A stretch of 64,000 nucleotides of DNA, from positions 62,001-126,000 of the forward strand of contig JAQSWM010000001.1 of the NCBI GenBank assembly GCA_029266635.1, read 5' to 3'. Below, one piece after another: positions 1 through 64,000 of this stretch. The position numbers and the translations under genes were made by a program. This DNA comes from Sphingobacteriaceae bacterium. GTDB lineage: Bacteria > Bacteroidota > Bacteroidia > Sphingobacteriales > Sphingobacteriaceae. The notes under the pieces are model-generated. The model ran no database searches, was not told the DNA's origin, and was given only the letters and a program-made list of their open reading frames with translations. How positions within the stretch are numbered: the first letter of the stretch is position 1; every line of letters starts with the position of its first letter.

Positions 1-564
1 TTCTGTTGTTTCGAAAACCGGGCGTTCTTTTTTGAAGATAGCAGCAAAAATCAAAGCACCTACAAAATACATAATAGCAATTATCCCGAGAGACATCGCA
101 ATCTGGGCTGGCCCCGGATTAAATTGCTTCGCTAACATTTCTTCATTCTTGCCCAACGCCTCATCTATCTGGTCGTCTGATGCACCCATTTTTTCCATCA
201 TATCTGCCGTAGACTGCTTGTTCATCTCAACCATTTGAGTGGCAAACTCCGGCTCAATATACTTCCCGAAGATGATCGTAAAGGCGTAAACAATCACTGC
301 CTGCAACAGAAACATAATAAAGAAAAGACTAAGAGCTTCTCTGAAAGAAAAATAGCCGCCTGCTTTGGTGCGCAAGTCAAGACAGAAATATACCGCCAGG
401 CCAATCCCGATTAAAAGCTGTAAGATCTTGTACGTCATGGAGCTCATGAACTCCGGCTTAACGTAATAAACAATCAAAAAAATCGCAATGTTGATGGCTG
501 CCCAAATAAGCCCGTTAATGGCCGCCTGCTTTCTTAAGTCAGGTACTACTGTTACTTCTTCCAT
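1..564 (-). CDS. DUF4199 family membrane protein (C-terminus cut by window edge)
   Basis: Reading leftward from the ATG at 564, 188 codons stay open to the window edge, so the C-terminus is missing. The visible protein begins MEEVTVVPDLRKQAAINGLI and has hydrophobic segments at about residues 17-35, 45-62 and 77-100, a polar stretch rich in Glu, Met and Lys, then another membrane segment near 158-178. This layout fits the Bacteroidota DUF4199 family, whose function is unknown. It starts 12 bases after the stop of the upstream 223-residue gene and is probably the last visible member of the batA/dihydroorotase-like operon. Family assignment rests on remembered sequence character, not a search. 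Confidence 0.75.
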   Translation of the reverse strand, partial: MEEVTVVPDLRKQAAINGLIWAAINIAIFLIVYYVKPEFMSSMTYKILQLLIGIGLAVYFCLDLRTKAGGYFSFREALSLFFIMFLLQAVIVYAFTIIFGKYIEPEFATQMVEMNKQSTADMMEKMGASDDQIDEALGKNEEMLAKQFNPGPAQIAMSLGIIAIMYFVGALIFAAIFKKERPVFETTE

Positions 565-576
565 TCTGTGTTTGGT

Positions 577-1248
577 TTAAGGTTGGTTATAATTGGTTAA
601 CAAAGCATATACAGCAGCATCAAACTCTGGCTGCTTGCTGTTACTAATATATGATTCTATTTGCTGTTGAGATGGATTTTGTTCATAAAAGAAGCTCATC
701 ATAGGATAGAACAGCTCCTTGAGTTCCGATGAATCAGGCAGCTTATTTGCTGCTTTCGCGATTTCTTCTACTGAACTTTCAACTAAAATCTGGTTTGCAA
801 TCACATCTTCGTATATCCGGTGCTCGTCTTGAAACTCATCCTCGTCTACCAACAAAAATTCCTTCAGGTAATCTTCCAGCTCGGGGTCTATTTCTTCATC
901 CTCGCACTCTTTCAGGTACAAAAGCAGGTTCAGGAGCTCAGTGCCGCGATCAATGGTTTTTTCCTCAATATCCTCCCACTCCGGCGATTCCAGGTAATCC
1001 TCTTCAAGCTTTTTTACATCCTCCGCAAAGAAGTTGATCATCAGCAGATCAAAAAAAACTTCGCGTAATTCTTCAAGCTTGGGCTCATCGTCAAAAGCGG
1101 CGTCCAAAGCTGAAGTTTTGTCCATGAAGCCTCCTTTGCTTTCAAATGCGGCCAGCACCTTTGTCTCAAAATCGGCGGTATCATGCCGACTAACCCTGCT
1201 GAATTGTTTTAATGCTGCTTTTGCCGCAGCCTTTACTTTGCTGTCCAT
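577..1248 (-). CDS. Acidic conserved hypothetical protein
   Basis: 223 residues, not recognised as a named family. The N-terminus is Lys/Ala-rich and the rest is strongly acidic and predicted largely helical, with runs of Glu and Asp around residues 55-150. No signal peptide, membrane segment or Cys cluster is visible, so it is probably a soluble cytoplasmic protein. It lies between a small membrane protein and a DUF4199 gene on the same strand with gaps of 12-18 bases, so it is likely co-transcribed with them. No function can be assigned. Confidence 0.75.
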   Translation of the reverse strand: MDSKVKAAAKAALKQFSRVSRHDTADFETKVLAAFESKGGFMDKTSALDAAFDDEPKLEELREVFFDLLMINFFAEDVKKLEEDYLESPEWEDIEEKTIDRGTELLNLLLYLKECEDEEIDPELEDYLKEFLLVDEDEFQDEHRIYEDVIANQILVESSVEEIAKAANKLPDSSELKELFYPMMSFFYEQNPSQQQIESYISNSKQPEFDAAVYALLTNYNQP

Positions 1249-1266
1249 AGTTGTAGATTTTCTGGT

Positions 1267-1698
1267 TTACAAATGAGCAGGGCCCTGCCTTTCTCTATAT
1301 TCATATTCATTAAGTCCCAAATAACCGCCACTACTAAGTTGAATATAGGCAATGTCACCATTGTCAAAATAGCTCCAAGTTCCAGTCTCAAATGTCCTGT
1401 TCGTGTTGCGAACCTCATACCTGTTATCAGCTTGAAGTTCCAATATGCAATCCGAACAGCTTGGGAAGCGAATAAGTTGGTAAGTTCCTATATGTTCAGT
1501 GTCTGCCTTAGCTTTGAAATTATTGCCGATCTTCCACCAAACACCATAAACCACGATCAACAAAATTAAGAGAAAGCCAAAACCACTTTTTCTATTTCCG
1601 GTGCTAGTAAATACTTTATACAGCAATATTGTACCAGTTAAAACAACTAGTCCATTTAGTATGAAATAAATTAACTCTCCAATACCAGAAGTGTCCAT
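1267..1698 (-). CDS. Small hypothetical membrane protein
   Basis: 143 residues starting MDTSGIGELIYFILNGLVVL. Two transmembrane segments are visible (about residues 9-30 and 40-58), followed by an 80-residue soluble domain containing a CSDC motif near residue 80 and a Gly/Tyr-rich C-terminus. The soluble part resembles the small beta-rich, lipocalin-like domains often seen in Bacteroidota lipoproteins, but this is a guess. Its start lies 2 bases past the stop of the dihydroorotase-like gene, which supports a shared transcript. The ORF is uninterrupted and no competing coding frame was seen. Confidence 0.6.
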   Translation of the reverse strand: MDTSGIGELIYFILNGLVVLTGTILLYKVFTSTGNRKSGFGFLLILLIVVYGVWWKIGNNFKAKADTEHIGTYQLIRFPSCSDCILELQADNRYEVRNTNRTFETGTWSYFDNGDIAYIQLSSGGYLGLNEYEYRERQGPAHL

Positions 1699-1700
1699 CT

Positions 1701-2960
1701 TTAAAGATTAACCTGCCCGTTGTTGCAAACAACTATCACTCTTCCGGTAAGTTCCTGATTAAAAAACGGTGTGTTTGTAGATTTAGAGCGGTTTGTTTGT
1801 GAGTTTAATTCCCATTCAGCGGTCGGATCAAAAACAACGAAGTTTGCCTCTGCTCCTTCATTTAATTCAGGAACCGGCAGCCCTAAGATCGTTCTCGGAT
1901 TTACAGCAAGCTTTTCAGCGATAGCCTCCGGCGCAAGCCCCGCTTTCAGAAGTAATGGTAACACCGTTTGCAAACCTGTAATGCCGTAAGAGGCAATTTC
2001 AAACTCCACATCTTTAAACTCGATTTCATGCGGCGTATGCTGCGAAACCACCACATCGATTGTGCCGTCGTTCAGTCCTTTGAGCAGAGCTTTTACATCT
2101 TCGCGGGTACGCAGCGGCGGCTTAACTTTGTAATTGCTGTCGAAGCCTTCGAGCAAATCTTCAGTTAACACGAGATGATGGGCAGCTACATCGCAGGTCA
2201 CCTTTAAGCCCTTTTTCTTCGCCGCACGTATCAAAGCCACGCTTCCTGCTGCCGATATAGTGCTGAAGTGGATACGTGCATCGTTGTATTCGGCGAGGTA
2301 AATATCTCGGGCAACCATTATTTCTTCGGCCAAAGCCGGAATTCCTTTCATGCCCAAGTACGTGCTCATCCTCCCCTCGTTCATTTTGCCCTTTCCCGCA
2401 ATCTGCAAATCCTCGGCGTACGAAAACACCAAACCGTCAAATCCCTTCGCGTATAGGAGTGCCCGGCTCATTAAACCCGAATCTGCCACAGGCTTATTGC
2501 CATCGGTGAAAGCCACAGCTCCCGCCAAATGCATATCGTATAACTCTGCTAGGTCTTTGCCTTCGCGGTTCTGGCTGATCGCTCCAAGCGGATACACATC
2601 CACCAGATTTCCTTTCGTCCTATTCAGAATGTAAGAAACCTCGCTTTTCGATTGTACAGCAGGCTGCGTATTTGGCATAATGGCAACTCCGGTAAAACCT
2701 CCCGCCGCCGCCGCCACCGATCCCGATTCAAGCCCTTCCTTGGTTTCAAAGCCCGGTTCGAAAAAGTTGGCGTTTAAGTCAAAAAAACCGGGCGACAAGT
2801 ATTTGCCTTTACAATCAATAACATCGGCATTGCCAGGACTTTTAACAGAACTCCCGATGGCTGTAATTTTGCCATTGGTTATCAAAACATCGGCAGCTTT
2901 TTTATTGAAAGAAGATTCAGGATGGAGGATTGTGACAGATTGTAGTAGCAGTGTTTTCAT
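1701..2960 (-). CDS. Dihydroorotase-like protein lacking catalytic metal ligands
   Basis: 419 residues with the overall amidohydrolase fold order of type I dihydroorotase (PyrC): an N-terminal beta region, a GGFTGVAIMPNTQP motif near 87-100, an AAHHLVLT motif near 259-266 and a C-terminal beta region. Residues that bind the two zinc ions or catalyse are replaced. The HxH of the DxHxHxREPG motif is N63-A-N65; the His of the HAED motif is Tyr181; the second His of the HxxH motif is Thr234; the catalytic Asp of DHAPH is Gln307. In known families, such degenerate PyrC copies serve structural or regulatory roles, as with the inactive PyrC' bound to ATCase in Pseudomonas. No pyrB lies nearby. The start overlaps the BatA gene stop by 4 bases, indicating translational coupling. 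Confidence 0.85.
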   Translation of the reverse strand: MKTLLLQSVTILHPESSFNKKAADVLITNGKITAIGSSVKSPGNADVIDCKGKYLSPGFFDLNANFFEPGFETKEGLESGSVAAAAGGFTGVAIMPNTQPAVQSKSEVSYILNRTKGNLVDVYPLGAISQNREGKDLAELYDMHLAGAVAFTDGNKPVADSGLMSRALLYAKGFDGLVFSYAEDLQIAGKGKMNEGRMSTYLGMKGIPALAEEIMVARDIYLAEYNDARIHFSTISAAGSVALIRAAKKKGLKVTCDVAAHHLVLTEDLLEGFDSNYKVKPPLRTREDVKALLKGLNDGTIDVVVSQHTPHEIEFKDVEFEIASYGITGLQTVLPLLLKAGLAPEAIAEKLAVNPRTILGLPVPELNEGAEANFVVFDPTAEWELNSQTNRSKSTNTPFFNQELTGRVIVVCNNGQVNL

Positions 2961-5014
2961 CTACTGATGCTAAGTTTTGGCCCTGCGCCTTTATAGAACC
3001 GGATAAGAAGTATTTCGGCAGCTAAAAATAACAATGCAAGTATAAGGCAGATTTTCCAAAGCTGCGTGCCATCGTTAGCTGATTTCACTTCGTTTTTGAT
3101 GGAAGCCTTTCGGGCATTAAGAATATCTGTCTTAAATCCCGCTAAAGCAGTTTTCAAAGCAGCGTTGTCTGCATAGGTTAAATCCGATTCGCTGCGGTTG
3201 TCGTTAAAAGCGAATTCTGAAACGGGAGTGTTGCCTTTTAATAGGCTGTAATTCCCGTCTTCGCGGATTTGATCGGCAACGTAAAGCCTGGTGCTGTTCT
3301 CTGTTTGCTGAACATCGGGGATAATCTCAAAACTGCCTTTGCGTAGGGTAAAAGTCTGGTTTGCGGGCATGGTTGTCTTCTCGGTTTCGAGGAACTGATC
3401 ACGCCCCAGCGTGTAATAAAGCCGTTTGTCATGCAGGCTCAGGAGCGCTGCATTGTACATAATTGGTACAAAAACCGAATGCCGTACAAAGTTGCTGGCT
3501 TCGTCATTCAGAGGCACGGCGGACAAATAGACATTTCCTTTCCCCAGCTTGTACTGGCTGAAAAAGCTCTTTCCTCCGGCAAAATCAAGCACAGCTTGCC
3601 GGGTGGTGCGACTCTGATTACTGTAATTCAGATATTTCTTCGCGACAGGCAAATCGAGCTTTTGCGGAATGCGTTCAAAAACATCTGCGAAAAGCGGGTG
3701 CCTGATGTTGATGGAAGTTACTTTAGCTTCCTGCTGTACGATTCCTTGCGGGATGTCAGTGCCGAGGCTTTGAAGAAGTTGAGTCAAAGACGTCAGATCG
3801 GCTGTAAGCGTAGGAAAGATCATCAGATTGCCGCCATTGCTCACGTATGATTTTAGCTGCTGCGATAAACCGCTCGAAATCTCGCCTATTTCGTTCATGA
3901 TGATGAGCGGATAACTGGAAAGCCCGGAATAGTTGATGCTGCCCACGTCTGTGGTGTTGAGCTTGAAAAACGGGTCGGAGCGATAAACAGCCTGCAGGTA
4001 CGGATTAAAAGCTTTCTCGCTGATGGCCAGCACCGGCAGGCTTTGCTTTACATTGAAGGTGAAATAGAAATCATCGTCAAAAACCACCGGATAATCGGTA
4101 ATCTGAATCTGCCCTTGTTGCCATCCCGCACCTAAGCCGCTGAAAGATAAAGTATCTGAATTCGTTCCCCGAGGCTCAATCGTGAGGCTGGCGAGCGCTT
4201 TTTGCTGATTGTTTATAGTTAACTTAACAGGAATGCTTTCCGCTTTTTTATCGGAATTATTTCTAAGCCGCACCACCAGTCTTTCTGTTTCGTTAGGCTT
4301 GTGTATGGGCGAGGTAAACCAAACAGAATCTACAGAAACATTGGCAAGCTGATTGGCTTCGAGCCGCACCAGCCGAAGCGTGATGCCGCTATCGGACCTG
4401 GCTTTTTCTTTTCCCAGCAAGTTGTTCTGGAAGTCGGAGATGATGTAAGCCGTTTTGCGGGAATTCGGTTCACTCGTAAATACATCTTTTTGCCTGCGAA
4501 TAATTTGTGGCAATGTGCGGCTGAGGCTGCTGATTTTCACCTCATCAACCGCCGAGTTAAAATCCTCAAAGTTAAGCAAGCGCTGATGTTTGCCCTCAAA
4601 GTTATTGGTGAGCAGTTGGAATTTGTCGTTCAGCGAGTAAGCAGACGCAATTTCCTTTGCTCTCCGCTTCGCCTCGTCCAACAACGTGCCTTCCTTGTTC
4701 ACCGTTTCCATGCTGTAAGAATTGTCTATGAACACGCTCACAACCTGATTTCCGGCGTTTGCGCCGCTATCCTTTGCAGGGATAAATGGTTTCGCGAAAG
4801 CAAATACCAGGAAAACGATGGCCAGGATCCGGGCTATCAGCACCAGCAAACGCTGGACGTTTTTACTGGATGAGGTTTGTATCTCAATCTCCTTCAGAAA
4901 CTTAACATTGCTAAAATATACCTTTTTAAACTTCCTGAAATTGAAAAGATGGATGAGAATTGGGATGGCTACGGCAAAAAAGGCAAAGAGGAACTGAGGA
5001 AAAAGGAATCTCAT
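2957..5014 (-). CDS. BatA-type membrane protein with VWA-like domain
   Basis: 685 residues. The first 80 match the aerotolerance-regulator N-terminal (BatA) pattern: a membrane segment, then HLFNFRKFKKVYFSNVKFL, then a second membrane segment. A von Willebrand A-like domain follows, with VSVFIDNSYSME near residue 90 resembling the DxSxS metal site (the first Ser is Asn here). A long beta-rich periplasmic region precedes a last membrane helix near 655-675. BatA proteins in this phylum are linked to MoxR ATPases and envelope stress, but no moxR lies here. It is the first gene of the minus-strand cluster and shares its last four bases with the dihydroorotase-like gene. Confidence 0.85.
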   Translation of the reverse strand: MRFLFPQFLFAFFAVAIPILIHLFNFRKFKKVYFSNVKFLKEIEIQTSSSKNVQRLLVLIARILAIVFLVFAFAKPFIPAKDSGANAGNQVVSVFIDNSYSMETVNKEGTLLDEAKRRAKEIASAYSLNDKFQLLTNNFEGKHQRLLNFEDFNSAVDEVKISSLSRTLPQIIRRQKDVFTSEPNSRKTAYIISDFQNNLLGKEKARSDSGITLRLVRLEANQLANVSVDSVWFTSPIHKPNETERLVVRLRNNSDKKAESIPVKLTINNQQKALASLTIEPRGTNSDTLSFSGLGAGWQQGQIQITDYPVVFDDDFYFTFNVKQSLPVLAISEKAFNPYLQAVYRSDPFFKLNTTDVGSINYSGLSSYPLIIMNEIGEISSGLSQQLKSYVSNGGNLMIFPTLTADLTSLTQLLQSLGTDIPQGIVQQEAKVTSINIRHPLFADVFERIPQKLDLPVAKKYLNYSNQSRTTRQAVLDFAGGKSFFSQYKLGKGNVYLSAVPLNDEASNFVRHSVFVPIMYNAALLSLHDKRLYYTLGRDQFLETEKTTMPANQTFTLRKGSFEIIPDVQQTENSTRLYVADQIREDGNYSLLKGNTPVSEFAFNDNRSESDLTYADNAALKTALAGFKTDILNARKASIKNEVKSANDGTQLWKICLILALLFLAAEILLIRFYKGAGPKLSISR

Positions 5015-5019
5015 TAAAA

Positions 5020-5027
5020 CAAAGCTA
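5020..5027 (-). promoter_or_regulatory. Bacteroidota -7 box for the batA-like operon
   Basis: Reading the minus strand, TAGCTTTG matches the Bacteroidota housekeeping consensus TAnnTTTG and ends 5 bases before the ATG at 5014. Transcription would start at or within a few bases of the start codon, giving an essentially leaderless mRNA. No convincing -33 TTG was found, so the call rests on the -7 box and its position. Confidence 0.5.
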
Positions 5028-5135
5028 ACTATTCTTTAGAAAACGTCGGGTTAATTAAATAGGATGTAACAATTGCTACTTGAAAATCTCTAATTTCGAC
5101 GACATCTTTCAATCAGCTAAAACAATCAAATTTAT

Positions 5136-6047
5136 ATGCTCAGCATCAGGAATATTGTAAAACAATATGCTAACCATCGTGCGCTCGACGATGTAAGCAT
5201 CGAAGTGGAGAAAGGGAAAATCTTCGGGCTGCTCGGACCGAACGGAGCGGGCAAAACTTCGCTTATCCGCATTATTAACCAGATAACGGCACCCGATGCA
5301 GGAGAAGTATATTTCGATGGCGAAAAGCTCAACCCCGACCACATTGGCCGCATTGGCTACCTGCCTGAAGAGCGTGGGCTTTACAAGAAAATGGAAATCG
5401 GCGAGCAAATGCTTTATCTCGCCCAGCTAAAAGGCCTTTCACGTACCGACGCTATTAGCCGCATCAAATACTGGTTCGAGAAGATGGAAATGCAGAGCTG
5501 GTGGAAAAAGAAGGTGGAAGATTTGAGCAAGGGAATGCAGCAAAAAGTACAGTTTGTAGCTACGGTGGTGCACAATCCTGAACTCATCATTCTGGATGAA
5601 CCATTCTCAGGCTTTGACCCCGTAAACGCCGAAATCATCAAAGACGAGATCCTGGAGCTTAACCAAAAGGGCGCAACGATTATCTTCTCCACCCACCGCA
5701 TGGAATCGGTTGAGCAGCTTTGCGACAGCATCGCCCTGATCAATAAATCGCATAAAATATTGGATGGCAAAGTGAAAGACATCCGCAACTCATATCGCAA
5801 CAACACCTTCCGGGTAGAATATACGGGCACGCTTTCGGCGGCAGTTGACAATTCAATTTACGATGTAATTGACGACAAGCAACTGGAAGACTCACAGCAG
5901 ATTACTGTTAAATTAAGAGACGGCGTAACATCAAATAATCTTCTAAGCCAACTTATCCCACAGGTGCAAATCCACGACTTTACGGAAGTAGTTCCAAGCA
6001 TCAACGACATCTTTATCCAAAAAGTAAAAACCTCAAGCCATGAATAA
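5136..6047 (+). CDS. ABC-2 type exporter, ATP-binding subunit (NatA-like)
   Basis: 303 residues. It shows Walker A GPNGAGKT at 34-41, a signature reading LSKGMQQKVQF near 148-158, Walker B LIILDEPFSGFDP near 172-184 and a switch His in STHRMESVEQ. About 70 residues after the ATPase core fit the DUF4162 tail common in NatA/CcmA-like ATPases. It would drive export of an unknown substrate together with the permease encoded next. The two genes overlap by eight bases (ATGAATAA), so translation is probably coupled. It is divergent from the batA cluster. Confidence 0.92.
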   Translation: MLSIRNIVKQYANHRALDDVSIEVEKGKIFGLLGPNGAGKTSLIRIINQITAPDAGEVYFDGEKLNPDHIGRIGYLPEERGLYKKMEIGEQMLYLAQLKGLSRTDAISRIKYWFEKMEMQSWWKKKVEDLSKGMQQKVQFVATVVHNPELIILDEPFSGFDPVNAEIIKDEILELNQKGATIIFSTHRMESVEQLCDSIALINKSHKILDGKVKDIRNSYRNNTFRVEYTGTLSAAVDNSIYDVIDDKQLEDSQQITVKLRDGVTSNNLLSQLIPQVQIHDFTEVVPSINDIFIQKVKTSSHE

Positions 6048-7356
6048 AATCCTACTCATAATAAAACGCGAATACCTGAGCCGGGTAAAAAAGAAAACGT
6101 TTTTGCTGATGACTTTCCTTGTGCCGGGACTAATCATTGGGATGATTACCTTGGTCGGAGTTCTGACAAAAACCGGCGGCGATGAATCAGCAAAGATCAC
6201 GGTTTACGATGAAACGGGCTTATTTAATGGGAAATTCAACGATACCAAAGAAATTGATTTCAGCGAGGCTACACGCTCTTTTGCCGAGGAGAAACTACTG
6301 GCTTCCGTGGAAGGCGGCGGCTTTCTACTTTACATACCCAAAAATCTGGAGCATGGCGGAAAGATTGACATTTACTCAAGAAAACGGGCGACATTCTCAG
6401 TTCTGGGCAGCATAGAAGACCAGGTAAATGAAACCATGCGTGAAAAGATGCTGAAAGATGCGGGCATTGACGCAGCAACTTTAAACAAGATCAAGCCGGA
6501 TTTTTCTATCAATACCAAAGAACTTACCGATGAAGGCGAAAAGGACAGCAGTGCAGGCGCAACGCTCATTGCCGGCTTTGCTGCCGCGATCTTGATCTAC
6601 ATTTCGCTGTTCATCTATGGTGCGCAGGTAATGCGTGGCGTAATTGAGGAGAAAACCAACAGGATTGTTGAGGTGGTGATCTCGTCGGTAAAGCCTTTCC
6701 AGTTGATGATGGGGAAGATCATCGGCATAGGGTTGGTTGGGCTTACGCAATTCCTGCTGTGGATAGTGCTTTCCTCCACTCTGATGGCCGGCGCAGGCCG
6801 TGCGCTCATGCCGAAGGACGCTATAAAGCCAAAGACAGAACAATCCGCATCTCAGAAAAAAGCTACCGAAGCCATGCAAGCCTCCCAGCAGGGACCGGCA
6901 ATGAGCATGATCTCCGCGATGGAAACCATCAACTTCAAGTACCTGTTCACCAATTTCCTGATCTACTTTTTAGGCGGATTTATGCTGTACAGTGCTTTGT
7001 TTGCGGCTGTGGGCTCTGCCGTGGATAACGAAACCGAAACCCAGCAATTCATGTTCCCCATCACCATGCCGCTGCTGTTTACTTACATTTTGTCTTTTAG
7101 TTTCATCGTCAACAATCCCGACAGCACGCTCTCTTTTTGGCTCAGCATTATCCCATTCACCTCTCCTATCGCGATGATGGTGCGCCTGCCTTTTGGTGTC
7201 CCGGACTGGCAACTGGCACTGTCAATCGTGCTGCTGATCTGCGGCTTTATCTTCACTACCTGGGTTGCAGCCCGCATTTACCGTGTTGGGATCCTGATGT
7301 ACGGCAAAAAAACCAGCTACAAGGAACTGGCGAAGTGGTTTATGTATAAGGGATAG
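6040..7356 (+). CDS. ABC-2 type exporter permease (NatB-like)
   Basis: 438 residues. One N-terminal membrane segment (residues 20-42) is followed by a large extracytoplasmic domain of about 130 residues, then five or six membrane helices from about 175 to the C-terminus. This is the usual layout of NatB/YhaP-type ABC-2 permeases that pair with a DUF4162 ATPase. A Gln/Lys/Ala-rich insert between helices near residues 265-290 is likely a loop. Its start lies inside the end of the ATPase gene. The substrate cannot be inferred; sodium export, the classical NatAB role, is only one possibility. Confidence 0.9.
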   Translation: MNKILLIIKREYLSRVKKKTFLLMTFLVPGLIIGMITLVGVLTKTGGDESAKITVYDETGLFNGKFNDTKEIDFSEATRSFAEEKLLASVEGGGFLLYIPKNLEHGGKIDIYSRKRATFSVLGSIEDQVNETMREKMLKDAGIDAATLNKIKPDFSINTKELTDEGEKDSSAGATLIAGFAAAILIYISLFIYGAQVMRGVIEEKTNRIVEVVISSVKPFQLMMGKIIGIGLVGLTQFLLWIVLSSTLMAGAGRALMPKDAIKPKTEQSASQKKATEAMQASQQGPAMSMISAMETINFKYLFTNFLIYFLGGFMLYSALFAAVGSAVDNETETQQFMFPITMPLLFTYILSFSFIVNNPDSTLSFWLSIIPFTSPIAMMVRLPFGVPDWQLALSIVLLICGFIFTTWVAARIYRVGILMYGKKTSYKELAKWFMYKG

Positions 7357-7360
7357 GTTC

Positions 7361-7466
7361 AAGTCTAAAGCTTAAAGATGAAAGCTGAAAGTGCGCCAGT
7401 TGCTTCCTTTATGCTTTAGGCTTTTAGCTTTGTGCTTTATCTTTGTCTTTCACCTTTACACCTTAC
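7361..7466. repeat. Heptad AAAG/CTTT repeats forming a long imperfect hairpin
   Basis: Bases 7361-7391 hold four AAAG units spaced about seven bases apart. Bases 7407-7439 hold CTTT units at the same spacing, and more CTTT units continue to about 7466. The two arms are near reverse complements and would fold into an imperfect stem of about 30 base pairs around a 15-base loop. The element fills the gap between the permease stop and the fmt start, so it may act as a transcript terminator or mRNA 3' stabiliser. Confidence 0.6.
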
Positions 7467-7469
7467 AGA

Positions 7470-8390
7470 ATGCGTATCATCTTCATGGGCACGCCCGATT
7501 TCGCTGTTGCGTCGCTGGACGCCTTGCTACAACCCGGATTTGATGTTGTGGCTGTTGTCACTGCGCCCGACAAGCCTGCAGGGCGAGGGCAAAAGCTCGG
7601 CGAGTCGGCCGTGAAGCGCTATGCGATGGAAAAAGGCATGAAAGTTCTTCAACCTGAGAAGCTGAAAAACCCTGAATTCATTGAAGAACTGAAATCTTTG
7701 AATGCTGATCTCCAGGTTGTGGTAGCATTCAGGATGTTGCCAGAAATGGTGTGGAGCATGCCGCCGAAAGGCACTATCAATCTGCACGGCTCGCTCCTGC
7801 CGCAATATCGTGGCGCAGCGCCAATCAACTGGGCTATCATCAACGGTGAAACAGAAACGGGCGTCACCACCTTTTTCCTGAAACATGAAATTGATACCGG
7901 CGATATTCTATTTTCAGAAGCTGTTCCTATCGGCGAAGAAGAAACAGCCGGCGACATCCACGACAAGCTCATGCAAACCGGCGCTCAACTGCTGGTAAAA
8001 ACCGTGAAAGCCATAGAAGCGGGAGATTACCAGGAAATGCCCCAGCCATCCACAGCCGATGGTGCAGAGCTGAAACACGCCCCTAAGATCTTTAAAGAAG
8101 ATTGCCAGGTAAACTGGTGCCAGCCTGCAAAAAAGGTTTACGACCACATCCGCGGACTAAGCCCCTATCCTACTGCTTACACCACTTTTCAGGAAAAAAC
8201 ATTAAAAATATTTCGGGCTAATTATCAAGTGAGCCAGCCGGGCATACAGGCGGGCGGCTTCCTGAGCGATGGCAAAACCTATCTCAAATTTGCCTGTACA
8301 GACGGGTTTGTCAACCTGCTGGAAGTGCAGATGGAAGGCAAAAAGAGAATGGGGATTGAAGAGTTTTTAAGGGGTGTTAAGTTAGTTTAG
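7470..8390 (+). CDS. fmt: Methionyl-tRNA formyltransferase
   Basis: 306 residues from the ATG at 7470, which gives the family's usual N-terminus MRIIFMGTPDFAV. An in-frame ATG nine codons upstream lies inside the CTTT repeat and adds residues not seen in the family. The formyl-THF-binding and catalytic region is recognisable in HGSLLPQYRGAAPINWAI (about residues 105-122), followed by the EIDTGDI motif and a C-terminal OB-fold domain (about 205-306). The enzyme formylates initiator Met-tRNA in the cytoplasm. Length is normal for the family. It stands alone after the ABC exporter. Confidence 0.96.
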   Translation: MRIIFMGTPDFAVASLDALLQPGFDVVAVVTAPDKPAGRGQKLGESAVKRYAMEKGMKVLQPEKLKNPEFIEELKSLNADLQVVVAFRMLPEMVWSMPPKGTINLHGSLLPQYRGAAPINWAIINGETETGVTTFFLKHEIDTGDILFSEAVPIGEEETAGDIHDKLMQTGAQLLVKTVKAIEAGDYQEMPQPSTADGAELKHAPKIFKEDCQVNWCQPAKKVYDHIRGLSPYPTAYTTFQEKTLKIFRANYQVSQPGIQAGGFLSDGKTYLKFACTDGFVNLLEVQMEGKKRMGIEEFLRGVKLV

Positions 8391-8593
8391 GATAACAGAA
8401 TCTTCTATATGCTTCGGAGTTGCAAATTTCTAAGAGCTGTGAACGTAACCTGAGATATTATACCTTAGACAAAATAACGGCACTGCTACGATGGGAAAGG
8501 GTGCATATATCCCCCCGAATTTGGGTGGCATTAGGCACCTTTATGCAGAGGTTGTGCATATATCCGCAAGTTATAGCCATTTTAAAAAGATAG
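8391..8593. other. Intergenic region with direct repeats and a boundary motif
   Basis: No gene is seen. The 12-mer GTGCATATATCC occurs twice in direct orientation, at 8501-8512 and 8554-8565. The first copy is followed by a small hairpin (CCC-GAATTT-GGG). GTTATAGCC at 8570-8578 is the exact reverse complement of GGCTATAAC at 10017-10025, on the other side of the AT-rich gene pair. This looks like one edge of an inserted segment. Confidence 0.5.
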
Positions 8594-9343
8594 ATGACCA
8601 CTCAAGAAATATTGAACATTACAGAACATAGACCTTGGAAAATGCCGACAGAAAAATGGAAGTTTTACCAAGAGTGGAATAATGCAGTATTTCTTCATTG
8701 GCAAGTTGACCTTCAAGAATTGCAAACCTTAGTTCCGACAGACATAGAAATTGACCTCTTTGACGGAAAACCATGGGTTTCATTGGTGGCATTTACAATG
8801 GAGAAAATTAGACCGAGAATTTTGCCTCATTTTTCACCCATTTCCGACTTTGACGAGATTAACATCCGAACTTATGTAAAGAAAAACAATAAAGCAGGAG
8901 TTTACTTTTTAAGCATTGAGGGAGGTACTCAAATTTCTTGTAAGATTGCCAAGACACTTTCAGAATTACCATACAGGTATTCAAAAATCCAAAGACAGAA
9001 AACTTTATATCACTCAGAGAACGGACAGTTCAATGATAGGTTTTTTATTAAGTACAAAACAGGAATAGAACTTGAAGAAAAGACTGACCTTGACAAGTGG
9101 TTAACTGAAAGATATGCTTTATTTCAAGACACTAAAACTTCAATTAATGAATATGAAATCCATCACATTGAATGGCCAACATATCAAGTTGACATTGAAG
9201 AAATTGAGATTGAATATCCTAGGTTTAAGAAATTACTGAACAACATGCCAGACAGAAAACACTATTCGACAGGTGTTCAGGTTATCACTTGGGACAAGAA
9301 AAGAATTAAGAAACGTGCTGAAATAGCACTAAACACAAATTAA
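8594..9343 (+). CDS. DUF2071 (YqjF-like) family protein
   Basis: 249 residues. The segment NNAVFLHWQVDLQELQTLVP (about 29-48) and the downstream DGKPWVSLVAFTM motif are typical of the DUF2071/YqjF family, uncharacterised proteins related to acetoacetate-decarboxylase-like folds. No signal peptide or membrane helix is seen. The coding sequence is visibly richer in A and T, and in AAA/ATT codons, than the flanking fmt and glgE genes, suggesting recent acquisition. It is followed after nine bases by a secreted unknown of similar composition, and the two likely moved together. Confidence 0.8.
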   Translation: MTTQEILNITEHRPWKMPTEKWKFYQEWNNAVFLHWQVDLQELQTLVPTDIEIDLFDGKPWVSLVAFTMEKIRPRILPHFSPISDFDEINIRTYVKKNNKAGVYFLSIEGGTQISCKIAKTLSELPYRYSKIQRQKTLYHSENGQFNDRFFIKYKTGIELEEKTDLDKWLTERYALFQDTKTSINEYEIHHIEWPTYQVDIEEIEIEYPRFKKLLNNMPDRKHYSTGVQVITWDKKRIKKRAEIALNTN

Positions 9344-9352
9344 TAACAAAAC

Positions 9353-9979
9353 ATGAAGAGATTTTTGACATTCATTTTATCAGTTCTGTTTTTCGGAAAC
9401 GCTAATGCATCAAATGAGCAAGATTTCATCCAAACTCATATTAAAGAGTTCTATGATATGGATAGGACAGTTCGTGAATTTGAAAACAAATTACTGAATA
9501 TAGAACAGAAAGACACTGCTCTTAAATACATTGACAATTATTCGCTTGCAATCGAAAAATCATTATCAGCATATTCCAAATATAAAACCTCGGACAACAA
9601 ATTAATTGCTGAAGTCACAACTGATTTAACAAAAATGCTAACAGACATATTGAACAATAATTATCAACTTTTAGGAAAGCTAGTAAAATCAGACTTTAAG
9701 CAGCAAGAATTACAACAAGAATGTAAATCATTAGTTGAAAAGAATAAGTATATATCAGGTTTTTTACGAGATGTTTCTATAGGAATTTGTATGACAACAG
9801 TTAAGGACAGACCTAAAAAAGCAAGTGATAATGAACAATTTTCAAAATTGACAGAGAAAGAAAGAAATCAAATACACGAACTCTTGATTGTGAAATTCGG
9901 AAAAGAGATAAAAACAATGAGTAAGGAAAACACAAATACGCCATATGAATATTCATGTGTAGCAATTTATGAATTCTAA
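9353..9979 (+). CDS. Hypothetical secreted protein, AT-rich
   Basis: 208 residues with a clear signal peptide: Lys/Arg, then FLTFILSVLFFG, with probable cleavage after NANA near residue 19. The mature part is mainly helical, Lys/Glu/Asn-rich and has a few Cys residues (near 122, 142 and 203). No family was recognised. Base composition matches the DUF2071 gene upstream and differs from the rest of the window, so both probably arrived in one event. A role in the periplasm is inferred only from the signal peptide. Confidence 0.7.
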   Translation: MKRFLTFILSVLFFGNANASNEQDFIQTHIKEFYDMDRTVREFENKLLNIEQKDTALKYIDNYSLAIEKSLSAYSKYKTSDNKLIAEVTTDLTKMLTDILNNNYQLLGKLVKSDFKQQELQQECKSLVEKNKYISGFLRDVSIGICMTTVKDRPKKASDNEQFSKLTEKERNQIHELLIVKFGKEIKTMSKENTNTPYEYSCVAIYEF

Positions 9980-10009
9980 ATATCACTTGGAAATTTGAAA
10001 AGGAATAAA

Positions 10010-10080
10010 AAAAACGGGCTATAACCGTCCTTTGCTGGCTTAAGTTTCCCAAGCCTGAGCGCAGCATAACTTAATGCCTC
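10010..10080. repeat. Right boundary motif of the AT-rich island with imperfect hairpin
   Basis: GGCTATAAC (10017-10025) mirrors GTTATAGCC at 8570-8578. It is followed by an imperfect stem built from TGCTG/CAGCA and GGCTT/AAGCC. The roughly 70-base arrangement recalls a recombination site such as an integron attC, but the canonical GTTRRRY and RYYYAAC cores are not both present and no integrase is in view. Calling it attC would go beyond the evidence. Confidence 0.4.
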
Positions 10081-10083
10081 CAA

Positions 10084-10290
10084 TAAAAAAAGTCTATGAC
10101 TTCCGTTCTGCAAAACTCTCCTGTCCGTAGAATTCAGCGCACCGCCTCTATGGATTCAGCGGTAAAACAAAGTCTCTGACTCTGATAAATCAAAATAACC
10201 CAGCATCGTCCTCGTTTGCAACGAGGATGTACGAGAGCAGCGACTCAGTCGCCTATCTCAGTAGTAAAACAGAGTCTTTGACTCGTAATC
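10084..10290. repeat. Cluster of short hairpin repeats (REP-like)
   Basis: Three diverged copies of a hairpin AGTC-NNN-GACT occur at 10091-10101, 10171-10181 and 10272-10284. The last two sit in a direct repeat of about 30 bases beginning GTAAAACA (from 10162 and 10264). Between them are a perfect 8-bp stem with 3-base loop (TCCTCGTT-TGC-AACGAGGA, 10209-10227) and a 6-bp stem (10240-10252). This looks like a fragment of a REP/RAYT-type repeat cluster; no transposase is present here. Confidence 0.6.
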
Positions 10291-10300
10291 GCAAACGCCA

Positions 10301-10477
10301 CTACAGCGGCCTTCCGTCCCTGTCACATTTCTCCAGTAGTTCTACGTCAAATGTTTTAACACCATCGTTGGTTTGAACATCTACCGTTCCATCCTGATAT
10401 ACGGTTGTAATTTGTCCCAAAAATTCATTTTCTGCGGGTAGCCTTACCCAATCAGATTCTTTAAATGTAGTTTGCAT
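10301..10477 (-). CDS. 58-residue small conserved-looking protein
   Basis: A short complete ORF on the minus strand starts at the ATG at 10477 and ends with TAG at 10301-10303. The protein begins MQTTFKESDWVRLPAENEFL and ends in a charged tail, LLEKCDRDGRPL. The pattern DWVRLP, GQITTVYQDGTVDVQ, GVKTFDVELL is what a small SH3-like or KOW-type beta barrel would give, which makes chance coding unlikely. Codon use resembles the host rather than the AT-rich island. It lies between the hairpin repeats and the glgE operon, on the opposite strand to both neighbours. Function is unknown. Confidence 0.65.
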   Translation of the reverse strand: MQTTFKESDWVRLPAENEFLGQITTVYQDGTVDVQTNDGVKTFDVELLEKCDRDGRPL

Positions 10478-10708
10478 GATGATTCTTTATTGAAATAAGT
10501 GACTGATAACTCACTTTTCAGAAACGCAATTTTCTGAAAGCTTACTGTATTTACAATCCAGAACTTCAATTGTTCAAATAGCCCGATTTCGTCGAGCCCG
10601 TCGATGCCCCTTTTTGAGAAAACTTAAACCTTTTGCTTAGTAAGAGGGTTGTGAATTTAATTGTTCCATCTACCGGTTCAACCATTAAAAACATACTCAT
10701 TCTACTAA
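10478..10708. promoter_or_regulatory. Intergenic region upstream of glgE with a 9-bp palindrome
   Basis: No gene is seen. TTTCAGAAA-CGCAAT-TTTCTGAAA at 10516-10539 is a perfect 9-bp inverted repeat with a 6-base spacer. A weaker AGTGA/TCACT pair lies just before it. The position, upstream of both the 58-residue gene and the glucan operon, fits an operator or a transcript hairpin. No TAnnTTTG box was found. Confidence 0.4.
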
Positions 10709-12664
10709 ATGACGAGTCTCGAAGGCAGGAAACGAGTTATAATCAGCAATGTTTTTCCGCGTGTTGATGACGGAAAATATCCCGCGAAAGCTGCGGTAAA
10801 CCAGTCGCTGACAATTTCGGCAAGCATCTTCTGCGATGGGCACGACACCATTGCTGCCAGCGCACTCATCAGGCACAGCACGGAGCGCACCTGGCGGGAA
10901 ATTCCCATGAAGCTACTTGTAAATGATCTTTGGGAAGCGCCGTTTAAACCGGAGAAAACCGGGTTTTACGAGTTTAATATTCAAGCCTGGATAGATCATT
11001 TTACCACCTGGAAAAAGGGATTGCGCAAGAAAGCCGAAGCCGGGCAAACGCTCGCGGTAGAGCTACAGATTGGTGCAGGCATCATCGAAAAAGCAGCCGC
11101 ACAAGCACCCGCCAAAGACAAATACACACTACTCCAGTTCAGCCACGTTTTACGGGATGAGCAGAATCCCGAAAAGGCTCTTCTCCTGGCTTTGAGCGAT
11201 GAGCCGGATGCGCTCATGTTCCGCTACCGTGATAAAAACCTCATCACCCGCGACAGTAAAGTTTACAGAATTGAGGTGGAGCGGCAAAAAGCGCTTTACA
11301 GCTCCTGGTATGAACTTTTCCCACGCTCAACAGCAGCGCAGGAAGGAAAGCACGGCACATTTAACGACGTAAAGAAGTTGCTTCCCCGCATCGCGAAGAT
11401 GGGCTTTGATACGCTGTACTTTCCTCCCATCCATCCAATCGGAGAAATAAACCGGAAGGGTAAAAACAACTCGCTTACTGCCAGTCCCGACGATCCAGGC
11501 TCCCCATGGGCCATCGGCAACAGGCTCGGCGGGCACAAGGCCATACATCCGCAATTGGGAACGATAAAAGATTTCAAAAGCCTGCTCGCAGAAGCAAACA
11601 AGCACGGGATAGAAATAGCCCTCGATATTGCCTACCAATGCGCTCCCGATCACCCATACGTAAAGGAACATCCGCAATGGTTTACCTGGCGTCCGGATGG
11701 AACGGTTCAGTACGCGGAGAATCCCCCGAAAAAATACGAAGACATTTTACCCTTCAACTTTGAAACGGACGACTGGCAAAACCTATGGCAGGAACTGAAA
11801 AGCGTAATTGATTACTGGATAGAAGTTGGCGTCAGCGTTTTCCGGATCGACAATCCGCACACCAAATCCTTTGCTTTTTGGGAGTGGATGATCGGCGAAG
11901 TGCGAAAGCAACATCCTGAAGTGATTTTCCTTGCCGAGGCTTTTACCCGCCCACGGCTGATGGAGCGGCTTGGAAAAGCTGGCTTCAACCAGTCGTACAC
12001 GTACTTCAGCTGGCGCAACACCAAACAGGAACTTGAGGAGTACATCAACGAACTGGTAAACAGCGAAATGAAAGCTTACTTCCGGCCAAACTTCTGGCCT
12101 AACACGCCTGATATACTTCCTGACATGCTTGTGCACGGTGGCGAAAACGCCCACATCATGCGGCTAATCCTCGCGGCAACGCTCTCCTCCAGTTTCGGCA
12201 TTTACGGACCGGTTTACGAGTTCTGCATAAACGAACCGCATCCCGGCAAAGAAGAATACACCAACAGCGAAAAATACGAGATCAAACATTGGGACTGGAA
12301 TGTAGAAACGCGTATCGCCGAAGTGATAACACGTATAAACCGCATCCGGAAAAACAACCAGGCGCTGCACGACACTTATAACATCCAAATCGCACAAACC
12401 ACCAGCGACAACATACTTTGCTATGTAAAAACGCACAAAGAAAGCGGCAACATCCTGATCATGGCGGTGAACCTTGATCCGTTCAATACGCACGGAGCGC
12501 ATGTTAAAATTCCGGTAGAAACTTTGGCAGGAATAGATGTCAATCGCCCGTATGTGGTGCATGATCTTTTGAGTAGCGATAAATACCGCTGGATTGGCGA
12601 GTGGAATTATGTACAACTAAACCCTTACGAAATGCCCGCACACATTTTCCGGGTAGAACAGTAA
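10709..12664 (+). CDS. glgE: Alpha-1,4-glucan:maltose-1-phosphate maltosyltransferase
   Basis: 651 residues, GH13_3 family. The N-terminal beta domain (about 1-105) and helical segment (about 115-180) precede the catalytic barrel. The nucleophile Asp is D381 in VFRIDNPHTK and the acid/base Glu is E410 in FLAEAFTRP; FPPIHPIG and GVSVFRIDNPHTKSF are GlgE hallmarks. The enzyme transfers maltosyl units from maltose 1-phosphate to the non-reducing end of alpha-glucans in the cytoplasm. It opens the first operon and is followed after 7 bases by treS-maltokinase, which supplies its substrate. Length is normal. The weak start context is typical of Bacteroidota. Confidence 0.96.
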   Translation: MTSLEGRKRVIISNVFPRVDDGKYPAKAAVNQSLTISASIFCDGHDTIAASALIRHSTERTWREIPMKLLVNDLWEAPFKPEKTGFYEFNIQAWIDHFTTWKKGLRKKAEAGQTLAVELQIGAGIIEKAAAQAPAKDKYTLLQFSHVLRDEQNPEKALLLALSDEPDALMFRYRDKNLITRDSKVYRIEVERQKALYSSWYELFPRSTAAQEGKHGTFNDVKKLLPRIAKMGFDTLYFPPIHPIGEINRKGKNNSLTASPDDPGSPWAIGNRLGGHKAIHPQLGTIKDFKSLLAEANKHGIEIALDIAYQCAPDHPYVKEHPQWFTWRPDGTVQYAENPPKKYEDILPFNFETDDWQNLWQELKSVIDYWIEVGVSVFRIDNPHTKSFAFWEWMIGEVRKQHPEVIFLAEAFTRPRLMERLGKAGFNQSYTYFSWRNTKQELEEYINELVNSEMKAYFRPNFWPNTPDILPDMLVHGGENAHIMRLILAATLSSSFGIYGPVYEFCINEPHPGKEEYTNSEKYEIKHWDWNVETRIAEVITRINRIRKNNQALHDTYNIQIAQTTSDNILCYVKTHKESGNILIMAVNLDPFNTHGAHVKIPVETLAGIDVNRPYVVHDLLSSDKYRWIGEWNYVQLNPYEMPAHIFRVEQ

Positions 12665-12671
12665 CAACATT

Positions 12672-15600
12672 ATGCCCGACAAAACCATCATATTAGACGA
12701 TAAACTGCACTGGTACAAAGACGCGGTCATTTACGAGCTGCACATCAAAGCTTTCCGCGATGGAAATTGCGATGGCATAGGCGATTTTAAAGGCTTGCTG
12801 GAGAAACTTGATTATCTTCAGGATCTTGGGATAACTGCCATCTGGCTCCTGCCTTTTTACCCTTCGCCTTTGCGGGATGACGGCTACGATATCGCCGATT
12901 ACTACAGCATCAATCCGTCGTACGGCGAGATAAAGGAGTTTAAACAGTTCCTGAAGGAAGCGCACAGCCGCAACCTCAAGGTTATAACTGAGCTCGTAAT
13001 TAACCACACTTCAGATCAGCACCCGTGGTTTCAGCGGGCGAGGAATGCGCCGCAAGGATCGCCAGAGCGGGATTTTTATGTGTGGACGGATGACACAAGC
13101 AAATACAGGGATACCCGGATAATTTTTCAGGATTACGAAGCCTCAAACTGGACCTGGGATGCTGTGGCAGGGCAATATTACTGGCACCGGTTTTTCTTCC
13201 ATCAGCCTGATCTGAATTTTGACAATCCGCTTGTGCAGGAGGAAGTCTTCAAAATGATGTCGTACTGGTGCAAGATGGGCGTTGACGGCTTCAGACTGGA
13301 TGCTGTTCCCTATCTTTTTGAACGTGAAGGCACCAACTGTGAAAACCTGCCGGAAACTCATGAATTCCTCAAAAGGCTGCGTAAGCAGATTGATGAAGAA
13401 TTCCCCGGCACGCTCCTGCTCGCCGAGGCAAACATGTGGCCCGAAGATTCTGCAGCGTACTTTGGCGATGGCGATGAGTGCCACATGAACTACCACTTCC
13501 CGGTAATGCCACGCATGTTTATGGCTTTGCAAATGGAAGACCGTTATCCGATCACAGACATTTTTGATCAGACACCCGCAATTCCCGACACTTGCCAATG
13601 GGCGATGTTTTTGCGCAACCACGATGAGCTCACGCTCGAAATGGTTACAGACGAAGAGCGGGATTACATGTACAAAGTGTACGTCCGCGACCCGAAGGCC
13701 CGCATAAACCTGGGCATCCGCCACCGCCTGGCGCCGCTGATGGACAACAACCGAAAGAAGATAGAACTGCTCAATTACCTTCTTTTCTCACTTCCCGGCA
13801 CACCGGTGATTTATTATGGCGATGAGATCGGGATGGGAGATAACTTCTACCTCGGCGACCGCGATGGCGTGCGCACGCCCATGCAGTGGAGCTCTGACCG
13901 GAATGCTGGCTTTTCGGAGGCAAATCCGCACAAGCTCTATCTTCCCGTAATCCTTGATCCCGTTTACCACTACGAATCAGTTAACGTTGACATCCAATCG
14001 CGGAATACTTCCTCCTTGCTCTGGTGGATGAAACGTATCATCAGCATCCGCAAAAAATACAAGGCATTTAGCCGTGGCGATATGAAATTCATCGCCACAG
14101 AAAATCCCAAAATTCTGGCTTTCGTGCGTGCTTATCAGGATGAAATGATGCTGGTGGTTGTAAACCTTTCACGTTACACGCAGCCAGTGGAACTGGAATT
14201 GGGCGAGTACAAGGGCTATGTTCCGGTAGAGGTTTTCAGCAAAAACAAGTTCCCAACCATTAAGGAAGAGGGATCATATTTTATCACAATCGGACAGTAC
14301 GATTGCCAGTGGTTCTCCCTTCAAAAAAGTGAGGAGGAGGAAAATAACGGCACGGCACTTCCAACCCTTGATATCCCAGAGTGGAAAGCCATCCTCGACA
14401 GAGAGGCTACAGAAAAGCTGGAAAACACCATCCTGCCAGCGTATCTGATGAAAATGCGCTGGTTTGGCGGAAAAGCCCGCCCGGTTCAGGGCATCAAGAT
14501 CACCGATCATGCCATGTTCCCCACTGCCGAGAAGAGTGCGATCCTCCTGCTGATCGAAGTACAATATCAAAGCGGTTTCCCGGATTTATACCAGCTAACC
14601 GTAGCTTTCGCCGAAGGAGTTGCCGGAACAAAAATGCAGGAAGATTTCCCCAAATCAGCAATTGCTGCTTTAACCATCGCGAGCAAATCGGGTATTTTGT
14701 ATGATGCCATGTTCGGCACAGAATTTCCACAGGCTATTTTCAGCCGCATGGCAGAGCACCACAATCTTAGTTTAAAAAGCAGTGAAGTTTGCTTCCACGG
14801 AAATCGTGCGATGAGCAAACACTTCAAAGAACAGCAGAACGTAAAAGCGAAGGTGCTATCGGCAGAGCAAAGCAACACGTCGATCACTTACGATAATAAA
14901 TTCTTTTTGAAGATCTATCGGAAGGTTGACCGGGCGATAAATCCCGATCTGGAGATCACGCATTTCCTTACCGAAAATGCAAATTTCAAGCACATCCCGG
15001 CTTTTGTGGGATCCATTGAATGGAAGTTCGGCAATGGCTCCATTGTGTTGGGCATGATGCAGGAGATGGTGGAAAGCCACAGCGATGCGTGGGAATACAT
15101 GCTGAACCGGCTCAATACTTTCAACGAGGAAATGCTGGAAAAAAACCATCAGCCCACAGATGAAAAACCTAAGAAGAAACTGACTGAGCCTTCCGCATTT
15201 GAAGATTTTCCTGCGGAAATGCAGGATCTTCTTGGAGGCCCCGTGATAGATCAGGTGCGTTTGCTTGGCATCCGCACCGGCGAAATGCACCTGGCTTTGG
15301 CGTCGGGTACGCAGCCCGAGTTTAAGCCAGAAGATTTCTCCTTGCATTACCAGCGGTCGCTGTTTTCTTCATTCCAGTCGCTTGTGCGCTCGGCCTTTCA
15401 GAATCAAAGCCGCAATCTGAAGAACCTGCCCGAAAACGTGCGGAAGGACGCAGAGGAAGTGCTTAATATGAAGGATGAAATACTCACCACCTTCAAAAGA
15501 ATTTATCGCAAGAAAGTTGATGCCGTAAAAACCCGTATCCACGGCGACTACCATCTTGGACAGGTTTTGTTCACCGGGAAGGACTTTGTCATACTGGATT

Positions 15601-16001
15601 TTGAGGGCGAGCCGGCACGCAGCTACAGTGAGCGCAGGCTGAAGCGCTCGCCTTTGCGGGATGTGGCGGGGATGCTCCGTTCCTTCCATTACGCCGCTTA
15701 CGCCAGCTTGTTTCTGAATGATCAAATACGGAAAGAAGACATGGGAAAACTGCTGCCTTTGGCAGAACAATGGTATCAATATATGAGCGAAGTTTTCATG
15801 AAATCTTACCTGGAAACCGTAAAAGAAAGCGCCATCATCCCGAAAGAAAAAGAAGACTTAGAGATCCTGATGCAAACCTATTTGCTTGAAAAAGCCATAT
15901 ACGAGTTAAATTACGAACTGAACAACCGTCCCGACTGGGCAATTATCCCGCTGAAGGGCATCAAGTCAATTCTGCAGGCAAGCAGGCTTCAAAAGAAATA
16001 A
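12672..16001 (+). CDS. treS: Trehalose synthase-maltokinase fusion
   Basis: 1109 residues. The first 550 form a GH13_16 trehalose synthase that interconverts trehalose and maltose: catalytic D210 in FRLDAV, E252 in LLAEAN and D318 in RNHDEL. From about residue 575 a maltokinase (Pep2/Mak) begins, with an N-terminal lobe carrying MRWFGGKARP and a phosphotransferase motif IHGDYHLGQVLF near 956-967 followed by ILDFEGEPAR. Fused, the two domains would take trehalose to maltose and then to maltose 1-phosphate for GlgE encoded upstream. Such TreS-Mak fusions are known in several phyla. The next gene, glgB, starts 2 bases after the stop. Confidence 0.95.
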   Translation: MPDKTIILDDKLHWYKDAVIYELHIKAFRDGNCDGIGDFKGLLEKLDYLQDLGITAIWLLPFYPSPLRDDGYDIADYYSINPSYGEIKEFKQFLKEAHSRNLKVITELVINHTSDQHPWFQRARNAPQGSPERDFYVWTDDTSKYRDTRIIFQDYEASNWTWDAVAGQYYWHRFFFHQPDLNFDNPLVQEEVFKMMSYWCKMGVDGFRLDAVPYLFEREGTNCENLPETHEFLKRLRKQIDEEFPGTLLLAEANMWPEDSAAYFGDGDECHMNYHFPVMPRMFMALQMEDRYPITDIFDQTPAIPDTCQWAMFLRNHDELTLEMVTDEERDYMYKVYVRDPKARINLGIRHRLAPLMDNNRKKIELLNYLLFSLPGTPVIYYGDEIGMGDNFYLGDRDGVRTPMQWSSDRNAGFSEANPHKLYLPVILDPVYHYESVNVDIQSRNTSSLLWWMKRIISIRKKYKAFSRGDMKFIATENPKILAFVRAYQDEMMLVVVNLSRYTQPVELELGEYKGYVPVEVFSKNKFPTIKEEGSYFITIGQYDCQWFSLQKSEEEENNGTALPTLDIPEWKAILDREATEKLENTILPAYLMKMRWFGGKARPVQGIKITDHAMFPTAEKSAILLLIEVQYQSGFPDLYQLTVAFAEGVAGTKMQEDFPKSAIAALTIASKSGILYDAMFGTEFPQAIFSRMAEHHNLSLKSSEVCFHGNRAMSKHFKEQQNVKAKVLSAEQSNTSITYDNKFFLKIYRKVDRAINPDLEITHFLTENANFKHIPAFVGSIEWKFGNGSIVLGMMQEMVESHSDAWEYMLNRLNTFNEEMLEKNHQPTDEKPKKKLTEPSAFEDFPAEMQDLLGGPVIDQVRLLGIRTGEMHLALASGTQPEFKPEDFSLHYQRSLFSSFQSLVRSAFQNQSRNLKNLPENVRKDAEEVLNMKDEILTTFKRIYRKKVDAVKTRIHGDYHLGQVLFTGKDFVILDFEGEPARSYSERRLKRSPLRDVAGMLRSFHYAAYASLFLNDQIRKEDMGKLLPLAEQWYQYMSEVFMKSYLETVKESAIIPKEKEDLEILMQTYLLEKAIYELNYELNNRPDWAIIPLKGIKSILQASRLQKK

Positions 16002-16003
16002 AC

Positions 16004-17962
16004 ATGGCACCAGCAGAAGAAAACTTATCAGTTATGAATTCGCCTGAGCCGAATATTTACACAGCAGGATACACCCTGTTCAGCGACTACGATATTTCAC
16101 TTTTCCGTGCGGGGAAGCACTTCAATTTATATTCAAAATTAGGAGCGCACGTAGCAGAACACGAAGGAAAGAAAGGCATTTACTTTGCGGTTTGGGCACC
16201 AAACGCAGCTGAAGTTTCCGTTATCGGGAATTTTAATGGCTGGAACCGTGAAAGCTGCAAAATGCACTCACGTTGGGATGGCTCCGGCATTTGGGAGATT
16301 TTTATTGCCGGAATCGGACCGATGGAATACTACAAATATTTCATCCGCTCACACTCGGGTTACACAGTAGAAAAATCAGATCCCTGCGCTTTTCATGCCG
16401 AAACACCGCCAGCTCAGGCGTCCATTGTGTGGGATTTAGCTTACAAATGGACCGATAAAAAGTGGCTGCAGGAGCGGAAACGCCAAAGTGCTTTGCAAAA
16501 GGCAATCTCCGTTTACGAGGTGCATCTTGGCTCGTGGAGAAAACATGAGGACAATACCTTCCTCTCCTATCGGGAAATGGCATCAGAACTTCCGGGTTAT
16601 TGCAAAGCGATGGGCTTTACACATGTGGAGTTTATGCCGGTTATGGAACATCCGTTTTTCGGCTCATGGGGCTATCAGTTAACTGGCTATTTCGCTCCTT
16701 CGGGCCGTTTTGGAACGCCTCAAGATTTTATGTTCCTGGTGAATGCACTGCACAATGCGGGCATTGGCGTAATCCTCGACTGGGTGCCATCGCACTTCCC
16801 AACAGACGAGCACGGGCTCGGCTACTTTGATGGCACACATCTTTATGAACACGCAGATCCGAGGAAGGGCTTTCATCCCGACTGGAAGAGCTTTATCTTC
16901 AATTTTGGGAGGAATGAAGTACGCTCGTTTCTGATCTCCAACGCACTTTACTGCCTGGACAAATATCACATTGACGGCTTAAGGGTTGATGGTGTTGCCT
17001 CAATTCTTTACCTTGATTATTCCAGGAACGAAGGAGAATGGATACCTAATGAGTATGGCGGGCGGGAAAACCTGGAAGCAATCCATTTCTTACAAGACTT
17101 TAACGATGCCGTACACGGTCATTATCCAGATGTTTTCACAGTCGCCGAAGAGTCCACCGCCTGGCCAGGCGTAACTCAGCCAACAGCGAACGGTGGCTTG
17201 GGCTTTGATATGAAGTGGATGATGGGCTGGATGCACGATACGCTCCATTATTTCCAAACAGAGCCGATTTACAGGAGCTATCATCAGGGCGAGATCACGT
17301 TTAGTCTGATGTACGCTTTTACGGAGAAGTTTACATTACCGCTTTCGCATGATGAGGTGGTGTATGGCAAGGGTTCGCTGATCGACAAAATGCCCGGCGA
17401 TGAATGGCAGCAGTTTGCCAATCTTCGTTTACTTTACGCATACATGTTTGGTCATCCCGGTGCAAAGCTCATTTTTATGGGCGGAGAATTTGGGCAACGC
17501 CACGAATGGCAGCATGATTATAACCTTGACTGGCACGAGGCTGAATACCCGCTTCAGCATGGCGTTCAAAAATTGATGAGAGATTTAAATCATCTGTATA
17601 AAGAACAATCTGCACTGTTTGAGAACAACTTCTCGGTCGAAGGCTTTGAATGGATCTCGTTAGATGATTCTGTGAACAGTGTGATAGCCTGGCAGCGCAA
17701 AGGCGATTCCGGCGAAAGCCTAACCTTTGTAGCCAACTTCACTCCGGTTGTGCGGGAGAACTACCGCATCGGGGTGCCTAGGAGAGGTTTTTACGAAGAA
17801 ATTTTCAACTCAGATAATCTAAAGTACGGCGGAAGCGATGTGCTGAACGAACCTGAACTTGAAACCGCCCCTATCCCGAAGCACGGCAAAACACACTCCT
17901 TGTCGTTGGTGTTGCCGCCGCTTGCTGCTATTGTTTTGAAATGGAAGAGGGATTACGATTAG
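16004..17962 (+). CDS. glgB: 1,4-alpha-glucan branching enzyme
   Basis: 652 residues. A CBM48 domain near 35-135 (FAVWAPNAAEVSVIGNFNGW) leads into the GH13_9 barrel with HPFFGSWGYQLTGYFAPS, nucleophile D329 in LRVDGVAS and acid/base E382 in VAEEST, then LSHDEVVYGKGSL. It introduces alpha-1,6 branches into the linear chains made by GlgE. Met at 16004 is used because it follows the upstream stop by 2 bases; a second Met eleven codons in would also leave the domain intact. It ends the first operon, converging on the flavin oxidoreductase gene 9 bases away. Confidence 0.95.
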   Translation: MAPAEENLSVMNSPEPNIYTAGYTLFSDYDISLFRAGKHFNLYSKLGAHVAEHEGKKGIYFAVWAPNAAEVSVIGNFNGWNRESCKMHSRWDGSGIWEIFIAGIGPMEYYKYFIRSHSGYTVEKSDPCAFHAETPPAQASIVWDLAYKWTDKKWLQERKRQSALQKAISVYEVHLGSWRKHEDNTFLSYREMASELPGYCKAMGFTHVEFMPVMEHPFFGSWGYQLTGYFAPSGRFGTPQDFMFLVNALHNAGIGVILDWVPSHFPTDEHGLGYFDGTHLYEHADPRKGFHPDWKSFIFNFGRNEVRSFLISNALYCLDKYHIDGLRVDGVASILYLDYSRNEGEWIPNEYGGRENLEAIHFLQDFNDAVHGHYPDVFTVAEESTAWPGVTQPTANGGLGFDMKWMMGWMHDTLHYFQTEPIYRSYHQGEITFSLMYAFTEKFTLPLSHDEVVYGKGSLIDKMPGDEWQQFANLRLLYAYMFGHPGAKLIFMGGEFGQRHEWQHDYNLDWHEAEYPLQHGVQKLMRDLNHLYKEQSALFENNFSVEGFEWISLDDSVNSVIAWQRKGDSGESLTFVANFTPVVRENYRIGVPRRGFYEEIFNSDNLKYGGSDVLNEPELETAPIPKHGKTHSLSLVLPPLAAIVLKWKRDYD

Positions 17963-17971
17963 GTTCTCCAG

Positions 17972-18928
17972 TTAAAACTCCGGCAGAACCCTTTCTCCAA
18001 AATCACCGATAAATGTTTCCTGATCTCTGTTTACATTATGCAGGATTATTCTTTCAAATCCAAGGCTTTCGTCCTGTTTGATCCAGTCGATGTGCTGCTT
18101 TAGATCTGTTGAGATCCGCACATGCTTGTACATATCTTCAGGTTTGATGTATTCTCCCAGCGCATCAAAATGAGCAACCGTTTTCAGATCGCCGAGAGCA
18201 GTTCCCTGGAAAATATTTGTGCGCCATTGATCGTAAGCACCATCCAGAGCTTCTTTTTCTGTATGTGCATAAGAAAGCTGAACTTTGAGATACATTGGCT
18301 TTCCTTCACCTCCCCCACGACGAAAAGCATCAACAACTTCTTTTAATTCATCGTAAGGTTTGTGAACGGTGATAAATCCTTCAGCCCAACTGCCCGCCCA
18401 TTCCGCTGTTTCTTTGCTTACAGCAGCAGCTAAAAGCATAGGCGGCTTTTCTGGCAAGGTATAAAGCTTTGCTTCCTCCACATTAACAAGTCCATGATGG
18501 GTTACGGTTTCGCCCTTGAAAAGCCGGTGCATAATTTCTGAACATTCCAGTAAACGTTCATTACGCTCGGCTTTGGCTGGCCATTTTTCTCCGGTTATCA
18601 ATTCGTTAAGTGCTTCGCCACTGCCTAATGCCATGGAAAACCGATCCGGGAACATTTCAGCCAGTGTTGCCGCAGCCTGTGCCACAATTGCCGGACGATA
18701 GCGTTGCCCTGGCGAACACACCATCCCGAAAGGAATACTTGTAAGCTGCATAGCTGCCCCCAGCCAGGCAAAAGAGAAGCCGCTTTGCCCCTGGCGCTCA
18801 CTCCATGGATGAAAATGGTCTGAAGAATTTATCGCTTTAAAGCCGGCTTTCTCCGCCAGCACAACCAACTTCAGCAAATCACTTGGCTTAAATTGCTCGT
18901 GCGAAGCATGGTATCCGATAAGAGCCAT
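17972..18928 (-). CDS. Luciferase-like flavin oxidoreductase, non-F420 type
   Basis: 318 residues with the bacterial luciferase-like (LLM) barrel. The start MALIGYHASHEQFKPSDLLK, the SSDHFHPWSERQGQSGFSFA segment and FSMALGSGEALNE match the TIGR03885-type family described as probable non-F420 flavin oxidoreductases. The substrate is unknown; FMN is the likely cofactor. It lies on the minus strand between the two glucan operons, downstream of a receiver-only response regulator on the same strand (13-base gap), so these two form their own small operon. Link to glucan metabolism is positional only. Confidence 0.85.
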   Translation of the reverse strand: MALIGYHASHEQFKPSDLLKLVVLAEKAGFKAINSSDHFHPWSERQGQSGFSFAWLGAAMQLTSIPFGMVCSPGQRYRPAIVAQAAATLAEMFPDRFSMALGSGEALNELITGEKWPAKAERNERLLECSEIMHRLFKGETVTHHGLVNVEEAKLYTLPEKPPMLLAAAVSKETAEWAGSWAEGFITVHKPYDELKEVVDAFRRGGGEGKPMYLKVQLSYAHTEKEALDGAYDQWRTNIFQGTALGDLKTVAHFDALGEYIKPEDMYKHVRISTDLKQHIDWIKQDESLGFERIILHNVNRDQETFIGDFGERVLPEF

Positions 18929-18941
18929 ATAGGTGATTAAT

Positions 18942-19319
18942 CTATAGTTGCGATTCGGCTCTGCGGCTGTTGAGGCATTCGCGTATGCTATCTGCCAGCA
19001 GGTTTGTATCTATAGGTTTCTGAACGAAGATATCACACCCCGATTTGATACATTGCTTAGCCAGCTCCAGGTTCTCAGATATGCTGATGACAGGAATATA
19101 CCTGGTTTCAGCATTGCATTTGATCTGATGGCTCATAGCAGCAGAGTTCGTGCCCGACAGATAAAAGTCCATGATTAGCAAGTCTGGCTTATAGTCTGCT
19201 ATCCGACTAAAAATATCGGCGCAGTCGGGGAACACTTTTAACTGGTATGTTCCTTGTAAAGCTGCCTTCAGAGCGGCAAGGGTTTTCTGATCGCTTGATA
19301 GTATCATTATCCTGTTCAT
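18942..19319 (-). CDS. Receiver-only response regulator
   Basis: 125 residues, a single CheY-like receiver with no output domain. The phosphoacceptor Asp is in DLLIMDFYLSG (about residue 51) and the conserved Lys in FVQKPID (about 101). The first acidic pocket position is Ser-Asp rather than Asp-Asp. No histidine kinase gene is adjacent. It is transcribed away from glgX, sharing a 150-base AT-rich region with it, and is followed by the flavin oxidoreductase gene. It may act by protein contact or as a phosphorelay shuttle. Confidence 0.9.
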   Translation of the reverse strand: MNRIMILSSDQKTLAALKAALQGTYQLKVFPDCADIFSRIADYKPDLLIMDFYLSGTNSAAMSHQIKCNAETRYIPVISISENLELAKQCIKSGCDIFVQKPIDTNLLADSIRECLNSRRAESQL

Positions 19320-19471
19320 ATCCCACCTTAATTAAGCCTGTTAGTTACTTGATGTAACAACATATGAGAACTTTATTTTGTTCAAAAAATAAATAATAAT
19401 TTAAATATTAATCTTATAAGAAAATTTACGAGATAAAAACAATCTTCGCCCCTTAATCCTTTCTTTAGGCG

Positions 19472-21613
19472 ATGGAAAGAATTATATACAACGGAACCCC
19501 TTATCCGTTGGGCGCCACGTGGGATGGGAAGGGTGTGAATTTTGCTCTATATGCCCACTGCGCCACTGGTGTAGAACTTTGTTTATTTGATGAAAGCGGA
19601 CAGAATGAAAGCCGTGTTAAACTTGTGGAGCGCACGCACCAGGTATGGCATGCCTACTTGCCGGAAATAAAGCCGGGGCAGTTATATGGTTATCGGGTGC
19701 ATGGGCCGCACGACCCGCAAAACGGGCATCGCTTTAACCCCAACAAACTTTTAATTGATCCTTATGCAAAAGCAATTTCGGGCACAGTAGAAGGACACGA
19801 GTCTCTTTTTGGCTATAAGTTTGGCGATGAAGCCGAAGATTTAAGTTTCAGTGAACTCGACAGTGCGCCGCACATGCCGAAGTGTGTGGTGATAGATCCA
19901 AGATTTAACTGGGGCAACGATAAGCCGCTTCGCATTCCTTATCACACTTCCGTGATTTATGAGGCGCATGCTAAAGGTTTAACCAAGCTCAATCCCCGCA
20001 TCCCCGAAAATATTCGCGGCACCTACGCGGCCATCGCTCATCCGGAAAATATTAAATATTTAAAAGGGCTCGGCATCACAGCTTTGGAACTGATGCCGGT
20101 ACATCAATTCATCAACGACAGTTCTCTGGCAGAAAAAGGCCTGAACAATTATTGGGGCTATAACACCATTGGCTTCTTTGCGCCGCACGCGGCCTACTCG
20201 TCAGGCGGAACCATGGGGCAACAGGTTACTGAATTCAAAAACATGGTGAAAGCGCTGCACGGGGCTGGCATTGAAGTGATACTTGATGTGGTGTACAACC
20301 ACACTGCGGAAGGTAACCAGATGGGGCCGACCCTTTCCTTTAAAGGGATTGACAATGCTTCTTATTACCGTTTAGTGGAAGATAACAAGCGGTTTTACAT
20401 GGATTACACCGGCACAGGCAACACGCTCAATGCCAATTTGCCAAACGTGCTCAGGCTTATCATGGACAGCCTTCGCTACTGGATTATAGAAATGCATGTA
20501 GATGGCTTCCGCTTCGATCTTGCGGCCACACTTGCCCGCGAACTGCATGAAGTGAACCAACTCAGTGCTTTTTTCGATATTATCTACCAAGACCCAATCA
20601 TCTCTCAGGTAAAACTGATAGCAGAGCCGTGGGACGTGGGCGAAGGCGGATACCAGGTTGGGAACTTTCCTCCCGGATGGGCCGAATGGAATGGCAAATT
20701 CAGGGATTGCATACGCGATTACTGGCGTGGTGCCGACAGTATGCTGGGTGAATTTGCTCAGCGATTTACGGGCAGCCCCGATTTGTACCTGGATGATTAC
20801 CGCCGACCTACAGCCAGTGTGAACTTCATAACTGCACACGATGGCTTTACCATGATGGACCTTGTATCGTACAACGAAAAGCACAACGAAGACAATGGCG
20901 AAGACAATAAAGATGGTGAAAGCCACAACCGCTCCTGGAATAGCGGAGAAGAAGGCCCTACTGAAAACCAGGAGGTGAATGAACTAAGGCGAAAGCAGGT
21001 GCGCAACTTCCTCTGCACGCTGTTCCTTTCGCAAGGCGTTCCGATGCTGGTGGCCGGCGACGAGTTTGGCCGCACTCAACACGGTAACAACAACGCCTAT
21101 TGCCAGGACAATGAAATCTCCTGGTTGAACTGGGAACATGCCGATAAGAAGTTGATGAAATTTACCCGCAACGTGATTCATTTGCGGCGAAACCATCCAA
21201 CTTTCCGGCGACGCAAATGGTTTGTCGGCCAGCCAATCAAGGGCATTGGCGTAGAAGACATAAACTGGTTCCTGCCGGAAGGCGATGAAATGACCGAAGA
21301 AAACTGGAGCCACGACTTTGCCAAATCACTGGCAGTTTACCTAAATGGCAAAGGCATACGAACCAGCGGCCCCAAAGGCGAACACATTGTAGATGATGAC
21401 TTTTACATAATCTTCAACGCACATCATGAAGCGCTTAATTATAAGCTGCCCCCGGAAAAATATGGCAGATGCTGGACTAAAGTGATTGATTCCAGCATCG
21501 GTCATGCGGATGAAAACGGTGAGACCTACGATGCCGCGTCGATCATAGAAGTTGCCAGCCGTTCGGTTGTAGTACTGAAAAATCCAATTCACGACGTGCA
21601 AGACAATGCTTGA
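19472..21613 (+). CDS. glgX: Glycogen debranching enzyme
   Basis: 713 residues, GH13_11 isoamylase/GlgX/TreX type. The CBM48 region (about 8-110) begins with GTPYPLGATWDGKGVNFALY. The catalytic barrel shows nucleophile D349 in FRFDLAA and acid/base E385 in LIAEPWDVG; the latter motif is diagnostic. It cleaves alpha-1,6 branches, giving linear maltodextrins for TreY. It opens the second operon, and its last eight bases (ATGCTTGA) include the start of treZ. In genomes with TreY and TreZ this enzyme is usually called TreX. Confidence 0.95.
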   Translation: MERIIYNGTPYPLGATWDGKGVNFALYAHCATGVELCLFDESGQNESRVKLVERTHQVWHAYLPEIKPGQLYGYRVHGPHDPQNGHRFNPNKLLIDPYAKAISGTVEGHESLFGYKFGDEAEDLSFSELDSAPHMPKCVVIDPRFNWGNDKPLRIPYHTSVIYEAHAKGLTKLNPRIPENIRGTYAAIAHPENIKYLKGLGITALELMPVHQFINDSSLAEKGLNNYWGYNTIGFFAPHAAYSSGGTMGQQVTEFKNMVKALHGAGIEVILDVVYNHTAEGNQMGPTLSFKGIDNASYYRLVEDNKRFYMDYTGTGNTLNANLPNVLRLIMDSLRYWIIEMHVDGFRFDLAATLARELHEVNQLSAFFDIIYQDPIISQVKLIAEPWDVGEGGYQVGNFPPGWAEWNGKFRDCIRDYWRGADSMLGEFAQRFTGSPDLYLDDYRRPTASVNFITAHDGFTMMDLVSYNEKHNEDNGEDNKDGESHNRSWNSGEEGPTENQEVNELRRKQVRNFLCTLFLSQGVPMLVAGDEFGRTQHGNNNAYCQDNEISWLNWEHADKKLMKFTRNVIHLRRNHPTFRRRKWFVGQPIKGIGVEDINWFLPEGDEMTEENWSHDFAKSLAVYLNGKGIRTSGPKGEHIVDDDFYIIFNAHHEALNYKLPPEKYGRCWTKVIDSSIGHADENGETYDAASIIEVASRSVVVLKNPIHDVQDNA

Positions 21614-23444
21614 GGTAAGTAAACGATCAATCGGCATTAATTTCGATGAAAACTGGGCGGAGATATGCGTGTGGGCACCGTTGGCAGAAAGCATCTCGCT
21701 TGTGGTGCCGGAAAAGAGCTTAACTCTTCCACTGCAGAAACAGGAATATGGTTACTGGCAGCTTTCTACCGAAGAAATACTTCCAGGCGACAGGTATTTA
21801 TTTGAGATCGATGGAAAAGATCAGTGGCCTGACCCTGCATCGGTGAGCCAACCTGAAGGTGTGCATGGCCCTTCTGAAGCTTTGGACATCACAAGCTTCA
21901 ACTGGGATGACAGCAGTTGGAAGAATCATGCGCTTGAAGAATACATTATTTATGAGCTTCATACCGGAACCTTTACCGAGGATGGCACCTTCAAAGCGAT
22001 CGAACGAAAGTTATCGCATCTAAAGAATCTTGGCGTAAATGCCATCGAAATAATGCCGGTAGCGCAGTTTCCAGGTAACCGGAATTGGGGTTACGATGGT
22101 GTTTATCCTTTCGCTGTACAAAACACCTACGGCTCGGTAAATGGTTTGAAACAACTGGTCGCTGCCTGCCATGAGGAAGGGATTGCAGTGATTCTCGACG
22201 TAGTGTACAACCACTTAGGTCCAGAAGGGAATTACTTTAACTTATACGGTCCATACTTTACAGAAAAGTATCACACGCCCTGGGGCGGAGCAATAAACTT
22301 CGACGATGAATACTGCGACGGCGTTCGGCAATATTTCATTGAGAATGCCCTGATGTGGTTCCGAGACTTCCACATAGATGCTTTGCGGATGGATGCGGTT
22401 CATGCCATAAAGGATTTTAGCCCCAACCACATTCTCAGAGAAATCAAGCAGCACCTGAATCTCTTGATGGAGCAAACCGGGCGCAGGCACTGCCTCATTG
22501 CAGAGCTTGATCTGAACGATAACCGCTACATCAACCCGCTTAGCGAACAAGGCTTCGGTTTAGATGCACAGTGGATTGATGAATTTCATCACGCACTTCG
22601 GGTTACTGCAACAGGTGAAAAACCCGGCTATTACTCAGACTTTAGCGGCATTGAGGATTTAGCCAAGGCTTACCAGGACGCTTACGTGTTTGACGGACAG
22701 TATTCAGAGCATCGCAAAAAGTTTTTCGGTGTAAAAGCCGATAAGAATCCGGGGAAGCAGTTTGTGGTTTTCTCCCAAAATCACGACCAGGTGGGCAACC
22801 GCATGTTAGGCGAGCGAACCGGCCAGCTCACCAGCTTTGAGATGCAAAAGCTCCTCGCGGGAGCTGTGCTTGCAAGCCCCTACCTGCCAATGCTTTTCAT
22901 GGGCGAGGAATGGAGTGAACCAAATCCTTTTCTATACTTCGTTAGCCACACAGACGAAGAGCTGGTAAAAGCTGTGCGCAAAGGTCGGAAGGAGGAATTT
23001 GCCTCGTTTCACGCAGAAGGTGAAGCTCCGGATCCGCAATCGACGGAGACATTCGAGCAATCAAAACTACAATGGCAACTGATTGACCATGCTCCGCACT
23101 CCACCATGCTGACCTACTACCAGGAACTTATCGCTGTGCGAAAGCGAACTCCATCCTTAAACAACCTAAACCGAAACAATGTGGAGGTGCAGCTTAATGA
23201 AGGCAGCAAGACATTATCGCTTCATCGCTGGCATGACAATCAACATGTGTATTGCCTGATGAACTTTTCAGGTCAGGTGCAACAATCAATTTCGCCGGTG
23301 CATGCCTCAGGATGGCAGAAGCTATTGGCCTCCTCAGATGAGCGCTGGGGCGGAACAGCGCCAATGCCTGAGCAAGTTGCCGCCGATCAGGTTTTAACCC
23401 TGCCGCCAGAATCATTCACGATGTACATCAGTAACCATGTTTAA
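21606..23444 (+). CDS. treZ: Malto-oligosyltrehalose trehalohydrolase
   Basis: 612 residues, GH13_10. The N-terminal CBM48-like domain (to about residue 100) is followed by the barrel, with DSSWKNHALEEYIIYELHTG, nucleophile D263 in LRMDAVHAI and acid/base E300 in LIAELDLNDNRY. It releases free trehalose from malto-oligosyltrehalose made by TreY. It overlaps glgX upstream by 8 bases and treY-malQ downstream by 8 bases (ATGTTTAA), so all three are probably translationally coupled. Length is normal for TreZ. Confidence 0.95.
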   Translation: MLEVSKRSIGINFDENWAEICVWAPLAESISLVVPEKSLTLPLQKQEYGYWQLSTEEILPGDRYLFEIDGKDQWPDPASVSQPEGVHGPSEALDITSFNWDDSSWKNHALEEYIIYELHTGTFTEDGTFKAIERKLSHLKNLGVNAIEIMPVAQFPGNRNWGYDGVYPFAVQNTYGSVNGLKQLVAACHEEGIAVILDVVYNHLGPEGNYFNLYGPYFTEKYHTPWGGAINFDDEYCDGVRQYFIENALMWFRDFHIDALRMDAVHAIKDFSPNHILREIKQHLNLLMEQTGRRHCLIAELDLNDNRYINPLSEQGFGLDAQWIDEFHHALRVTATGEKPGYYSDFSGIEDLAKAYQDAYVFDGQYSEHRKKFFGVKADKNPGKQFVVFSQNHDQVGNRMLGERTGQLTSFEMQKLLAGAVLASPYLPMLFMGEEWSEPNPFLYFVSHTDEELVKAVRKGRKEEFASFHAEGEAPDPQSTETFEQSKLQWQLIDHAPHSTMLTYYQELIAVRKRTPSLNNLNRNNVEVQLNEGSKTLSLHRWHDNQHVYCLMNFSGQVQQSISPVHASGWQKLLASSDERWGGTAPMPEQVAADQVLTLPPESFTMYISNHV

Positions 23445-26400
23445 TCCCGTCAGCACATATCGTTTACAGTTTCATTCAGAGTTTACCTTCTCGGATTTCG
23501 AAAAGATTATTGATTACCTTCAGAAACTCGGCGTCGGCACTATTTACGCCTCGCCAATCTTTGAATCAACGCCGGGGAGCACACACGGATATGATGGTGT
23601 TAACCCGCAGAAGCTCAATCCGGAAATCGGAACTTGGAAACAACTGAAAGACATCAGTGCAAAACTAAAAAGCCATGGCATTGGTTGGTTGCAGGACATC
23701 GTGCCAAACCACATGGCTTTTCACCCCAACAATGTCTGGTTGATGGATGTGCTGGAAAAAGGCTCGTTGTCTGAGTACAAGAGTTTTTTTGACTTCACGG
23801 ATGACCGGATCATGGTGCCCTTTCTCGGAGCCAGCCTGGAGGAAGTAATTGAGAACAGAGGATTAAAAATAACCTTGCAGAATCAGGGCTTGTGTTTTAG
23901 CTATTACGACAGCCATTACCCGCTGCACCTGCGCTCATATCCACAGATTTTAAGCGAGAAGAAAAACCCGAATCAGGCAATCGAACAGTTGCTGCAACAA
24001 GTTCAACAAATTCTTGACACGGAAGAACCGAAAGCTTATTCCATCGCCCTTACCGAATTTAAAACGCAATTAGCGTCGCTGGCAAAGCAGCCTGAGGAGA
24101 AAGAATTCATTGAGAAATGCCTCGAAAAGGTAAACAAAAGCCAGAAGGCCCTGAGCCAGATCGCTTCGCAACAGGCCTACAGGCTTTGTCATTGGCAGGA
24201 GACTGATAAAGAAATTAATTTCCGCAGATTCTTTACTGTGAATGGACTGATCAGTTTGAACATTCAAAAAAAGAAAGTATTTGATGCAGTGCACAAGCTG
24301 ATACTGAAGCTGTACAACGAAGGAATTTTCAACGGCTTGAGGATTGACCACATTGACGGCTTGTATGACCCTACCTCCTACCTTGAACAGCTACGTGCCG
24401 AAACCGGCGAAGAGGCCTATATCGTGGTAGAAAAGATTCTCGAGCCCGGCGAGCCTCTCCCAGCCAAATGGCCAATCCAAGGCGAGACAGGCTACAACTT
24501 CCTGGGGATCCTGAACAACCTTTTCACCAATCCCGCAGCCAAAAACCGCTTAAACGGCTTTTATCAAAAGTTTGTAGGCAAATCGTTGCCTGTTCATGAT
24601 CAGATCCTTCACAAAAAATCATACATCCTGACCCACCATATGGCTGGCGACCTGGAAAATCTCTTCCGCTATTTCATTTCTTTAGAACTGGCGAACAGAG
24701 AGGAAGTAGAAATGCTTCCGGCAGACAGCCTGAAGCAAGCTATCGGGCAATTCCTGATCCATTGCCCTGTTTACCGTTACTACGGCAACCAGTTTCCTCT
24801 CGATAAAGAAGAAGCTGAGGCTGTCAAAAAAATATTCAAAAACGTTGTAAAAGCCAATAAAGAACTCGAACCTGCGATAAACCTGCTTTGGAAGACTTTC
24901 CTCGGCAAGGCACATAGCGAAGAATACAGCGAAAACGCCACCGCGTTCTACCAAAAATTGATGCAGTTCACCGGTCCGCTGATGGCCAAAGGCGTAGAAG
25001 ATACGCTGATGTACACCTACAATGCGTTTAGCAGCCACAATGAAGTTGGCGATGCGCCGGATGCATTCGGAATTAGCATCGAAGATTTCCACAAGCAGAT
25101 GCAGATCAGGCATGCACAATGGCCGCTTTCGATTAACGGAAGCTCCACTCACGACACTAAACGCGGCGAAGATGTGCGTGCAAGACTCAACGTGCTCAGC
25201 GATATTGCAGGAGATTGGATTGAAGCAATTCCGAATTGGCAGCGCCTTAACTCGGACCTAAAATCAAACGGTGCACCAGATGTAAACGACGAATACTTCA
25301 TTTATCAAACTCTGCTCGGCGCTTACCCCATGCCCGGCGAAGATGAAGATAACTTCAGCGAGCGCATTTGCCAATACCTGGAGAAAGCCCTTCGAGAGGC
25401 CAAACAGAACTCCAACTGGACAGAACCTAATACTGCGTACGAAGAAGCAACAAAGAATTTCACACTCGGGCTGCTTGATAAACATCGAAGCTTCTGGAAG
25501 CAATTTGAGAAGTTTCACGCACAGGCGGCTGATCTGGGCATAGTAAACTCACTTAGTCAGGTTCTGTTAAAATTCACTTGTCCGGGTGTGCCCGATGTTT
25601 ACCAGGGATGCGAATTGTGGGATTTAAGCCTCGTGGATCCTGATAACCGCCGTGCCGTAGATTATGAGAAACGCAGTAAGTGGCTTCAGGAACTGGAGAA
25701 GGCAGAGAAAGAAAATCTGCTGCCTGAATTATGGCAAACCCGCTATTCAGGAAAAATAAAACTTTGGTTAACCCACGCCCTGCTGAACCTTTGCAAAGAA
25801 TGCCCGGAGCTGTTCAGCCAAGGCGAATATCTGCCTCTGAAAGTTGAGGGGCGGTATCGCAAGCATGTGCTGACTTTTGCGAGAAGGTACCAGAACGACT
25901 GGCTTATAACAGCCGTTCCGCTTCACGTTGCCGAAATTTGCAAGTACCAAAAGAAAGAAACGGTTGCAATCGATTGGCAGGATACACGCATCATCCTCCC
26001 TCCCGGCGCTCCGAGCAATTGGGAAAGCGTCCTGAATGGCAGCATCGGAAAGCAGCAAAAAGGCATTGCTGTATCAGACATTTTAAAAGATATCCCGCTA
26101 GGCTTGATCAAGCTTAACAAGCCTGAAACAAAACGTGGCGCCGGGATTCTGATGCACATCACCTCGCTCCCATCTGCTTTTGGCGTCGGCGATTTAGGGC
26201 CTGAAGCATACAAGTTTGCTGATTTCCTGAGTCGAAGCTCTCAAAAGTACTGGCAACTATTGCCGCTCAGTCCAACTGCAGCCGGCAACGGGCACTCCCC
26301 GTATAGCGCTTATTCGAGCATGGCGGGGAATCCACTTCTTATCAGTGTTGAGCTACTGCAGAAAGAGGGACTTTTAGATGATCGCGATCTCAAGTCTTAT

Positions 26401-27630
26401 CGGCTGCAGCCAAAAAGCACGGCTGATTACAAATCTGCAGAGCAATCTAAAGATGTGATGTTTCAAATGGCATGGAAGAATTTTAAGGAGAATGGTTCTG
26501 AAAGCCAGCGGAACGGTTTCAAGGAGTTCTGTAAACGCGAAGCTTCGTGGCTGGACGATTTCGCACTGTATGTGGTTTTGAAACTTCAGCAAGACGGAAA
26601 CCCATGGCATACCTGGCCTGAGAAGTTCAGGCTGAGAGATAAAAAAGCGTTAGCCGATCTGGCGAAGCAAAGCAGCGATGATCTCGAAAAAGCGAAATGG
26701 CTGCAGTTCATTTTTATTAGGCAGTGGAAAAGCCTTCGGGAGTATTGCAATAAGCTCGCTGTTAAGTTATTTGGCGACTTGCCTTTCTACGTGAGCTACG
26801 ATTCGGTTGATGTTTGGGCGAATCCTGAGATCTTCAGCCTTGATGAGAAAGGCGAGATGAATGGAATGGCAGGCGTGCCGCCGGACTATTTCAACGAAGA
26901 TGGCCAGCTTTGGGGAATGCCGGTATTTTGCTGGGACAAACTAAAAGAGCAAGGCTATCGCTGGTGGATTGATCGGATAAAGAAGAATGTAGAATCGTAC
27001 GATCTGATCCGCTTAGATCATTTCAGGGCATTTTCATCTTACTGGGAAGTTCCGGCTGGCGAAAAAACAGCAAAGAACGGCGAATGGTTGCCCGGTCCGG
27101 GTGCTGACTTTTTCAAAGCTGTACAAAATGAAATTGGAAACCTCCCCTTTGTAGCAGAAGATTTAGGCGACATAGAGAAAAATGTGTACAAGTTGCGGGA
27201 CGAATTCAATTTGCCCGGAATGAAAATACTTCAGTTTGCCTGGGGCGATGCCGTCGCGGAATCCGATTTCAGCCCACACAACTACACCCGCAACTTTGTG
27301 GCCTACACCGGCACTCACGATAATAACACCACACGAGGCTGGTTTAGACAGGAAGCAAACAAAGATATCCGCGAGCAAATTGAGGATTACACCGGCTTAT
27401 CAATAACTGAAAAGAACATTCATGAAATTCTGGGCCGGATGGTTTATTCATCAATAGCGGAGACAGCTATTTTACCTATTCAGGATGTAATTGGCCTGGA
27501 TGAAAGTGCAAGGATGAATACACCGGCGTCTGTAGATGCCAATTGGCTCTGGCGCCTGAAGCCCGGACAACTCAACGAGAAAGTAGAAGATCGCCTGCGG
27601 ACTTGGGCCAAGATCTTTAACAGAGCATAA
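23437..27630 (+). CDS. treY: Malto-oligosyltrehalose synthase-amylomaltase fusion (TreY-MalQ)
   Basis: 1397 residues. Residues 1 to about 890 are TreY (GH13_26): STYRLQFHSEFTFSDFEKI, PGSTHGYDGVNPQKLNPEIG, nucleophile D304 in LRIDHIDG and acid/base E332 in IVVEKILEPGE. From about residue 898 a complete GH77 4-alpha-glucanotransferase of the short (about 500-residue) class follows, starting RGAGILMHITSLPSAFGVGD, with LDHFRAFSSYWEVPAG and FVAEDLGDI carrying its catalytic Asp and Glu. No stop or frameshift separates the parts. TreY turns the reducing end of maltodextrins into a trehalose unit; MalQ could rebuild the short leftovers into substrates of useful length. Single-polypeptide coupling of these activities is uncommon. 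Confidence 0.93.
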   Translation: MFNPVSTYRLQFHSEFTFSDFEKIIDYLQKLGVGTIYASPIFESTPGSTHGYDGVNPQKLNPEIGTWKQLKDISAKLKSHGIGWLQDIVPNHMAFHPNNVWLMDVLEKGSLSEYKSFFDFTDDRIMVPFLGASLEEVIENRGLKITLQNQGLCFSYYDSHYPLHLRSYPQILSEKKNPNQAIEQLLQQVQQILDTEEPKAYSIALTEFKTQLASLAKQPEEKEFIEKCLEKVNKSQKALSQIASQQAYRLCHWQETDKEINFRRFFTVNGLISLNIQKKKVFDAVHKLILKLYNEGIFNGLRIDHIDGLYDPTSYLEQLRAETGEEAYIVVEKILEPGEPLPAKWPIQGETGYNFLGILNNLFTNPAAKNRLNGFYQKFVGKSLPVHDQILHKKSYILTHHMAGDLENLFRYFISLELANREEVEMLPADSLKQAIGQFLIHCPVYRYYGNQFPLDKEEAEAVKKIFKNVVKANKELEPAINLLWKTFLGKAHSEEYSENATAFYQKLMQFTGPLMAKGVEDTLMYTYNAFSSHNEVGDAPDAFGISIEDFHKQMQIRHAQWPLSINGSSTHDTKRGEDVRARLNVLSDIAGDWIEAIPNWQRLNSDLKSNGAPDVNDEYFIYQTLLGAYPMPGEDEDNFSERICQYLEKALREAKQNSNWTEPNTAYEEATKNFTLGLLDKHRSFWKQFEKFHAQAADLGIVNSLSQVLLKFTCPGVPDVYQGCELWDLSLVDPDNRRAVDYEKRSKWLQELEKAEKENLLPELWQTRYSGKIKLWLTHALLNLCKECPELFSQGEYLPLKVEGRYRKHVLTFARRYQNDWLITAVPLHVAEICKYQKKETVAIDWQDTRIILPPGAPSNWESVLNGSIGKQQKGIAVSDILKDIPLGLIKLNKPETKRGAGILMHITSLPSAFGVGDLGPEAYKFADFLSRSSQKYWQLLPLSPTAAGNGHSPYSAYSSMAGNPLLISVELLQKEGLLDDRDLKSYRLQPKSTADYKSAEQSKDVMFQMAWKNFKENGSESQRNGFKEFCKREASWLDDFALYVVLKLQQDGNPWHTWPEKFRLRDKKALADLAKQSSDDLEKAKWLQFIFIRQWKSLREYCNKLAVKLFGDLPFYVSYDSVDVWANPEIFSLDEKGEMNGMAGVPPDYFNEDGQLWGMPVFCWDKLKEQGYRWWIDRIKKNVESYDLIRLDHFRAFSSYWEVPAGEKTAKNGEWLPGPGADFFKAVQNEIGNLPFVAEDLGDIEKNVYKLRDEFNLPGMKILQFAWGDAVAESDFSPHNYTRNFVAYTGTHDNNTTRGWFRQEANKDIREQIEDYTGLSITEKNIHEILGRMVYSSIAETAILPIQDVIGLDESARMNTPASVDANWLWRLKPGQLNEKVEDRLRTWAKIFNRA

Positions 27631-27676
27631 GCATTCTCCTTTTCTGCAGCAGTATTCAATTCAAAAAACACGTTAA

Positions 27677-27709
27677 CAAAAAAAGCCACCAAGCATTGCT
27701 TGGCGGCTT
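27677..27709 (-). terminator. Intrinsic terminator downstream of gldN
   Basis: Stem GCCACCAAGC/GCTTGGCGGC (27685-27707, one A-C mismatch, extended by two A-T pairs) with loop ATT. On the minus strand it is followed by a run of seven T, the layout for ending the gldN transcript. Confidence 0.75.
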
Positions 27710-27731
27710 CCAGTATGAAAAAATAATCTTA

Positions 27732-28763
27732 CTACTTATCTGCTTTGGCGATTGAGTTTTTCTCAGGAGCAGATGTCTTTGAAGTTGCTGCAACCGGTTT
27801 TTTCTCGGGTGCGGCTGCCTTCTTGCTATTGCTATTATTGGTTCCGTATTGCCAGATCTTGTTTTTGTATGCTTGTATTCTTTGTTCTGCAAGCATTGCT
27901 TCCCTGTCTTTGTTTTCGTCGTGGGTGAAATCTTTGATCACCTGGCCAAGGGCATTAGATTCTTTAACTATTGAACCTGCAAATTTGCGTTGTACAAATA
28001 GATCGTCCATGCTCATGTCCAGCATATTCCTATCAGGATCAGATACATCTACTTTAACTAACGAAGAGCGCAATTGTGGGAAGTACAACCAGCAAACAGT
28101 TGCTGTTCCGTAGTTCTGCCCGCCCATTTCCAAATTCATAAGTGGTGCCACGCCAACAATCCTGGTTTCAGTTCTGGCACGTTGCTTATCGTAAAATATA
28201 TCTTCTTTGATCCTGAATTTGGTAATTTTTGTAGGATCGAAATCATTCCGCACCATCTGCTCTGAAATTTGGTTTCCCTGAGCGTCAAACTTTGGAACCA
28301 ATACACTGTCGGCAAGTTTGCTTAACAGTTGATCATAAGTCATTTTTGTTTTAAAGCCATCCCCGCTTGGGTTTTCTGTTGTAGGAATTGGATCATAAGC
28401 AGTAAGCGATCCTGATTTAATCCCGGCCAGGATAACTTCTATAAGAGAAGAGCCTGGCATTGCGAAAGATTGATTCTGCGGATCCGCAAGGTCAATGTCT
28501 CTCCAAACTCTTTTGTATAGGCGCACATTGTTTTTGTCTACAGTTGGATAGTTAAACGGTGTAGCATTTTCGAAGGCTGTTGTGTTAAAGTATCCATCAA
28601 CTGGAGTGTCTTCTGCCGGAGCCGCTTGCGATGTGGCGTTTGCTGCTGAACCCGCGTTTGCTGCTGAACCTGGCGCTGCTGCCGCTGCACTGCTTTGAGC
28701 CCAGCTATTTAAGCTGCCGCCACACAGGGCAAGAGCTACTATTGGTAATATTATCTTTTTCAT
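27732..28763 (-). CDS. gldN: Type IX secretion/gliding protein GldN
   Basis: 343 residues. The signal peptide MKKIILPIVALALCGG is cleaved near LNSWAQ (residue 23). An Ala-rich linker of about 30 residues follows, then the GldN domain with the recognisable RLYKRVWRDIDLADPQNQSF segment (about 82-101). The C-terminal 40 residues are a Lys/Ala/Pro-rich tail. GldN/PorN is a periplasmic ring component of the type IX secretion machine, working with the lipoprotein GldK/PorK. The gene lies 33 bases downstream of a gldK-like gene; gldL and gldM, which normally separate gldK and gldN, are absent from this locus. Confidence 0.9.
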   Translation of the reverse strand: MKKIILPIVALALCGGSLNSWAQSSAAAAAPGSAANAGSAANATSQAAPAEDTPVDGYFNTTAFENATPFNYPTVDKNNVRLYKRVWRDIDLADPQNQSFAMPGSSLIEVILAGIKSGSLTAYDPIPTTENPSGDGFKTKMTYDQLLSKLADSVLVPKFDAQGNQISEQMVRNDFDPTKITKFRIKEDIFYDKQRARTETRIVGVAPLMNLEMGGQNYGTATVCWLYFPQLRSSLVKVDVSDPDRNMLDMSMDDLFVQRKFAGSIVKESNALGQVIKDFTHDENKDREAMLAEQRIQAYKNKIWQYGTNNSNSKKAAAPEKKPVAATSKTSAPEKNSIAKADK

Positions 28764-28796
28764 GACTTTCAGAGTTAAATGTTAGATTATTAATTA

Positions 28797-30176
28797 TTAG
28801 AGTTTTTTTGCAGCTGGTTTGTTATCAGCTCTATTTGATGTCTTCACTTGTTCTCCAAGCACTTCCGGGGCTGGCATTACACATCTGAAACCGATGTATG
28901 AGTGTGCTGCATCCTGAATTTCGTATTCTCTTGTTGAACCGTTCACCAACTCAGCTGGATCTTTCCATGAGCCGCCTCTTACAACTTTTCTTTTCATGAT
29001 ATCTGCATCGGTGTCAGCAGCATCATATTGCAATACCGGGTTCAAGTCGTGTACAAATTCTTTGAAGGAAGGGCTAAATGCATCCAGTGTCCATTCAGCT
29101 ACGTTACCTACCATATTGTACAGCCCAAAATTGTTCGGTGCGTATGATTTTACAGGTAGTGTATAGGTAGATCCGTCTTTTGAATAAGTGCCCTCGCCTT
29201 GTTTAAAGTTCACTGACAGTTTGTTATTGCGGCCAGTGCTGATCATGCTTGCAGCAACAGGAGCATCTTCTGGGTTACGTACACCAGATACGGCGTATTC
29301 CCATTGGGCCTCTGTTGGCAAATTGAACCCTAACTGATAATTTTTGATGAATGCATTTCTCTGAAGAGTGGTGTACATCCGTTTAGTTCTCCAATCGGTA
29401 AATGCACGTGCTTGTTTCCAGGTTACACCAACAACTGGGTTGTTATCGTAAGTTCTATTAGTGTAGTAGTTTGTAACCATAAACTGCATCTGTGAGTTCG
29501 GGAAGTCTGTTGCCCAAACCCTGTTATCTGGCATTACCGGGATTTTTTCTGTTACGTACTGGTTGGCGTTTGCCCCGCCTGCTTTCATATAGGTAAAGCT
29601 GTATTTCAAAACATCAGGGTTTAGAACCTTTCTTCCGTTCTCGTTTTTCAGCATTGGCATTAGCTTGGACTGAATTCCTGCGTCGTTGCTGAGCCAAAGC
29701 GGTTCACCGTCTTTTATTTTGCTCCAGTCGATAGTTTTGGTTGCAAAGCTTTCCTTATTATCGATGGTTTTGAAATATGATGGATCGTTCAGGTAATCGG
29801 TGATAGCTACTGAGTCGGCAACCCAGTCCACGAATTCGCGGTATTGTTTGTTGGTTACTTCTGTAGCATCCATGAAGAATGCGCTTAGGCTAACCCGCAT
29901 AGGTGCTTGGTTAATGCTGTCGCTTGGATCTGCTTTGTACAGAACTGTACCGGATGGGACATAAACCATTCCCGGAGGAGGTACAATTGTTTTTGATGAA
30001 TATGATCTTGTTTCTGGAACCTGGTAGCTGCTGGTTTTGCATGCTGTTAGTAATGCCGCTGAAAGCATTACTGCCGGAACTCCAAATTTAACGCCGTTTA
30101 GTAGCCGGCTGCTCAACTGATTCTGCCGCTGAACGAAGCCGTTTGTTTTATTAGTGGTAAAAAGTTTATTTTTCAT
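28797..30176 (-). CDS. gldK: GldK-like gliding/T9SS lipoprotein with FGE-sulfatase domain
   Basis: 459 residues from the ATG at 30176. This start gives a signal sequence ending in the lipobox LLTAC (Cys46), whereas the longer frame has no such logic. After the lipidated Cys comes a short linker and PPPGMVYVPSGTV, then a formylglycine-generating-enzyme-like (SUMF1) domain: FMDATEVTNKQYREF, PVVGVTWKQARAFTDWRT, LPTEAQWEYA, NMVGNVAEWT and GFRCVMP. In GldK/PorK and GldJ this domain is structural. It heads the two-gene operon with gldN. GldJ is a less likely alternative, because of the adjacency to gldN. Confidence 0.85.
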   Translation of the reverse strand: MKNKLFTTNKTNGFVQRQNQLSSRLLNGVKFGVPAVMLSAALLTACKTSSYQVPETRSYSSKTIVPPPGMVYVPSGTVLYKADPSDSINQAPMRVSLSAFFMDATEVTNKQYREFVDWVADSVAITDYLNDPSYFKTIDNKESFATKTIDWSKIKDGEPLWLSNDAGIQSKLMPMLKNENGRKVLNPDVLKYSFTYMKAGGANANQYVTEKIPVMPDNRVWATDFPNSQMQFMVTNYYTNRTYDNNPVVGVTWKQARAFTDWRTKRMYTTLQRNAFIKNYQLGFNLPTEAQWEYAVSGVRNPEDAPVAASMISTGRNNKLSVNFKQGEGTYSKDGSTYTLPVKSYAPNNFGLYNMVGNVAEWTLDAFSPSFKEFVHDLNPVLQYDAADTDADIMKRKVVRGGSWKDPAELVNGSTREYEIQDAAHSYIGFRCVMPAPEVLGEQVKTSNRADNKPAAKKL

Positions 30177-30423
30177 GACTGTAATTTTTAGTAATAAGTA
30201 GTTGCCCAAGAAAGGCAATAACGGTGCCATCGAGGATTTTCAGAGATTTCAAACCTTTAAAACCGTCTTTAAAGCTTTAAAAACAAACTTTTTTATTTTT
30301 TCAACAGCCTAGTAGCTTCGCAGGCTTTCGCTTAGACAGTGCGTTTCCAAAAACAGACAGTGGACAAAAAATAAACTAATTCCAATAAGCAATGTTGCGT
30401 TTTAAACACATCAGCTAAGCACC

Positions 30424-31122
30424 ATGGAAGCAACTTTAACTCCCCAACTTTTAGGAGAACTGATAGAAAAAGGCTACAAGTACACCGCAGCACAAACCCA
30501 CAACCTGAGCAACGGAACTATTAAAATCCTGCTGAAACCCTTGCGGGAAAAACCTCAGCTTACCCTCCTTCCTGCCGGTTTCGATACTTATTACAGAATT
30601 ACCCGCGAACCGCTACAGATGGCTTGTGGGGTAGACGGAACCAGTATTATGGTCGATTTTGTTCCACAAAGTGATGATGCATATATTACTGATGAAGATG
30701 TGCTGGAAGATGGCTATTTCCGTATGGATGAAGATTTCTTCAAACAGGTACTCGAAAGCCTTGACGATTACGCAGTTTTCACCACAGATAAGAAAGGCGA
30801 TGTAAATAGTTGGAATTCCGGAGCAGAAAAGATCCTCGGCTGGTCCGAAACGGAAATCATCGGGAGAAACAGCTCGGTGTTTTTCACCGAAGCAGATAAA
30901 AAAACAAACCAACCACAAAAAGAGCTTGACACAGCACTGGCGAAAGGCCGGTCTATAGATGAGCGATACCACGTGCGAAAAGACGGCTCCATATTCTGGG
31001 GGAGCGGATTGGTGTTTCAGTTGACGGATAAAAAAGGTGGGCTCAGGGGTTTCACCAAAATAATGCGTAACTACGAGGAACAAAAGAATGCAGAACGACA
31101 TTCACCCGAAACGCATGTATGA
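30424..31122 (+). CDS. PAS-domain sensory protein without output domain
   Basis: 232 residues. The first 100 form an unrecognised N-terminal region. A PAS fold follows from about residue 108 to 225, including [40 protein letters not shown] and [18 protein letters not shown]. No kinase, cyclase or HTH domain is attached. The stop overlaps the start of a VF530-type DNA-binding gene by four bases (ATGA), so the two proteins are probably made together and may interact. It could sense redox state or a ligand through a flavin or haem, but no cofactor residue is diagnostic. Confidence 0.85.
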
Positions 31123-31337
31123 CAGAACAGCAAAATAATCAGCTGCATGGAAAAACGCTCGAAAGTATCCTGAGTGAACTCGTGGAAAATTATGGATGGG
31201 AAGCCTTGGGAGAACGTATCCGGATAAAGTGCTTCAACGATAACCCAAGCATCAGCTCAAGCCTGAAATTCTTAAGGAAAACTCACTGGGCACGTGCTAA
31301 GGTAGAGGAGCTCTATTTAAGAAGCCTCCGTAAATAG
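31119..31337 (+). CDS. VF530-type small DNA-binding protein (DUF2132)
   Basis: 72 residues matching the VF530/DUF2132 family closely: [40 protein letters not shown] and [15 protein letters not shown]. The family is small, helical and reported to bind DNA; its cellular role is not established. The start lies within the end of the PAS protein gene. Convergent with the SPFH gene, whose stop abuts directly. Confidence 0.9.
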
Positions 31338-32276
31338 CTACTTCTTCCCCTCGCCTGCTTTGTCTAACATTTGCAGGCTCATCATCTCATGCATGGAGCG
31401 TTTCATAGCCTCGTTAGAGCCATCAAGGAATATCACGTTGCCTTTAGAATTTTCAGAAAAATGCTTGATTGCCTCGGTCCACATCGTGAACAAGATTACC
31501 GAAGTATCCATATCTGCCTGCTGCATTTCTTTAGCCGCTACAGACATACCCTTGGCAACCTCTTCGCGGAACAGCGCAATTCCCTGCCCTCTTAACTGAG
31601 CAGCCTGGCGCTCGGCCTCAGCCGCAATCTTAATAGCGTTTCCTTCCGCTTCGGCAGCTTTAGTCTTGGTGATAAGCAGCGCCTGCCCTTCATTCTCGGC
31701 CGCAGCCTTCAGGTTATTGGAAGCAACCACCTGGCTCATCGACTTCATGATCACTTCATCAAACGTGATATCGTTTAACTGAAGATCCTGCAAGTGATAT
31801 CCCCATCCTTCTAAAATCTGATCAAGCTGATCTTTTACGTGCTCTACGATATCGCGGCGAAGTATCAGTACATCAGCCTGCTTCTTGGTAGCCACAAAGG
31901 CACGGATAGATCCCTCCACAGTCCGGATCAAAGCCTGCATTAAATTGCGCTCATCAACAAACTTGAACGCTACGTTCTTGATTGTTTGTTCATTCTGATC
32001 AAGTACAGAATACAAGATCATCGCCTTAAAATATACGTTGGCCTGATCTACGGTCACAGCCTGAAACTCAAGCTCTACAGACCTGTTCTGGATTGAGATC
32101 CTTGAATATATCTGCTCAATAAGTGGGATTTTAAAATTAAGTCCCGGTAATAGAATAAGCCGGTATTTCCCGAACACAGTTACCACCGCAATAGTGCCCT
32201 GCCTTACTGTAACAAACGAGGAAAATACGATGAGAAGAACAACAACAATTATGATAATGGTGGAGAGGTTTTCCAT
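31338..32276 (-). CDS. SPFH (stomatin/slipin-like) membrane protein
   Basis: 312 residues. One N-terminal membrane helix (about 5-24) is followed by the SPFH/Band 7 domain: GTIAVVTVFGKYRLILLPGL, IQNRSVELEFQAVTVDQANV and a long helical Ala/Glu-rich coiled coil near 190-245 (AAAENEGQALLITKTKAAEA). Such proteins oligomerise at membranes, forming microdomains or cages that control proteases. No NfeD-like partner is adjacent. The ORF ends exactly where the VF530 gene ends on the other strand. Confidence 0.9.
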   Translation of the reverse strand: MENLSTIIIIVVVLLIVFSSFVTVRQGTIAVVTVFGKYRLILLPGLNFKIPLIEQIYSRISIQNRSVELEFQAVTVDQANVYFKAMILYSVLDQNEQTIKNVAFKFVDERNLMQALIRTVEGSIRAFVATKKQADVLILRRDIVEHVKDQLDQILEGWGYHLQDLQLNDITFDEVIMKSMSQVVASNNLKAAAENEGQALLITKTKAAEAEGNAIKIAAEAERQAAQLRGQGIALFREEVAKGMSVAAKEMQQADMDTSVILFTMWTEAIKHFSENSKGNVIFLDGSNEAMKRSMHEMMSLQMLDKAGEGKK

Positions 32277-32403
32277 ACTTTTCTTAGAGCTATTACGCGA
32301 TAAATATAGAATTATAAAACAAAAGCAGGCTAACTAATATTTACCAACAAATTGCAATATAAATAGGAATAAGCCGAAAGGTTAAACATTTGTTGTAATT
32401 TTT

Positions 32404-32442
32404 AGCCTCTGTTGCTATCATGTAACAGGGGCTTTATTTTTC
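32404..32442 (+). terminator. Plus-strand intrinsic terminator without an obvious upstream gene
   Basis: AGCCTCTGTT/AACAGGGGCT forms a 10-bp stem (one G-T pair) with a 10-base loop, followed by TTATTTTTT. The orientation suits plus-strand transcription, yet the gene just upstream is on the minus strand. It could end a small RNA or act as a leader attenuator for the gene at 32488. Confidence 0.6.
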
Positions 32443-32487
32443 CATCAGCATAGAGCACTATACCTCCGGGTTATTATATTTACCGAA

Positions 32488-32973
32488 ATGGTGGTTTCAG
32501 AAAATGCCCTTAAATGGGCAATGCGTTTATACCCTCCGCTCTTGTTTCAACGTATCTGGGTAAAGGACATCGGGAAGGGCTTCAGAAGTGTTGAAGTAAA
32601 GATTTCCAAAAGCATTGTCAACCTCAACTATAACCGTTCTATTTTCGGCGGTACCATATTCACAGCTTCAGATCCATTTTATTCGCTCATATTCGACCAG
32701 ATTCTACGGCGAAAAGGCTATAAAGTAAGGGTGTGGCTTAAAAGCGCATCTATCAATTATCTGAAGCCCGGCCGCACCAACTTACATTTTACAGTCAGCC
32801 TACGCGATGAGGATATAGCCGAAGCATGTGAGGCGTTAGATACAGTGGGAAAGTTTGTAAAAGCCTATCGCATGGAGATGTATGATGAACATGGCCTTCA
32901 TTGTGTCACTGTAAGCAACGAAGTCTACATCAGGAACTTACATACAGGCGAAAACAACCCGGTAGCATATTGA
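32488..32973 (+). CDS. DUF4442 family hotdog-fold protein
   Basis: 161 residues. The sequence NYNRSIFGGTIFTASDPFYS and the closing YLKPGRTNLHFTVSLRDEDI fit DUF4442, a hotdog-fold family related to acyl-CoA thioesterases. The activity is unproven. No signal peptide. The upstream box TATATTTA (one mismatch from TAnnTTTG) ends 5 bases before the ATG. It is followed after 12 bases by an AlbA_2-domain gene and is probably co-transcribed with it. Confidence 0.8.
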   Translation: MVVSENALKWAMRLYPPLLFQRIWVKDIGKGFRSVEVKISKSIVNLNYNRSIFGGTIFTASDPFYSLIFDQILRRKGYKVRVWLKSASINYLKPGRTNLHFTVSLRDEDIAEACEALDTVGKFVKAYRMEMYDEHGLHCVTVSNEVYIRNLHTGENNPVAY

Positions 32974-32985
32974 TTTTTATAGAAG

Positions 32986-33609
32986 ATGAACATCAAAAAA
33001 CTCATTTTTGACGGTGAAGGGGCTACCTTAGACTTTAAGAAAACCATTACCAATTGCGAGAAGATAGCCAAAACATTGGTTGCTTTTGCCAACAATAAGG
33101 GTGGCAGGCTGCTGGTTGGCGTAAGCGATGACGGCTCTATAAACGGTGTAAAAAGCGAAGAAGAAGAAAAATACATGCTTACCAAAGCAGCACACGTGTT
33201 CTGCAAGCCTGCGCTCGAGGTAATTTACGAAGAGGTTTACGTTGACCAGAAAATGGTGCTAATTGCCGAGATTAAAGAAAGCGACCTCAAGCCCCACTAT
33301 GCTTTAGGCGAAGACAAAAAATGGTGGGTGTACATCCGCGTAAAAGATAAAAGCCTGCTGGCCAGTAAAATTGTAGTAGATGTTCTAAAGCGTAGCAGCA
33401 CCAACGAGGGCATTTACATCGAGTACACCTCAAAAGAGAAAGGCTTGCTTGAATATCTCGACAGCCATGAACGCATTACCTCTAAAGAGTACAGCAAGCT
33501 GATGAACATTTCCCGCCGCAGCTCGCAGCGCATCCTTGTAAACCTGGTACTTTCGGGCATTATCAGGCTGCACACCACAGAGAAAGAGGAATATTATACC
33601 GCCAGTTAA
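32986..33609 (+). CDS. AlbA_2 (Schlafen-like) domain protein with C-terminal HTH
   Basis: 207 residues. Residues 1-125 match the AlbA_2 putative DNA-binding/ATP-binding domain: GEGATLDFKKTI, AKTLVAFANNKGGRLLVGVS and DDGSINGV. The C-terminal part (about 145-200), with ITSKEYSKLMNISRRSSQRI, looks like a winged helix-turn-helix. Together this suggests a transcription regulator. Stand-alone forms of this domain combination are common in Bacteroidota. The target is unknown; the adjacent DUF4442 and MATE genes are the nearest candidates. Confidence 0.85.
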   Translation: MNIKKLIFDGEGATLDFKKTITNCEKIAKTLVAFANNKGGRLLVGVSDDGSINGVKSEEEEKYMLTKAAHVFCKPALEVIYEEVYVDQKMVLIAEIKESDLKPHYALGEDKKWWVYIRVKDKSLLASKIVVDVLKRSSTNEGIYIEYTSKEKGLLEYLDSHERITSKEYSKLMNISRRSSQRILVNLVLSGIIRLHTTEKEEYYTAS

Positions 33610-33624
33610 TCGCCGCTCTCCCAT

Positions 33625-34974
33625 TTGAAAGCACTCTACGTAAAGTACAAGCCGCATTATCAAACCAGCCTCAGACTGGCTATCCCAGTTGTTATTTCCC
33701 AGCTCGGGCATACGCTCGTGCAAACCGCCGACAGTGTCATCATCGGGCACTTTGCCGGAACTGTGCCTCTGGCCGCAGTATCGCTGGTAAACAGCATCTT
33801 CACTATTGTGCTGGTAACCGGCATCGGCATTGCGTATGGGCTTACACCCCTCATTGCCCAGGAAAACGGCAGAGAAAACTACACCGAATGCGGCAAACTG
33901 CTTTCCAACAGCCTCTTCATTAATCTCATTTCCGGGATATTCCTTTTTGTGCCGGTGTATTTCGGCTTATTAACTGTTATCGACAGGCTTGGGCAGTCGC
34001 CCGAAGTAGTAGTTCTGGCTAAACCTTTCCTGGGAATGCTTGGATTTTCCATCATCCCGCTCATGATCTTCATGGCATTCAAGCAATTTGCCGAAGGGCT
34101 GGGCTTCACCAAACAAGCCATGATGATCTCCATTTGGGGAAATGTGCTGAACATAATCCTGGGAATTATTTTTGTGAAAGGCATGTTCGGCATTGCGCCG
34201 ATGGGAGTCCGCGGCGTGGGCTTAAGCACCCTGATAGACCGAGTGCTCATGGCAACCGTGATGGGCATTTACGTTTTCCGTTCACGTCACTTCAAACCTT
34301 ATTTGAAAAGCTTCATACTCCGACGGATCTCGTGGATACGATCGCTGAAGATTCTCAAAATAGGCGCTCCCGTTGCCATGCAATACACCTTTGAGGTAAG
34401 TGCCTTTGGCGGTGCGGCTATTTTGATGGGGACGATCGGCACCGTACAGCAGGCAGCGCACCAGGTGGCAATAAGCCTTGCGGCGATAACCTACATGATG
34501 GCCAGCGGAATTTCCGCCGCAGCAGCCGTCAAAGCCGGGAACAACTTTGGGAAAAGGGATTTCGCCGAACTCCGCAACTCAGCTATTTCTAATTATCATA
34601 TCGCACTGGCTTTCATGCTTGGGACGGCTTTTATTTTCATTGCCTTCCACTCCTACCTTCCCTGGATCTATACCTCCGACCCCGCAGTTATTTCCATTGC
34701 AGCGCAACTGCTCATTATTGCCGGGCTGTTTCAGTTGTTTGATGGTGCGCAGGTGGTTGGGCTCGGCATTTTGCGTGGCATGGGCGATGTGAACATCCCA
34801 ACATTTATCACGTTTCTGGCATACTGGATTGTGGGATTGCCTGTGGGTTATCTGCTTGGCATTACCCTTGGACTCGGAGCAAATGGAATATGGATGGGGC
34901 TTACCTTAGGGCTGCTGGTTTCAGCACTGTTCCTGTTTATGCGGTTTCAGGCGTTGAGCAAGAGGTTGGTGTGA
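33625..34974 (+). CDS. MATE family multidrug/Na+ antiporter (NorM-like)
   Basis: 449 residues with about twelve membrane helices. The start is a TTG at 33625; it gives MKALYVKYKPHYQTSLRLAI, a good match to family N-termini, and no ATG fits. The two MatE halves show the expected features: PVVISQLGHTLVQTADSVII in the first and APVAMQYTFEVSAFGGAAIL in the second. It would export cationic drugs or metabolites in exchange for Na+ or H+. It starts 15 bases after the AlbA_2 gene, so that regulator may control it. Confidence 0.92.
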   Translation: MKALYVKYKPHYQTSLRLAIPVVISQLGHTLVQTADSVIIGHFAGTVPLAAVSLVNSIFTIVLVTGIGIAYGLTPLIAQENGRENYTECGKLLSNSLFINLISGIFLFVPVYFGLLTVIDRLGQSPEVVVLAKPFLGMLGFSIIPLMIFMAFKQFAEGLGFTKQAMMISIWGNVLNIILGIIFVKGMFGIAPMGVRGVGLSTLIDRVLMATVMGIYVFRSRHFKPYLKSFILRRISWIRSLKILKIGAPVAMQYTFEVSAFGGAAILMGTIGTVQQAAHQVAISLAAITYMMASGISAAAAVKAGNNFGKRDFAELRNSAISNYHIALAFMLGTAFIFIAFHSYLPWIYTSDPAVISIAAQLLIIAGLFQLFDGAQVVGLGILRGMGDVNIPTFITFLAYWIVGLPVGYLLGITLGLGANGIWMGLTLGLLVSALFLFMRFQALSKRLV

Positions 34975-35307
34975 GTGATAATGCTCGAAGTCGCAATCTC
35001 TCCTTCCAGCATTATCCCCTAAGCTCTTTGTCATGCTGAGCGAAGTCGAAGCACAGACACTGCAAGAGGCACCACGTGGCACTAAGCACAGAACATCTCG
35101 CTTCAGTACCTCGCCACCCCCCCTCCGTTCTACACTTCAACTAGTATTCCTGTATCATCAAACCCGTTTTAAACCTAAACCTGAATGAGCTTTACTAAAT
35201 GCCTAACCATCAACCCCGAAGACGTATCTTTGGCTGGCAATATTGCCGTAGAAAATCTACCTATCCTATAACAACAGGTGTCTTTAACCTGTAACTTCTT
35301 GAAAGAT
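34975..35307. repeat. Intergenic region with dispersed GTCATGCTGAGCG-type element
   Basis: No gene is supported. TCATGCTGAGCGAAGTCGAA at 35031-35050 is a dispersed intergenic element familiar from many Bacteroidota genomes, and a shorter relative (CTCGAAGTCG) lies at about 34984. The 8-bp palindrome CCACGTGG follows. A 28-codon ORF at 35185-35271 has no support. Confidence 0.45.
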
Positions 35308-36464
35308 ATGCCAATAGAGAAATCAAGGTACGAGTCGGCAATTGAACACTTGCTGCTACATGGAAAGCAACTCGACCTTATCTATAATACCGTAATTGAC
35401 GTGCTTTACATGCTTGATGTAGAGCCCGGAGAGAAGTTTAAGTTCACATCAGTAAACCGTTCGTTCTTGCAGGTAACCGGCCTAAAGGAGGATCAGGTAA
35501 TCGGTAAATACGTGGACGAGGTGATACCGCCCTCCCGATAGCTTTGGTATTAGGCAAATATCGGGAAGCGATTGAGACAGCGTCGACGACAACCTGGGAA
35601 GAGGTTTCGGAATACCCTCTCGGGAAAAAGTACGGACTGGTGAGCATTACACCGGTGTTCGATAAAGCCGGGAATTGTATCAGGATGGTGGGATCGGTAC
35701 ATGATGTCACCGAAAAGAAGGAACAGGAACTTGCGATAAACAAGGTAAACGCCGAACGGGAGAGGGCTATTGCCGAACTTATAGACCGCAACAAAACCCT
35801 CGAACAATACACCTACGTGGTATCGCACAACCTGCGGGCACCTTTGGCTAACATAATTGGGCTTGTTGATATACTTAGGTCTTTTAACATTGAGGCTGCG
35901 GATATCCGGGATACCATAAACGACATATCAGACTCTATTTTGAAACTCGACAATGTGGTAAACGACCTGAATGCAATCTTGCAGGTGCGTGAACGAAACA
36001 CCGAGCTGAAGGAACTGGTAAGCCTTCAGCAGATCATAGACGATATTTCCCTAAGTATTGCCGACGTAATAAAACAGGAAAATGTAACCATTAAAGCCCG
36101 ATGTGATGTTGACAATATTTACAGCATCCGGAGCCATTTGTATAGCATTTTCTATAACCTGATCTTAAACAGCATCAAGTTCCGTAACGCTGACGAACCA
36201 CCCATTATTACCATTGATTGCATTGGCGGCGGTGAAAACACGACGATCATTCTCCGTGATAATGGCAAAGGCATAGACTTGAAACAGCATAGCGGCAAGA
36301 TGTTCCGTCTTTACAAGCGTTTTGACACCAGTGTAAAAGGCAAGGGGATCGGCTTGTTCCTGGTTAAAACACAGGTCGAGGATTTGAATGGTTCCATAAC
36401 AGTAAAAAGTGAAATAGGCCGGGGTACGGAGTTTACTATTTCTTTGCCCAATAATAAAGATTAA
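35308..36464 (+). pseudogene. PAS-histidine kinase gene with a frameshift
   Basis: Starting at the ATG at 35308 (MPIEKSRYESAIEHLLLHGK) the protein reads into a PAS domain and stops at TAG 35539-35541 after YVDEVIPPSR. The same PAS domain resumes in another frame near 35544 with LVLGKYREAIETASTTTWEE and continues through a phosphoacceptor His in YVVSHNLRAPLANIIG, an N box LILNSIKFRN and G boxes DNGKGID and GKGIGLFLV. The break falls in the C-rich stretch CCGCCCTCCC, a plausible slip site. As read, the kinase is inactive unless the shift is a sequencing error or is corrected by ribosomal slippage. Without the shift it would be a cytoplasmic PAS-HisKA-HATPase kinase. Confidence 0.8.
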
Positions 36465-36532
36465 GCTGGTAGAGAGGTTTGGTAGGTTAAGAACTATGTT
36501 AATGCTGAACGGAGCACTGCCCCTAAGCACCC

Positions 36533-36618
36533 TGTCATCCCGAGGAGGCACGACGAAGGAACTTAGTCTTTACAATTACTAAGTGCCCTCCCGCTCCAAA
36601 CAGCGGTTCGGGATGACA
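36533..36618. repeat. Long inverted repeat of the GTCATCCCGA type
   Basis: TGTCATCCCGA (36533-36543) pairs perfectly with TCGGGATGACA (36608-36618), and inside it ACTTAGT pairs with ACTAAGT (36561-36567 and 36578-36584). The 86-base hairpin lies between the broken kinase and a secreted-protein gene. Similar elements recur between genes in Bacteroidota genomes. Confidence 0.7.
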
Positions 36619-36755
36619 TGAAGCTTAAAACAAACTTAATTTATTCGAATTCTCAGCTACTTTGTCAATGCCGGCTAATACTGAAGCAAGAAAACACCCA
36701 ATTCTCCTCCACAAGAGAACCATATTTATGTTATCTTGCAGTAAGCATCACACAA

Positions 36756-37598
36756 ATGAAAAATTTCTTACTCCTAGGTTTAGTTCTTGGATCTTTAACC
36801 TCGTTTGCACAAGATGAGGTGAAGTTTAAAGCTTACTTCAAGCCCGACAAAGTTTATCAGACAGCCACAACAACTTCATCGGAGACTCAGGTTAATTTCG
36901 AAGGCAACAATGAGAAGATTGAAGGAATAAAAGCTAAGGGGATCAAGCTGCCAATGATAGTTTCCGGTTCAAATGAACTGAAAACAACTATTGCTACCGG
37001 AAGCGTAACCGCTGAAAACGACTTTCCTGCAGAACTGAAGTACCACAAAATGTTGATCAATCAGACAATGAATGGCCAGGAGACAAGCAGCGAGAGCCCT
37101 ATTTCAGGACTGATCATCAAAGGGTATTACAACCAGGACAATAAGCTACGGGTCGACACCATGATCAGTGACAAAATCGACCAGAACATGAGAAATACTC
37201 TCAAATCAACTTTAGAGAATATTCAGCAGCAGATCACATTCCCTGAAAACCCAATGCACATTGGCGAGAGCTTTGACCAAAAACTTCCTATGGAAATTCC
37301 TGTAGCCGGATTAAATCCTGTTAAGGTACTTATCAATACCAATTATAAACTCAAAGAGATTAGCAATGGCAAGGCTAACTTTGATATTCTTCAAACGGTG
37401 GCTTTGGATATGAATAATAAGCAGGCGAATATCTCTGCGTCCGGGGGAGGGGCTGGCACTGCAGAATTTGACATTGCAAACAATTTGATTTCAAAATACG
37501 AGTCGGATTTAACAATGACAATGAAAACCACGGTCGATGATCTCACCATAACAGCTAAGACTAATACAACCTCGAAACAATTGATGTCAGTGGAATAA
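36756..37598 (+). CDS. Hypothetical exported protein
   Basis: 280 residues from the ATG at 36756, chosen because it gives a clean signal peptide (MKNFLLLGLVLGSLTSFAQ, cleavage after residue 19). An upstream in-frame ATG at 36618 would add 46 unlikely residues and bury the signal. The mature protein is rich in Thr, Asn and Lys, with alternating beta strands, and was not recognised as a named family. Probably periplasmic or outer-membrane associated. It stands alone between an intergenic hairpin and the next gene. Confidence 0.75.
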   Translation: MKNFLLLGLVLGSLTSFAQDEVKFKAYFKPDKVYQTATTTSSETQVNFEGNNEKIEGIKAKGIKLPMIVSGSNELKTTIATGSVTAENDFPAELKYHKMLINQTMNGQETSSESPISGLIIKGYYNQDNKLRVDTMISDKIDQNMRNTLKSTLENIQQQITFPENPMHIGESFDQKLPMEIPVAGLNPVKVLINTNYKLKEISNGKANFDILQTVALDMNNKQANISASGGGAGTAEFDIANNLISKYESDLTMTMKTTVDDLTITAKTNTTSKQLMSVE

Positions 37599-37637
37599 AC
37601 TGGGCCACACGCACACACCAGCATAGGTTTCAACAAT

Positions 37638-38324
37638 ATGATATCCCACCCTGACACCCAAATTCTCTGCGTCACCAATTTTCAGGATCTTGTTTCTACG
37701 CCATTTAATGGCGACGCCAATGCCATCTGCTGGACTCGTGAGCTGCTGGGCAATTTTTCAGAGATTGTGGAAAAGGTACAGTTGCACGAAAATATCGCAG
37801 AGCTCGAACAAGACGAACTTCGTGAGCTTCAATTGAGTGAACAAGGGCAGCTTGCACGCGAAATTCTCTTAAACGACTTCGAACTATTGAAGGCTCATGG
37901 CGCTTCGCCGGTGTTGAATGTCATCAAATACTACGACCGGGATGACGATCCATTTTTCCCAACAGACGTTTATTCATTTCATGTTGATCGCTCTCCCATA
38001 CCTACGGCTACATTTTTATGCACCTACTATGGCGAGCCCAGCGAAATAATGCCAAACTCAAAAGCCGAAAAGAAAGTGCTTATTCCGGCAATACGCAATG
38101 AACTGAAGAAAGCCTATGGCGGATCTGATGAGGGTTTTGAATCCTTCTTAAGTGAGCATTTCTTTGACCTTCACTACCAGGCAAACCCCGGCGCACGTCC
38201 AATCAGCTTAGGTGTGGGCAACTTATGGAGGCTGGCGGTTGACCATCCTGGAGGCAAACTTCCATGTATTCACCGGGCACCGAAAGAAAAAGCCGGGGAG
38301 AAAAGGTTGCTGATGATTTGTTGA
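37638..38324 (+). CDS. DUF1826-like protein
   Basis: 228 residues, soluble. The C-terminal half carries YSFHVDRSPIPTATFLCTYY and ends with a CIHRAP...GEKRLLMIC motif, the pattern of the DUF1826 family, whose function is unknown. The paired His-x-Asp and later His suggest a cupin-like, possibly iron-dependent dioxygenase-type fold; this is an inference. The next gene, a GNAT acetyltransferase, starts 18 bases later. Confidence 0.65.
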   Translation: MISHPDTQILCVTNFQDLVSTPFNGDANAICWTRELLGNFSEIVEKVQLHENIAELEQDELRELQLSEQGQLAREILLNDFELLKAHGASPVLNVIKYYDRDDDPFFPTDVYSFHVDRSPIPTATFLCTYYGEPSEIMPNSKAEKKVLIPAIRNELKKAYGGSDEGFESFLSEHFFDLHYQANPGARPISLGVGNLWRLAVDHPGGKLPCIHRAPKEKAGEKRLLMIC

Positions 38325-38342
38325 AAGAGACGACCTTTGCTT

Positions 38343-38873
38343 ATGCTCTCCATCCGCCCTGCCACCATCCAAGACGTTGAAATTCTCGCCTCTTTGGGCC
38401 GGCAAACATTTCATGAAGCTTACGCTGATCAAAACAGCGAGGAGGATATGCAGAGCTACATTTCTAAGAACTTTTCGGGAGAACAGATAAGCCAGAAGAT
38501 CAATGAACCGGGTGCGTTCTTCTTCATTGCAGAATATAACGGCGTGCCCGTAGGCTACACCAGGTACGGAAGCAGCAGCATATCTGCGCTCGACGGGCAA
38601 AATGCAATTGGGCTCGAACGGATCTATATTTTAAATGAGTTCCAAGGGAAAGGCATAGGTCGGAGGTTGGTTGATCATGCCATTGATTTTGCCCGGGCGG
38701 CAGGAAAAGAAATGATCTGGCTGGGCGTATGGGAGAAAAATTATAACGCACTGGGCTTCTACACCAGGATGGGCTTTAGAAAGGTTGGAGAGAAAACATT
38801 TACCATCGGCAGCGATGTTCAGAATGATTACGTGATGGCATTAAAGGTACAGGAGGGCAATGCTTTACACTAG
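38343..38873 (+). CDS. GNAT family N-acetyltransferase
   Basis: 176 residues from the ATG at 38343 (MLSIRPATIQDVEILASLGR). A TTG two codons upstream is less likely. The acetyl-CoA-binding motif A is ERIYILNEFQGKGIGRRLVD (about 97-116), followed by NYNALGFYTRMGFRKVGEKT, typical of the fold. The substrate is unknown. It follows the DUF1826-like gene closely and is probably co-transcribed with it. Confidence 0.9.
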   Translation: MLSIRPATIQDVEILASLGRQTFHEAYADQNSEEDMQSYISKNFSGEQISQKINEPGAFFFIAEYNGVPVGYTRYGSSSISALDGQNAIGLERIYILNEFQGKGIGRRLVDHAIDFARAAGKEMIWLGVWEKNYNALGFYTRMGFRKVGEKTFTIGSDVQNDYVMALKVQEGNALH

Positions 38874-38895
38874 CTTCAAACGAGCAAAACACATA

Positions 38896-38918
38896 GAAAA
38901 GCCCCTTTTCAGAGGCTT
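38896..38918 (-). terminator. Intrinsic terminator downstream of tonB
   Basis: On the minus strand AAGCCTCT-GAAA-AGGGGCTT forms an 8-bp stem (one G-T) with a GAAA tetraloop, followed by TTTTCT. It sits just past the tonB stop codon. Confidence 0.75.
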
Positions 38919-38922
38919 CCAA

Positions 38923-39762
38923 TTATTCTCCTAAATTAAACACGATCGGTACCGTGTATTGCACCCGCACCCTTCTTCCGTTCTGCTCGCCGGGATGCCA
39001 TGCCGGAGCTTTCTTAATCACCCGCACCGCCTCCTGATCACAGCCCGCCCCTATTCCTCGTATAACTTGTACACTGCTAAGCGAGCCATCTGTTTCAACA
39101 ATGAAGCTTACAATCACACGCCCCTGCACATTGCTCTCCTGCGCTTGCGATGGATATCTCAAATTCTTGCTCAAAAACTTGCTGAAAGCTTCTTGTCCGC
39201 CGGGGAATTCAGGCATGTGCTGCACACTTATAAAAGGTTGGTTGCTGGCCGAAGTTCCCGCTTCAGTTCCTCCCGTGCCCTCTCCCCCGCTATTACCCGT
39301 TGCGTTTGTGCCCGGCCCTACATCTATTCCGCTTACATCTTCCGTCCCTATTATCAAGGTAGCAAGCTGCCTTTGCGTAGGCATTTCAACCATCACCTGA
39401 TCTGCGGAAACAACAACAGGCCTGGCGTTATTTATAGTGTGCTGCTTAACCGCAGGCGCTGCCGGCCTGGCTGCAGCAGCCTGAGGCTTGGGCTGAGCCT
39501 TCGGCATCAGGTAAACAATAGTTCCATCAGGCTTTTCAATCGAAGGAACATTTAGCACTGGCAAAGCCGAGTTTTGAAACCGGCTGTAAAGGAAAGCGCC
39601 CGTTATGGAAAAAACGAAGAACGAAGCCGAGAAAAGCATTGCCTTGGCAAGCCGGGCAGAATAGTTCTGGCGCAATTCATAAGCTCCGTAAAGTTTGTTG
39701 CGCTGGGCGAATACAAGTTCGAGCCACTCGTTCCTGTACACATTTGATTTTAAGTTTAGCAT
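38923..39762 (-). CDS. TonB family energy transducer
   Basis: 279 residues. A short cytoplasmic N-terminus containing LVFAQRNKLYGAYELRQNYS, a hallmark of Bacteroidota TonB, leads to one membrane helix near 40-60. A Pro/Ala/Lys/Gln-rich periplasmic spacer (about 85-110) and a Gly/Thr-rich segment (about 150-170) follow, then a C-terminal TonB domain with MPEFPGGQEAFSKFLSKNLR, GRVIVSFIVETDGS and YTVPIVF. It would pass proton-motive energy to outer-membrane SusC/TonB-dependent receptors. No exbBD genes are adjacent. Confidence 0.92.
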   Translation of the reverse strand: MLNLKSNVYRNEWLELVFAQRNKLYGAYELRQNYSARLAKAMLFSASFFVFSITGAFLYSRFQNSALPVLNVPSIEKPDGTIVYLMPKAQPKPQAAAARPAAPAVKQHTINNARPVVVSADQVMVEMPTQRQLATLIIGTEDVSGIDVGPGTNATGNSGGEGTGGTEAGTSASNQPFISVQHMPEFPGGQEAFSKFLSKNLRYPSQAQESNVQGRVIVSFIVETDGSLSSVQVIRGIGAGCDQEAVRVIKKAPAWHPGEQNGRRVRVQYTVPIVFNLGE

Positions 39763-39927
39763 AGCGGTTGAGTTTCTTTATGGATGTTGCGTGCAAGCTG
39801 ATTCCATAATTTTTAGCTACGCCTTTCCTCATCAGGAGTATTTTTAAACATTTTGCATCTAATCCCGCTATTTTTTTCATATTTGAGCAACAAACCAAGT
39901 AATTATTTGCAGCAATCTTAACAAAAC

Positions 39928-42102
39928 ATGTCAAACCTTCGCTTTCAAGCTTTAAACGCTGTACTTTCCCGTACAACTCCGGAAGTAAAAACCCCTTCGC
40001 CAAAAATTTCAGATTATTTCGGCACGAATGTTTTCGATAAAAAGAAAATGAAAGAGTTTTTATCGAAAGATGCCTACACAGCCATCAACAATTCGATTTA
40101 CTCGGGCGAGCCGATGGACCGGGAAATAGCAGAGCAGGTTGCTTCCGCGATGAAGGCCTGGGCAATGGGCAAAGGCGCAACGCACTATACACACTGGTTT
40201 CAGCCGCTAACAGGCACTACTGCAGAAAAGCACGATTCATTCTTTGAGCCTGGAAATGATGGAGCAGGCATCGAGAAGTTTTCTGGCGAAGCGTTGGCCC
40301 AGCAGGAGCCTGATGCATCCAGCTTCCCGAACGGTGGCATCCGCAGCACATTTGAAGCTCGTGGCTACACAGCATGGGATCCATCCTCCCCTGCCTTTAT
40401 CATGGCTAAAACGCTTTGCATCCCAACAGTTTTCATCTCATACACCGGAGAAGCACTTGACTATAAAGCACCTCTGCTGAAGGCTTTGAGCGTGATGGAC
40501 AAAGCGGCGGTTGGCGTGGCTCAGTATTTTGATAAAGCGATTGAAAAGGTAAATGCATCGCTGGGAATTGAACAGGAATATTTTCTGGTTGACCTCGCAT
40601 TATTTAACGCAAGGCCCGATCTGGCACTTACCGGCAGGGCATTGTTCGGGCATATGTCTGCAAAGAACCAGCAGTTGGAAGACCATTATTTCGGTTCCAT
40701 CCCCGACAGGGTTATTGCTTTCATGCAAGACTTTGAAACCGAAGCATTCTTGCTTGGAATTCCGCTCAAAACACGCCACAACGAGGTTGCTCCTTCGCAG
40801 TTTGAGGTTGCACCGATGTACGAGGAAATCAACCTCGCGATAGACCATAATCAGTTACTGACAGACCTGATGGATAAAGTGGCCCGCCGCCACAATTTCA
40901 AGGTATTGCTTCATGAAAAACCTTATGCGGGTGTAAACGGGTCAGGGAAGCACAATAACTGGTCTTTGATTACCAACACAGGCAAAAACCTTCTTTCTCC
41001 GGGCCGTACGCCAAAAAACAACCTGATGTTCCTCACGTTTTTCGTGAATACCATCCGGGCGGTGTATGAGCATGCAGATCTGCTTCGTGCATCAATAGCT
41101 TCCGTAAACAATGATCACCGTTTAGGTGCCAACGAAGCTCCGCCTGCAATCATCTCTATTTTTGTGGGAAGCCACTTGAACAGTGTGCTGGATGAGATTG
41201 AATCATCGCGGATTTCTTCTAAAATGAAGCAGGAAACTGCTCTTTGGACTAATATCCCGAAGATCCCGCAGATCCTGCTTGACAATACAGACCGTAACCG
41301 TACTTCGCCTTTTGCCTTTACAGGAAATAAGTTTGAGTTGAGAGCGGTAGGTTCATCAGCAAACTCATCGCACCCGATGACAATTTTGAACCTGATTGTT
41401 GCTGATCAGTTAAACAAGTTCAAGGCTGAGGTTGATAAGCTCCTGAAAAAAGGAGAAAAGAAAGACGTCGCCCTGATGACCATCATCAAAAAGTACATCA
41501 AAGAATCAAAGTCTATCCGTTTTGAGGGCAATGGTTACAGCGAAGAGTGGGCTGAAGAAGCAGCAAAAAGAGGCTTATCAAACATCAAAACAACTCCGAA
41601 AGCTTTAGATGTGCTTTTAGCGGAAAAGACAGAAAAGCTGTTCACTGAAACCCGCGTATTCAGCAAACGCGAAGCACATGCACGGCATGAAATCCTTTTG
41701 GAAAGCTATTTCAAGAAACTTCAGATTGAAGCCCGTGTGATGGGAGAATTGGTAAACAACGTGATCATCCCTTCGGCTATCGGCTATCAGACATCCCTGA
41801 TCCAGAACGTAAAAGGCCTGAAAGATATAGGGCTCGGCGAGGAAACCTACACTGCACAGATTGACATCATTAAAAAGATCTCTGAACATGTAAACTTCAT
41901 CAAAACCAACAATGCTGAAATGATTGAAGAGCGTAAAAAGGCAAACAAGATTGAAGACCTGCGTGACCGCTCAATTGCGTATGACGAGAAGGTCAAATCT
42001 TACTTCGATCCAATCCGCTACCATGTAGACAAGCTGGAACAATTGATCGACGATGCCTGCTGGCCGCTTCCAAAATTCAGGGAGCTACTGTTCATCAAAT
42101 AG
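39928..42102 (+). CDS. glnN: Glutamine synthetase type III
   Basis: 724 residues, the usual length for GSIII. Recognisable segments are YFGTNVFDKKKMKEFLS, HYTHWFQPLTGTTAEKHDSF, KTRHNEVAPSQFEVAP and NDHRLGANEAPPAIIS. It makes glutamine from glutamate, ammonia and ATP in the cytoplasm as a dodecamer. Type III enzymes are typical of Bacteroidota and cyanobacteria. It is transcribed alone, divergent from tonB, and ends at a strong hairpin terminator. Confidence 0.97.
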   Translation: MSNLRFQALNAVLSRTTPEVKTPSPKISDYFGTNVFDKKKMKEFLSKDAYTAINNSIYSGEPMDREIAEQVASAMKAWAMGKGATHYTHWFQPLTGTTAEKHDSFFEPGNDGAGIEKFSGEALAQQEPDASSFPNGGIRSTFEARGYTAWDPSSPAFIMAKTLCIPTVFISYTGEALDYKAPLLKALSVMDKAAVGVAQYFDKAIEKVNASLGIEQEYFLVDLALFNARPDLALTGRALFGHMSAKNQQLEDHYFGSIPDRVIAFMQDFETEAFLLGIPLKTRHNEVAPSQFEVAPMYEEINLAIDHNQLLTDLMDKVARRHNFKVLLHEKPYAGVNGSGKHNNWSLITNTGKNLLSPGRTPKNNLMFLTFFVNTIRAVYEHADLLRASIASVNNDHRLGANEAPPAIISIFVGSHLNSVLDEIESSRISSKMKQETALWTNIPKIPQILLDNTDRNRTSPFAFTGNKFELRAVGSSANSSHPMTILNLIVADQLNKFKAEVDKLLKKGEKKDVALMTIIKKYIKESKSIRFEGNGYSEEWAEEAAKRGLSNIKTTPKALDVLLAEKTEKLFTETRVFSKREAHARHEILLESYFKKLQIEARVMGELVNNVIIPSAIGYQTSLIQNVKGLKDIGLGEETYTAQIDIIKKISEHVNFIKTNNAEMIEERKKANKIEDLRDRSIAYDEKVKSYFDPIRYHVDKLEQLIDDACWPLPKFRELLFIK

Positions 42103-42114
42103 CAATTAACACAT

Positions 42115-42150
42115 GTAAAAGCTTCGTCGAGACGAAGCTTTTACTATTTT
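42115..42150 (+). terminator. Intrinsic terminator downstream of glnN
   Basis: GTAAAAGCTTCGTC and GACGAAGCTTTTAC form a perfect 14-bp stem with a 2-base centre, followed by TATTTT. It begins 12 bases after the glnN stop. Confidence 0.8.
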
Positions 42151-42170
42151 AGTGAATAATAAGTTAAGCT

Positions 42171-42599
42171 ATGGAAGAAACTAAAACTTCAAAAAGCAGC
42201 GTCGAAATCAAAGCAGATGTTGAACAGGTTTGGGATGCATTGGTGAATCCTGAAAAGATAAAACATTATTTGTTTGGCACCCAAACCTCATCGGATTGGA
42301 AAGTGGGAAGCCCGATAACTTTTAAAGGAGAGTGGGAAGGAAAATCGTACGAAGACAAAGGAACAATCCTTGAGATAGAGCGACCACGATTATTAAAGTA
42401 CTCTTATTGGAGCTCAATGTCGGGCAAGGAGGATAAGCCTGAGAATTATGTGAATGTTACTTATCGCGTTCAGGAAAATGATGGCTCGTGTATATTGACA
42501 ATAAGCCAGGGTGGGATAAAATCCGAAACGGAGCTTGAGCACATGGACCAGAATTGGAGCCACGTTCTTCAATCAATCAAGGAACTGGTAGAACAATAA
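42171..42599 (+). CDS. SRPBCC (AHSA1-like) domain protein
   Basis: 142 residues. The start TSKSSVEIKADVEQVWDALV, the central IEIERPRLLKYSYWS pattern and a C-terminal helix (MDQNWSHVLQSIKELVEQ) fit the START-like AHSA1 fold that binds hydrophobic ligands. No catalytic residues can be named. Soluble, cytoplasmic. It lies right after the glnN terminator and is 10 bases ahead of the HExxH protein gene, with which it may share a transcript. Confidence 0.88.
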   Translation: MEETKTSKSSVEIKADVEQVWDALVNPEKIKHYLFGTQTSSDWKVGSPITFKGEWEGKSYEDKGTILEIERPRLLKYSYWSSMSGKEDKPENYVNVTYRVQENDGSCILTISQGGIKSETELEHMDQNWSHVLQSIKELVEQ

Positions 42600-42609
42600 C
42601 CTTGCTTTC

Positions 42610-43236
42610 GTGACCATAAAGCCCTACCTGCTAACTTTCGCTCTTGTCGTTAGTATTTTCCACCTTGCAGTATCGCAAACAAAGGCGAACACGTCGGCGG
42701 TTATCTACAAAGGATTCAGCATTAAAACCAGCGAGAAGTTAGATGGAGTTAAATCATCCAGGATGCTGGTGATGATAAAAAAGCACATCGACTACTTACC
42801 ATACTACGTGAACGAAAAGATGCTGGAGTTGTTCAAAACCGTTCCCATCCTTCTTTCTGCACCCGAAGACACTAAAAACCCTGTTCACGGTCCGGGGGCT
42901 TTCGGCGCAGGCAAGCTGAGGATCTTTCCGGCAATACTAAACTTCTCACCTAACAAACCTGTGCTGCTTCACGAGTACATGCATGCGTACCACTTCAAGG
43001 TGCTGGGAACACAAAACCCCGATGTCATCAAATATTATGAGCAGGCAAAAGCCTCGGGCATTTACCCGGCTGGAGCTTATTTGCTGAAGAATAAACAGGA
43101 GTTTTTCGCAATGGCGGCAAGCACGATGCTGTCCGGCGAAATTGCCAGGGAGCCGTTCACACGAGAAAAGCTGGAAAAAGAAATGCCTGAATGTGCGGCC
43201 TGGCTAAGGAAGCTGCTTGGAATTCAAGAAGATTAA
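42610..43236 (+). CDS. Secreted HExxH metallopeptidase-like protein
   Basis: 208 residues from a GTG start at 42610, the only start that keeps the signal peptide (hydrophobic run LLTFALVVSIFHLAV, cleavage near residue 22). The motif HEYMHAYH (about residues 121-128) contains a zinc-binding HExxH, and a Glu in LKNKQEFFAMAAS, about 38 residues later, is a candidate third ligand. The arrangement resembles compact exported zinc peptidases; no specific family was recognised. Probably active outside the cytoplasm. Its stop overlaps that of the convergent DsbA-like gene in the palindrome TTAA. Confidence 0.72.
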   Translation: MTIKPYLLTFALVVSIFHLAVSQTKANTSAVIYKGFSIKTSEKLDGVKSSRMLVMIKKHIDYLPYYVNEKMLELFKTVPILLSAPEDTKNPVHGPGAFGAGKLRIFPAILNFSPNKPVLLHEYMHAYHFKVLGTQNPDVIKYYEQAKASGIYPAGAYLLKNKQEFFAMAASTMLSGEIAREPFTREKLEKEMPECAAWLRKLLGIQED

Positions 43237-43880
43237 GCCTCACCTAATTCTTTCAGTACATTTTCAATCCTCGCCTCTAAGGTTTCCAAATCTGTAAATC
43301 CGCGGGCGAGCAGGTAAAAATGTTCCTCTTTGTTTTGCAGGAGCACAGCGGGATAGCCTGTAACGCCCAACTGCCTCGCCAAGGCGAAATCATAATAAGC
43401 CGCTTGCTTAAATTCTTCCATCTGCATTTTATAGACAAACTCATCCGGATCAATACCGAAGTTAACAGCATGGTAGCGGTACACGTCATCATCATTTAAA
43501 TCTCTGCCTTCAAAATAAAGCGAGTTCTGGATATCGTGTGCAAACACGATTGCTTTGTCTGGCTGATAGGATTTAAAGGTTGATAAGGCAATGGCTGGCT
43601 TTTCTGAGTCAAAGATCATCTCTCCTCTTTCGAGTTGCGATAAGAAAGGTTCTCCGAACACGATGCCCGTAGTTTGCTCAACCGTTTTATAAGCCGTCTG
43701 AATAAACGCAGCCACAACGCCAACAGGACCCGACCGATCACCCAGCATCATGCCTCCGCTCAGCACTTCAAAGTCAAACCTCTCCTGCTGATGGTCATAA
43801 ATTGACTTAATAACGGGGCTAAAGCCATAGCACCAGCCACACAGCGCATCGTACACGTAAATTATCTTGAGCTTTTCCAT
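43233..43880 (-). CDS. DsbA/FrnE family thioredoxin-like protein
   Basis: 215 residues. The active-site motif is CGWC at about 14-17 in IIYVYDALCGWCYGFSPVIK, followed by a helical insertion and a cis-Pro loop GVTGYPAVLLQ. This is the DsbA-like family, cytoplasmic FrnE type, since no signal peptide is present. It probably takes part in thiol redox chemistry. Its stop shares TTAA with the convergent peptidase-like gene. Confidence 0.9.
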   Translation of the reverse strand: MEKLKIIYVYDALCGWCYGFSPVIKSIYDHQQERFDFEVLSGGMMLGDRSGPVGVVAAFIQTAYKTVEQTTGIVFGEPFLSQLERGEMIFDSEKPAIALSTFKSYQPDKAIVFAHDIQNSLYFEGRDLNDDDVYRYHAVNFGIDPDEFVYKMQMEEFKQAAYYDFALARQLGVTGYPAVLLQNKEEHFYLLARGFTDLETLEARIENVLKELGEA

Positions 43881-43944
43881 TTATCCACAACCAAAAACTT
43901 ATAAGTTCTAAAAACCATCTTTACTTTCCAGTGTAAAGGATCCG

Positions 43945-44964
43945 CTAAGCATCCGCCGATTCAAGTATTTCTAGCTGACAATCAATATCTTCTTCTGTTA
44001 CCGGAAACGGCTCATCATCCCTGATGTACTTGCAAACTGCATCAAAAAGGCGACTGTAATTAGCCGGCAGAGCTGTGAGGTATTCGGTGCTACGTCTTCC
44101 TGACTCATCTACTATCGTGAGCTTGCCTTCGCTGCCATCCGGCTCAATACCGTATTGTTCATCGGTTGGCAAAATCTCTTTGTCAAGCTGCGCCTCCTGA
44201 ACATCGGTGCGGTTCTTCAGGTATGAGCCGTTCACGCCATGCGCAACAAACGAAGGCAGAGGCTCGGCACAAAGCAGGCTGGCGGCAACGTAAACATTCA
44301 GTCCTTCAGGATAAATCAGGTGTACAGAAAGATAATCATCCACCTTCGAACCGGGGCGATTTGTTCCTGTGATTTTGAAAGCTTTCAGTGGCTTGCCAAA
44401 AAGGCTGATTGCCTGATCCAGCAGGTGCGGGCCAAGGTCGAAGGAGATACCTGAGCCGGGCACCGGAGTTTCTTTAAAAGCCTTGGGACCGGGCTCCCTC
44501 TTGTATCGGTCAAACCGAAGTTCAACCTCTATCAATTTGCCAAGCTCTCCGCCTTCAATTACATTCTTCAGCGACTGAAAATCGCTGTCCCACCTCCGGT
44601 TTTGGTATGCCATCACCTTCTTTCCCATCTGTCTGCCCAAATCAAAAACTTCCTTAGCTTCCGCCGATGAGGTGGCAAACGGCTTTTCAACCAAGATATG
44701 CTTTCCTGCCTCCAAAGCCTTTTTAGCGAACTCGTAATGTGTGTTGTTAGGTGTATTTATTATCACAAGTTCTACGGCTTCATCCTGCAGCAGCTCATCT
44801 ACACTGTTATAACTTTTTACATCAGGATATCTTTCAGTTGCAGTTTTTTTGTTTCGTTCTGTTACCGCATACAACTCGAATCCGGGATTTGTAGCTACAA
44901 ACGGCGCATGAAATAACCGACCCGACATGCCGTACGCTAAAATTCCTGTTTTTATTGGCTCCAT
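43945..44964 (-). CDS. Gfo/Idh/MocA family oxidoreductase
   Basis: 339 residues from the ATG at 44964; a TTG three codons upstream is less likely. The Rossmann nucleotide-binding start is IKTGILAYGMSGRLFHAPFV and the signature VLVEKPFATSSAEAKE (written here as read in the frame HILVEKPFA) lies near residue 93. The C-terminal half is the alpha/beta domain that binds the sugar substrate. It would use NAD(P) to oxidise or reduce a sugar or polyol. Divergent from the GT39-like gene across 80 bases. Confidence 0.92.
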   Translation of the reverse strand: MEPIKTGILAYGMSGRLFHAPFVATNPGFELYAVTERNKKTATERYPDVKSYNSVDELLQDEAVELVIINTPNNTHYEFAKKALEAGKHILVEKPFATSSAEAKEVFDLGRQMGKKVMAYQNRRWDSDFQSLKNVIEGGELGKLIEVELRFDRYKREPGPKAFKETPVPGSGISFDLGPHLLDQAISLFGKPLKAFKITGTNRPGSKVDDYLSVHLIYPEGLNVYVAASLLCAEPLPSFVAHGVNGSYLKNRTDVQEAQLDKEILPTDEQYGIEPDGSEGKLTIVDESGRRSTEYLTALPANYSRLFDAVCKYIRDDEPFPVTEEDIDCQLEILESADA

Positions 44965-45044
44965 GTTGTGCAATGTACGTTAAAGAGTGTTGTTTTGGCT
45001 TTCGATTCTGATACTCTACCTTAGCAGGACAACAGCTACAACCT

Positions 45045-46583
45045 ATGTCGGTTTTCAGGAGAAAGCGAAAAGAAGCTCAGCTCATTTTATTTTTTACGGT
45101 GCTGAAGTTTTTGCTTCATCTCTTTGCCAACAGCAATTTCGGATTTCATCGCGATGAGCTTCTTTATATCGCTCTGGGCGAGCATCTTGACTGGGGCTTC
45201 AAAGAGGTGCCGCCCTTTATTTCCGTTGTTTCCTGGATTGGGGTACACATTTTTGGAGGGAGCGTTTTTGCCGTGCGGTTGCTTCCATCACTCGCGGGAG
45301 CATTGACTGTATATCTCTGCGGGCTGATGGCTTTGAACATGGGCGGAAAGCGTTTTGCCATCAGCGTGGCTTGTCTTGGGATGATAATTTCTCCGGCATT
45401 TCTGGCAAGTCAATATCTTTTACAGCCTGTTGTATTCGATCAGCTTTTCTGGACTTTGAGCGCTTACTTCGCGATGAGCTATGTACAAACCAAGAACGTT
45501 GCTTTTCTGTACTGGCTCGGTGCGGCTATCGGATTCGGAATGCTCAACAAGTACACCATGGCGTTGTATGCGGGTGCCCTTGTGCTTGGGCTCCTGTTTT
45601 CCTCGCAACGGAAGTTACTGTTCAACAAGCACGTATTAGGTGCCGCGGGAATAGCTTTGCTGATTTTTTCGCCCAATCTTGTGTGGCAGCTCACGCACAA
45701 ACTTCCCGTCATCAGCCACATGAAGGAGCTGAAAGAAACTCAGCTGGAATACATTGGCCCTGCGGATTTTCTTCTTGGACAATTATTTCTGCATGCAAGC
45801 GGCATTTTCATCTGGCTGCCTGCACTTGTTTATCTGTTTTTTAGCAGGGTGCGGCGGAAGTTTGTATTCCTGTCAACAGCTTATGTATTTACCGTAGTGA
45901 TCCTGATCGTACTCCACGGAAAAGGTTATTACAGCTTTGGCGCATATCCTGCACTGTTTGCGGCAGGTGGAGTATTCTGGCAAAAAATATTGAGCAGACT
46001 GCAGGAACCCGCCAGATACGCAATTCTCGCGGGCTGCCTCGTGCCATCGCTCCTCTTTGTTCCCATTGCAATCCCGATACTTCCGTTTTCTACATCGCTG
46101 AAGTTTTTCGAGTTTACATCTACAAAAATGAAGTTAGATTTTCCATTGAAATGGGAGGATCAGAAGCTACATGCCACCACACAAGACTATGCTGATATGC
46201 TCGGCTGGGACGAGATAGCCTTCAATGTAGATAAGGCATACAAGTCACTGAGCGATGAACAGCGAAAATCTGTTACTGTATTTGCCGAGAACTACGGGAT
46301 GGCTGGAGCGGCAGACCACCTGGGGAAATCTTATAATTTGCCTGCAACGGTTTGCCTGAGCAGCAGCTATGCGCTTTGGGCACCCGACAGCATTCAAACA
46401 AATCAGATTATTTACGTCGGAGAGGACATTAGCCTGATTGGAAAAGCTTACAAGGACGCTGTAAAAGTTGGAGAAGTTACCAATCCGTTTGCACGGGAGC
46501 ATGGAACGGCAATTTACCTGCTTTCTAATCCGCTGATTAACATCAACCCAAAATACAGGGCTGAACTAGACACAAGAAGATAG
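45045..46583 (+). CDS. GT39-like membrane glycosyltransferase (PMT/ArnT superfamily)
   Basis: 512 residues with about ten membrane helices in the first 350, then a soluble C-terminal domain of about 150 residues. The first periplasmic loop contains FGFHRDELLYIALGEHLDWG, with the Asp-Glu pair that marks the PMT_2/GT39 family. Such enzymes move a sugar from a polyprenyl-phosphate carrier to a lipid or protein at the outer face of the inner membrane. The acceptor is not evident from context. Convergent with cystathionine beta-synthase across a hairpin. Confidence 0.88.
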   Translation: MSVFRRKRKEAQLILFFTVLKFLLHLFANSNFGFHRDELLYIALGEHLDWGFKEVPPFISVVSWIGVHIFGGSVFAVRLLPSLAGALTVYLCGLMALNMGGKRFAISVACLGMIISPAFLASQYLLQPVVFDQLFWTLSAYFAMSYVQTKNVAFLYWLGAAIGFGMLNKYTMALYAGALVLGLLFSSQRKLLFNKHVLGAAGIALLIFSPNLVWQLTHKLPVISHMKELKETQLEYIGPADFLLGQLFLHASGIFIWLPALVYLFFSRVRRKFVFLSTAYVFTVVILIVLHGKGYYSFGAYPALFAAGGVFWQKILSRLQEPARYAILAGCLVPSLLFVPIAIPILPFSTSLKFFEFTSTKMKLDFPLKWEDQKLHATTQDYADMLGWDEIAFNVDKAYKSLSDEQRKSVTVFAENYGMAGAADHLGKSYNLPATVCLSSSYALWAPDSIQTNQIIYVGEDISLIGKAYKDAVKVGEVTNPFAREHGTAIYLLSNPLININPKYRAELDTRR

Positions 46584-46590
46584 TGTGGAA

Positions 46591-46625
46591 GAGACTTACG
46601 AAGTTTTAAAAACTTCGTAAGTCTT
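46591..46625. terminator. Hairpin between GT39-like gene and cystathionine beta-synthase
   Basis: GACTTACGAAGTTTT (46593-46607) and AAAACTTCGTAAGTC (46609-46623) form a perfect 15-bp stem, extendable by an A-T and a G-T pair. T-runs after the stem are weak in both directions, so it may serve as a bidirectional terminator for the two convergent genes. Confidence 0.55.
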
Positions 46626-46683
46626 GTTAGCTGAAATGGCGTTGATAACTTCGTAAGTCTTGTTATGCCGAGATAGCGTTGAT
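46611..46683. repeat. Imperfect tandem duplication of terminator arm and gene 3' end
   Basis: Bases 46611-46646 and 46647-46683 are near copies: both start AACTTCGTAAGTCTTGTTA and end GCGTTGAT. The second copy contains the last seven codons and stop of cystathionine beta-synthase. The first is a diverged copy lying outside the gene. Confidence 0.75.
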
Positions 46684-48024
46684 AATATCGTACTGCGTGA
46701 TGATCTCAATTTTGCCAAGTTCATCCTCCAGCAAAACCGCAGTATTTTCTTTGTTGATCATAGCCGAAATTTTATCAATCGACGTATTCAGATCTACAAA
46801 CGGGAACGGATTGCTCATAATGCTATCCACTTTACTGGACTTCACAGCAGGATTTTCCAGCAACGCATTCAAAACATCACTTTCTGTGACTTTTCCTACC
46901 ACCATACCTTTTTGTGTAACCGGTATCTGAGAAATGTTCAAAGCTTTGATAGCATTCGCCGCTTCAAGGATGGTTTTGTTGGCATCGATGGTTACAATTT
47001 CCTGTCTTTGCCTTCTGGCGAGGATGGATTTAGCGGTTAGCTTTTCATCTGCGAGGAAACCGCGTTCACGCAACCAGTCGTCATTGTACATTTTGCCCAT
47101 GTAGCGGGAGCCGTGATCCGGGAAAATAATAACAACAACATCCGTTTCCTTCAGCTTGCTCTTCAATTGCAGCAATCCGGCAACAGCCGACCCTGTAGAG
47201 TTGCCTGCGAAAATGCCTTCTTTGCGGGCAATCTCACGGGTCATCAGTGCCGCGTCCTTATCGGTTACTTTTTCGAAAAGGTCTATCAGGCTGAAATCAA
47301 CATTTTGGGGAAGAAAATCTTCTCCGATCCCTTCAGTGATGTAGGGGTAAATTTCGTTTTTGTCGAAGATGCCGGTTTCCTTATATTTTTTGAATACTGA
47401 ACCGTACGTGTCAATTCCCCAAACCTGGATGTTGGGGTTTTGCTCTTTTAAATATCGTGCTGTTCCTGAGATTGTGCCCCCGGTACCTACGCCTACAACC
47501 AGGTGAGTAATCTTTCCTTCAGTCTGCTTCCATATCTCAGGACCTGTTTGCTCGTAGTGTGCCTGGGAGTTCGACAAGTTGTCGTACTGGTTAGGCTTCC
47601 ATGCGTTAGGCGTTTCCCGAACCAACCGCGTTGAAACAGAATAGTATGAACGCGGATCTTCGGGATCAACGTTGGTGGGACAAACAATTACTTCGGCACC
47701 AAATGCCCGAAGCGCATCCACTTTCTCTTTGGACTGCTTATCTGTAGTGGTAAAAATACACTTGTAGCCCTTTATAACAGACGCTATCGCCAATCCCATG
47801 CCGGTATTTCCCGATGTCCCTTCTATGATAGTTCCGCCGGGCTTCAATAAGCCATTCGCCTCGGCATCTTCAATCATCTTCAAAGCCATACGGTCTTTGA
47901 TTGAATTTCCTGGATTGGTTGTTTCTATCTTAGCAAGCACGGTTGCTTTTACGTCTTTGGTTATCTTGTTTAGTTTAACCAAAGGCGTGTCGCCGATTGT
48001 TTCGAGGATATTGTTATGCCACAT
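46663..48024 (-). CDS. Cystathionine beta-synthase-like PLP enzyme with CBS pair
   Basis: 453 residues from the ATG at 48024, which gives the family start MWHNNILETIGDTPLVKLNK; an upstream in-frame codon adds 18 atypical residues. The PLP lysine is K43 in NPGNSIKDRMA, the phosphate loop is EGTSGNTGMGLA, and the C-terminal 120 residues hold two CBS repeats, as in eukaryotic-type enzymes. It condenses serine or O-acetylserine with homocysteine or sulfide. The minus-strand box TACTTTTG ends 4 bases before the ATG. Confidence 0.92.
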   Translation of the reverse strand: MWHNNILETIGDTPLVKLNKITKDVKATVLAKIETTNPGNSIKDRMALKMIEDAEANGLLKPGGTIIEGTSGNTGMGLAIASVIKGYKCIFTTTDKQSKEKVDALRAFGAEVIVCPTNVDPEDPRSYYSVSTRLVRETPNAWKPNQYDNLSNSQAHYEQTGPEIWKQTEGKITHLVVGVGTGGTISGTARYLKEQNPNIQVWGIDTYGSVFKKYKETGIFDKNEIYPYITEGIGEDFLPQNVDFSLIDLFEKVTDKDAALMTREIARKEGIFAGNSTGSAVAGLLQLKSKLKETDVVVIIFPDHGSRYMGKMYNDDWLRERGFLADEKLTAKSILARRQRQEIVTIDANKTILEAANAIKALNISQIPVTQKGMVVGKVTESDVLNALLENPAVKSSKVDSIMSNPFPFVDLNTSIDKISAMINKENTAVLLEDELGKIEIITQYDIINAISA

Positions 48025-48028
48025 GCAG

Positions 48029-48036
48029 CAAAAGTA
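48029..48036 (-). promoter_or_regulatory. -7 box for cystathionine beta-synthase gene
   Basis: TACTTTTG on the minus strand matches TAnnTTTG and ends 4 bases before the ATG at 48024. Start of transcription would fall on or next to the start codon. Confidence 0.5.
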
Positions 48037-48093
48037 ATGAAATGGAACAGATAGGAGCTGGAAATCTAAAGCGTGCAATTCGGTGAAAAGATC

Positions 48094-48462
48094 CTACGCA
48101 GCTTTAATGTGAGACTGGATCTTATTGAGCAGGAAATCGATATCAAAGGGTTTTGCCACAAAATCATCCGGGCAACCTTTCTGATGCATCGAATCCTTTA
48201 AGTTATGGCTTGCAGATATAAGTATAACAGGAATATTTTGAGTGCGATCGCTTTCCTTGATGGCAGAACAAATCTCGCGACCATCTAATCCGCCCAACAT
48301 AACGTCGAGTAGGATGAGATCTGGAGGGTTGTCACCGATAGTCTCGAAAACTAAATTTCCATCCAGCAAGGTGGCAACCTCATAGCCAGAAAATTCAAGA
48401 ATATCCTGAAGAGCTTCAAGGATAAATGGGTTGTCGTCTATTGCTAAAATTCGCTTGGGCAT
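48094..48462 (-). CDS. Receiver-only response regulator
   Basis: 122 residues, a lone CheY-like receiver. The acidic pocket is DD in ILAIDDNPFILEALQDILEF, the phosphoacceptor Asp lies in LILLDVMLGGLDG (about 53) and the Lys in DFVAKPFDID (about 104). No output domain and no kinase are next to it. It is divergent from rpoD. This is the second orphan receiver in the window, and unlike the one at 18942 it has a full set of conserved residues. Confidence 0.92.
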   Translation of the reverse strand: MPKRILAIDDNPFILEALQDILEFSGYEVATLLDGNLVFETIGDNPPDLILLDVMLGGLDGREICSAIKESDRTQNIPVILISASHNLKDSMHQKGCPDDFVAKPFDIDFLLNKIQSHIKAA

Positions 48463-48669
48463 AATTCAAATTCTGTGTTACTATCCAAATTTGATGCCAC
48501 AAAGAGCGTGAGTTGTAAAAAAACACTTTGTTGAAATTGTTTCTAAAGGCAAAAATTGTATAAGCTTGGAATGATTTTTGCTGAGAAATCGATACATAAT
48601 AATTCCCGAAAAGTCAAGAATTTTCCGCAACTTTTTTTACAAACTATCGTCCTGAGGGATAAAAGTTAT
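48463..48669. other. Intergenic region upstream of rpoD
   Basis: No gene is seen. The stretch is AT-rich, with runs of A and T and no strong hairpin. It should contain the divergent promoter of the receiver gene, but no perfect TAnnTTTG was found on that strand. Confidence 0.4.
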
Positions 48670-48677
48670 TAACTTTG
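48670..48677 (+). promoter_or_regulatory. -7 box upstream of rpoD
   Basis: TAACTTTG, followed by C, is a perfect match to the Bacteroidota TAnnTTTGC-type box. It ends 33 bases before the rpoD ATG, leaving a leader of about 25 bases. No clear -33 TTG was seen. Confidence 0.6.
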
Positions 48678-48710
48678 CACACTTTTACAGAAAAAGGGTA
48701 CCCATAATAG

Positions 48711-49571
48711 ATGAGACAACTCAAAATAACGCAATCCATTACCAACCGTGAATCGCAGTCGCTTGACAAGTATCTTCACGAAATTGGTAAAGTAGACCTT
48801 ATCACAGCAGAAGAAGAAGTAATATTAGCACAAAAGATACGCGAAGGGGACCAGGCTGCTTTAGAACGACTGACAAAAACGAATCTTCGTTTTGTGGTTT
48901 CTGTAGCTAAACAATATCAGAATCAAGGGCTTACACTTGGAGACTTAATTAACGAGGGTAACCTGGGCTTGATTAAAGCCGCCAAACGCTTTGATGAAAC
49001 CAAAGGTTTTAAATTCATCTCATATGCAGTTTGGTGGATCCGTCAGTCTATTCTGCAGGCTATCGCAGAACAGTCGCGTATTGTACGCCTTCCTTTAAAC
49101 CAGGTGGGCTCACTAAGCAAGATCAGCAAAGCATTTTCCAGGCTAGAGCAGGAATTTGAACGTGAGCCTTCTCCCGAGGAGCTTGCCGATACATTGGAAA
49201 CAACTGTTGAGAAGATCTCGGATACACTGAGCAACTCAGGCCGTCACGTATCAATGGATGCTCCGTTTGTACAGGGAGAAGAAAACACGCTTCTGGATGT
49301 GTTGGAAAACAGCGATCCGAATACAGACAGCAGCCTGATCAACGAATCTTTGTCTGAAGAAATCAAACGCTCACTGGCAACTTTGACCGAGCGTGAACGC
49401 GAAATTATTGTATTGTTCTTCGGGCTTAGCACTAATCATCCGCTTTCACTGGAAGAAATTGGCGAAAAGTTCAACCTGACCCGCGAGCGTGTAAGGCAGA
49501 TAAAAGATAAAGCACTTCAGCGCTTGAGGCACACCTCAAGAAGCAAGATCCTGAAATCTTACTTAGGTTAG
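48711..49571 (+). CDS. rpoD: Primary RNA polymerase sigma factor (Bacteroidota SigA type)
   Basis: 286 residues, the short form typical of this phylum, which lacks region 1.1. Region 1.2 ([20 protein letters not shown]), region 2 ([20 protein letters not shown] and [19 protein letters not shown]), region 3 and region 4 ([33 protein letters not shown]) are all present. It directs core polymerase to TAnnTTTG promoters such as those marked in this window. Transcribed alone, it ends at a strong terminator. Confidence 0.97.
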
Positions 49572-49578
49572 AAATCAG

Positions 49579-49626
49579 CAGCAAACAAAAAGAGCTTCAG
49601 GAAACTGAAGCTCTTTTTGTTTGCTG
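49579..49626. terminator. Bidirectional intrinsic terminator after rpoD
   Basis: A perfect 22-bp stem (49579-49600 with 49605-49626) capped by a GAAA tetraloop contains internal A5 and T5 runs, so it can stop transcription from rpoD and from the convergent helicase gene. Confidence 0.9.
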
Positions 49627-49658
49627 ACGTTTTATTAGGTACATTCAAATTCTGAACC

Positions 49659-51071
49659 TTAATTCTTAAAGAACCTCTCGCTGAAATTAACCAGGTATAC
49701 TTCTTTGGTGGCACGTGTTACGGCCGTGTAGAGCCAGCGCAGAAAATCATTGTTAACCATTTCTTCGGTTAAATAGCCCTGATCTACAAAAACAGCGTCC
49801 CACTGTCCGCCCTGCGCCTTGTGGCAGGTAACGGCAAAAGCAAACTTCACCTGCAAAGCATTGTAGTACGGATCTTTCTTTAATTCCTCAAATCGGAGTT
49901 TCCTATTGGCAATGTGGGCATAATCCTCCATCACCGCCTCAAACAACCTTCGGCTTTCCACAGTGGCGAGGCTCGGGCTCTCGGCATAAAGCGTATCCAC
50001 CAATATTTTACAGCTTAAAGGTTCCTGATCGGGATAATCAACAAATTCCAGCATCACGTCCGCAAAGCGAAACCCGTACATCTCATGTATATTTCTAACT
50101 CGGCGGATCAGGGCAATGTCGCCATTGGCAATAAATGCATTGCTGCTCTCCTCTCCTTCCAGCCAGAAGTAGTTGTTCCGCACCACCATGATGTAATCAC
50201 CTCCGGTTAGCTCTTCCTCCCGATATAAAATCCGGTTACGGATCTGTTGATTGTAGTTGTTCGCACTTTTATTGGAACGACAAATAACCAGCGTATTTTC
50301 CATGCCGTACTTGTTGTAAGCATAGTTAAGCCCTTCGGGGAGCCGCTCGCCGTCAATGCAAAAAATATCGCGGTAGCCTTTAATCACAAACTGCGGGAAG
50401 CCATTTTTTCCTTTGCGGATAAGTTCCCGAACACTTGTGGCATTACGCAAGATCCCAGACTCCTTTTCCTGACGCACAACATCGGTCATCTCGAAGTGGA
50501 AGAGTGTTAAGGCAAAGGTGTGTTTCAGGAACTTGAGGTCGAGCGCCGGGCTGTGCTCAGAGCTAACAGGAGGCAATTGAGCGCTATCCCCTACGAGCAT
50601 CAGCCGACAGTTTTTTCCGTTATAAACGTAGTCAACAAGATCGTGAAGCAAGCCCCTGCCGCCAAACTCACCCGCTGTATCATTCACCATTGAAGCTTCA
50701 TCAACAATAAAAAGGGTGTTTTCGGCGATGTTCTGCCCCAGCATAAAATTCATATCAGGCGTAACTGCCGACTTCTTTCTGTAGATCTTTTTGTGAATGG
50801 TAAATGCCTGCCGTCCCGAATAATTGGAGATAACCTTTGCAGCCCGCCCAGTCGGCGCCAATAGGACTGCCTTCAACTTGAGCTGCGGCAAAATCTTGAC
50901 CAATGCCCCAATCAGTGTTGTTTTGCCTGTCCCTGCGTAACCTTTCAGCACAAAGCACTCGTCGCCGTTATTAGAGAGAAGGAACTTTGCAAGTTCATTG
51001 AAAGCAAGATGCTGTTGTGCAGTTGGTTCAGAGCTGAACGCCCTGTTCAGCAAAGTGGCAATATCCATCAT
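49659..51071 (-). CDS. RecD-like/Dda-like ATP-dependent DNA helicase (SF1)
   Basis: 470 residues from the ATG at 51071 (a second Met follows directly). The longer in-frame extension overlaps the divergent DUF3822 gene and lacks family similarity. Walker A is GYAGTGKTTLI (about 48-58), Walker B is FIVDEASM, and the C-terminal UvrD_C_2 part has VTCHKAQGGQWDAVFVDQ and LYTAVTRATKEVYLV. It is expected to unwind DNA 5' to 3' in repair or replication restart. Divergent from DUF3822 across 58 bases and convergent with rpoD. Confidence 0.92.
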   Translation of the reverse strand: MMDIATLLNRAFSSEPTAQQHLAFNELAKFLLSNNGDECFVLKGYAGTGKTTLIGALVKILPQLKLKAVLLAPTGRAAKVISNYSGRQAFTIHKKIYRKKSAVTPDMNFMLGQNIAENTLFIVDEASMVNDTAGEFGGRGLLHDLVDYVYNGKNCRLMLVGDSAQLPPVSSEHSPALDLKFLKHTFALTLFHFEMTDVVRQEKESGILRNATSVRELIRKGKNGFPQFVIKGYRDIFCIDGERLPEGLNYAYNKYGMENTLVICRSNKSANNYNQQIRNRILYREEELTGGDYIMVVRNNYFWLEGEESSNAFIANGDIALIRRVRNIHEMYGFRFADVMLEFVDYPDQEPLSCKILVDTLYAESPSLATVESRRLFEAVMEDYAHIANRKLRFEELKKDPYYNALQVKFAFAVTCHKAQGGQWDAVFVDQGYLTEEMVNNDFLRWLYTAVTRATKEVYLVNFSERFFKN

Positions 51072-51116
51072 GGCAAAATTGCGCAATTCCCGGCTCCCGA
51101 TACCATAAAAAAATTT

Positions 51117-51124
51117 TAGTTTTG
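51117..51124 (+). promoter_or_regulatory. -7 box for DUF3822-rsmD
   Basis: TAGTTTTG matches TAnnTTTG and ends 5 bases before the ATG at 51130, predicting a leaderless or near-leaderless transcript. Confidence 0.5.
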
Positions 51125-51129
51125 CTCTT

Positions 51130-51963
51130 ATGAGCGATCTGCAGGATATACATTTTATCGACGACAATTTCCAATCGCAACACGCCGCAAAATGCGATCT
51201 GCTCATCAGGATTTCAGGCGATAGATTTTCCTACGCAGTAGTAGATCAAATTCAGGATCAGGTCAAAATGGTATCATCATCTTCCCTTGATGGGAATGGT
51301 GACGACGGTATTAAAAAAGCTCTCGAAAACACTTCATTCAACTATAATTTCAGAAAAGTTAAAGTCTCTGTCGAGACGAGCAGCTTTACATTTATTCCTG
51401 CAGAAGTTTACCAGGAAGAAATGCTTGAGGCTTATGGAGCGTTCAACATGCAAGGTAATGCCGGGCTGCATGCCAACCATATCTGGGGCGCTGGCATCAG
51501 GAATATCCTTTCTGTGGAGAAAGGATTAGAAGAATCCGTAAAGCAAAAATTTGGAGAAACATTATTTGTTAGTCAGGCTGAACCATTCATTGAAACTGCT
51601 TTAAAATACTACTTCAAGCCAATAGCACAACAAGTATTTATCAATGTAAGCGGCCAGGCTTTCGAATTGCTGGTCACAGAAGGCAAGAAGGTAAAGTTCT
51701 ATAACTTATTTCAAAACACCACTGCAGATGAGTTTAACTACTTCCTGCTTTTTGCGATAAACCAATTGGAACTTGCTTCCAAGAGCCTGCTTCTTATCTT
51801 GTCCGGCGATATCCGGCAAGGTGATGAAAGATACAATAGGGTGCAAAAATATTTTGACAACATCAGCTTTGCCGATAGCAGCAAACTGCTCCGCCTGCCC
51901 GAAATCGCAAGAGAAAATTCCCATCGCTTCTTCTCGCTTCTAAGCCTGAACTTATGCGCATAA
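51130..51963 (+). CDS. DUF3822 family protein
   Basis: 277 residues. The start SDLQDIHFIDDNFQSQHAAK and the later segment NLFQNTTADEFNYFLLFAIN are typical of DUF3822, a Bacteroidota family with an actin/FtsA-like fold and unknown function. Soluble, no signal peptide. The stop overlaps the rsmD start by 10 bases, an arrangement common in the phylum that suggests a functional link to 16S rRNA modification or simply coupling. Confidence 0.9.
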   Translation: MSDLQDIHFIDDNFQSQHAAKCDLLIRISGDRFSYAVVDQIQDQVKMVSSSSLDGNGDDGIKKALENTSFNYNFRKVKVSVETSSFTFIPAEVYQEEMLEAYGAFNMQGNAGLHANHIWGAGIRNILSVEKGLEESVKQKFGETLFVSQAEPFIETALKYYFKPIAQQVFINVSGQAFELLVTEGKKVKFYNLFQNTTADEFNYFLLFAINQLELASKSLLLILSGDIRQGDERYNRVQKYFDNISFADSSKLLRLPEIARENSHRFFSLLSLNLCA

Positions 51964-52493
51964 TTGGCGGCAGGCTGAAAGGTTTGCGATTAAGCCCGCC
52001 TAAAAACCTGCCCGTGCGGCCGACGACGGACATGGCTAAAGAAGCCCTGTTCAACATTTTGACGAACACAATCGATTTTGAAGCAATCAAGGTTCTTGAT
52101 TTATTCAGTGGCACCGGCAGTATTAGCCTGGAGTTCGCGTCGAGAGGAGTGCCTGAGATAACCTCCGTAGATATTAATTTCGGATGTGTTAACTTTCTGA
52201 AGAATACTGCCAAAGAGAAAGCACTGGAGGCTATCCACCCGTTTAAAGCAGATGTATTCAAATTTTTAGCGCAGGATGATGAGCAGTACGATCTGATCTT
52301 TGCTGATGCCCCGTTCGACAATCCAAAGCTACCCCAAATTCCACAGGTTATTTTTGAAAAGGAGCGGCTAAGGCCGGATGGAATGCTAATCGTTGAACAT
52401 CCATCGTTTATCAAATTGGACCATTATCCGCAGTTTACAGACAAGAGAAAGTACGGGTATTCAGCGTTTAGTTTTTTTAAGGCTCTGGATTAA
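51954..52493 (+). CDS. rsmD: 16S rRNA (guanine966-N2)-methyltransferase
   Basis: 179 residues. The start MRIIGGRLKGLRLSPPKNLP and PTTDMAKEALFNIL are family signatures, the SAM-binding motif is LDLFSGTGSISLEFASRG (about 43-60), and the catalytic (D/N)PP(F/Y) position reads DAPFD, a variant of the usual DPPY. It methylates G966 of 16S rRNA in the small subunit. Begins inside DUF3822. Confidence 0.94.
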   Translation: MRIIGGRLKGLRLSPPKNLPVRPTTDMAKEALFNILTNTIDFEAIKVLDLFSGTGSISLEFASRGVPEITSVDINFGCVNFLKNTAKEKALEAIHPFKADVFKFLAQDDEQYDLIFADAPFDNPKLPQIPQVIFEKERLRPDGMLIVEHPSFIKLDHYPQFTDKRKYGYSAFSFFKALD

Positions 52494-52600
52494 TTCTGCC
52501 CGTCATTCCTACAACAGCAGGAATCTTAAAGCGAGTAGAAGATTCATTGTTCTTTCAACCGCTACTTGCCACTTCCCTCAATACCATTTACCTTTAACAT
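52494..52600. repeat. Intergenic GTCATTCCT-type hairpin
   Basis: GTCATTCCTACAACAGCAGGAATC at 52502-52525 has the stem ATTCCT/AGGAAT and belongs to a group of small dispersed intergenic hairpins. No gene is present. TACCTTTA, one base off TAnnTTTG, ends 4 bases before coaD. Confidence 0.5.
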
Positions 52601-53062
52601 ATGAAAATTGCTCTTTTCCCCGGCTCGTTTGATCCTGTAACCAAAGCCCACGTAGACATCCTGCGGCGCTCAGTTCCACTATTCGACAAGGTGATTATCG
52701 GGATCGGATTAAACAGCAACAAACAGCCGCTACTGGAAGCGGGCATCCGCAAAAAAATGCTGCAGGCGGTTTTTAAGGATGAATCTAAAGTAGAAGTTGA
52801 AACGTACGAGGGCTTAACGGTAGATTTTTGTGCAAAGGTTGGAGCCGATTACATGATCCGGGGCATCCGCACCGTTTCAGATTTTGAATATGAGAAAGCC
52901 ATCGCTCAGATGAACCACGCACTAAAACCTGAAATCGAAAGCATCTTCATCGTAAGCAAGCCGGGCTATTCGTCAATCAGCTCAACTATCGTACGCGATA
53001 TTCTACGCTACAAAGGCGACATAAGCCAGTTCGTGCCCAAAGAAGTATTGGAATACATTTAA
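52601..53062 (+). CDS. coaD: Phosphopantetheine adenylyltransferase
   Basis: 153 residues, the usual length. The start KIALFPGSFDPVTKAHVDIL contains the T/HxGH-type nucleotidyltransferase motif (here TKAH), and YMIRGIRTVSDFEYE and SKPGYSSISSTIVRDI are diagnostic. It converts 4'-phosphopantetheine and ATP to dephospho-CoA. The first His of the family motif TxGH is present as H17, with Lys-Ala in place of the usual residues. The stop overlaps that of the convergent NUDIX gene (TTAA). Confidence 0.95.
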   Translation: MKIALFPGSFDPVTKAHVDILRRSVPLFDKVIIGIGLNSNKQPLLEAGIRKKMLQAVFKDESKVEVETYEGLTVDFCAKVGADYMIRGIRTVSDFEYEKAIAQMNHALKPEIESIFIVSKPGYSSISSTIVRDILRYKGDISQFVPKEVLEYI

Positions 53063-53661
53063 CATTCCGCTACGCTCATCACATCTTTGATAAGCGGATA
53101 AGTATTTAGCCTCACCATATCAAAATCGCCTGGCGCAATCCACCGTGCCTCGGTAATATCCTCCTCAAGCTGCGGTACCAGCCTTTCCTGCCCTTTCGCT
53201 TGCATGTGGTACCATGCAGTACGTTTCAGGATGGTTTTGCCCCCCATCTCGTACACATGCCAGGTGCGACAGATCTTTTTACCAATGCTCTTCACCTTAA
53301 TTCCACACTCCTCTTCAACCTCCCGAACGGCTGCTTTCTTAGTCTTTTCACCTTCGTCAAGTTTGCCTTTTGGAAGGTCCCACTTGCCTTTTCTGAATAT
53401 GAACAGGTACTTATTTTCTTCGTTGCGCACCAGCCCACCCGCCGCTTTAATCAACTTCATGGATTTCTTAACATTCTTAAACAAACGCTTTGGGCGAGGT
53501 GTTACAAGAAGGTATTCAACAGGCTCAATTCTGTTTCTCTTATCGCTGTAAAATGCTAAAAAATCAAACCGTTGGCTGTCAAGTTGTTTGTAGGTCTCGG
53601 GGCTCGTTGGCAGCGATTCGCGTATCGTGAGGGATGTATCGTTAATATAAATTTTATACAT
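53059..53661 (-). CDS. NUDIX hydrolase
   Basis: 200 residues from the ATG at 53661 (MYKIYINDTSLTIRESLPTS). An ATG three codons upstream at 53670 is possible and would overlap pyrE. The NUDIX box GKLDEGEKTKKAAVREVEEE (about 115-134) followed by CGI has all catalytic Glu and Arg residues. The N-terminal 70 residues are a lineage-specific extension. It hydrolyses a nucleoside diphosphate-linked compound, not identifiable from sequence. Its start codon lies within the pyrE -7 box on the other strand. Confidence 0.9.
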   Translation of the reverse strand: MYKIYINDTSLTIRESLPTSPETYKQLDSQRFDFLAFYSDKRNRIEPVEYLLVTPRPKRLFKNVKKSMKLIKAAGGLVRNEENKYLFIFRKGKWDLPKGKLDEGEKTKKAAVREVEEECGIKVKSIGKKICRTWHVYEMGGKTILKRTAWYHMQAKGQERLVPQLEEDITEARWIAPGDFDMVRLNTYPLIKDVMSVAEC

Positions 53662-53664
53662 TTG
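53657..53664 (+). promoter_or_regulatory. -7 box for pyrE, overlapping the NUDIX start codon
   Basis: TACATTTG matches TAnnTTTG and ends 4 bases before the pyrE ATG. The CAT inside it is the reverse complement of the NUDIX gene's ATG at 53661, so the two divergent starts are physically interlocked. Confidence 0.5.
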
Positions 53665-53668
53665 CGCC

Positions 53669-54328
53669 ATGGTGAATAAGAGTGAGATAGAAAAAAAGGT
53701 AGCCGAATTCCTGCTGCAAATTAAAGCAATTAAATTACAACCGAACAACCCCTTCACCTGGGCTTCGGGCTGGAAATCGCCAATTTACTGCGATAATCGC
53801 GTTACACTTTCCTATCCTGCAATTCGCACCTACATTCGCCAAAACCTTGCCAATTTAATACAGGAAGAATACGGTTCTGTTGGCCTTATAGCCGGAGTAG
53901 CTACCGCTGGGATACCACAAGGCGTACTTGTGGCTCAAGAGCTGGGGCTGCCTTTCGCTTACGTTCGGTCAAAGCCGAAGGAACACGGAGCTTCTAAATT
54001 GATTGAGGGCGAGATCTTTGAAGGACAACGTGTAGTAGTTGTGGAAGATCTTATTTCTACCGGCAAGAGCAGTTTACAAGCTGTGCAAGCTTTACGCGAT
54101 GCTGGTTGCGATGTGGCAGGCCTGGTCGCTATTTTCAGCTATGGTTTTGACGATGCTACAGAGAATTTCAAAGCAGCTAAATGCCGTTTCAGTACGCTTT
54201 CAAATTATACGGCGTTAATAGAGTATGCATCGCACAACAGCTTTATCAGCGATGACGATCTGGAGCTTTTGAAAAGCTGGAGAGAGAACCCTGCCGAATG
54301 GGACACTTCATTGAAAGCCCGCACCTAA
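53669..54328 (+). CDS. pyrE: Orotate phosphoribosyltransferase
   Basis: 219 residues. The start segment EIEKKVAEFLLQIKAIKLQP, the WASGWKSPIYCDNR motif and the PRPP-binding loop VVVEDLISTGKSSLQA (about 121-136) identify the enzyme, which makes orotidine 5'-phosphate from orotate and PRPP in pyrimidine synthesis. It is divergent from the NUDIX gene by a few bases and followed after 9 bases by an SRPBCC gene. The degenerate dihydroorotase at 1701 is the only other pyrimidine-pathway homologue in view. Confidence 0.95.
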   Translation: MVNKSEIEKKVAEFLLQIKAIKLQPNNPFTWASGWKSPIYCDNRVTLSYPAIRTYIRQNLANLIQEEYGSVGLIAGVATAGIPQGVLVAQELGLPFAYVRSKPKEHGASKLIEGEIFEGQRVVVVEDLISTGKSSLQAVQALRDAGCDVAGLVAIFSYGFDDATENFKAAKCRFSTLSNYTALIEYASHNSFISDDDLELLKSWRENPAEWDTSLKART

Positions 54329-54337
54329 ATAAGCGAT

Positions 54338-54730
54338 ATGACTGTTATAGAAAGTAAAGCCGTTGTCAACAAACCTGCTGCAGAAGTCTACAATTTCCTT
54401 GCAGATTTGAACAATCATCAGCAGCTGATGCCGGAGAACATCTATAACTGGTCGTCTACCAAAGATGAAGCCCGCTTCACTATCCAGAACATGGCTAAAC
54501 TTGCCTTAAAAGTTTCTTCGCGGATAGAAAACAAGGAGATCGTTGTTGTACCTGCCGAAGAAGCACCATTTCCTTTAGAACTAAAGTGGAATATTGCCGA
54601 TAACGGCAATGGCACCTCAACAGCTTTTTATAGTATTTCGGCGGAGTTGAACATGATGATGAAAATGCTTGCGAGCGGACCGTTGCAAAAACTTGCGGAT
54701 CACGAAACGCAAAAATTAAAATCAATTTAA
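54338..54730 (+). CDS. SRPBCC family protein
   Basis: 130 residues with START-like fold features: MTVIESKAVVNKPAAEVYNF, a central FTIQNMAKLALKVSSR segment, and a C-terminal helix. It probably binds a lipid or hydrophobic ligand. It follows pyrE closely in the same direction, an order common in this phylum. No catalytic residues are evident. Confidence 0.87.
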   Translation: MTVIESKAVVNKPAAEVYNFLADLNNHQQLMPENIYNWSSTKDEARFTIQNMAKLALKVSSRIENKEIVVVPAEEAPFPLELKWNIADNGNGTSTAFYSISAELNMMMKMLASGPLQKLADHETQKLKSI

Positions 54731-54816
54731 TCCGTTACTATTCTGGCTTTCCTGCAATCAATCCATAACAAAACTTAGTTGCACTCTCCTTTTCAATACA
54801 GTACTTTTCTCCGTTT

Positions 54817-55545
54817 ATGATCATCCTTGCATTTTTTCTTGCCCACTGGTTTCTTTCTTTATTCTTCCAAACGTTCTTTTTACATCGCTACGCCTCACAT
54901 AAGATGTTCAAGATGAACATTTTCTGGGAGAAATTCTTTTACCTGCTGACATTCCTGTCCCAGGGGTCATCATTCCTGAACCCACGTGCGTATGCAATTA
55001 TGCACCGCATGCACCATGCTTACAGCGACACTGAAAAAGATCCACATTCGCCACACTTTATTAAAGATGTTTGGGGCTTGATGATCAAAACCAAAAATAT
55101 TTACCTTGATTATTTGAAATACAAAATTGAGCCGGAGCCCGCTTTTCGCGACCGCTACCCAACCTGGGCACCTGTTGACCGCATTGGCGATCTATGGATA
55201 ACACGATTGATTTTCGTTGGATTGTACATCACCTTCTATGTGTATTTCGCAACTGCATGGTGGATGTTCCTGCTGCTGCCAATCCACTTCATCATCGGCC
55301 CGTTACACGGTGCAATTGTAAACTGGTGCGGGCATAAATACGGGTATTCTAACTACGATAATTCAGACCACAGCAAAAACAGCTTGCCTTTAGATTTTCT
55401 AATGATGGGCGAATTGTTCCAGAACAATCACCATAAGCGCCCGAATGATGTGAATTTCGCGAAACGATGGTTTGAATTTGACCCATCGTATCCGATTATA
55501 AAAATGCTGCACGCTTGCCGGATAATTACCCTGAGAAAAGCTTAG
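54817..55545 (+). CDS. Membrane fatty acid desaturase
   Basis: 242 residues with four membrane helices. The three His boxes of delta-9-type desaturases are present: HRYASH (about 25-30), HRMHHAYSD (about 65-73) and NNHHKRP near 206-212. They hold two irons that introduce a double bond in an acyl chain using O2. It is shorter than animal desaturases but typical of bacterial forms. TACTTTTC, one base off TAnnTTTG, is 7 bases upstream. The stop overlaps that of the convergent ABC gene by four bases. Confidence 0.92.
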   Translation: MIILAFFLAHWFLSLFFQTFFLHRYASHKMFKMNIFWEKFFYLLTFLSQGSSFLNPRAYAIMHRMHHAYSDTEKDPHSPHFIKDVWGLMIKTKNIYLDYLKYKIEPEPAFRDRYPTWAPVDRIGDLWITRLIFVGLYITFYVYFATAWWMFLLLPIHFIIGPLHGAIVNWCGHKYGYSNYDNSDHSKNSLPLDFLMMGELFQNNHHKRPNDVNFAKRWFEFDPSYPIIKMLHACRIITLRKA

Positions 55546-57056
55546 TTCGCTGATTCGATAACCCGCCCAGCCTCGAGCTTTTGCCGTTTGGTAACACAGG
55601 CTGGCAGTTCATCTTCGTAATGCGTTACATAAATCAGGGTGATGTTGCTGAGCTCACTTATTTTATCGATCAGGGCTTTAAAACGATTTTGCTGCTGCTG
55701 ATCCAGCCCCTGGCAGGGCTCGTCCAGAATTAGTAGCGGAGGATTCTTGACCAGCGCTCTTGCCAGCAAGCACAGGCGCTGGTTACTTGCTGAGAGTTTC
55801 TTAAACGGAACATTCCTGAACTCCCCTATTCCCATCAGCTTCATCCAACGCTCAGAGATAGCTGCGTAGGTTTTATTACTTGCCCGGAACAATCCCATTG
55901 TATCATAAAATCCCGACTCTACAATCTGAATGCTGCTGCTTTCAGATGAGAAATATTGCAACATTTCCGGCGACACAAAGCCCGTTTTACTTTTAATATC
56001 CCAGATGCTTTCGCCCGTGCCACGCCTGCGGTCAAAAAGGATGATGTGATTTGAATAAGCCTGCGGATTATCGCCATTAATCAGGCTCAACAAAGTCGAT
56101 TTTCCTGCTCCGTTCTTTCCCATCAATGCCCAGCGCTCGCCTTGCTGCACGTGCCAGTTCACAGAATCAAGCACCTTAACATTTCCGTATTTTACAGAAA
56201 CATCGTCCATTTTCACGATGGATGCATAATGGGAAAGCGGCTTCAGCGATAAAAGGCTGGTAAGCTCTGCATCATCAATGTACTCTTCCTCTGCAATCTT
56301 CACATCTGATGCTTCAAACTCATTTAGAGGAACCACCCGGTCAACTTTTCCGTGTTCAAGAATAGCCACATGGGTGATGCATTGTGGAATTTCAGAAGGT
56401 GACGTAGCCATTACTACAGTTATCCCTGAGGCAATAATTTCCTGAATAATCCCGTGATATTCTGCCCTCGTGCTCACGTCCATTCCTGTAAACGGACTGT
56501 CCAACAGCAAGAGAAGGGGATTGCGGATTAGCGCAGCCGCGAACAGAAGCCTACGAGTTTCGCCATTTGAAAGTTTAATAACTTGTTTCTCGAGCAAACT
56601 CTCGAGATGCATCGTTTTCACAACCCTATCAAGATCCCACTCCACCTTTCCGAAAACCGTTGCAGGAATGCTCCTTAGATAATCGCTTACAATTAAAGCA
56701 TCCTCCGAGTCGAAGGAATTGTACCGCTGCTGATAATAGAAGTCTGTAGTGTTGGAAAGATTGCGAAAATGATGCTTCTGCTGCACCAGGGCAACAAGCT
56801 TGTGGTGAGTGAAAAATGGATCGGCTATCTGATGTTCTCTTACGAATTCATCAAAAAAGCCGAACTCCGTTTTGCCGTTTACAATGTTGAAGCGACCGGC
56901 AATGGTATTGAGCAAAGCGCTCTTTCCCGAGCCACTAGCCCCAACCAAAGCCCAATTTTCCCCTTTGCGGATTGTAAATGTAAGATTGCTGAAAAGCTCT
57001 TTGTCGAGGTAACGAACCGTAATATCATTCAGCGATAGAAATTCTTTCTCTGCCAT
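55542..57056 (-). CDS. Tandem-NBD ABC ATPase (ModF-like), no permease partner
   Basis: 504 residues with two nucleotide-binding domains. The first has GASGSGKSALL, LSNGETRRLLF and LLLLDSPFTGMD; the second has GKNGAGKSTLLSLINGDNPQ, LSASNQRLCLLARALVKNPP and LILDEPCQGLD. It resembles ModF/YheS-like soluble ABC ATPases rather than a transporter subunit, because no membrane gene is adjacent. First-domain Walker B has Ser in place of the catalytic Glu (LDSPF), suggesting one degenerate site. It abuts the DUF2130 gene without spacing. Confidence 0.88.
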   Translation of the reverse strand: MAEKEFLSLNDITVRYLDKELFSNLTFTIRKGENWALVGASGSGKSALLNTIAGRFNIVNGKTEFGFFDEFVREHQIADPFFTHHKLVALVQQKHHFRNLSNTTDFYYQQRYNSFDSEDALIVSDYLRSIPATVFGKVEWDLDRVVKTMHLESLLEKQVIKLSNGETRRLLFAAALIRNPLLLLLDSPFTGMDVSTRAEYHGIIQEIIASGITVVMATSPSEIPQCITHVAILEHGKVDRVVPLNEFEASDVKIAEEEYIDDAELTSLLSLKPLSHYASIVKMDDVSVKYGNVKVLDSVNWHVQQGERWALMGKNGAGKSTLLSLINGDNPQAYSNHIILFDRRRGTGESIWDIKSKTGFVSPEMLQYFSSESSSIQIVESGFYDTMGLFRASNKTYAAISERWMKLMGIGEFRNVPFKKLSASNQRLCLLARALVKNPPLLILDEPCQGLDQQQQNRFKALIDKISELSNITLIYVTHYEDELPACVTKRQKLEAGRVIESAN

Positions 57057-58310
57057 CTAATCGAGCAACAAAGCATCATCAGTCTCGCCTTCAAGGCTCA
57101 AGCTGATAATATCTTTTCCCGCAATACCTTCCACAGATCCGCTGATGTGAACTGCGTTCAACAATATCTTTTCTAACTGCTTCTCCCGCGATTTCCAGAG
57201 CTTCTCCATCGCATTACGCTCCTGCTGGATCGACAATTTCATGCTCATAAAGCCTTCGCTGATAGCTTTCCACTGTCCGTTAAACTCAGAACTGGTGAGG
57301 TAATCGTAAAGCATGTGCATTTTGTCGCCTTTATTTTCCTGGCTGCGTGTGGCGTTAGCAAGTTTGATGATCCCGTCCCGCAACACGTAAGCAACTGCTT
57401 TTAATTCATCGAATGAGCAAATCCATACGCCGTCTTTTTCGCCAAAGCAATCCATTCCTTTGGGGTAACATTGTGTTACAATTACGGCAACATCAGCGCC
57501 CACAGCACGCATATCTTTTTTTAGCTTTTCGATCCAGTCGCCGCCGAAATCTTTGGTACGCTTGCTCTCATAAATGATCCGCCCGCACTCCTGCCCGAAA
57601 TTATTCCGCACAACCTGCATACAATCTGCACCGCGTACGCCCTTCCCTACCTCATCAATGACATCAAACGGAAAGTTGGATTTTAAAAGTTCCTCCACAA
57701 TCAATTCCTGAACCTCTCCCTGCAATTGCATGGAACCCTGTTCCGACTTGCGCTTCATTTCTTCAATAAGCTTCCTTTGATCCTCCAACTGCTTTTGAAG
57801 TTCTTTTTCCTTTAATTGATGTTGTGTTTCCTTTAGCTGAGACTTTTCTTCTTCCTGTTTTCTTATTTGTTCTGTCATCGCATCACGCTGTTCCTGCAAC
57901 TTCCGCTGCAAGGCAATTTCCATCTCAGCTTCTTTGTTTTTAAGTTGCTGTTCCCGCTGTAGAAACTCCAGCTCCTTCTGGCGGGCCTGCTTCAATTTTT
58001 CTTCCTTGTCTTTATCGGAATTTTCAAGCATGCGCAACTTTATCTCGTACTCATCGGCGATGCTTTTGCGCACAGATTCCTGCATTTGCAACTGCAATGC
58101 CTGCTTTTCTTTTGCCAACCGCTCGTCAAAAGCCAGCGACTGTTGCTTTTCTCGTTTAGCAAACTCCTCGTCCTTCTGCTTATACTCTTCGTCTTTTTTC
58201 TTCTGCCAGGAAATCATCTTGTTCCTCAGTTCCTGCTCATATTCTTTCCCGATTGCTTCCTCAAGCGGAAAAGCGTTGCCACATGAAGGGCACTTTACCT
58301 CTGTCGACAT
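57057..58310 (-). CDS. DUF2130 family coiled-coil protein
   Basis: 417 residues. A CxxC near the start (EVKCPSCGNAFPLEEAIG) is followed by a very charged coiled coil (about residues 30-200, Lys/Glu/Gln-rich), then the DUF2130 domain with KRTKDFGGDWIEKLKKDMRA near 258-277, which has a restriction-endonuclease-like look. Function is unknown. It lies between the YjbR gene and the tandem ABC ATPase in one minus-strand run with spacings of 7 and 0 bases. Confidence 0.9.
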   Translation of the reverse strand: MSTEVKCPSCGNAFPLEEAIGKEYEQELRNKMISWQKKKDEEYKQKDEEFAKREKQQSLAFDERLAKEKQALQLQMQESVRKSIADEYEIKLRMLENSDKDKEEKLKQARQKELEFLQREQQLKNKEAEMEIALQRKLQEQRDAMTEQIRKQEEEKSQLKETQHQLKEKELQKQLEDQRKLIEEMKRKSEQGSMQLQGEVQELIVEELLKSNFPFDVIDEVGKGVRGADCMQVVRNNFGQECGRIIYESKRTKDFGGDWIEKLKKDMRAVGADVAVIVTQCYPKGMDCFGEKDGVWICSFDELKAVAYVLRDGIIKLANATRSQENKGDKMHMLYDYLTSSEFNGQWKAISEGFMSMKLSIQQERNAMEKLWKSREKQLEKILLNAVHISGSVEGIAGKDIISLSLEGETDDALLLD

Positions 58311-58317
58311 ATTCCTG

Positions 58318-58671
58318 CTAATTATTTTGTAATTCTGCCTGCAGCGATTTTGGCAAACCGCTTACAATCAAATTGTATGAATGATCTATGAATTCTAAGA
58401 TTTGTTTACGGGTTAAACTGCCCGTCAGCTCTACGGTATTCCATAACTTCTTGTTCATGTGGTAACCGGGCTGGATTTCGGGATATTGCTCGCGAAGTTG
58501 CATAGCCAATTCCGGATCGCACTTTACGTTCATCTGCAAAGCAGAATCAAGCGGCGCCAGAAGAAACATCTTCCCTCCCACCTTAAAAACAAGCACGTTC
58601 TCATCAAAAGGGAAACCTTCAGTAACGCCATTTTTTGAGAGGCAATAATCGCGAAGTTCTTTGATGTCCAT
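58318..58671 (-). CDS. MmcQ/YjbR family DNA-binding protein
   Basis: 117 residues. DIKELRDYCLSKNGVTEGFP, then KMFLLAPLD and YPEIQPGYHMNKKLWNTVEL are characteristic of the MmcQ/YjbR (CyaY-like fold) family, small proteins proposed to bind DNA. First gene of the minus-strand run with DUF2130 and the ABC ATPase. A TATATTTG box lies 27 bases upstream. Confidence 0.92.
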   Translation of the reverse strand: MDIKELRDYCLSKNGVTEGFPFDENVLVFKVGGKMFLLAPLDSALQMNVKCDPELAMQLREQYPEIQPGYHMNKKLWNTVELTGSLTRKQILEFIDHSYNLIVSGLPKSLQAELQNN

Positions 58672-58698
58672 GGTGTTACAAGTATATCGCTTTTAGAA

Positions 58699-58706
58699 CA
58701 AATATA
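58699..58706 (-). promoter_or_regulatory. -7 box for the yjbR-DUF2130-ABC run
   Basis: TATATTTG on the minus strand matches TAnnTTTG and lies 27 bases before the ATG at 58671, leaving a leader of about 20 bases. Confidence 0.5.
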
Positions 58707-58728
58707 CGCAAGTGAGGATCAATTTTAC

Positions 58729-58736
58729 TAACTTTG
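58729..58736 (+). promoter_or_regulatory. -7 box for the DUF763 gene
   Basis: TAACTTTG matches TAnnTTTG and ends 6 bases before the ATG at 58743, predicting a leaderless transcript. It lies back to back with the minus-strand box at 58699. Confidence 0.5.
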
Positions 58737-58742
58737 TTAGCA

Positions 58743-59945
58743 ATGAAGCGTTCCGGTTCTGCTGATCTTCCTTTACACTACGGATATGTGCCCGCCTGGC
58801 TGGCTGAGCGAATGGCTAAGCTTGGGCTGGCAATAACGGAAGCTATTTTGGTGGAGTATGGCAAAGCCGAGGTGTTGCGCCGTTTGAGTGATCCGTTCTG
58901 GTTTCAGAGCCTTGGAGCGGTGATGGGAATGGACTGGCATTCGTCGGGGATTACCACATCTGTGATGGGGGCATTGAAGAGAGCCATCAATCCACATTCA
59001 AAAGAGTTTGGGATTTACATATGCGGAGGCAAAGGCAAACACTCAAGGCTAACTCCACAGGAACTTGTTCAGGTGGGCAACCGCACCGGGCTTGACGGAA
59101 ATTACCTGGTGCGGTGCAGCAAGCTAAGCGCAAAAGTTGACAATACCGCTATTCAGGACGGTTTTCAGTTGTACACCCATAACTTTATTGTAAGTGACGA
59201 AGGTCAGTGGGCGGTGGTGCAGCAAGGCATGAGCAACGGAAGCTCTACGGCGAGAAGGTATCATTGGCATTCGCCGGATTTGACTTCGTTTGTGGAAGAG
59301 CCTCACGCGTTTATTTATGGTAAGAACCAGGGGAATATCCTGAATATGGTGAGCCGCGATGCATTGAGCGCACGCAATGCGATGATGGAAATATCGCGTG
59401 AAGAGCCGAACAGAATGTTGCAGGAAACTCAAAAACTGGTTATACCGGCTCATCATGATGTGCGGGAAAAAGACGTAGACCTGAAGCGGCTTGGCTCAGT
59501 GCTTTGGCTTGCGCACGAGAAAAAGCCCGCCGATTTCGCAGAGTTGCTGTTGCTGGAAGGCTTAGGGCCGAGAACACTGCAGTCGCTGGCTTTGGTTAGC
59601 GAAGTGATTTATGGAGCGCCGTCGAGGTTCAAAGATCCGGCTCGTTATTCATTTGCGCACGGCGGAAAAGACGGGCACCCATTTCCTGTTCTCACCAAAG
59701 TTTACGATGAAACCATCAGCGTTTTGCAAACGGCTGTGCACAAAGCTAAAATCGGCGAAAGCGATAAACAGCAGGCAATCAGGAAGCTGACAGAGATCGC
59801 ACAGCGGGCGGAAAAGGATTTTACGCCCAACGCCAATTTTGATAAAGTGATTGAAAAAGAACGAGCCGATTCATGGAAGTACGGCGGAAGGACTGTGTTC
59901 GGCAAGGCGAAGCCGCCGATTGAGCAGCAGTTGAAGCTGTTTTAG
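58743..59945 (+). CDS. DUF763 domain-containing protein
   Basis: 400 residues from the ATG at 58743 (MKRSGSADLPLHYGYVPAWL), the conserved start of the DUF763 family; a TTG three codons upstream is unlikely. Other signatures are FGIYICGGKGKHSRLTPQEL and DGFQLYTHNFIVSDEGQWAV. The family is conserved in archaea and scattered bacteria, with unproven links to DNA repair or nucleases. The C-terminal tail is Lys-rich and ends in PIEQQLKLF. Single gene, divergent from yjbR. Confidence 0.92.
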   Translation: MKRSGSADLPLHYGYVPAWLAERMAKLGLAITEAILVEYGKAEVLRRLSDPFWFQSLGAVMGMDWHSSGITTSVMGALKRAINPHSKEFGIYICGGKGKHSRLTPQELVQVGNRTGLDGNYLVRCSKLSAKVDNTAIQDGFQLYTHNFIVSDEGQWAVVQQGMSNGSSTARRYHWHSPDLTSFVEEPHAFIYGKNQGNILNMVSRDALSARNAMMEISREEPNRMLQETQKLVIPAHHDVREKDVDLKRLGSVLWLAHEKKPADFAELLLLEGLGPRTLQSLALVSEVIYGAPSRFKDPARYSFAHGGKDGHPFPVLTKVYDETISVLQTAVHKAKIGESDKQQAIRKLTEIAQRAEKDFTPNANFDKVIEKERADSWKYGGRTVFGKAKPPIEQQLKLF

Positions 59946-59983
59946 AGTTTTCTTTAAATACCTGCAATTGCATACATTTAGAT

Positions 59984-61150
59984 ATGCAAGCTAAACCATA
60001 TCGTGTAACATCTATTGATATCCTCCGCGGATTGGTGATGATCATCATGGCGCTGGACCATACCCGCGACTTCTTCCACAAAGATGCCATGATACATGAT
60101 CCTATGGATCTTGCCACCACAACAGCTCCAATTTTCTTTACACGGTGGATTACCCATTTCTGCGCCCCAACTTTCGTTTTCCTTTCGGGAGTATCGGCTT
60201 ACCTGTCATCACAAAAGAAGAATAAGGCGGAGGCAAGTTTATTTATGATCAAACGTGGGCTTTGGCTTCTGGTGATTGAAGTAGTGGTGATTACGTTCGG
60301 GCTTAGCTTCAATCCTTTCTACAGTATGATATTCCTTCAGGTGATCTGGGCAATTGGTTGTAGCATGATTTTGATGGGAATTCTGAGCAGGATATCTTAC
60401 TCTGCTGTTTTAGTCGTTGGTGCAATCCTTTTCTTCGGACACAATTTAATAGACATCATCCCGCATGGCAATAGCCCAATCTGGAACTTCATTTTGACCT
60501 CTCCCAATTTTATCCCTTTTGCAGGCAATCATGTGCTTGGCGTTTTGTACAGCGTTTTGCCGTGGACCGGGATTATGCTGATGGGATATTGTATGGGCAG
60601 ATTGTATCGTCAGGACTTTGCTCCGGCAAAAAGAAAACAGATTTTAATCATCAGTGGAAGCGCATTAATTGTGATCTTTCTGATCTTACGATGGTTCAAC
60701 ATGTACGGGAATCCGCAGCCATGGGCACCGCAGCAGGATTTCGCACACAGTTTATTCTCGTTCCTGAACACCAGCAAATACCCGCCTTCACTGCATTATG
60801 CAGGCATGACACTGGGACCTGCTATATTAATGCTGGCCTTTACAGAAAACATTAAGAACTGGTTTTCAGATATTCTTTCAGTTTACGGGAAGGTGCCCTT
60901 TTTCTATTATGTTCTTCACTTCTATGTTCTACACACCGTTCTCGTCATTGCGTTTTTTGCTGCCGGTTATTCTACAGATGCAATTCAAAGCAAGAACATG
61001 CCATTTTTCTTTAGGCCAACAGAGTTCGGTTATAGCTTAGCAGGAACTTATCTGGTGTGGCTTGCGGCTGTGGCTCTGCTTTACAAGCCATGCGTTTGGT
61101 TTGGGAAATATAAAGCCACCCATAAGCAATGGTGGCTGAGCTATTTGTAG
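59984..61150 (+). CDS. DUF1624 heparan-alpha-glucosaminide acetyltransferase-like membrane protein
   Basis: 388 residues with about ten membrane helices. The N-terminal signature RVTSIDILRGLVMIIMALDH followed by TRDFFH is typical of the DUF1624/HGSNAT family, which may move acetyl groups across the membrane onto sugars; the conserved His in ALDHTRDFFH is the candidate acetyl acceptor. The last third includes FFYYVLHFYVLH. Substrate unknown. Convergent with the CDF gene, one base apart. Confidence 0.88.
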   Translation: MQAKPYRVTSIDILRGLVMIIMALDHTRDFFHKDAMIHDPMDLATTTAPIFFTRWITHFCAPTFVFLSGVSAYLSSQKKNKAEASLFMIKRGLWLLVIEVVVITFGLSFNPFYSMIFLQVIWAIGCSMILMGILSRISYSAVLVVGAILFFGHNLIDIIPHGNSPIWNFILTSPNFIPFAGNHVLGVLYSVLPWTGIMLMGYCMGRLYRQDFAPAKRKQILIISGSALIVIFLILRWFNMYGNPQPWAPQQDFAHSLFSFLNTSKYPPSLHYAGMTLGPAILMLAFTENIKNWFSDILSVYGKVPFFYYVLHFYVLHTVLVIAFFAAGYSTDAIQSKNMPFFFRPTEFGYSLAGTYLVWLAAVALLYKPCVWFGKYKATHKQWWLSYL

Positions 61151-61151
61151 G

Positions 61152-62063
61152 CTAACACTCCTTCGTTTCGCACGACTGATATTCTCGCTCAGTCTCGAGG
61201 GTCACGTGAGTGATGTTCATGTGCTCAAGGCTATGTTTAAGCTGACCCTTGATCTCGAATTCCTGCTCCAGTGTTATATTTCCGTTCAAGACCAAATGAG
61301 CAGTAAGGGCGTTTTCGGACGAGCTTATAGCCCAGACGTGGATGTGGTGAACGCTCTTGATTCCGCTGATTTTTGAAGCCGCTTCCTTTACCTCGCTTAT
61401 GTGAATGTCATCCGGCACACCGTCTAAAGACAACCTGAGGCTTTGCTTCAGCAAACTCCACGTTCCAATCATAATCACAACTGCTATGATGATGCTTAAA
61501 ACAGCATCAAGCCAGTACCAATGCGTGTAGAAAATAACGATACCACCTATCACAATCCCGAGCGAAACAACCGCATCTGCCAATAGATGCAGGTAAGCAC
61601 TTTTGACGTTGATGTCTTTATCCTTGTTGCTTGCAAACATCCATGCAGTGATAGAATTAATCACGATACCAACTCCGGCAGTTATTGCAATGGCTTTGCC
61701 CGGCAAAACTTCCGGGTCAAAGAACAGCCTGTGCACCGCTTCATACACTATTGCTCCGATTGAAAGTGCAAGTAAAAGAGAGTTTAAAAGCGCCACTAAA
61801 ATCGAAGTCTTCTTATATCCGTAGGTGTAATGAGCATTGGGCTTCACTTTCAGCAGCTTGAAAGCAAGCAGCGACAAGGCAAGCGAGGCAACATCGGCGA
61901 GGTTGTGCCCGGCATCAGAAAGCAGGGAAAGCGAATTAACATAAATGCCAACCCCTGCTTCAATGAGAACAAAAAGCAGGTTCAGGACAATTCCTACAAC
62001 AAACGCAGTATTTACTCTTATTAAGGTTTCTGCATGGTTATGATGATGGGAATGGGATTCCAT
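61152..62063 (-). CDS. Cation diffusion facilitator (CzcD/ZitB-like)
   Basis: 303 residues, six membrane helices. A His-rich N-terminus (HSHHHNH) and the metal sites in LLSDAGHNLADVASL (helix 2, D/H/D) and YLHLLADAVVSLG (helix 5, HxxxD) are intact. The cytoplasmic tail contains HHIHVWAIS, and the protein ends CETKEC. It should export Zn2+ (possibly Co2+, Cd2+) in exchange for H+. It follows the PAP2 gene by one base and likely shares its transcript. Confidence 0.93.
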   Translation of the reverse strand: MESHSHHHNHAETLIRVNTAFVVGIVLNLLFVLIEAGVGIYVNSLSLLSDAGHNLADVASLALSLLAFKLLKVKPNAHYTYGYKKTSILVALLNSLLLALSIGAIVYEAVHRLFFDPEVLPGKAIAITAGVGIVINSITAWMFASNKDKDINVKSAYLHLLADAVVSLGIVIGGIVIFYTHWYWLDAVLSIIIAVVIMIGTWSLLKQSLRLSLDGVPDDIHISEVKEAASKISGIKSVHHIHVWAISSSENALTAHLVLNGNITLEQEFEIKGQLKHSLEHMNITHVTLETEREYQSCETKEC

Positions 62064-62064
62064 A

Positions 62065-62784
62065 TTACACCTGCTGCACCTGTTTGTTGATCTTGTTTTT
62101 ACTATAGAATTCCATATGCCGAATTACCCAAATAACCAGGATGAGCCAGATTGTGCCTGCGCAAAAGCCTCCAATTACATCGCTTGCATAGTGCACCCGG
62201 AGATAGATCCTGCTTAAGCCAATAGACAAGATAAGTACAATGATAGCCGTTAGGATCAGAATACGATAACTTCGGTTTATGTCTTTTCTATTCCAGATAA
62301 AATAGATTAACAAACCGTAAAAGGTTACGCTGCTCATGGCGTGCCCGCTTGGAAAACTTAGACCAATAGCCGGATCAAGCAAAGGCACGGGCGGGCGTTG
62401 CCGGTTAAACCACTGCTTCAGCAGAAGCATCAACAGCACGCTACTGAGAGCAATAGAGCCAACCTTTATCGAATACCACTTGTGCTTCCTTACGAAAATG
62501 GCCCAGCAAAACAGCAGGACGTTGGCAACAATCAGAAACTGATAATTGCCGAGTTCGGAAATAAACAACATTATTCCGTTGTTTCGGCTACTAACTTGCC
62601 GCGAAAGGAAATGGAATGCTGAGGCATCAAACTCTTCCTTATGATCTAAAAAGACCATCTTCGCGACAAACAGGAACAAGTAGAAAGCGACTAAAAATAA
62701 CATCAGTGCCAGAAGGGTTTCGGCGGTAAACAAGATTGCTCCGGCAAACCTGCTGTCATAGAACTTTTTGGCTCTTCTTATCAT
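62065..62784 (-). CDS. PAP2 superfamily phosphatase
   Basis: 239 residues with six membrane helices. The three phosphatase motifs are present: KQWFNRQRPPVPL (KxxxxxxRP), SFPSGHAMS (PSGH) and LSRIYLRVHYASD (SRxxxxxHxxxD). It may dephosphorylate undecaprenyl pyrophosphate or a lipid phosphate in the membrane. The first base of its ATG (T on plus at 62784) is shared with the stop of the relic CTD reading frame just upstream. Confidence 0.92.
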   Translation of the reverse strand: MIRRAKKFYDSRFAGAILFTAETLLALMLFLVAFYLFLFVAKMVFLDHKEEFDASAFHFLSRQVSSRNNGIMLFISELGNYQFLIVANVLLFCWAIFVRKHKWYSIKVGSIALSSVLLMLLLKQWFNRQRPPVPLLDPAIGLSFPSGHAMSSVTFYGLLIYFIWNRKDINRSYRILILTAIIVLILSIGLSRIYLRVHYASDVIGGFCAGTIWLILVIWVIRHMEFYSKNKINKQVQQV

Positions 62785-62889
62785 TATCGAATCACGGTAA
62801 TAGAACCCGAGCTGATGAAACTTCTTTTATGATATTCGTGATCTTTATCAGCGAAGAAGCTGTTGAAGCTTAGAAATTTACAACCAGCA
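62784..62889 (-). pseudogene. Relic of a T9SS C-terminal domain tail
   Basis: The gap between the CDF/PAP2 pair and the T9SS protein is open in one minus frame, ending at TAA 62784-62786. Its last 21 residues, DKDHEYHKRSFISSGSITVI plus R, align without gaps to the last 21 of the neighbouring protein (DGYDRYYKQKVNSSGSVILI plus R), sharing the SSGS core and terminal IR. There is no start codon and a TGA at about 62885-62887 bounds it. This looks like the surviving end of a second type B sorting-domain gene. Confidence 0.65.
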
Positions 62890-64000
62890 CTATCGGATCA
62901 AAATAACAGAACCGGAGCTGTTTACCTTTTGTTTGTAGTATCTATCGTACCCGTCGAAAACCCAATAATAAGTGCCAGTGGGAACATCTATGCCGTCTTT
63001 TTTCCCATCCCAGGCTTGTGAACTGCTTCGCCCGCTAAATACAACCTGTCCCCAACGATCAAACACCTTAAAATAGTTGAGGTCAATTATGCCGGTTAAC
63101 TCCATCCGAAAGGTATCATTGGTGCCGTCGCCGTTAGGAGTAAACGCATTTGTACTTTTTAATGAAGGTAATGGCGGAGGTACAACCACGACTTCCATAG
63201 GCAATATCCTACGGCAATGGTTGCTATTTTCTGCCTTTACGAAGAACTTGCCGCTCGCCAAAATCTTTGATGGGTTTTCAACGGGCTTCGTGGCAAGTGC
63301 ATCTAACCAGAACGTGTATGTAAGACCATTTACAGGGGTAATGGTGGTGTTCAGATCAACTGTTTCAGGATAATCTACCGTTGTAATTGGCGCCACTCTC
63401 AAGTCGAGCTCCGGCTGACATATAACTTTAAAGGGTGCGGTTAATAGACAGCCAGCGTAATTAGTTGCTTTTACATAGTAAGTGCTGCTGATTGTAATTT
63501 CCTGTAATGAGCTTAGTTTTTGTGTCAGGGCAGCATCCCGGAAAAATGTGTAAACAAGCCCGGTGCTGCTGCCTTGTGTGATTTCGGCTTCGGTTAGATA
63601 CTCGCCTGCACATACTTCAAACTGAGCTTTCGCGATTTTCAACACCGGAATATCCACTATAGATACAGTAACAGGCGTCATCACTGGACAAGTATTCGGA
63701 AGTGTAGCTTTTATGTAGTAAACGCCGCTTTCGCTTACAGCGGCAGGCGATGTCAAGGGAATGCTAGCGTCAACATCCTTCCAGTAGGAGAACACGATGC
63801 CTGGGCCACTTCCGCTTGTTATAGCCGGATTTGTCAGGTTAACAGCACCCGGTTTACAGATCGCACCAGGATTATTGACAACCACCTTCGGAGGGTCGAA
63901 GATTTGAACATTTACTGGTTTCACTACAAAGCAGCCGGAGGGATTAGTAGCCTTGATATAGTAGGTACCTGATTGCTTGACGGCCTTTGCACCCTGCACG
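62890..64000 (-). CDS. T9SS type B (gliding-motility-associated) C-terminal domain protein, N-terminus beyond window
   Basis: 370 codons of open frame reach the right edge, so the start is missing. Four Ig-like repeats of about 85 residues are visible, each ending in a Y(Y/F)(I/V)KA motif followed by a Cys: GTYYIKATNPSGC, GVYYIKATLPNTC, STYYVKATNYAGC and GKFFVKAENSNHC. The last 85 residues are a type B sorting domain: NAFTPNGDGTNDTFRMELTG, FDRWGQVVFSG and GTYYWVFDGYDRYYKQK, ending VILIR. Such proteins cross the outer membrane by the type IX system, to which GldK and GldN in this window belong, and act as adhesins or surface filaments. Confidence 0.92.
   Translation of the reverse strand, partial: VQGAKAVKQSGTYYIKATNPSGCFVVKPVNVQIFDPPKVVVNNPGAICKPGAVNLTNPAITSGSGPGIVFSYWKDVDASIPLTSPAAVSESGVYYIKATLPNTCPVMTPVTVSIVDIPVLKIAKAQFEVCAGEYLTEAEITQGSSTGLVYTFFRDAALTQKLSSLQEITISSTYYVKATNYAGCLLTAPFKVICQPELDLRVAPITTVDYPETVDLNTTITPVNGLTYTFWLDALATKPVENPSKILASGKFFVKAENSNHCRRILPMEVVVVPPPLPSLKSTNAFTPNGDGTNDTFRMELTGIIDLNYFKVFDRWGQVVFSGRSSSQAWDGKKDGIDVPTGTYYWVFDGYDRYYKQKVNSSGSVILIR

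Follow-up and report, generated by a model that had tools for sequence, protein, structure and literature searches.

A Type-I Dihydroorotase Without Its Metal Site in Bacteroidia, a Probable PyrB-Holding Subunit of a Class-A2-Like ATCase

Introduction

The described systems that come closest to the protein dealt with here are: (i) the class A2 ATCases, in which a dead type-I dihydroorotase, named PyrC' or pDHO in Pseudomonas and PyrX in Sinorhizobium meliloti, coexists with a separate active dihydroorotase, PyrI being missing; (ii) the class A1 ATCase-dihydroorotase of Aquifex aeolicus (3d6n, 4bjh); and (iii) the fungal pseudo-DHO domain of CAD-like proteins, such as that of Chaetomium (5nnl), an inactive dihydroorotase kept beside ATCase. 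In Pseudomonas aeruginosa, pDHO is required for the formation of the active PyrB trimer, and the dodecamer is made up of six PyrB and six pDHO (PMC7053772). S. meliloti becomes auxotrophic for pyrimidines when its inactive pyrX is disrupted (PMC5929573). As for A. aeolicus, the metal ligands of its dihydroorotase (DHO) are His61, His63, Asp153, His180, His232 and Asp305, and three loops (A, B and C) that are disordered in the free subunit become ordered in the complex with ATCase, loop A coming after His180/Cys181 (PMC3880350).

The present work deals with an open reading frame (ORF) located in a 64,000-nucleotide stretch of DNA from a Sphingobacteriaceae bacterium (hereafter, the window) and with its counterparts in other Bacteroidia. 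The ORF very probably (at a rough probability of 0.84) encodes a dead type-I dihydroorotase that has been kept as a non-catalytic, unlinked, PyrB-holding subunit of a class-A2-like ATCase; it is therefore called PyrC' below. The features of class A2 were found in the window's genome, namely type-I homology, lost zinc ligands, a separate dihydroorotase and an ATCase without PyrI. But while the gene adjoins pyrB in the A2 systems, the Bacteroidia form is unlinked to it, lies in a cluster with BatA, DUF4199 and GT2 genes and constitutes a well-supported clade of its own. The class A1 protein of A. aeolicus is the nearest solved structure by both sequence and fold; however, the Aquifex protein holds zinc and becomes active upon association with ATCase, whereas the window protein is without five of the six ligands. 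In turn, the Chaetomium domain is fused and a distant sequence match (E 1e-7), whereas the window protein is free-standing. No description of an inactive dihydroorotase in Bacteroidota was found in the open literature, which is not proof of absence.

The Gene and Its Neighbors

The gene (1701-2960, minus strand; start ATG at 2960-2958, stop at 1703-1701) is a stand-alone ORF of 419 aa, with no fusion to ATCase or CPSase of the kind that characterizes the pseudo-DHO of CAD-like proteins. Its product is homologous to type-I dihydroorotases over the full length: it matches TIGR00857 with 367 bits (cut-off, 279), and its best solved relative is the A. aeolicus DHO (3d6n, E 2.6e-87). A structure model of the protein, built from 37 family members (pLDDT 83, pTM 0.86), has the ATCase-bound form of that same enzyme as its best fold match (Z 46, 36% identity). 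The dihydroorotase architecture that a preliminary description of the window, made from the sequence alone, had attributed to this minus-strand ORF is thus confirmed by the TIGR00857 and A. aeolicus matches.

Directly upstream lies a gene for a 685-aa membrane protein with a BatA N-terminal domain (2957-5014, minus strand; PF07584, E 5e-19), whose stop overlaps the start of the PyrC' gene by 4 nt (2957-2960), a stop/start overlap that the preliminary description had also reported. Downstream, on the same minus strand, an ORF of 143 aa (1267-1698) follows directly and is itself followed by (i) an ORF of 223 aa (577-1248) and (ii) a gene for a DUF4199 membrane protein (1-564) that runs off the window start and was read in locus L121; two GT2 glycosyltransferase genes come after DUF4199, outside the window. 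The conserved order of the cluster is BatA-PyrC'-(x)-DUF4199-GT2, and in the window's genome it is BatA-PyrC'-x-x-DUF4199-GT2-GT2. The two ORFs that separate the dead PyrC' from DUF4199 have no family match; a similar-looking ORF of 222 aa occupies, in genome G002, the position equivalent to that of the 223-aa ORF. This cluster is usually chromosomal; a small record of 12.5 kb, deposited as plasmid 2 of Rufibacter tibetensis (L327), also carries a dead PyrC' together with DUF4199 and GT2 genes, as the result of genuine capture or else of faulty assembly.

Loss of the Metal Site

Alignment to the A. aeolicus DHO (3d6n) places substitutions at five of the six metal ligands of type-I dihydroorotases: (i) residues 63-65, the former HxH zinc motif, now read N-A-N (2766-2774, minus strand), so that N63 and N65 stand for His61 and His63; (ii) Tyr181 (2418-2420, minus strand) replaces His180; (iii) Thr234 (2259-2261, minus strand) replaces His232; and (iv) Gln307 (2040-2042, minus strand) replaces Asp305, DHAPH having turned into QHTPH. 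The sole ligand kept is Asp153 (2502-2504, minus strand). Hence, the residues named in the preliminary description fall in the zinc-ligand columns where it had placed them, but its statement that every recognizable metal ligand had been replaced does not extend to Asp153. The window protein consequently lacks the ligand set of an active type-I dihydroorotase (HxH, Asp, His, His, Asp), and the substrate-site Arg (HxR) is also gone (F67).

The same pattern, with variations, runs through the class. An intact HxH was found at none of the 80 Sphingobacteriaceae orthologue loci; among 124 Bacteroidia loci, the motif is fully gone at 100, half gone at 19 and intact at 5, and no more than four of the six ligands are kept at any of the 124. 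The replacing residues depend on the lineage (Q, R, N, F or G at position 63; N, H, S, D or T at 65; T, G, S or N at 234) and, since they differ in this way, the change is to be seen as a loss and not as the emergence of a new shared site. Being fixed at the level of the family and differing among lineages at that of the class, the pattern goes far beyond chance.

It could be argued that the protein is still a working dihydroorotase, or some other amidohydrolase with a rebuilt active site, given that the fold, Asp153, Asn97, His308 and His311 are all retained. Nevertheless, the ligand positions vary among lineages without any shared new set of metal-binding or catalytic residues, and it is at the catalytic residues that conservation drops most with respect to active relatives, which makes such an enzyme very improbable.

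A functionless, decaying gene is harder still to believe in. PyrC' does evolve faster than PyrB (mean distances of 1.15 and 0.31, respectively), as decay would entail; but full-length open frames are present in nearly all of 131 genomes, mean column identity within the family is 72%, loops and glycines are strongly conserved, and the gene is retained in exact concert with one type of PyrB. The preliminary description had argued for selection on a dead dihydroorotase, and the sequences support this: the loss is class-wide, and frames and loops are conserved.

Origin of the Protein

In the other classes of the phylum, 30 out of 30 orthologues read keep all six ligands, and each of these has a pyrB (about 60% identical) directly upstream. 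This arrangement shows that the dead Bacteroidia protein descends from an active, pyrB-linked dihydroorotase. The Bacteroidia sequences group into a single clade in the tree (99/99), and the proteobacterial PyrC' into another (99/98); the union of both, with a support of 64/18, is neither supported nor rejected and, given that joining node, independent inactivation in Bacteroidia and Proteobacteria is not claimed here.

Co-retention With One Type of PyrB

A total of 148 Bacteroidia genomes were searched for PyrC', PyrI, PyrB, PRK09236 and BatA. A profile built from 47 orthologues separated the PyrC' matches cleanly into those with E ≤ 1e-109 and those with E ≥ 1e-62; the former, taken as orthologues, occur in 132 of the 148 genomes, one of them being the active copy of genome G072. 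In the window's genome, PyrB is encoded at C1:322283-323218, no PyrI was found, and pyrB lies some 257 kb away from the PyrC' gene, so that the adjacency that is the usual hallmark of A2 systems is missing.

Across these 148 genomes, the presence of PyrC' follows the type of PyrB, with no exception where both can be scored. PyrC' is present in all 129 genomes whose PyrB is at least 62% identical to that of the window's genome, while the 17 genomes without the inactive protein have a PyrB that is 33-49% identical, or none. The latter can be broken down as follows: (i) seven with PyrBI; (ii) four of family f89 plus G438, with a PyrB of 47-49%; (iii) G012 (43%) and G462 (33%); (iv) G420 and G449, with no PyrB; and (v) G072, with an active pyrB-pyrC pair. 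PyrI was detected in seven genomes, all of them without PyrC'; one further match to PyrI, sub-threshold and in a broken frame, was discounted. The association between PyrC' and PyrB type has a Fisher p of 2e-20, a value that overstates the independent evidence because the genomes are related; in any case, the joint change of PyrB type and PyrC' is seen in several separate families.

Two counter-cases, G406 and G500, have PyrC' (in G406, a divergent orthologue) but no detected PyrB, both assemblies being fragmented. Two other genomes, G412 and G468, seemed in a single-sequence search to have PyrB without PyrC'; they were discarded as exceptions, for they carry divergent orthologues directly downstream of BatA. 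Likewise, G462, which has a foreign PyrB and no PyrC', was dropped as a decisive natural swap: its BatA contig ends about 300 nt after BatA, and PyrC' may be missing because of a gap in the assembly. Within one family of genomes, foreign PyrB genes, 33-36% identical, were observed in G462 (C75:8256-9173, L312) and G503 (C52:8226-9119, L262 and L335); G503, the sister of G462, has both PyrB types and the dead PyrC'.

Some of the genomes without PyrC' have lost more than this protein. In G420 and G449, both of family f86, there is no PyrB, no PRK09236 above the cut-off and no PyrC', BatA being kept, and the two organisms are likely pyrimidine auxotrophs. In G072, the active-looking pyrB-pyrC pair (L234:3986-6340) is nearly identical to a plasmid pair of Hymenobacter volaticus (L328:2841-5221) and is a lateral acquisition; it substitutes there for three proteins, namely the ancestral PyrB, the dead PyrC' and the PRK09236-type enzyme, the last of these having no match above the cut-off.

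The BatA Neighborhood

The overlap with BatA had led the preliminary description to propose an envelope-linked scaffold or regulator acting with the BatA membrane protein. The linkage itself is old and common: BatA is directly upstream at 79 of the 80 Sphingobacteriaceae loci and likewise at most Bacteroidia loci, and the cluster extends beyond BatA-PyrC' to the DUF4199 and GT2 genes. But each gene is retained without the other, so linkage does not amount here to functional dependence. On the one hand, PyrC' is present without a BatA match in G002, G007, G033 and G111, and with only a weak one in G076; moreover, the two genes are unlinked in G489, G427, G017, G037 and others. On the other hand, BatA is kept without PyrC' in G420, G449, G492, G512 and G072, and in the last three DUF4199-GT2 comes directly after BatA, PyrC' being missing from between them. 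Furthermore, the partial correlation of PyrC' distances with those of BatA, given PyrB, is just 0.28.

Judged by retention, BatA is thus the usual neighbor of PyrC' and not its functional partner, and a partnership with BatA as the main function was rejected on the presence/absence data and the empty sites; an envelope-linked role is accordingly quite improbable. Over the 148 genomes, PyrC' tracks the type of PyrB, and neither its presence nor its absence depends on BatA, contrary to the envelope function that had been deduced from the linkage. Of the two proposals, a scaffold like the PyrC' of ATCase, which the present evidence supports by inference, is likely right, and the envelope link is likely wrong. 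There is a similarly slim chance that the emptied pocket has been re-used to accommodate either a ligand with a regulatory effect or a partner from the envelope, thereby tying ATCase, which catalyzes the first committed step of pyrimidine synthesis, to the BatA-DUF4199-GT2 cluster that surrounds the PyrC' gene across Bacteroidia.

Conserved Loops and Proposed Function

The structure model contains three stretches that combine low confidence (pLDDT) with conservation, all on the minus strand: (i) residues 183-206 (2343-2414), which by their position probably correspond to loop A of A. aeolicus; (ii) residues 272-285 (2106-2147), with K278, P281, P282 and R284; and (iii) residues 308-328 (1977-2039), with H308, P310, K316, A323 and G326. 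The last two would be the counterparts of loops B and C. When the positions of the loops were shifted circularly, conservation as good was obtained in 1 of 419 shifts for the family (the unshifted one being counted) and in 14 of 419 for the class. Besides, 14 of the 47 columns that are conserved at ≥90% throughout the class fall within the 59 loop positions (p 0.003). These conserved, non-catalytic residues are largely those of the proteobacterial PyrC', which have the same residue in 81% of the 47 columns vs. 37% overall.

Distance matrices point in the same direction, the partial correlation between PyrC' and PyrB being 0.82 given PRK09236 and 0.84 given BatA; however, the first of these values falls to 0.48 without the fast family f78, near the controls (0.35-0.41), so this is a supporting line of evidence only.

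From co-retention and loop conservation, we infer that PyrC' binds PyrB. If the A. aeolicus and Pseudomonas complexes are taken as a guide, (i) a dodecamer would arise from two PyrB trimers linked by PyrC' dimers; (ii) PyrC' would stabilize the active PyrB trimer; and (iii) loops lacking order in free PyrC' would become ordered against PyrB. For Bacteroidia, the existence and stoichiometry of such a complex and the need for PyrC' in ATCase activity are predictions drawn from those systems. The ATCase partner may also act as a regulator by sensing a ligand in its emptied pocket, a refinement that is compatible with the scaffold reading. The pocket has indeed been re-filled lineage by lineage (Q307-H308-T/R-P in Sphingobacteriaceae), which is compatible with a new ligand; but in P. 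aeruginosa the effect of nucleotides was put down to destabilization of the complex and not to allostery (PMC7053772), and this added role seems unlikely, albeit less so than the envelope-linked or catalytic ones.

If PyrC' is indeed a PyrB-holding subunit, the range of class-A2 ATCase, described in Proteobacteria, would come to include the greater part of a major class of bacteria. The loss of PyrC' is then predicted to cause pyrimidine auxotrophy, even though no catalytic step would be removed. Finally, a subunit gene would have been relocated away from its partner into an unrelated cluster with the partnership kept, which calls for caution when function is assigned from gene neighborhood.

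The Separate Dihydroorotase

The preliminary description had recommended looking for another dihydroorotase in the genome, and one was found: a PRK09236-type protein (G000:C16:30002-31327) that scores 735 bits (cut-off, 535). A dihydropyrimidinase is also encoded in the window's genome. PRK09236-type proteins exceed the cut-off in 136 of the 148 Bacteroidia genomes and, since several PyrI-bearing genomes offer no other candidate for a dihydroorotase, are presumed to be the working enzyme. Judging from sequence, it is presumably this separate enzyme that would carry out the dihydroorotase step beside PyrC'.

On this evidence, a great number of Bacteroidota genomes carry the annotation "dihydroorotase" on a gene that does not encode one, and metabolic models or essentiality screens in which PyrC' and the PRK09236-type enzyme are taken to be redundant would err.

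The PRK09236-type dihydroorotase of the window's genome (also read as L002:1393-2784) has a Gln where HxH would have its first His (DDQVHFREPG). That Gln occurs in 34 of 35 Bacteroidia PRK09236-type sequences, the remaining one having His, and the Lys, His, His and Asp are retained.

Follow-up and report, generated by a model that had tools for sequence, protein, structure and literature searches.

Why do two AT-rich genes stand between fmt and the glgE side of a Sphingobacteriaceae genome, enclosed by a short motif and its inverted copy? A preliminary description of the window (the whole stretch of 64,000 nucleotides that was analysed), made from the sequence alone, had taken them for a mobile cassette with no recombinase nearby. 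We conclude that the island is very likely an integron-type gene cassette carrying two genes, one encoding a DUF2071 protein and the other an apparently secreted protein. The complete reading, in which this cassette occupies an orphan attI-like site to which it would have been joined by an integrase encoded elsewhere, is less secure, and we give it a probability of roughly 0.65.

Ends of the island and relatives of its genes

The features discussed below are the following (positions are those of the window).

8460-8570, + strand: attI-like docking site without an adjoining integrase, similar to the C10 attI of the same genome
8503-8512 and 8556-8565, + strand: two GCATATATCC repeats within the attI-like site, a C10-type design
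Between 8570 and 8571, + strand: inferred cut position in the CAAG|TT core of the attI-like site
8570-8578, + strand: R' cassette end GTTATAGCC, exact match; homology to 6/27 related loci begins at 8570
8571-10025, + strand: AT-rich cassette body with two genes, within a single block of homology to L059
8594-9343, + strand: DUF2071 gene, 249 aa (Pfam PF09844, E 3.2e-58)
9353-9979, + strand: second gene, an open reading frame of 208 aa, N-terminus secreted-looking by eye, 77% identical to L059
10017-10025, + strand: R'' cassette end GGCTATAAC, exact reverse complement of R'; L059 homology stops at 10025
10026-10078, + strand: expected place of an attC, not recognised; possible relic of a short one ending CTTAATGCC (10070-10078)

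The AT-rich two-gene island and its inverted motifs had been described correctly, and the coordinates are exact: the GC content is 0.318 across 1,455 bases starting at 8570, compared with 0.459 for host DNA in the window, and GTTATAGCC at 8570-8578 is matched at 10017-10025 by its exact reverse complement. Taken alone, this inverted 9-bp pair is weak evidence. An inverted 9-bp match between two 121-base edges was seen in 161 of 2000 shuffles, and one headed by GTT in 7 of 5000. The 9-mer occurs four times in the window (0.37 expected) and shows no genome-wide enrichment (31 copies vs 53 of a reversed control pattern), which rules out the exact motif as a repeat family. When the surroundings of 30 of these 31 copies were inspected by eye, only the window's two resembled cassette ends.

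The case for the ends rests on related loci. A scan of GTDB genomes for relatives of the DUF2071 protein, which passes the curated cut-off of PF09844 with 197.3 bits vs 27, gave 27 loci with 54-75% identity; the titles of their records name Flavobacteriales, Marivirga, Saprospiraceae, Chitinophagales and Bacteroidales, among others. One of them, L059 from Marivirga, has both genes, and the two-gene unit was not encountered otherwise. Aligning 2 kb around the island to L059 gave one block (8570-10025, 76.3% over 1,461 columns), running from the left motif's G to the right motif's C. Homology also starts at 8570 in L060, L061, L062, L063 and L069, i.e., in 6/27 loci with L059 included. Another 20/27 align from a later base, L081 gave no alignment, and several loci resemble plain chromosomal genes by eye. 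The ends of the island are thus above chance, because the L059 homology starts and ends at the outer bases of both motifs and because homology in six loci begins at the identical base. The requirement that a cassette have complementary R' and R'' ends is met: an exact 9-bp pair stands at the exact ends of a homologous unit, and this is shown at the DNA level.

The second gene belongs to no family in Pfam or NCBIfam. It is absent from 300 other genomes of the family (0/300), and none was found in the viral contigs or in the plasmids searched. Relative to L059, one T is missing near 9977, which makes the window's copy 10 residues shorter. A search of solved structures with both cargo proteins gave no convincing match.

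In the six loci that share the start at 8570, the DUF2071 unit sits among units that obey one rule: each starts with G|TTNNNNNN (the bar marks the inferred cut), closes with the exact reverse complement NNNNNNAAC, and is followed by a site and then by the G|TT of the next unit. The sites between units are mostly 119-124 or 184-189 nt long. A finder combining the 9-bp rule with a hairpin detected 55 units in 531 kb from 46 sources, and 3 in shuffled DNA; not all of the 55 look genuine, and part of L121 is repeated in L062. The 9-bp rule with chaining, and without the hairpin criterion, gave 60 junctions (8 counted twice via L062), of which 54 reach a stem score of at least 9.5, vs 46 of 947 background places. 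In L059, the attC-like site that follows the two shared genes scores 15.5 for its stem.

We aligned 38 sites of the shorter class, from 43 collected. They have 19 base pairs, 15 of which show changes on both sides, and 90.0% of the cells pair. Covariation amounts to 0.483, vs 0.155 in shuffled alignments (0/500 as high) and at most 0.104 in a slid alignment. The 38 sites were chosen by a stem criterion and their pairing is therefore inflated, for which the hairpin-free count of 60 junctions is the check. At the DNA level, the related arrays share the layout of integron cassettes and their attC sites, with covarying stems and with the DUF2071 unit as a member in other genomes. Since six of the 27 loci share the start at 8570 and obey the integron rule with an attC-like site, the island is very likely an integron-type cassette; the earlier idea of a mobile cassette held and is refined by these comparisons.

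Two further observations were made outside the window. In the six loci, the DUF2071 gene ends in a common R'' and is followed by differing attC hairpins of about 120 or 185 nt with dissimilar sequences, which gives the impression of an exchanged attC on a retained body. In Algoriphagus (L107:8300-11104), a 177-nt stretch is present in three direct copies, distant from the integrase.

Proposed docking sites of the window and of its genome

The genome of the window has two tyrosine recombinases that are candidate integrases, and the absence of a recombinase in the preliminary description held only locally. In C8, an attI-like site, one cassette and an attC come after a recombinase of 347 aa; in C10, behind a recombinase of 371 aa stand an attI-like site and a cassette start, and then the contig ends. 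Both attI-like sites lie directly behind an integrase; the window has an attI-like site and no integrase.

The left flank of the island follows the C10-type design, with GCATATATCCC and its GGGTG block, the second GCATATATCC and CAAG|TT in this order. Its local score against the C10 attI is 30, which is reached by 0/1000 shuffles, the local block being identical at 22/25 positions, and the distance from the repeat block to the core is 70 bases, vs 71 in the C10 attI. The whole-site score is 79 (0/2000 shuffles), compared with 70 at a chance position within the window. BLAST with the C10 attI did not return the window site, which is the most diverged of the C10-type copies. Against the C8 attI, the flank showed no similarity (348/1000 shuffles score as high), and both flanks of the island compared with a subset of own-genome stretches gave self-matches only. 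Homology of the left flank to the C10 attI is likely, not proven, and so, with the same reserve, is the location of the cassette at an attI-like site.

Further sites of this kind were found in the same genome. R1, a covariance model whose training set included no site from this genome, detected eight attC sites with E below 1e-4 (C5:210605, C5:23139, C5:23906, C5:24505, C17, C8, C2 and C3), each of which closes a cassette bearing its own exact 9-bp pair. The preliminary description had named the lack of recurrence of its boundary motif as a refutation: the exact motif is not found on other cassettes of the genome, and what recurs is the rule of the 9-bp pair, in 8/8 further cassettes here and in many elsewhere. 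Five attI-like sites without an integrase carry 1-3 cassettes each (C2, C5:211k, C17, C3 and C5:25k). The copies left of the cassettes in C2, C5:211k, C17 and C3 (35 bases only in the last) are of C8 type, and that of C5:25k is of C10 type and 95% identical. When the two integrases were compared with 1.8 kb upstream of the orphan sites, window included, nothing better than E 0.9 was found. The GC content of cassettes in this genome is 0.30-0.40. These orphan attI sites with their cassettes are shown at the DNA level.

Two observations concern the surroundings of these sites. The end of C3 (L195:7085-7183) is the cassette start G|TTAGGTACCATTTTAAAAACCCC that also stands behind the C10 attI (L105:1-98), and the C10 array and the short contig C3 likely meet at a collapsed repeat. 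In C2 (L194:6792-7347), a pair of small genes of 80 and 115 aa lies directly behind the orphan-site cassette; by eye, it resembles a toxin-antitoxin pair with a PIN-type toxin.

Over 12 genomes and with E up to 0.001, R1 found matches in 10: G640 (61), G516 (47), G421 (37), G465 (30), G632 (25), G050 (16), G443 (9), G410 (4), G015 (2) and G012 (1), with G034 and G013 yielding none. Scoring covered no more than 150 candidates in each genome; 9/12 genomes were picked for having a recombinase of the kind described in the next section, and seven supplied training sites. In G465, a single contig, the matches are clustered, with scattered singles.

The right side of the island lacks what these cassettes have. 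The attC covariance model, a check proposed at the outset, gave no match past 10025, and the best stem score right of the cassette is 8.5, below the 99% point of the background (9.5). The imperfect hairpin described here gains no support, since its fold is not more stable than those of shuffled sequences (+ strand, z -0.88; - strand, z -0.28), which rules out folding of the window's ends as evidence. The requirement of a foldable attC is thus met for the related cassettes and not for that of the window. Since no attC is recognised right of 10025, the island is probably inert. The simplest reading of this side, which is inferred, would be an old cassette whose R'' is intact and whose attC has decayed; alternatively, a short attC that ends with CTTAATGCC at 10070-10078 and whose core is mutated remains possible. 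Between the island and glgE, a small ORF of 58 aa (10301-10477, - strand) lies in a stretch with repeated phrases resembling agtctctgactc.

Recombinases without the IntI additional domain

Neither the genome of the window nor the 15 genomes behind the related loci contain a match to the IntI profile TIGR02249 above its cut-off, and the requirement of an integrase with the IntI additional domain is not met. The tyrosine recombinases found there match the ends of the profile (about 2-181 and 239-315) and not its middle, and they are without about 40 residues at the position of the additional (I2) domain. The distance between two catalytic motifs is 89-101 residues in these proteins, vs 132 in canonical IntI and 97 in Xer (measured in 15/26 domain-less proteins, 14/30 canonical IntI and 4/7 Xer; two of the 26, L108 and L120, were later set apart as IS-like). 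Xer also lacks the domain, and the absence of the domain alone therefore cannot distinguish these recombinases from Xer. Their best NCBIfam family is of XerA type, below its cut-off, and the integron integrase family comes second. Their distinguishing trait is not this absence but the neighbouring attI and cassettes, which are shown at the DNA level in this genome and in others.

This association was assessed in nine loci, i.e., the listed below-cut-off profile matches in genomes of the window's class. The 12 kb after the recombinase stop contain cassettes in 8/9 loci, and the upstream side in 0/9, although in 6/9 only 0.4-2.5 kb of upstream sequence was examined. The first cassette begins 64-114 bases past the stop in L173, L175, L176, L179 and L181 (the recombinases of L174 and L175 are near-identical). 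The first cassette detected by the finder is farther off in L174 (1,644 bases), L177 (2,752) and L180 (466), and in these three an attI-like G|TT was seen by eye nearer to the stop. No cassettes were found within 12 kb downstream in L178. In L114 from Maribacter, the array lies on the other side of the recombinase and is divergent.

In a tree of the recombinases, whose root is not known, Xer is separate (100/99), canonical IntI forms one clade (100/99), and the domain-less recombinases fall beside IntI; a single clade of all domain-less recombinases was rejected, being present in only 2% of bootstrap trees. Among 395 genomes of the phylum, 105 have a profile match above the cut-off. Within the window's class, 44 genomes are listed with a match of 1e-30 or better: G373 alone reaches the E-values that above-cut-off matches have, and the remainder range from E 1e-30 to 1e-43.

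The recombinases keep the tyrosine-recombinase core in their invariant columns, among which are residues that we take to be catalytic. The model of the C8 integrase matches 2a3v (Foldseek E 2.1e-14). At their N-terminus, the recombinases bear a further small domain with a WS....W.P pattern, a module not found in Xer, for which the prediction is strand-strand-helix-strand-strand-helix; its first 60 residues have a pLDDT of 83-93 when modelled alone and 72-89 in the full model. The first Foldseek row for this domain is the HARP substrate recognition domain of SMARCAL1 (4o66), weak at E 0.58; 4o66 is not among 50 VIA-align rows, and Pfam HARP was found in 1/10 integrases, below its cut-off (E 0.068). 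The likeness to HARP is weak and offers no more than a possible lead. At L111:1-1000, tandem repeats of about 111 nt adjoin the 3' end of a domain-less recombinase of 645 aa, in which the N-terminal module is seemingly present in three copies.

Origin of the island and comparison with known systems

In the main reading, a circular cassette would have been joined to the G|TT core at 8570/8571 via its attC, read as a folded strand. The joining enzyme would be a tyrosine recombinase encoded elsewhere, either that of C10, which has the closest attI match, or that of C8. Later decay would have left the attC no longer recognisable and the second gene 10 codons short. Delivery of the cassette in trans is an inference, one towards which we lean without much margin. 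Recombination between attI and attC, the activity of the recombinases, the identity of the integrase and the decay of the attC are likewise inferred, in the absence of activity data. Against this reading stand the missing attC at the right, the diverged attI match, the XerA-type best family and the lack of any demonstrated activity.

Its main rival, which remains possible, is that the island is the remnant of a third complete integron, which, after capture of the cassette, lost a local integrase located between fmt and the attI. In its favour, the C8 and C10 attI sites stand right behind an integrase, and among the attI of its type that of the window has diverged furthest, which fits an old relic. 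Against it, only about 70 bases separate the end of fmt (8390) from the attI-like site, the integrases match nothing better than the E 0.9 given above in the 1.8 kb upstream, and the five other attI copies are likewise without an integrase match upstream.

A second rival supposes that an integrase inserted the cassette at a chance genomic site of attG type and that the attI-like flank is fortuitous. The failure of BLAST to detect the window site and the closeness of a chance place in whole-site score (70 vs 79) speak for it; the 22/25 block, at the same distance to the core and with 0/1000 shuffles as high, and the clear attI copies occupied by other cassettes of the genome make it unlikely. 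Ordinary transfer of two genes with a chance inverted 9-mer is all but excluded, since, although such a match alone is not rare (161/2000 shuffles) and most DUF2071 loci (20/27 aligning from a later base, L081 not at all, several looking plainly chromosomal) do not share the start, the L059 homology ends on both motifs and an attC-like site follows the same two genes there.

Beyond the main reading of a cassette at an orphan attI-like site, a bolder one can be argued for and against with similar force: Bacteroidia may have their own overlooked kind of integron, in which integrases without the I2 helix would capture cassettes via a folded attC of about 120 or 185 nt, perhaps aided by a HARP-like, fork-binding N-terminal domain, and some genomes would keep scattered orphan attI sites served in trans. 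If true, one pool of cassettes could be placed at many chromosomal addresses, of which the island in the window would be one.

In surveys, the IntI additional domain is the criterion by which integrons are chosen or defined (PMC2426708, PMC9668308), and such a criterion would by its nature miss integrases without it. In Bacteroidetes proper, one complete integron was named in a survey of RefSeq (PMC9024848), and the phylum as a whole is listed among integron carriers (PMC8618304). For the shift from double-stranded sites to folded single strands, the published explanation is that integrases gained the I2 helix, and a 'lack of intermediates' is noted (PMC7790495). Recombinases at an attI with covarying attC arrays and no I2 would be such intermediates or an independent solution, and orphan attI copies would modify the view that an integron has a single docking site. 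The open-access literature that we searched held nothing on integrons with domain-less integrases or on such arrays in Bacteroidia; subscription journals and preprints were mostly not covered, and a prior description is not excluded.

Among known systems, CALIN resemble the window in that its cassette has no adjacent integrase. They differ in that no attC is recognisable near the island and its left side is attI-like; IntegronFinder 2 reports CALIN from two attC sites up (PMC9024848), a criterion that is not met. Insertion at attG sites, which are named in PMC12901181, is similar in that the window holds a single cassette away from an integron platform, and different in that the similarity of the left flank to an attI of this genome extends well beyond the core triplet. 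The integron-like subgroup of simple tyrosine recombinases (PMC8138268) differs in that its members without the insertion are not tied to an attI or to arrays in the sections bearing on it.

A further comparison is with sedentary chromosomal integrons (canonical IntI, TIGR02249, with 2a3v as a solved structure). The system described here is unlike them in that its recombinases have no additional domain (89-101 vs 132 residues between motifs) and have an extra N-terminal domain, are usually co-oriented with an array that lies beyond their 3' end, and are accompanied by extra attI copies elsewhere in the genome, with the window having neither an integrase nor a recognisable attC. It is like them in the G|TT start and exact reverse-complement end of its cassettes, in the conserved AAC...GTT and covarying stem of the attC in related arrays, in an attI beside a tyrosine recombinase and in the match of the C8 integrase model to 2a3v. 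What is described here is a variant integron-like system with integrases that lack the IntI-defining domain, in this genome and in related bacteria; its anatomy is shown and its activity inferred.
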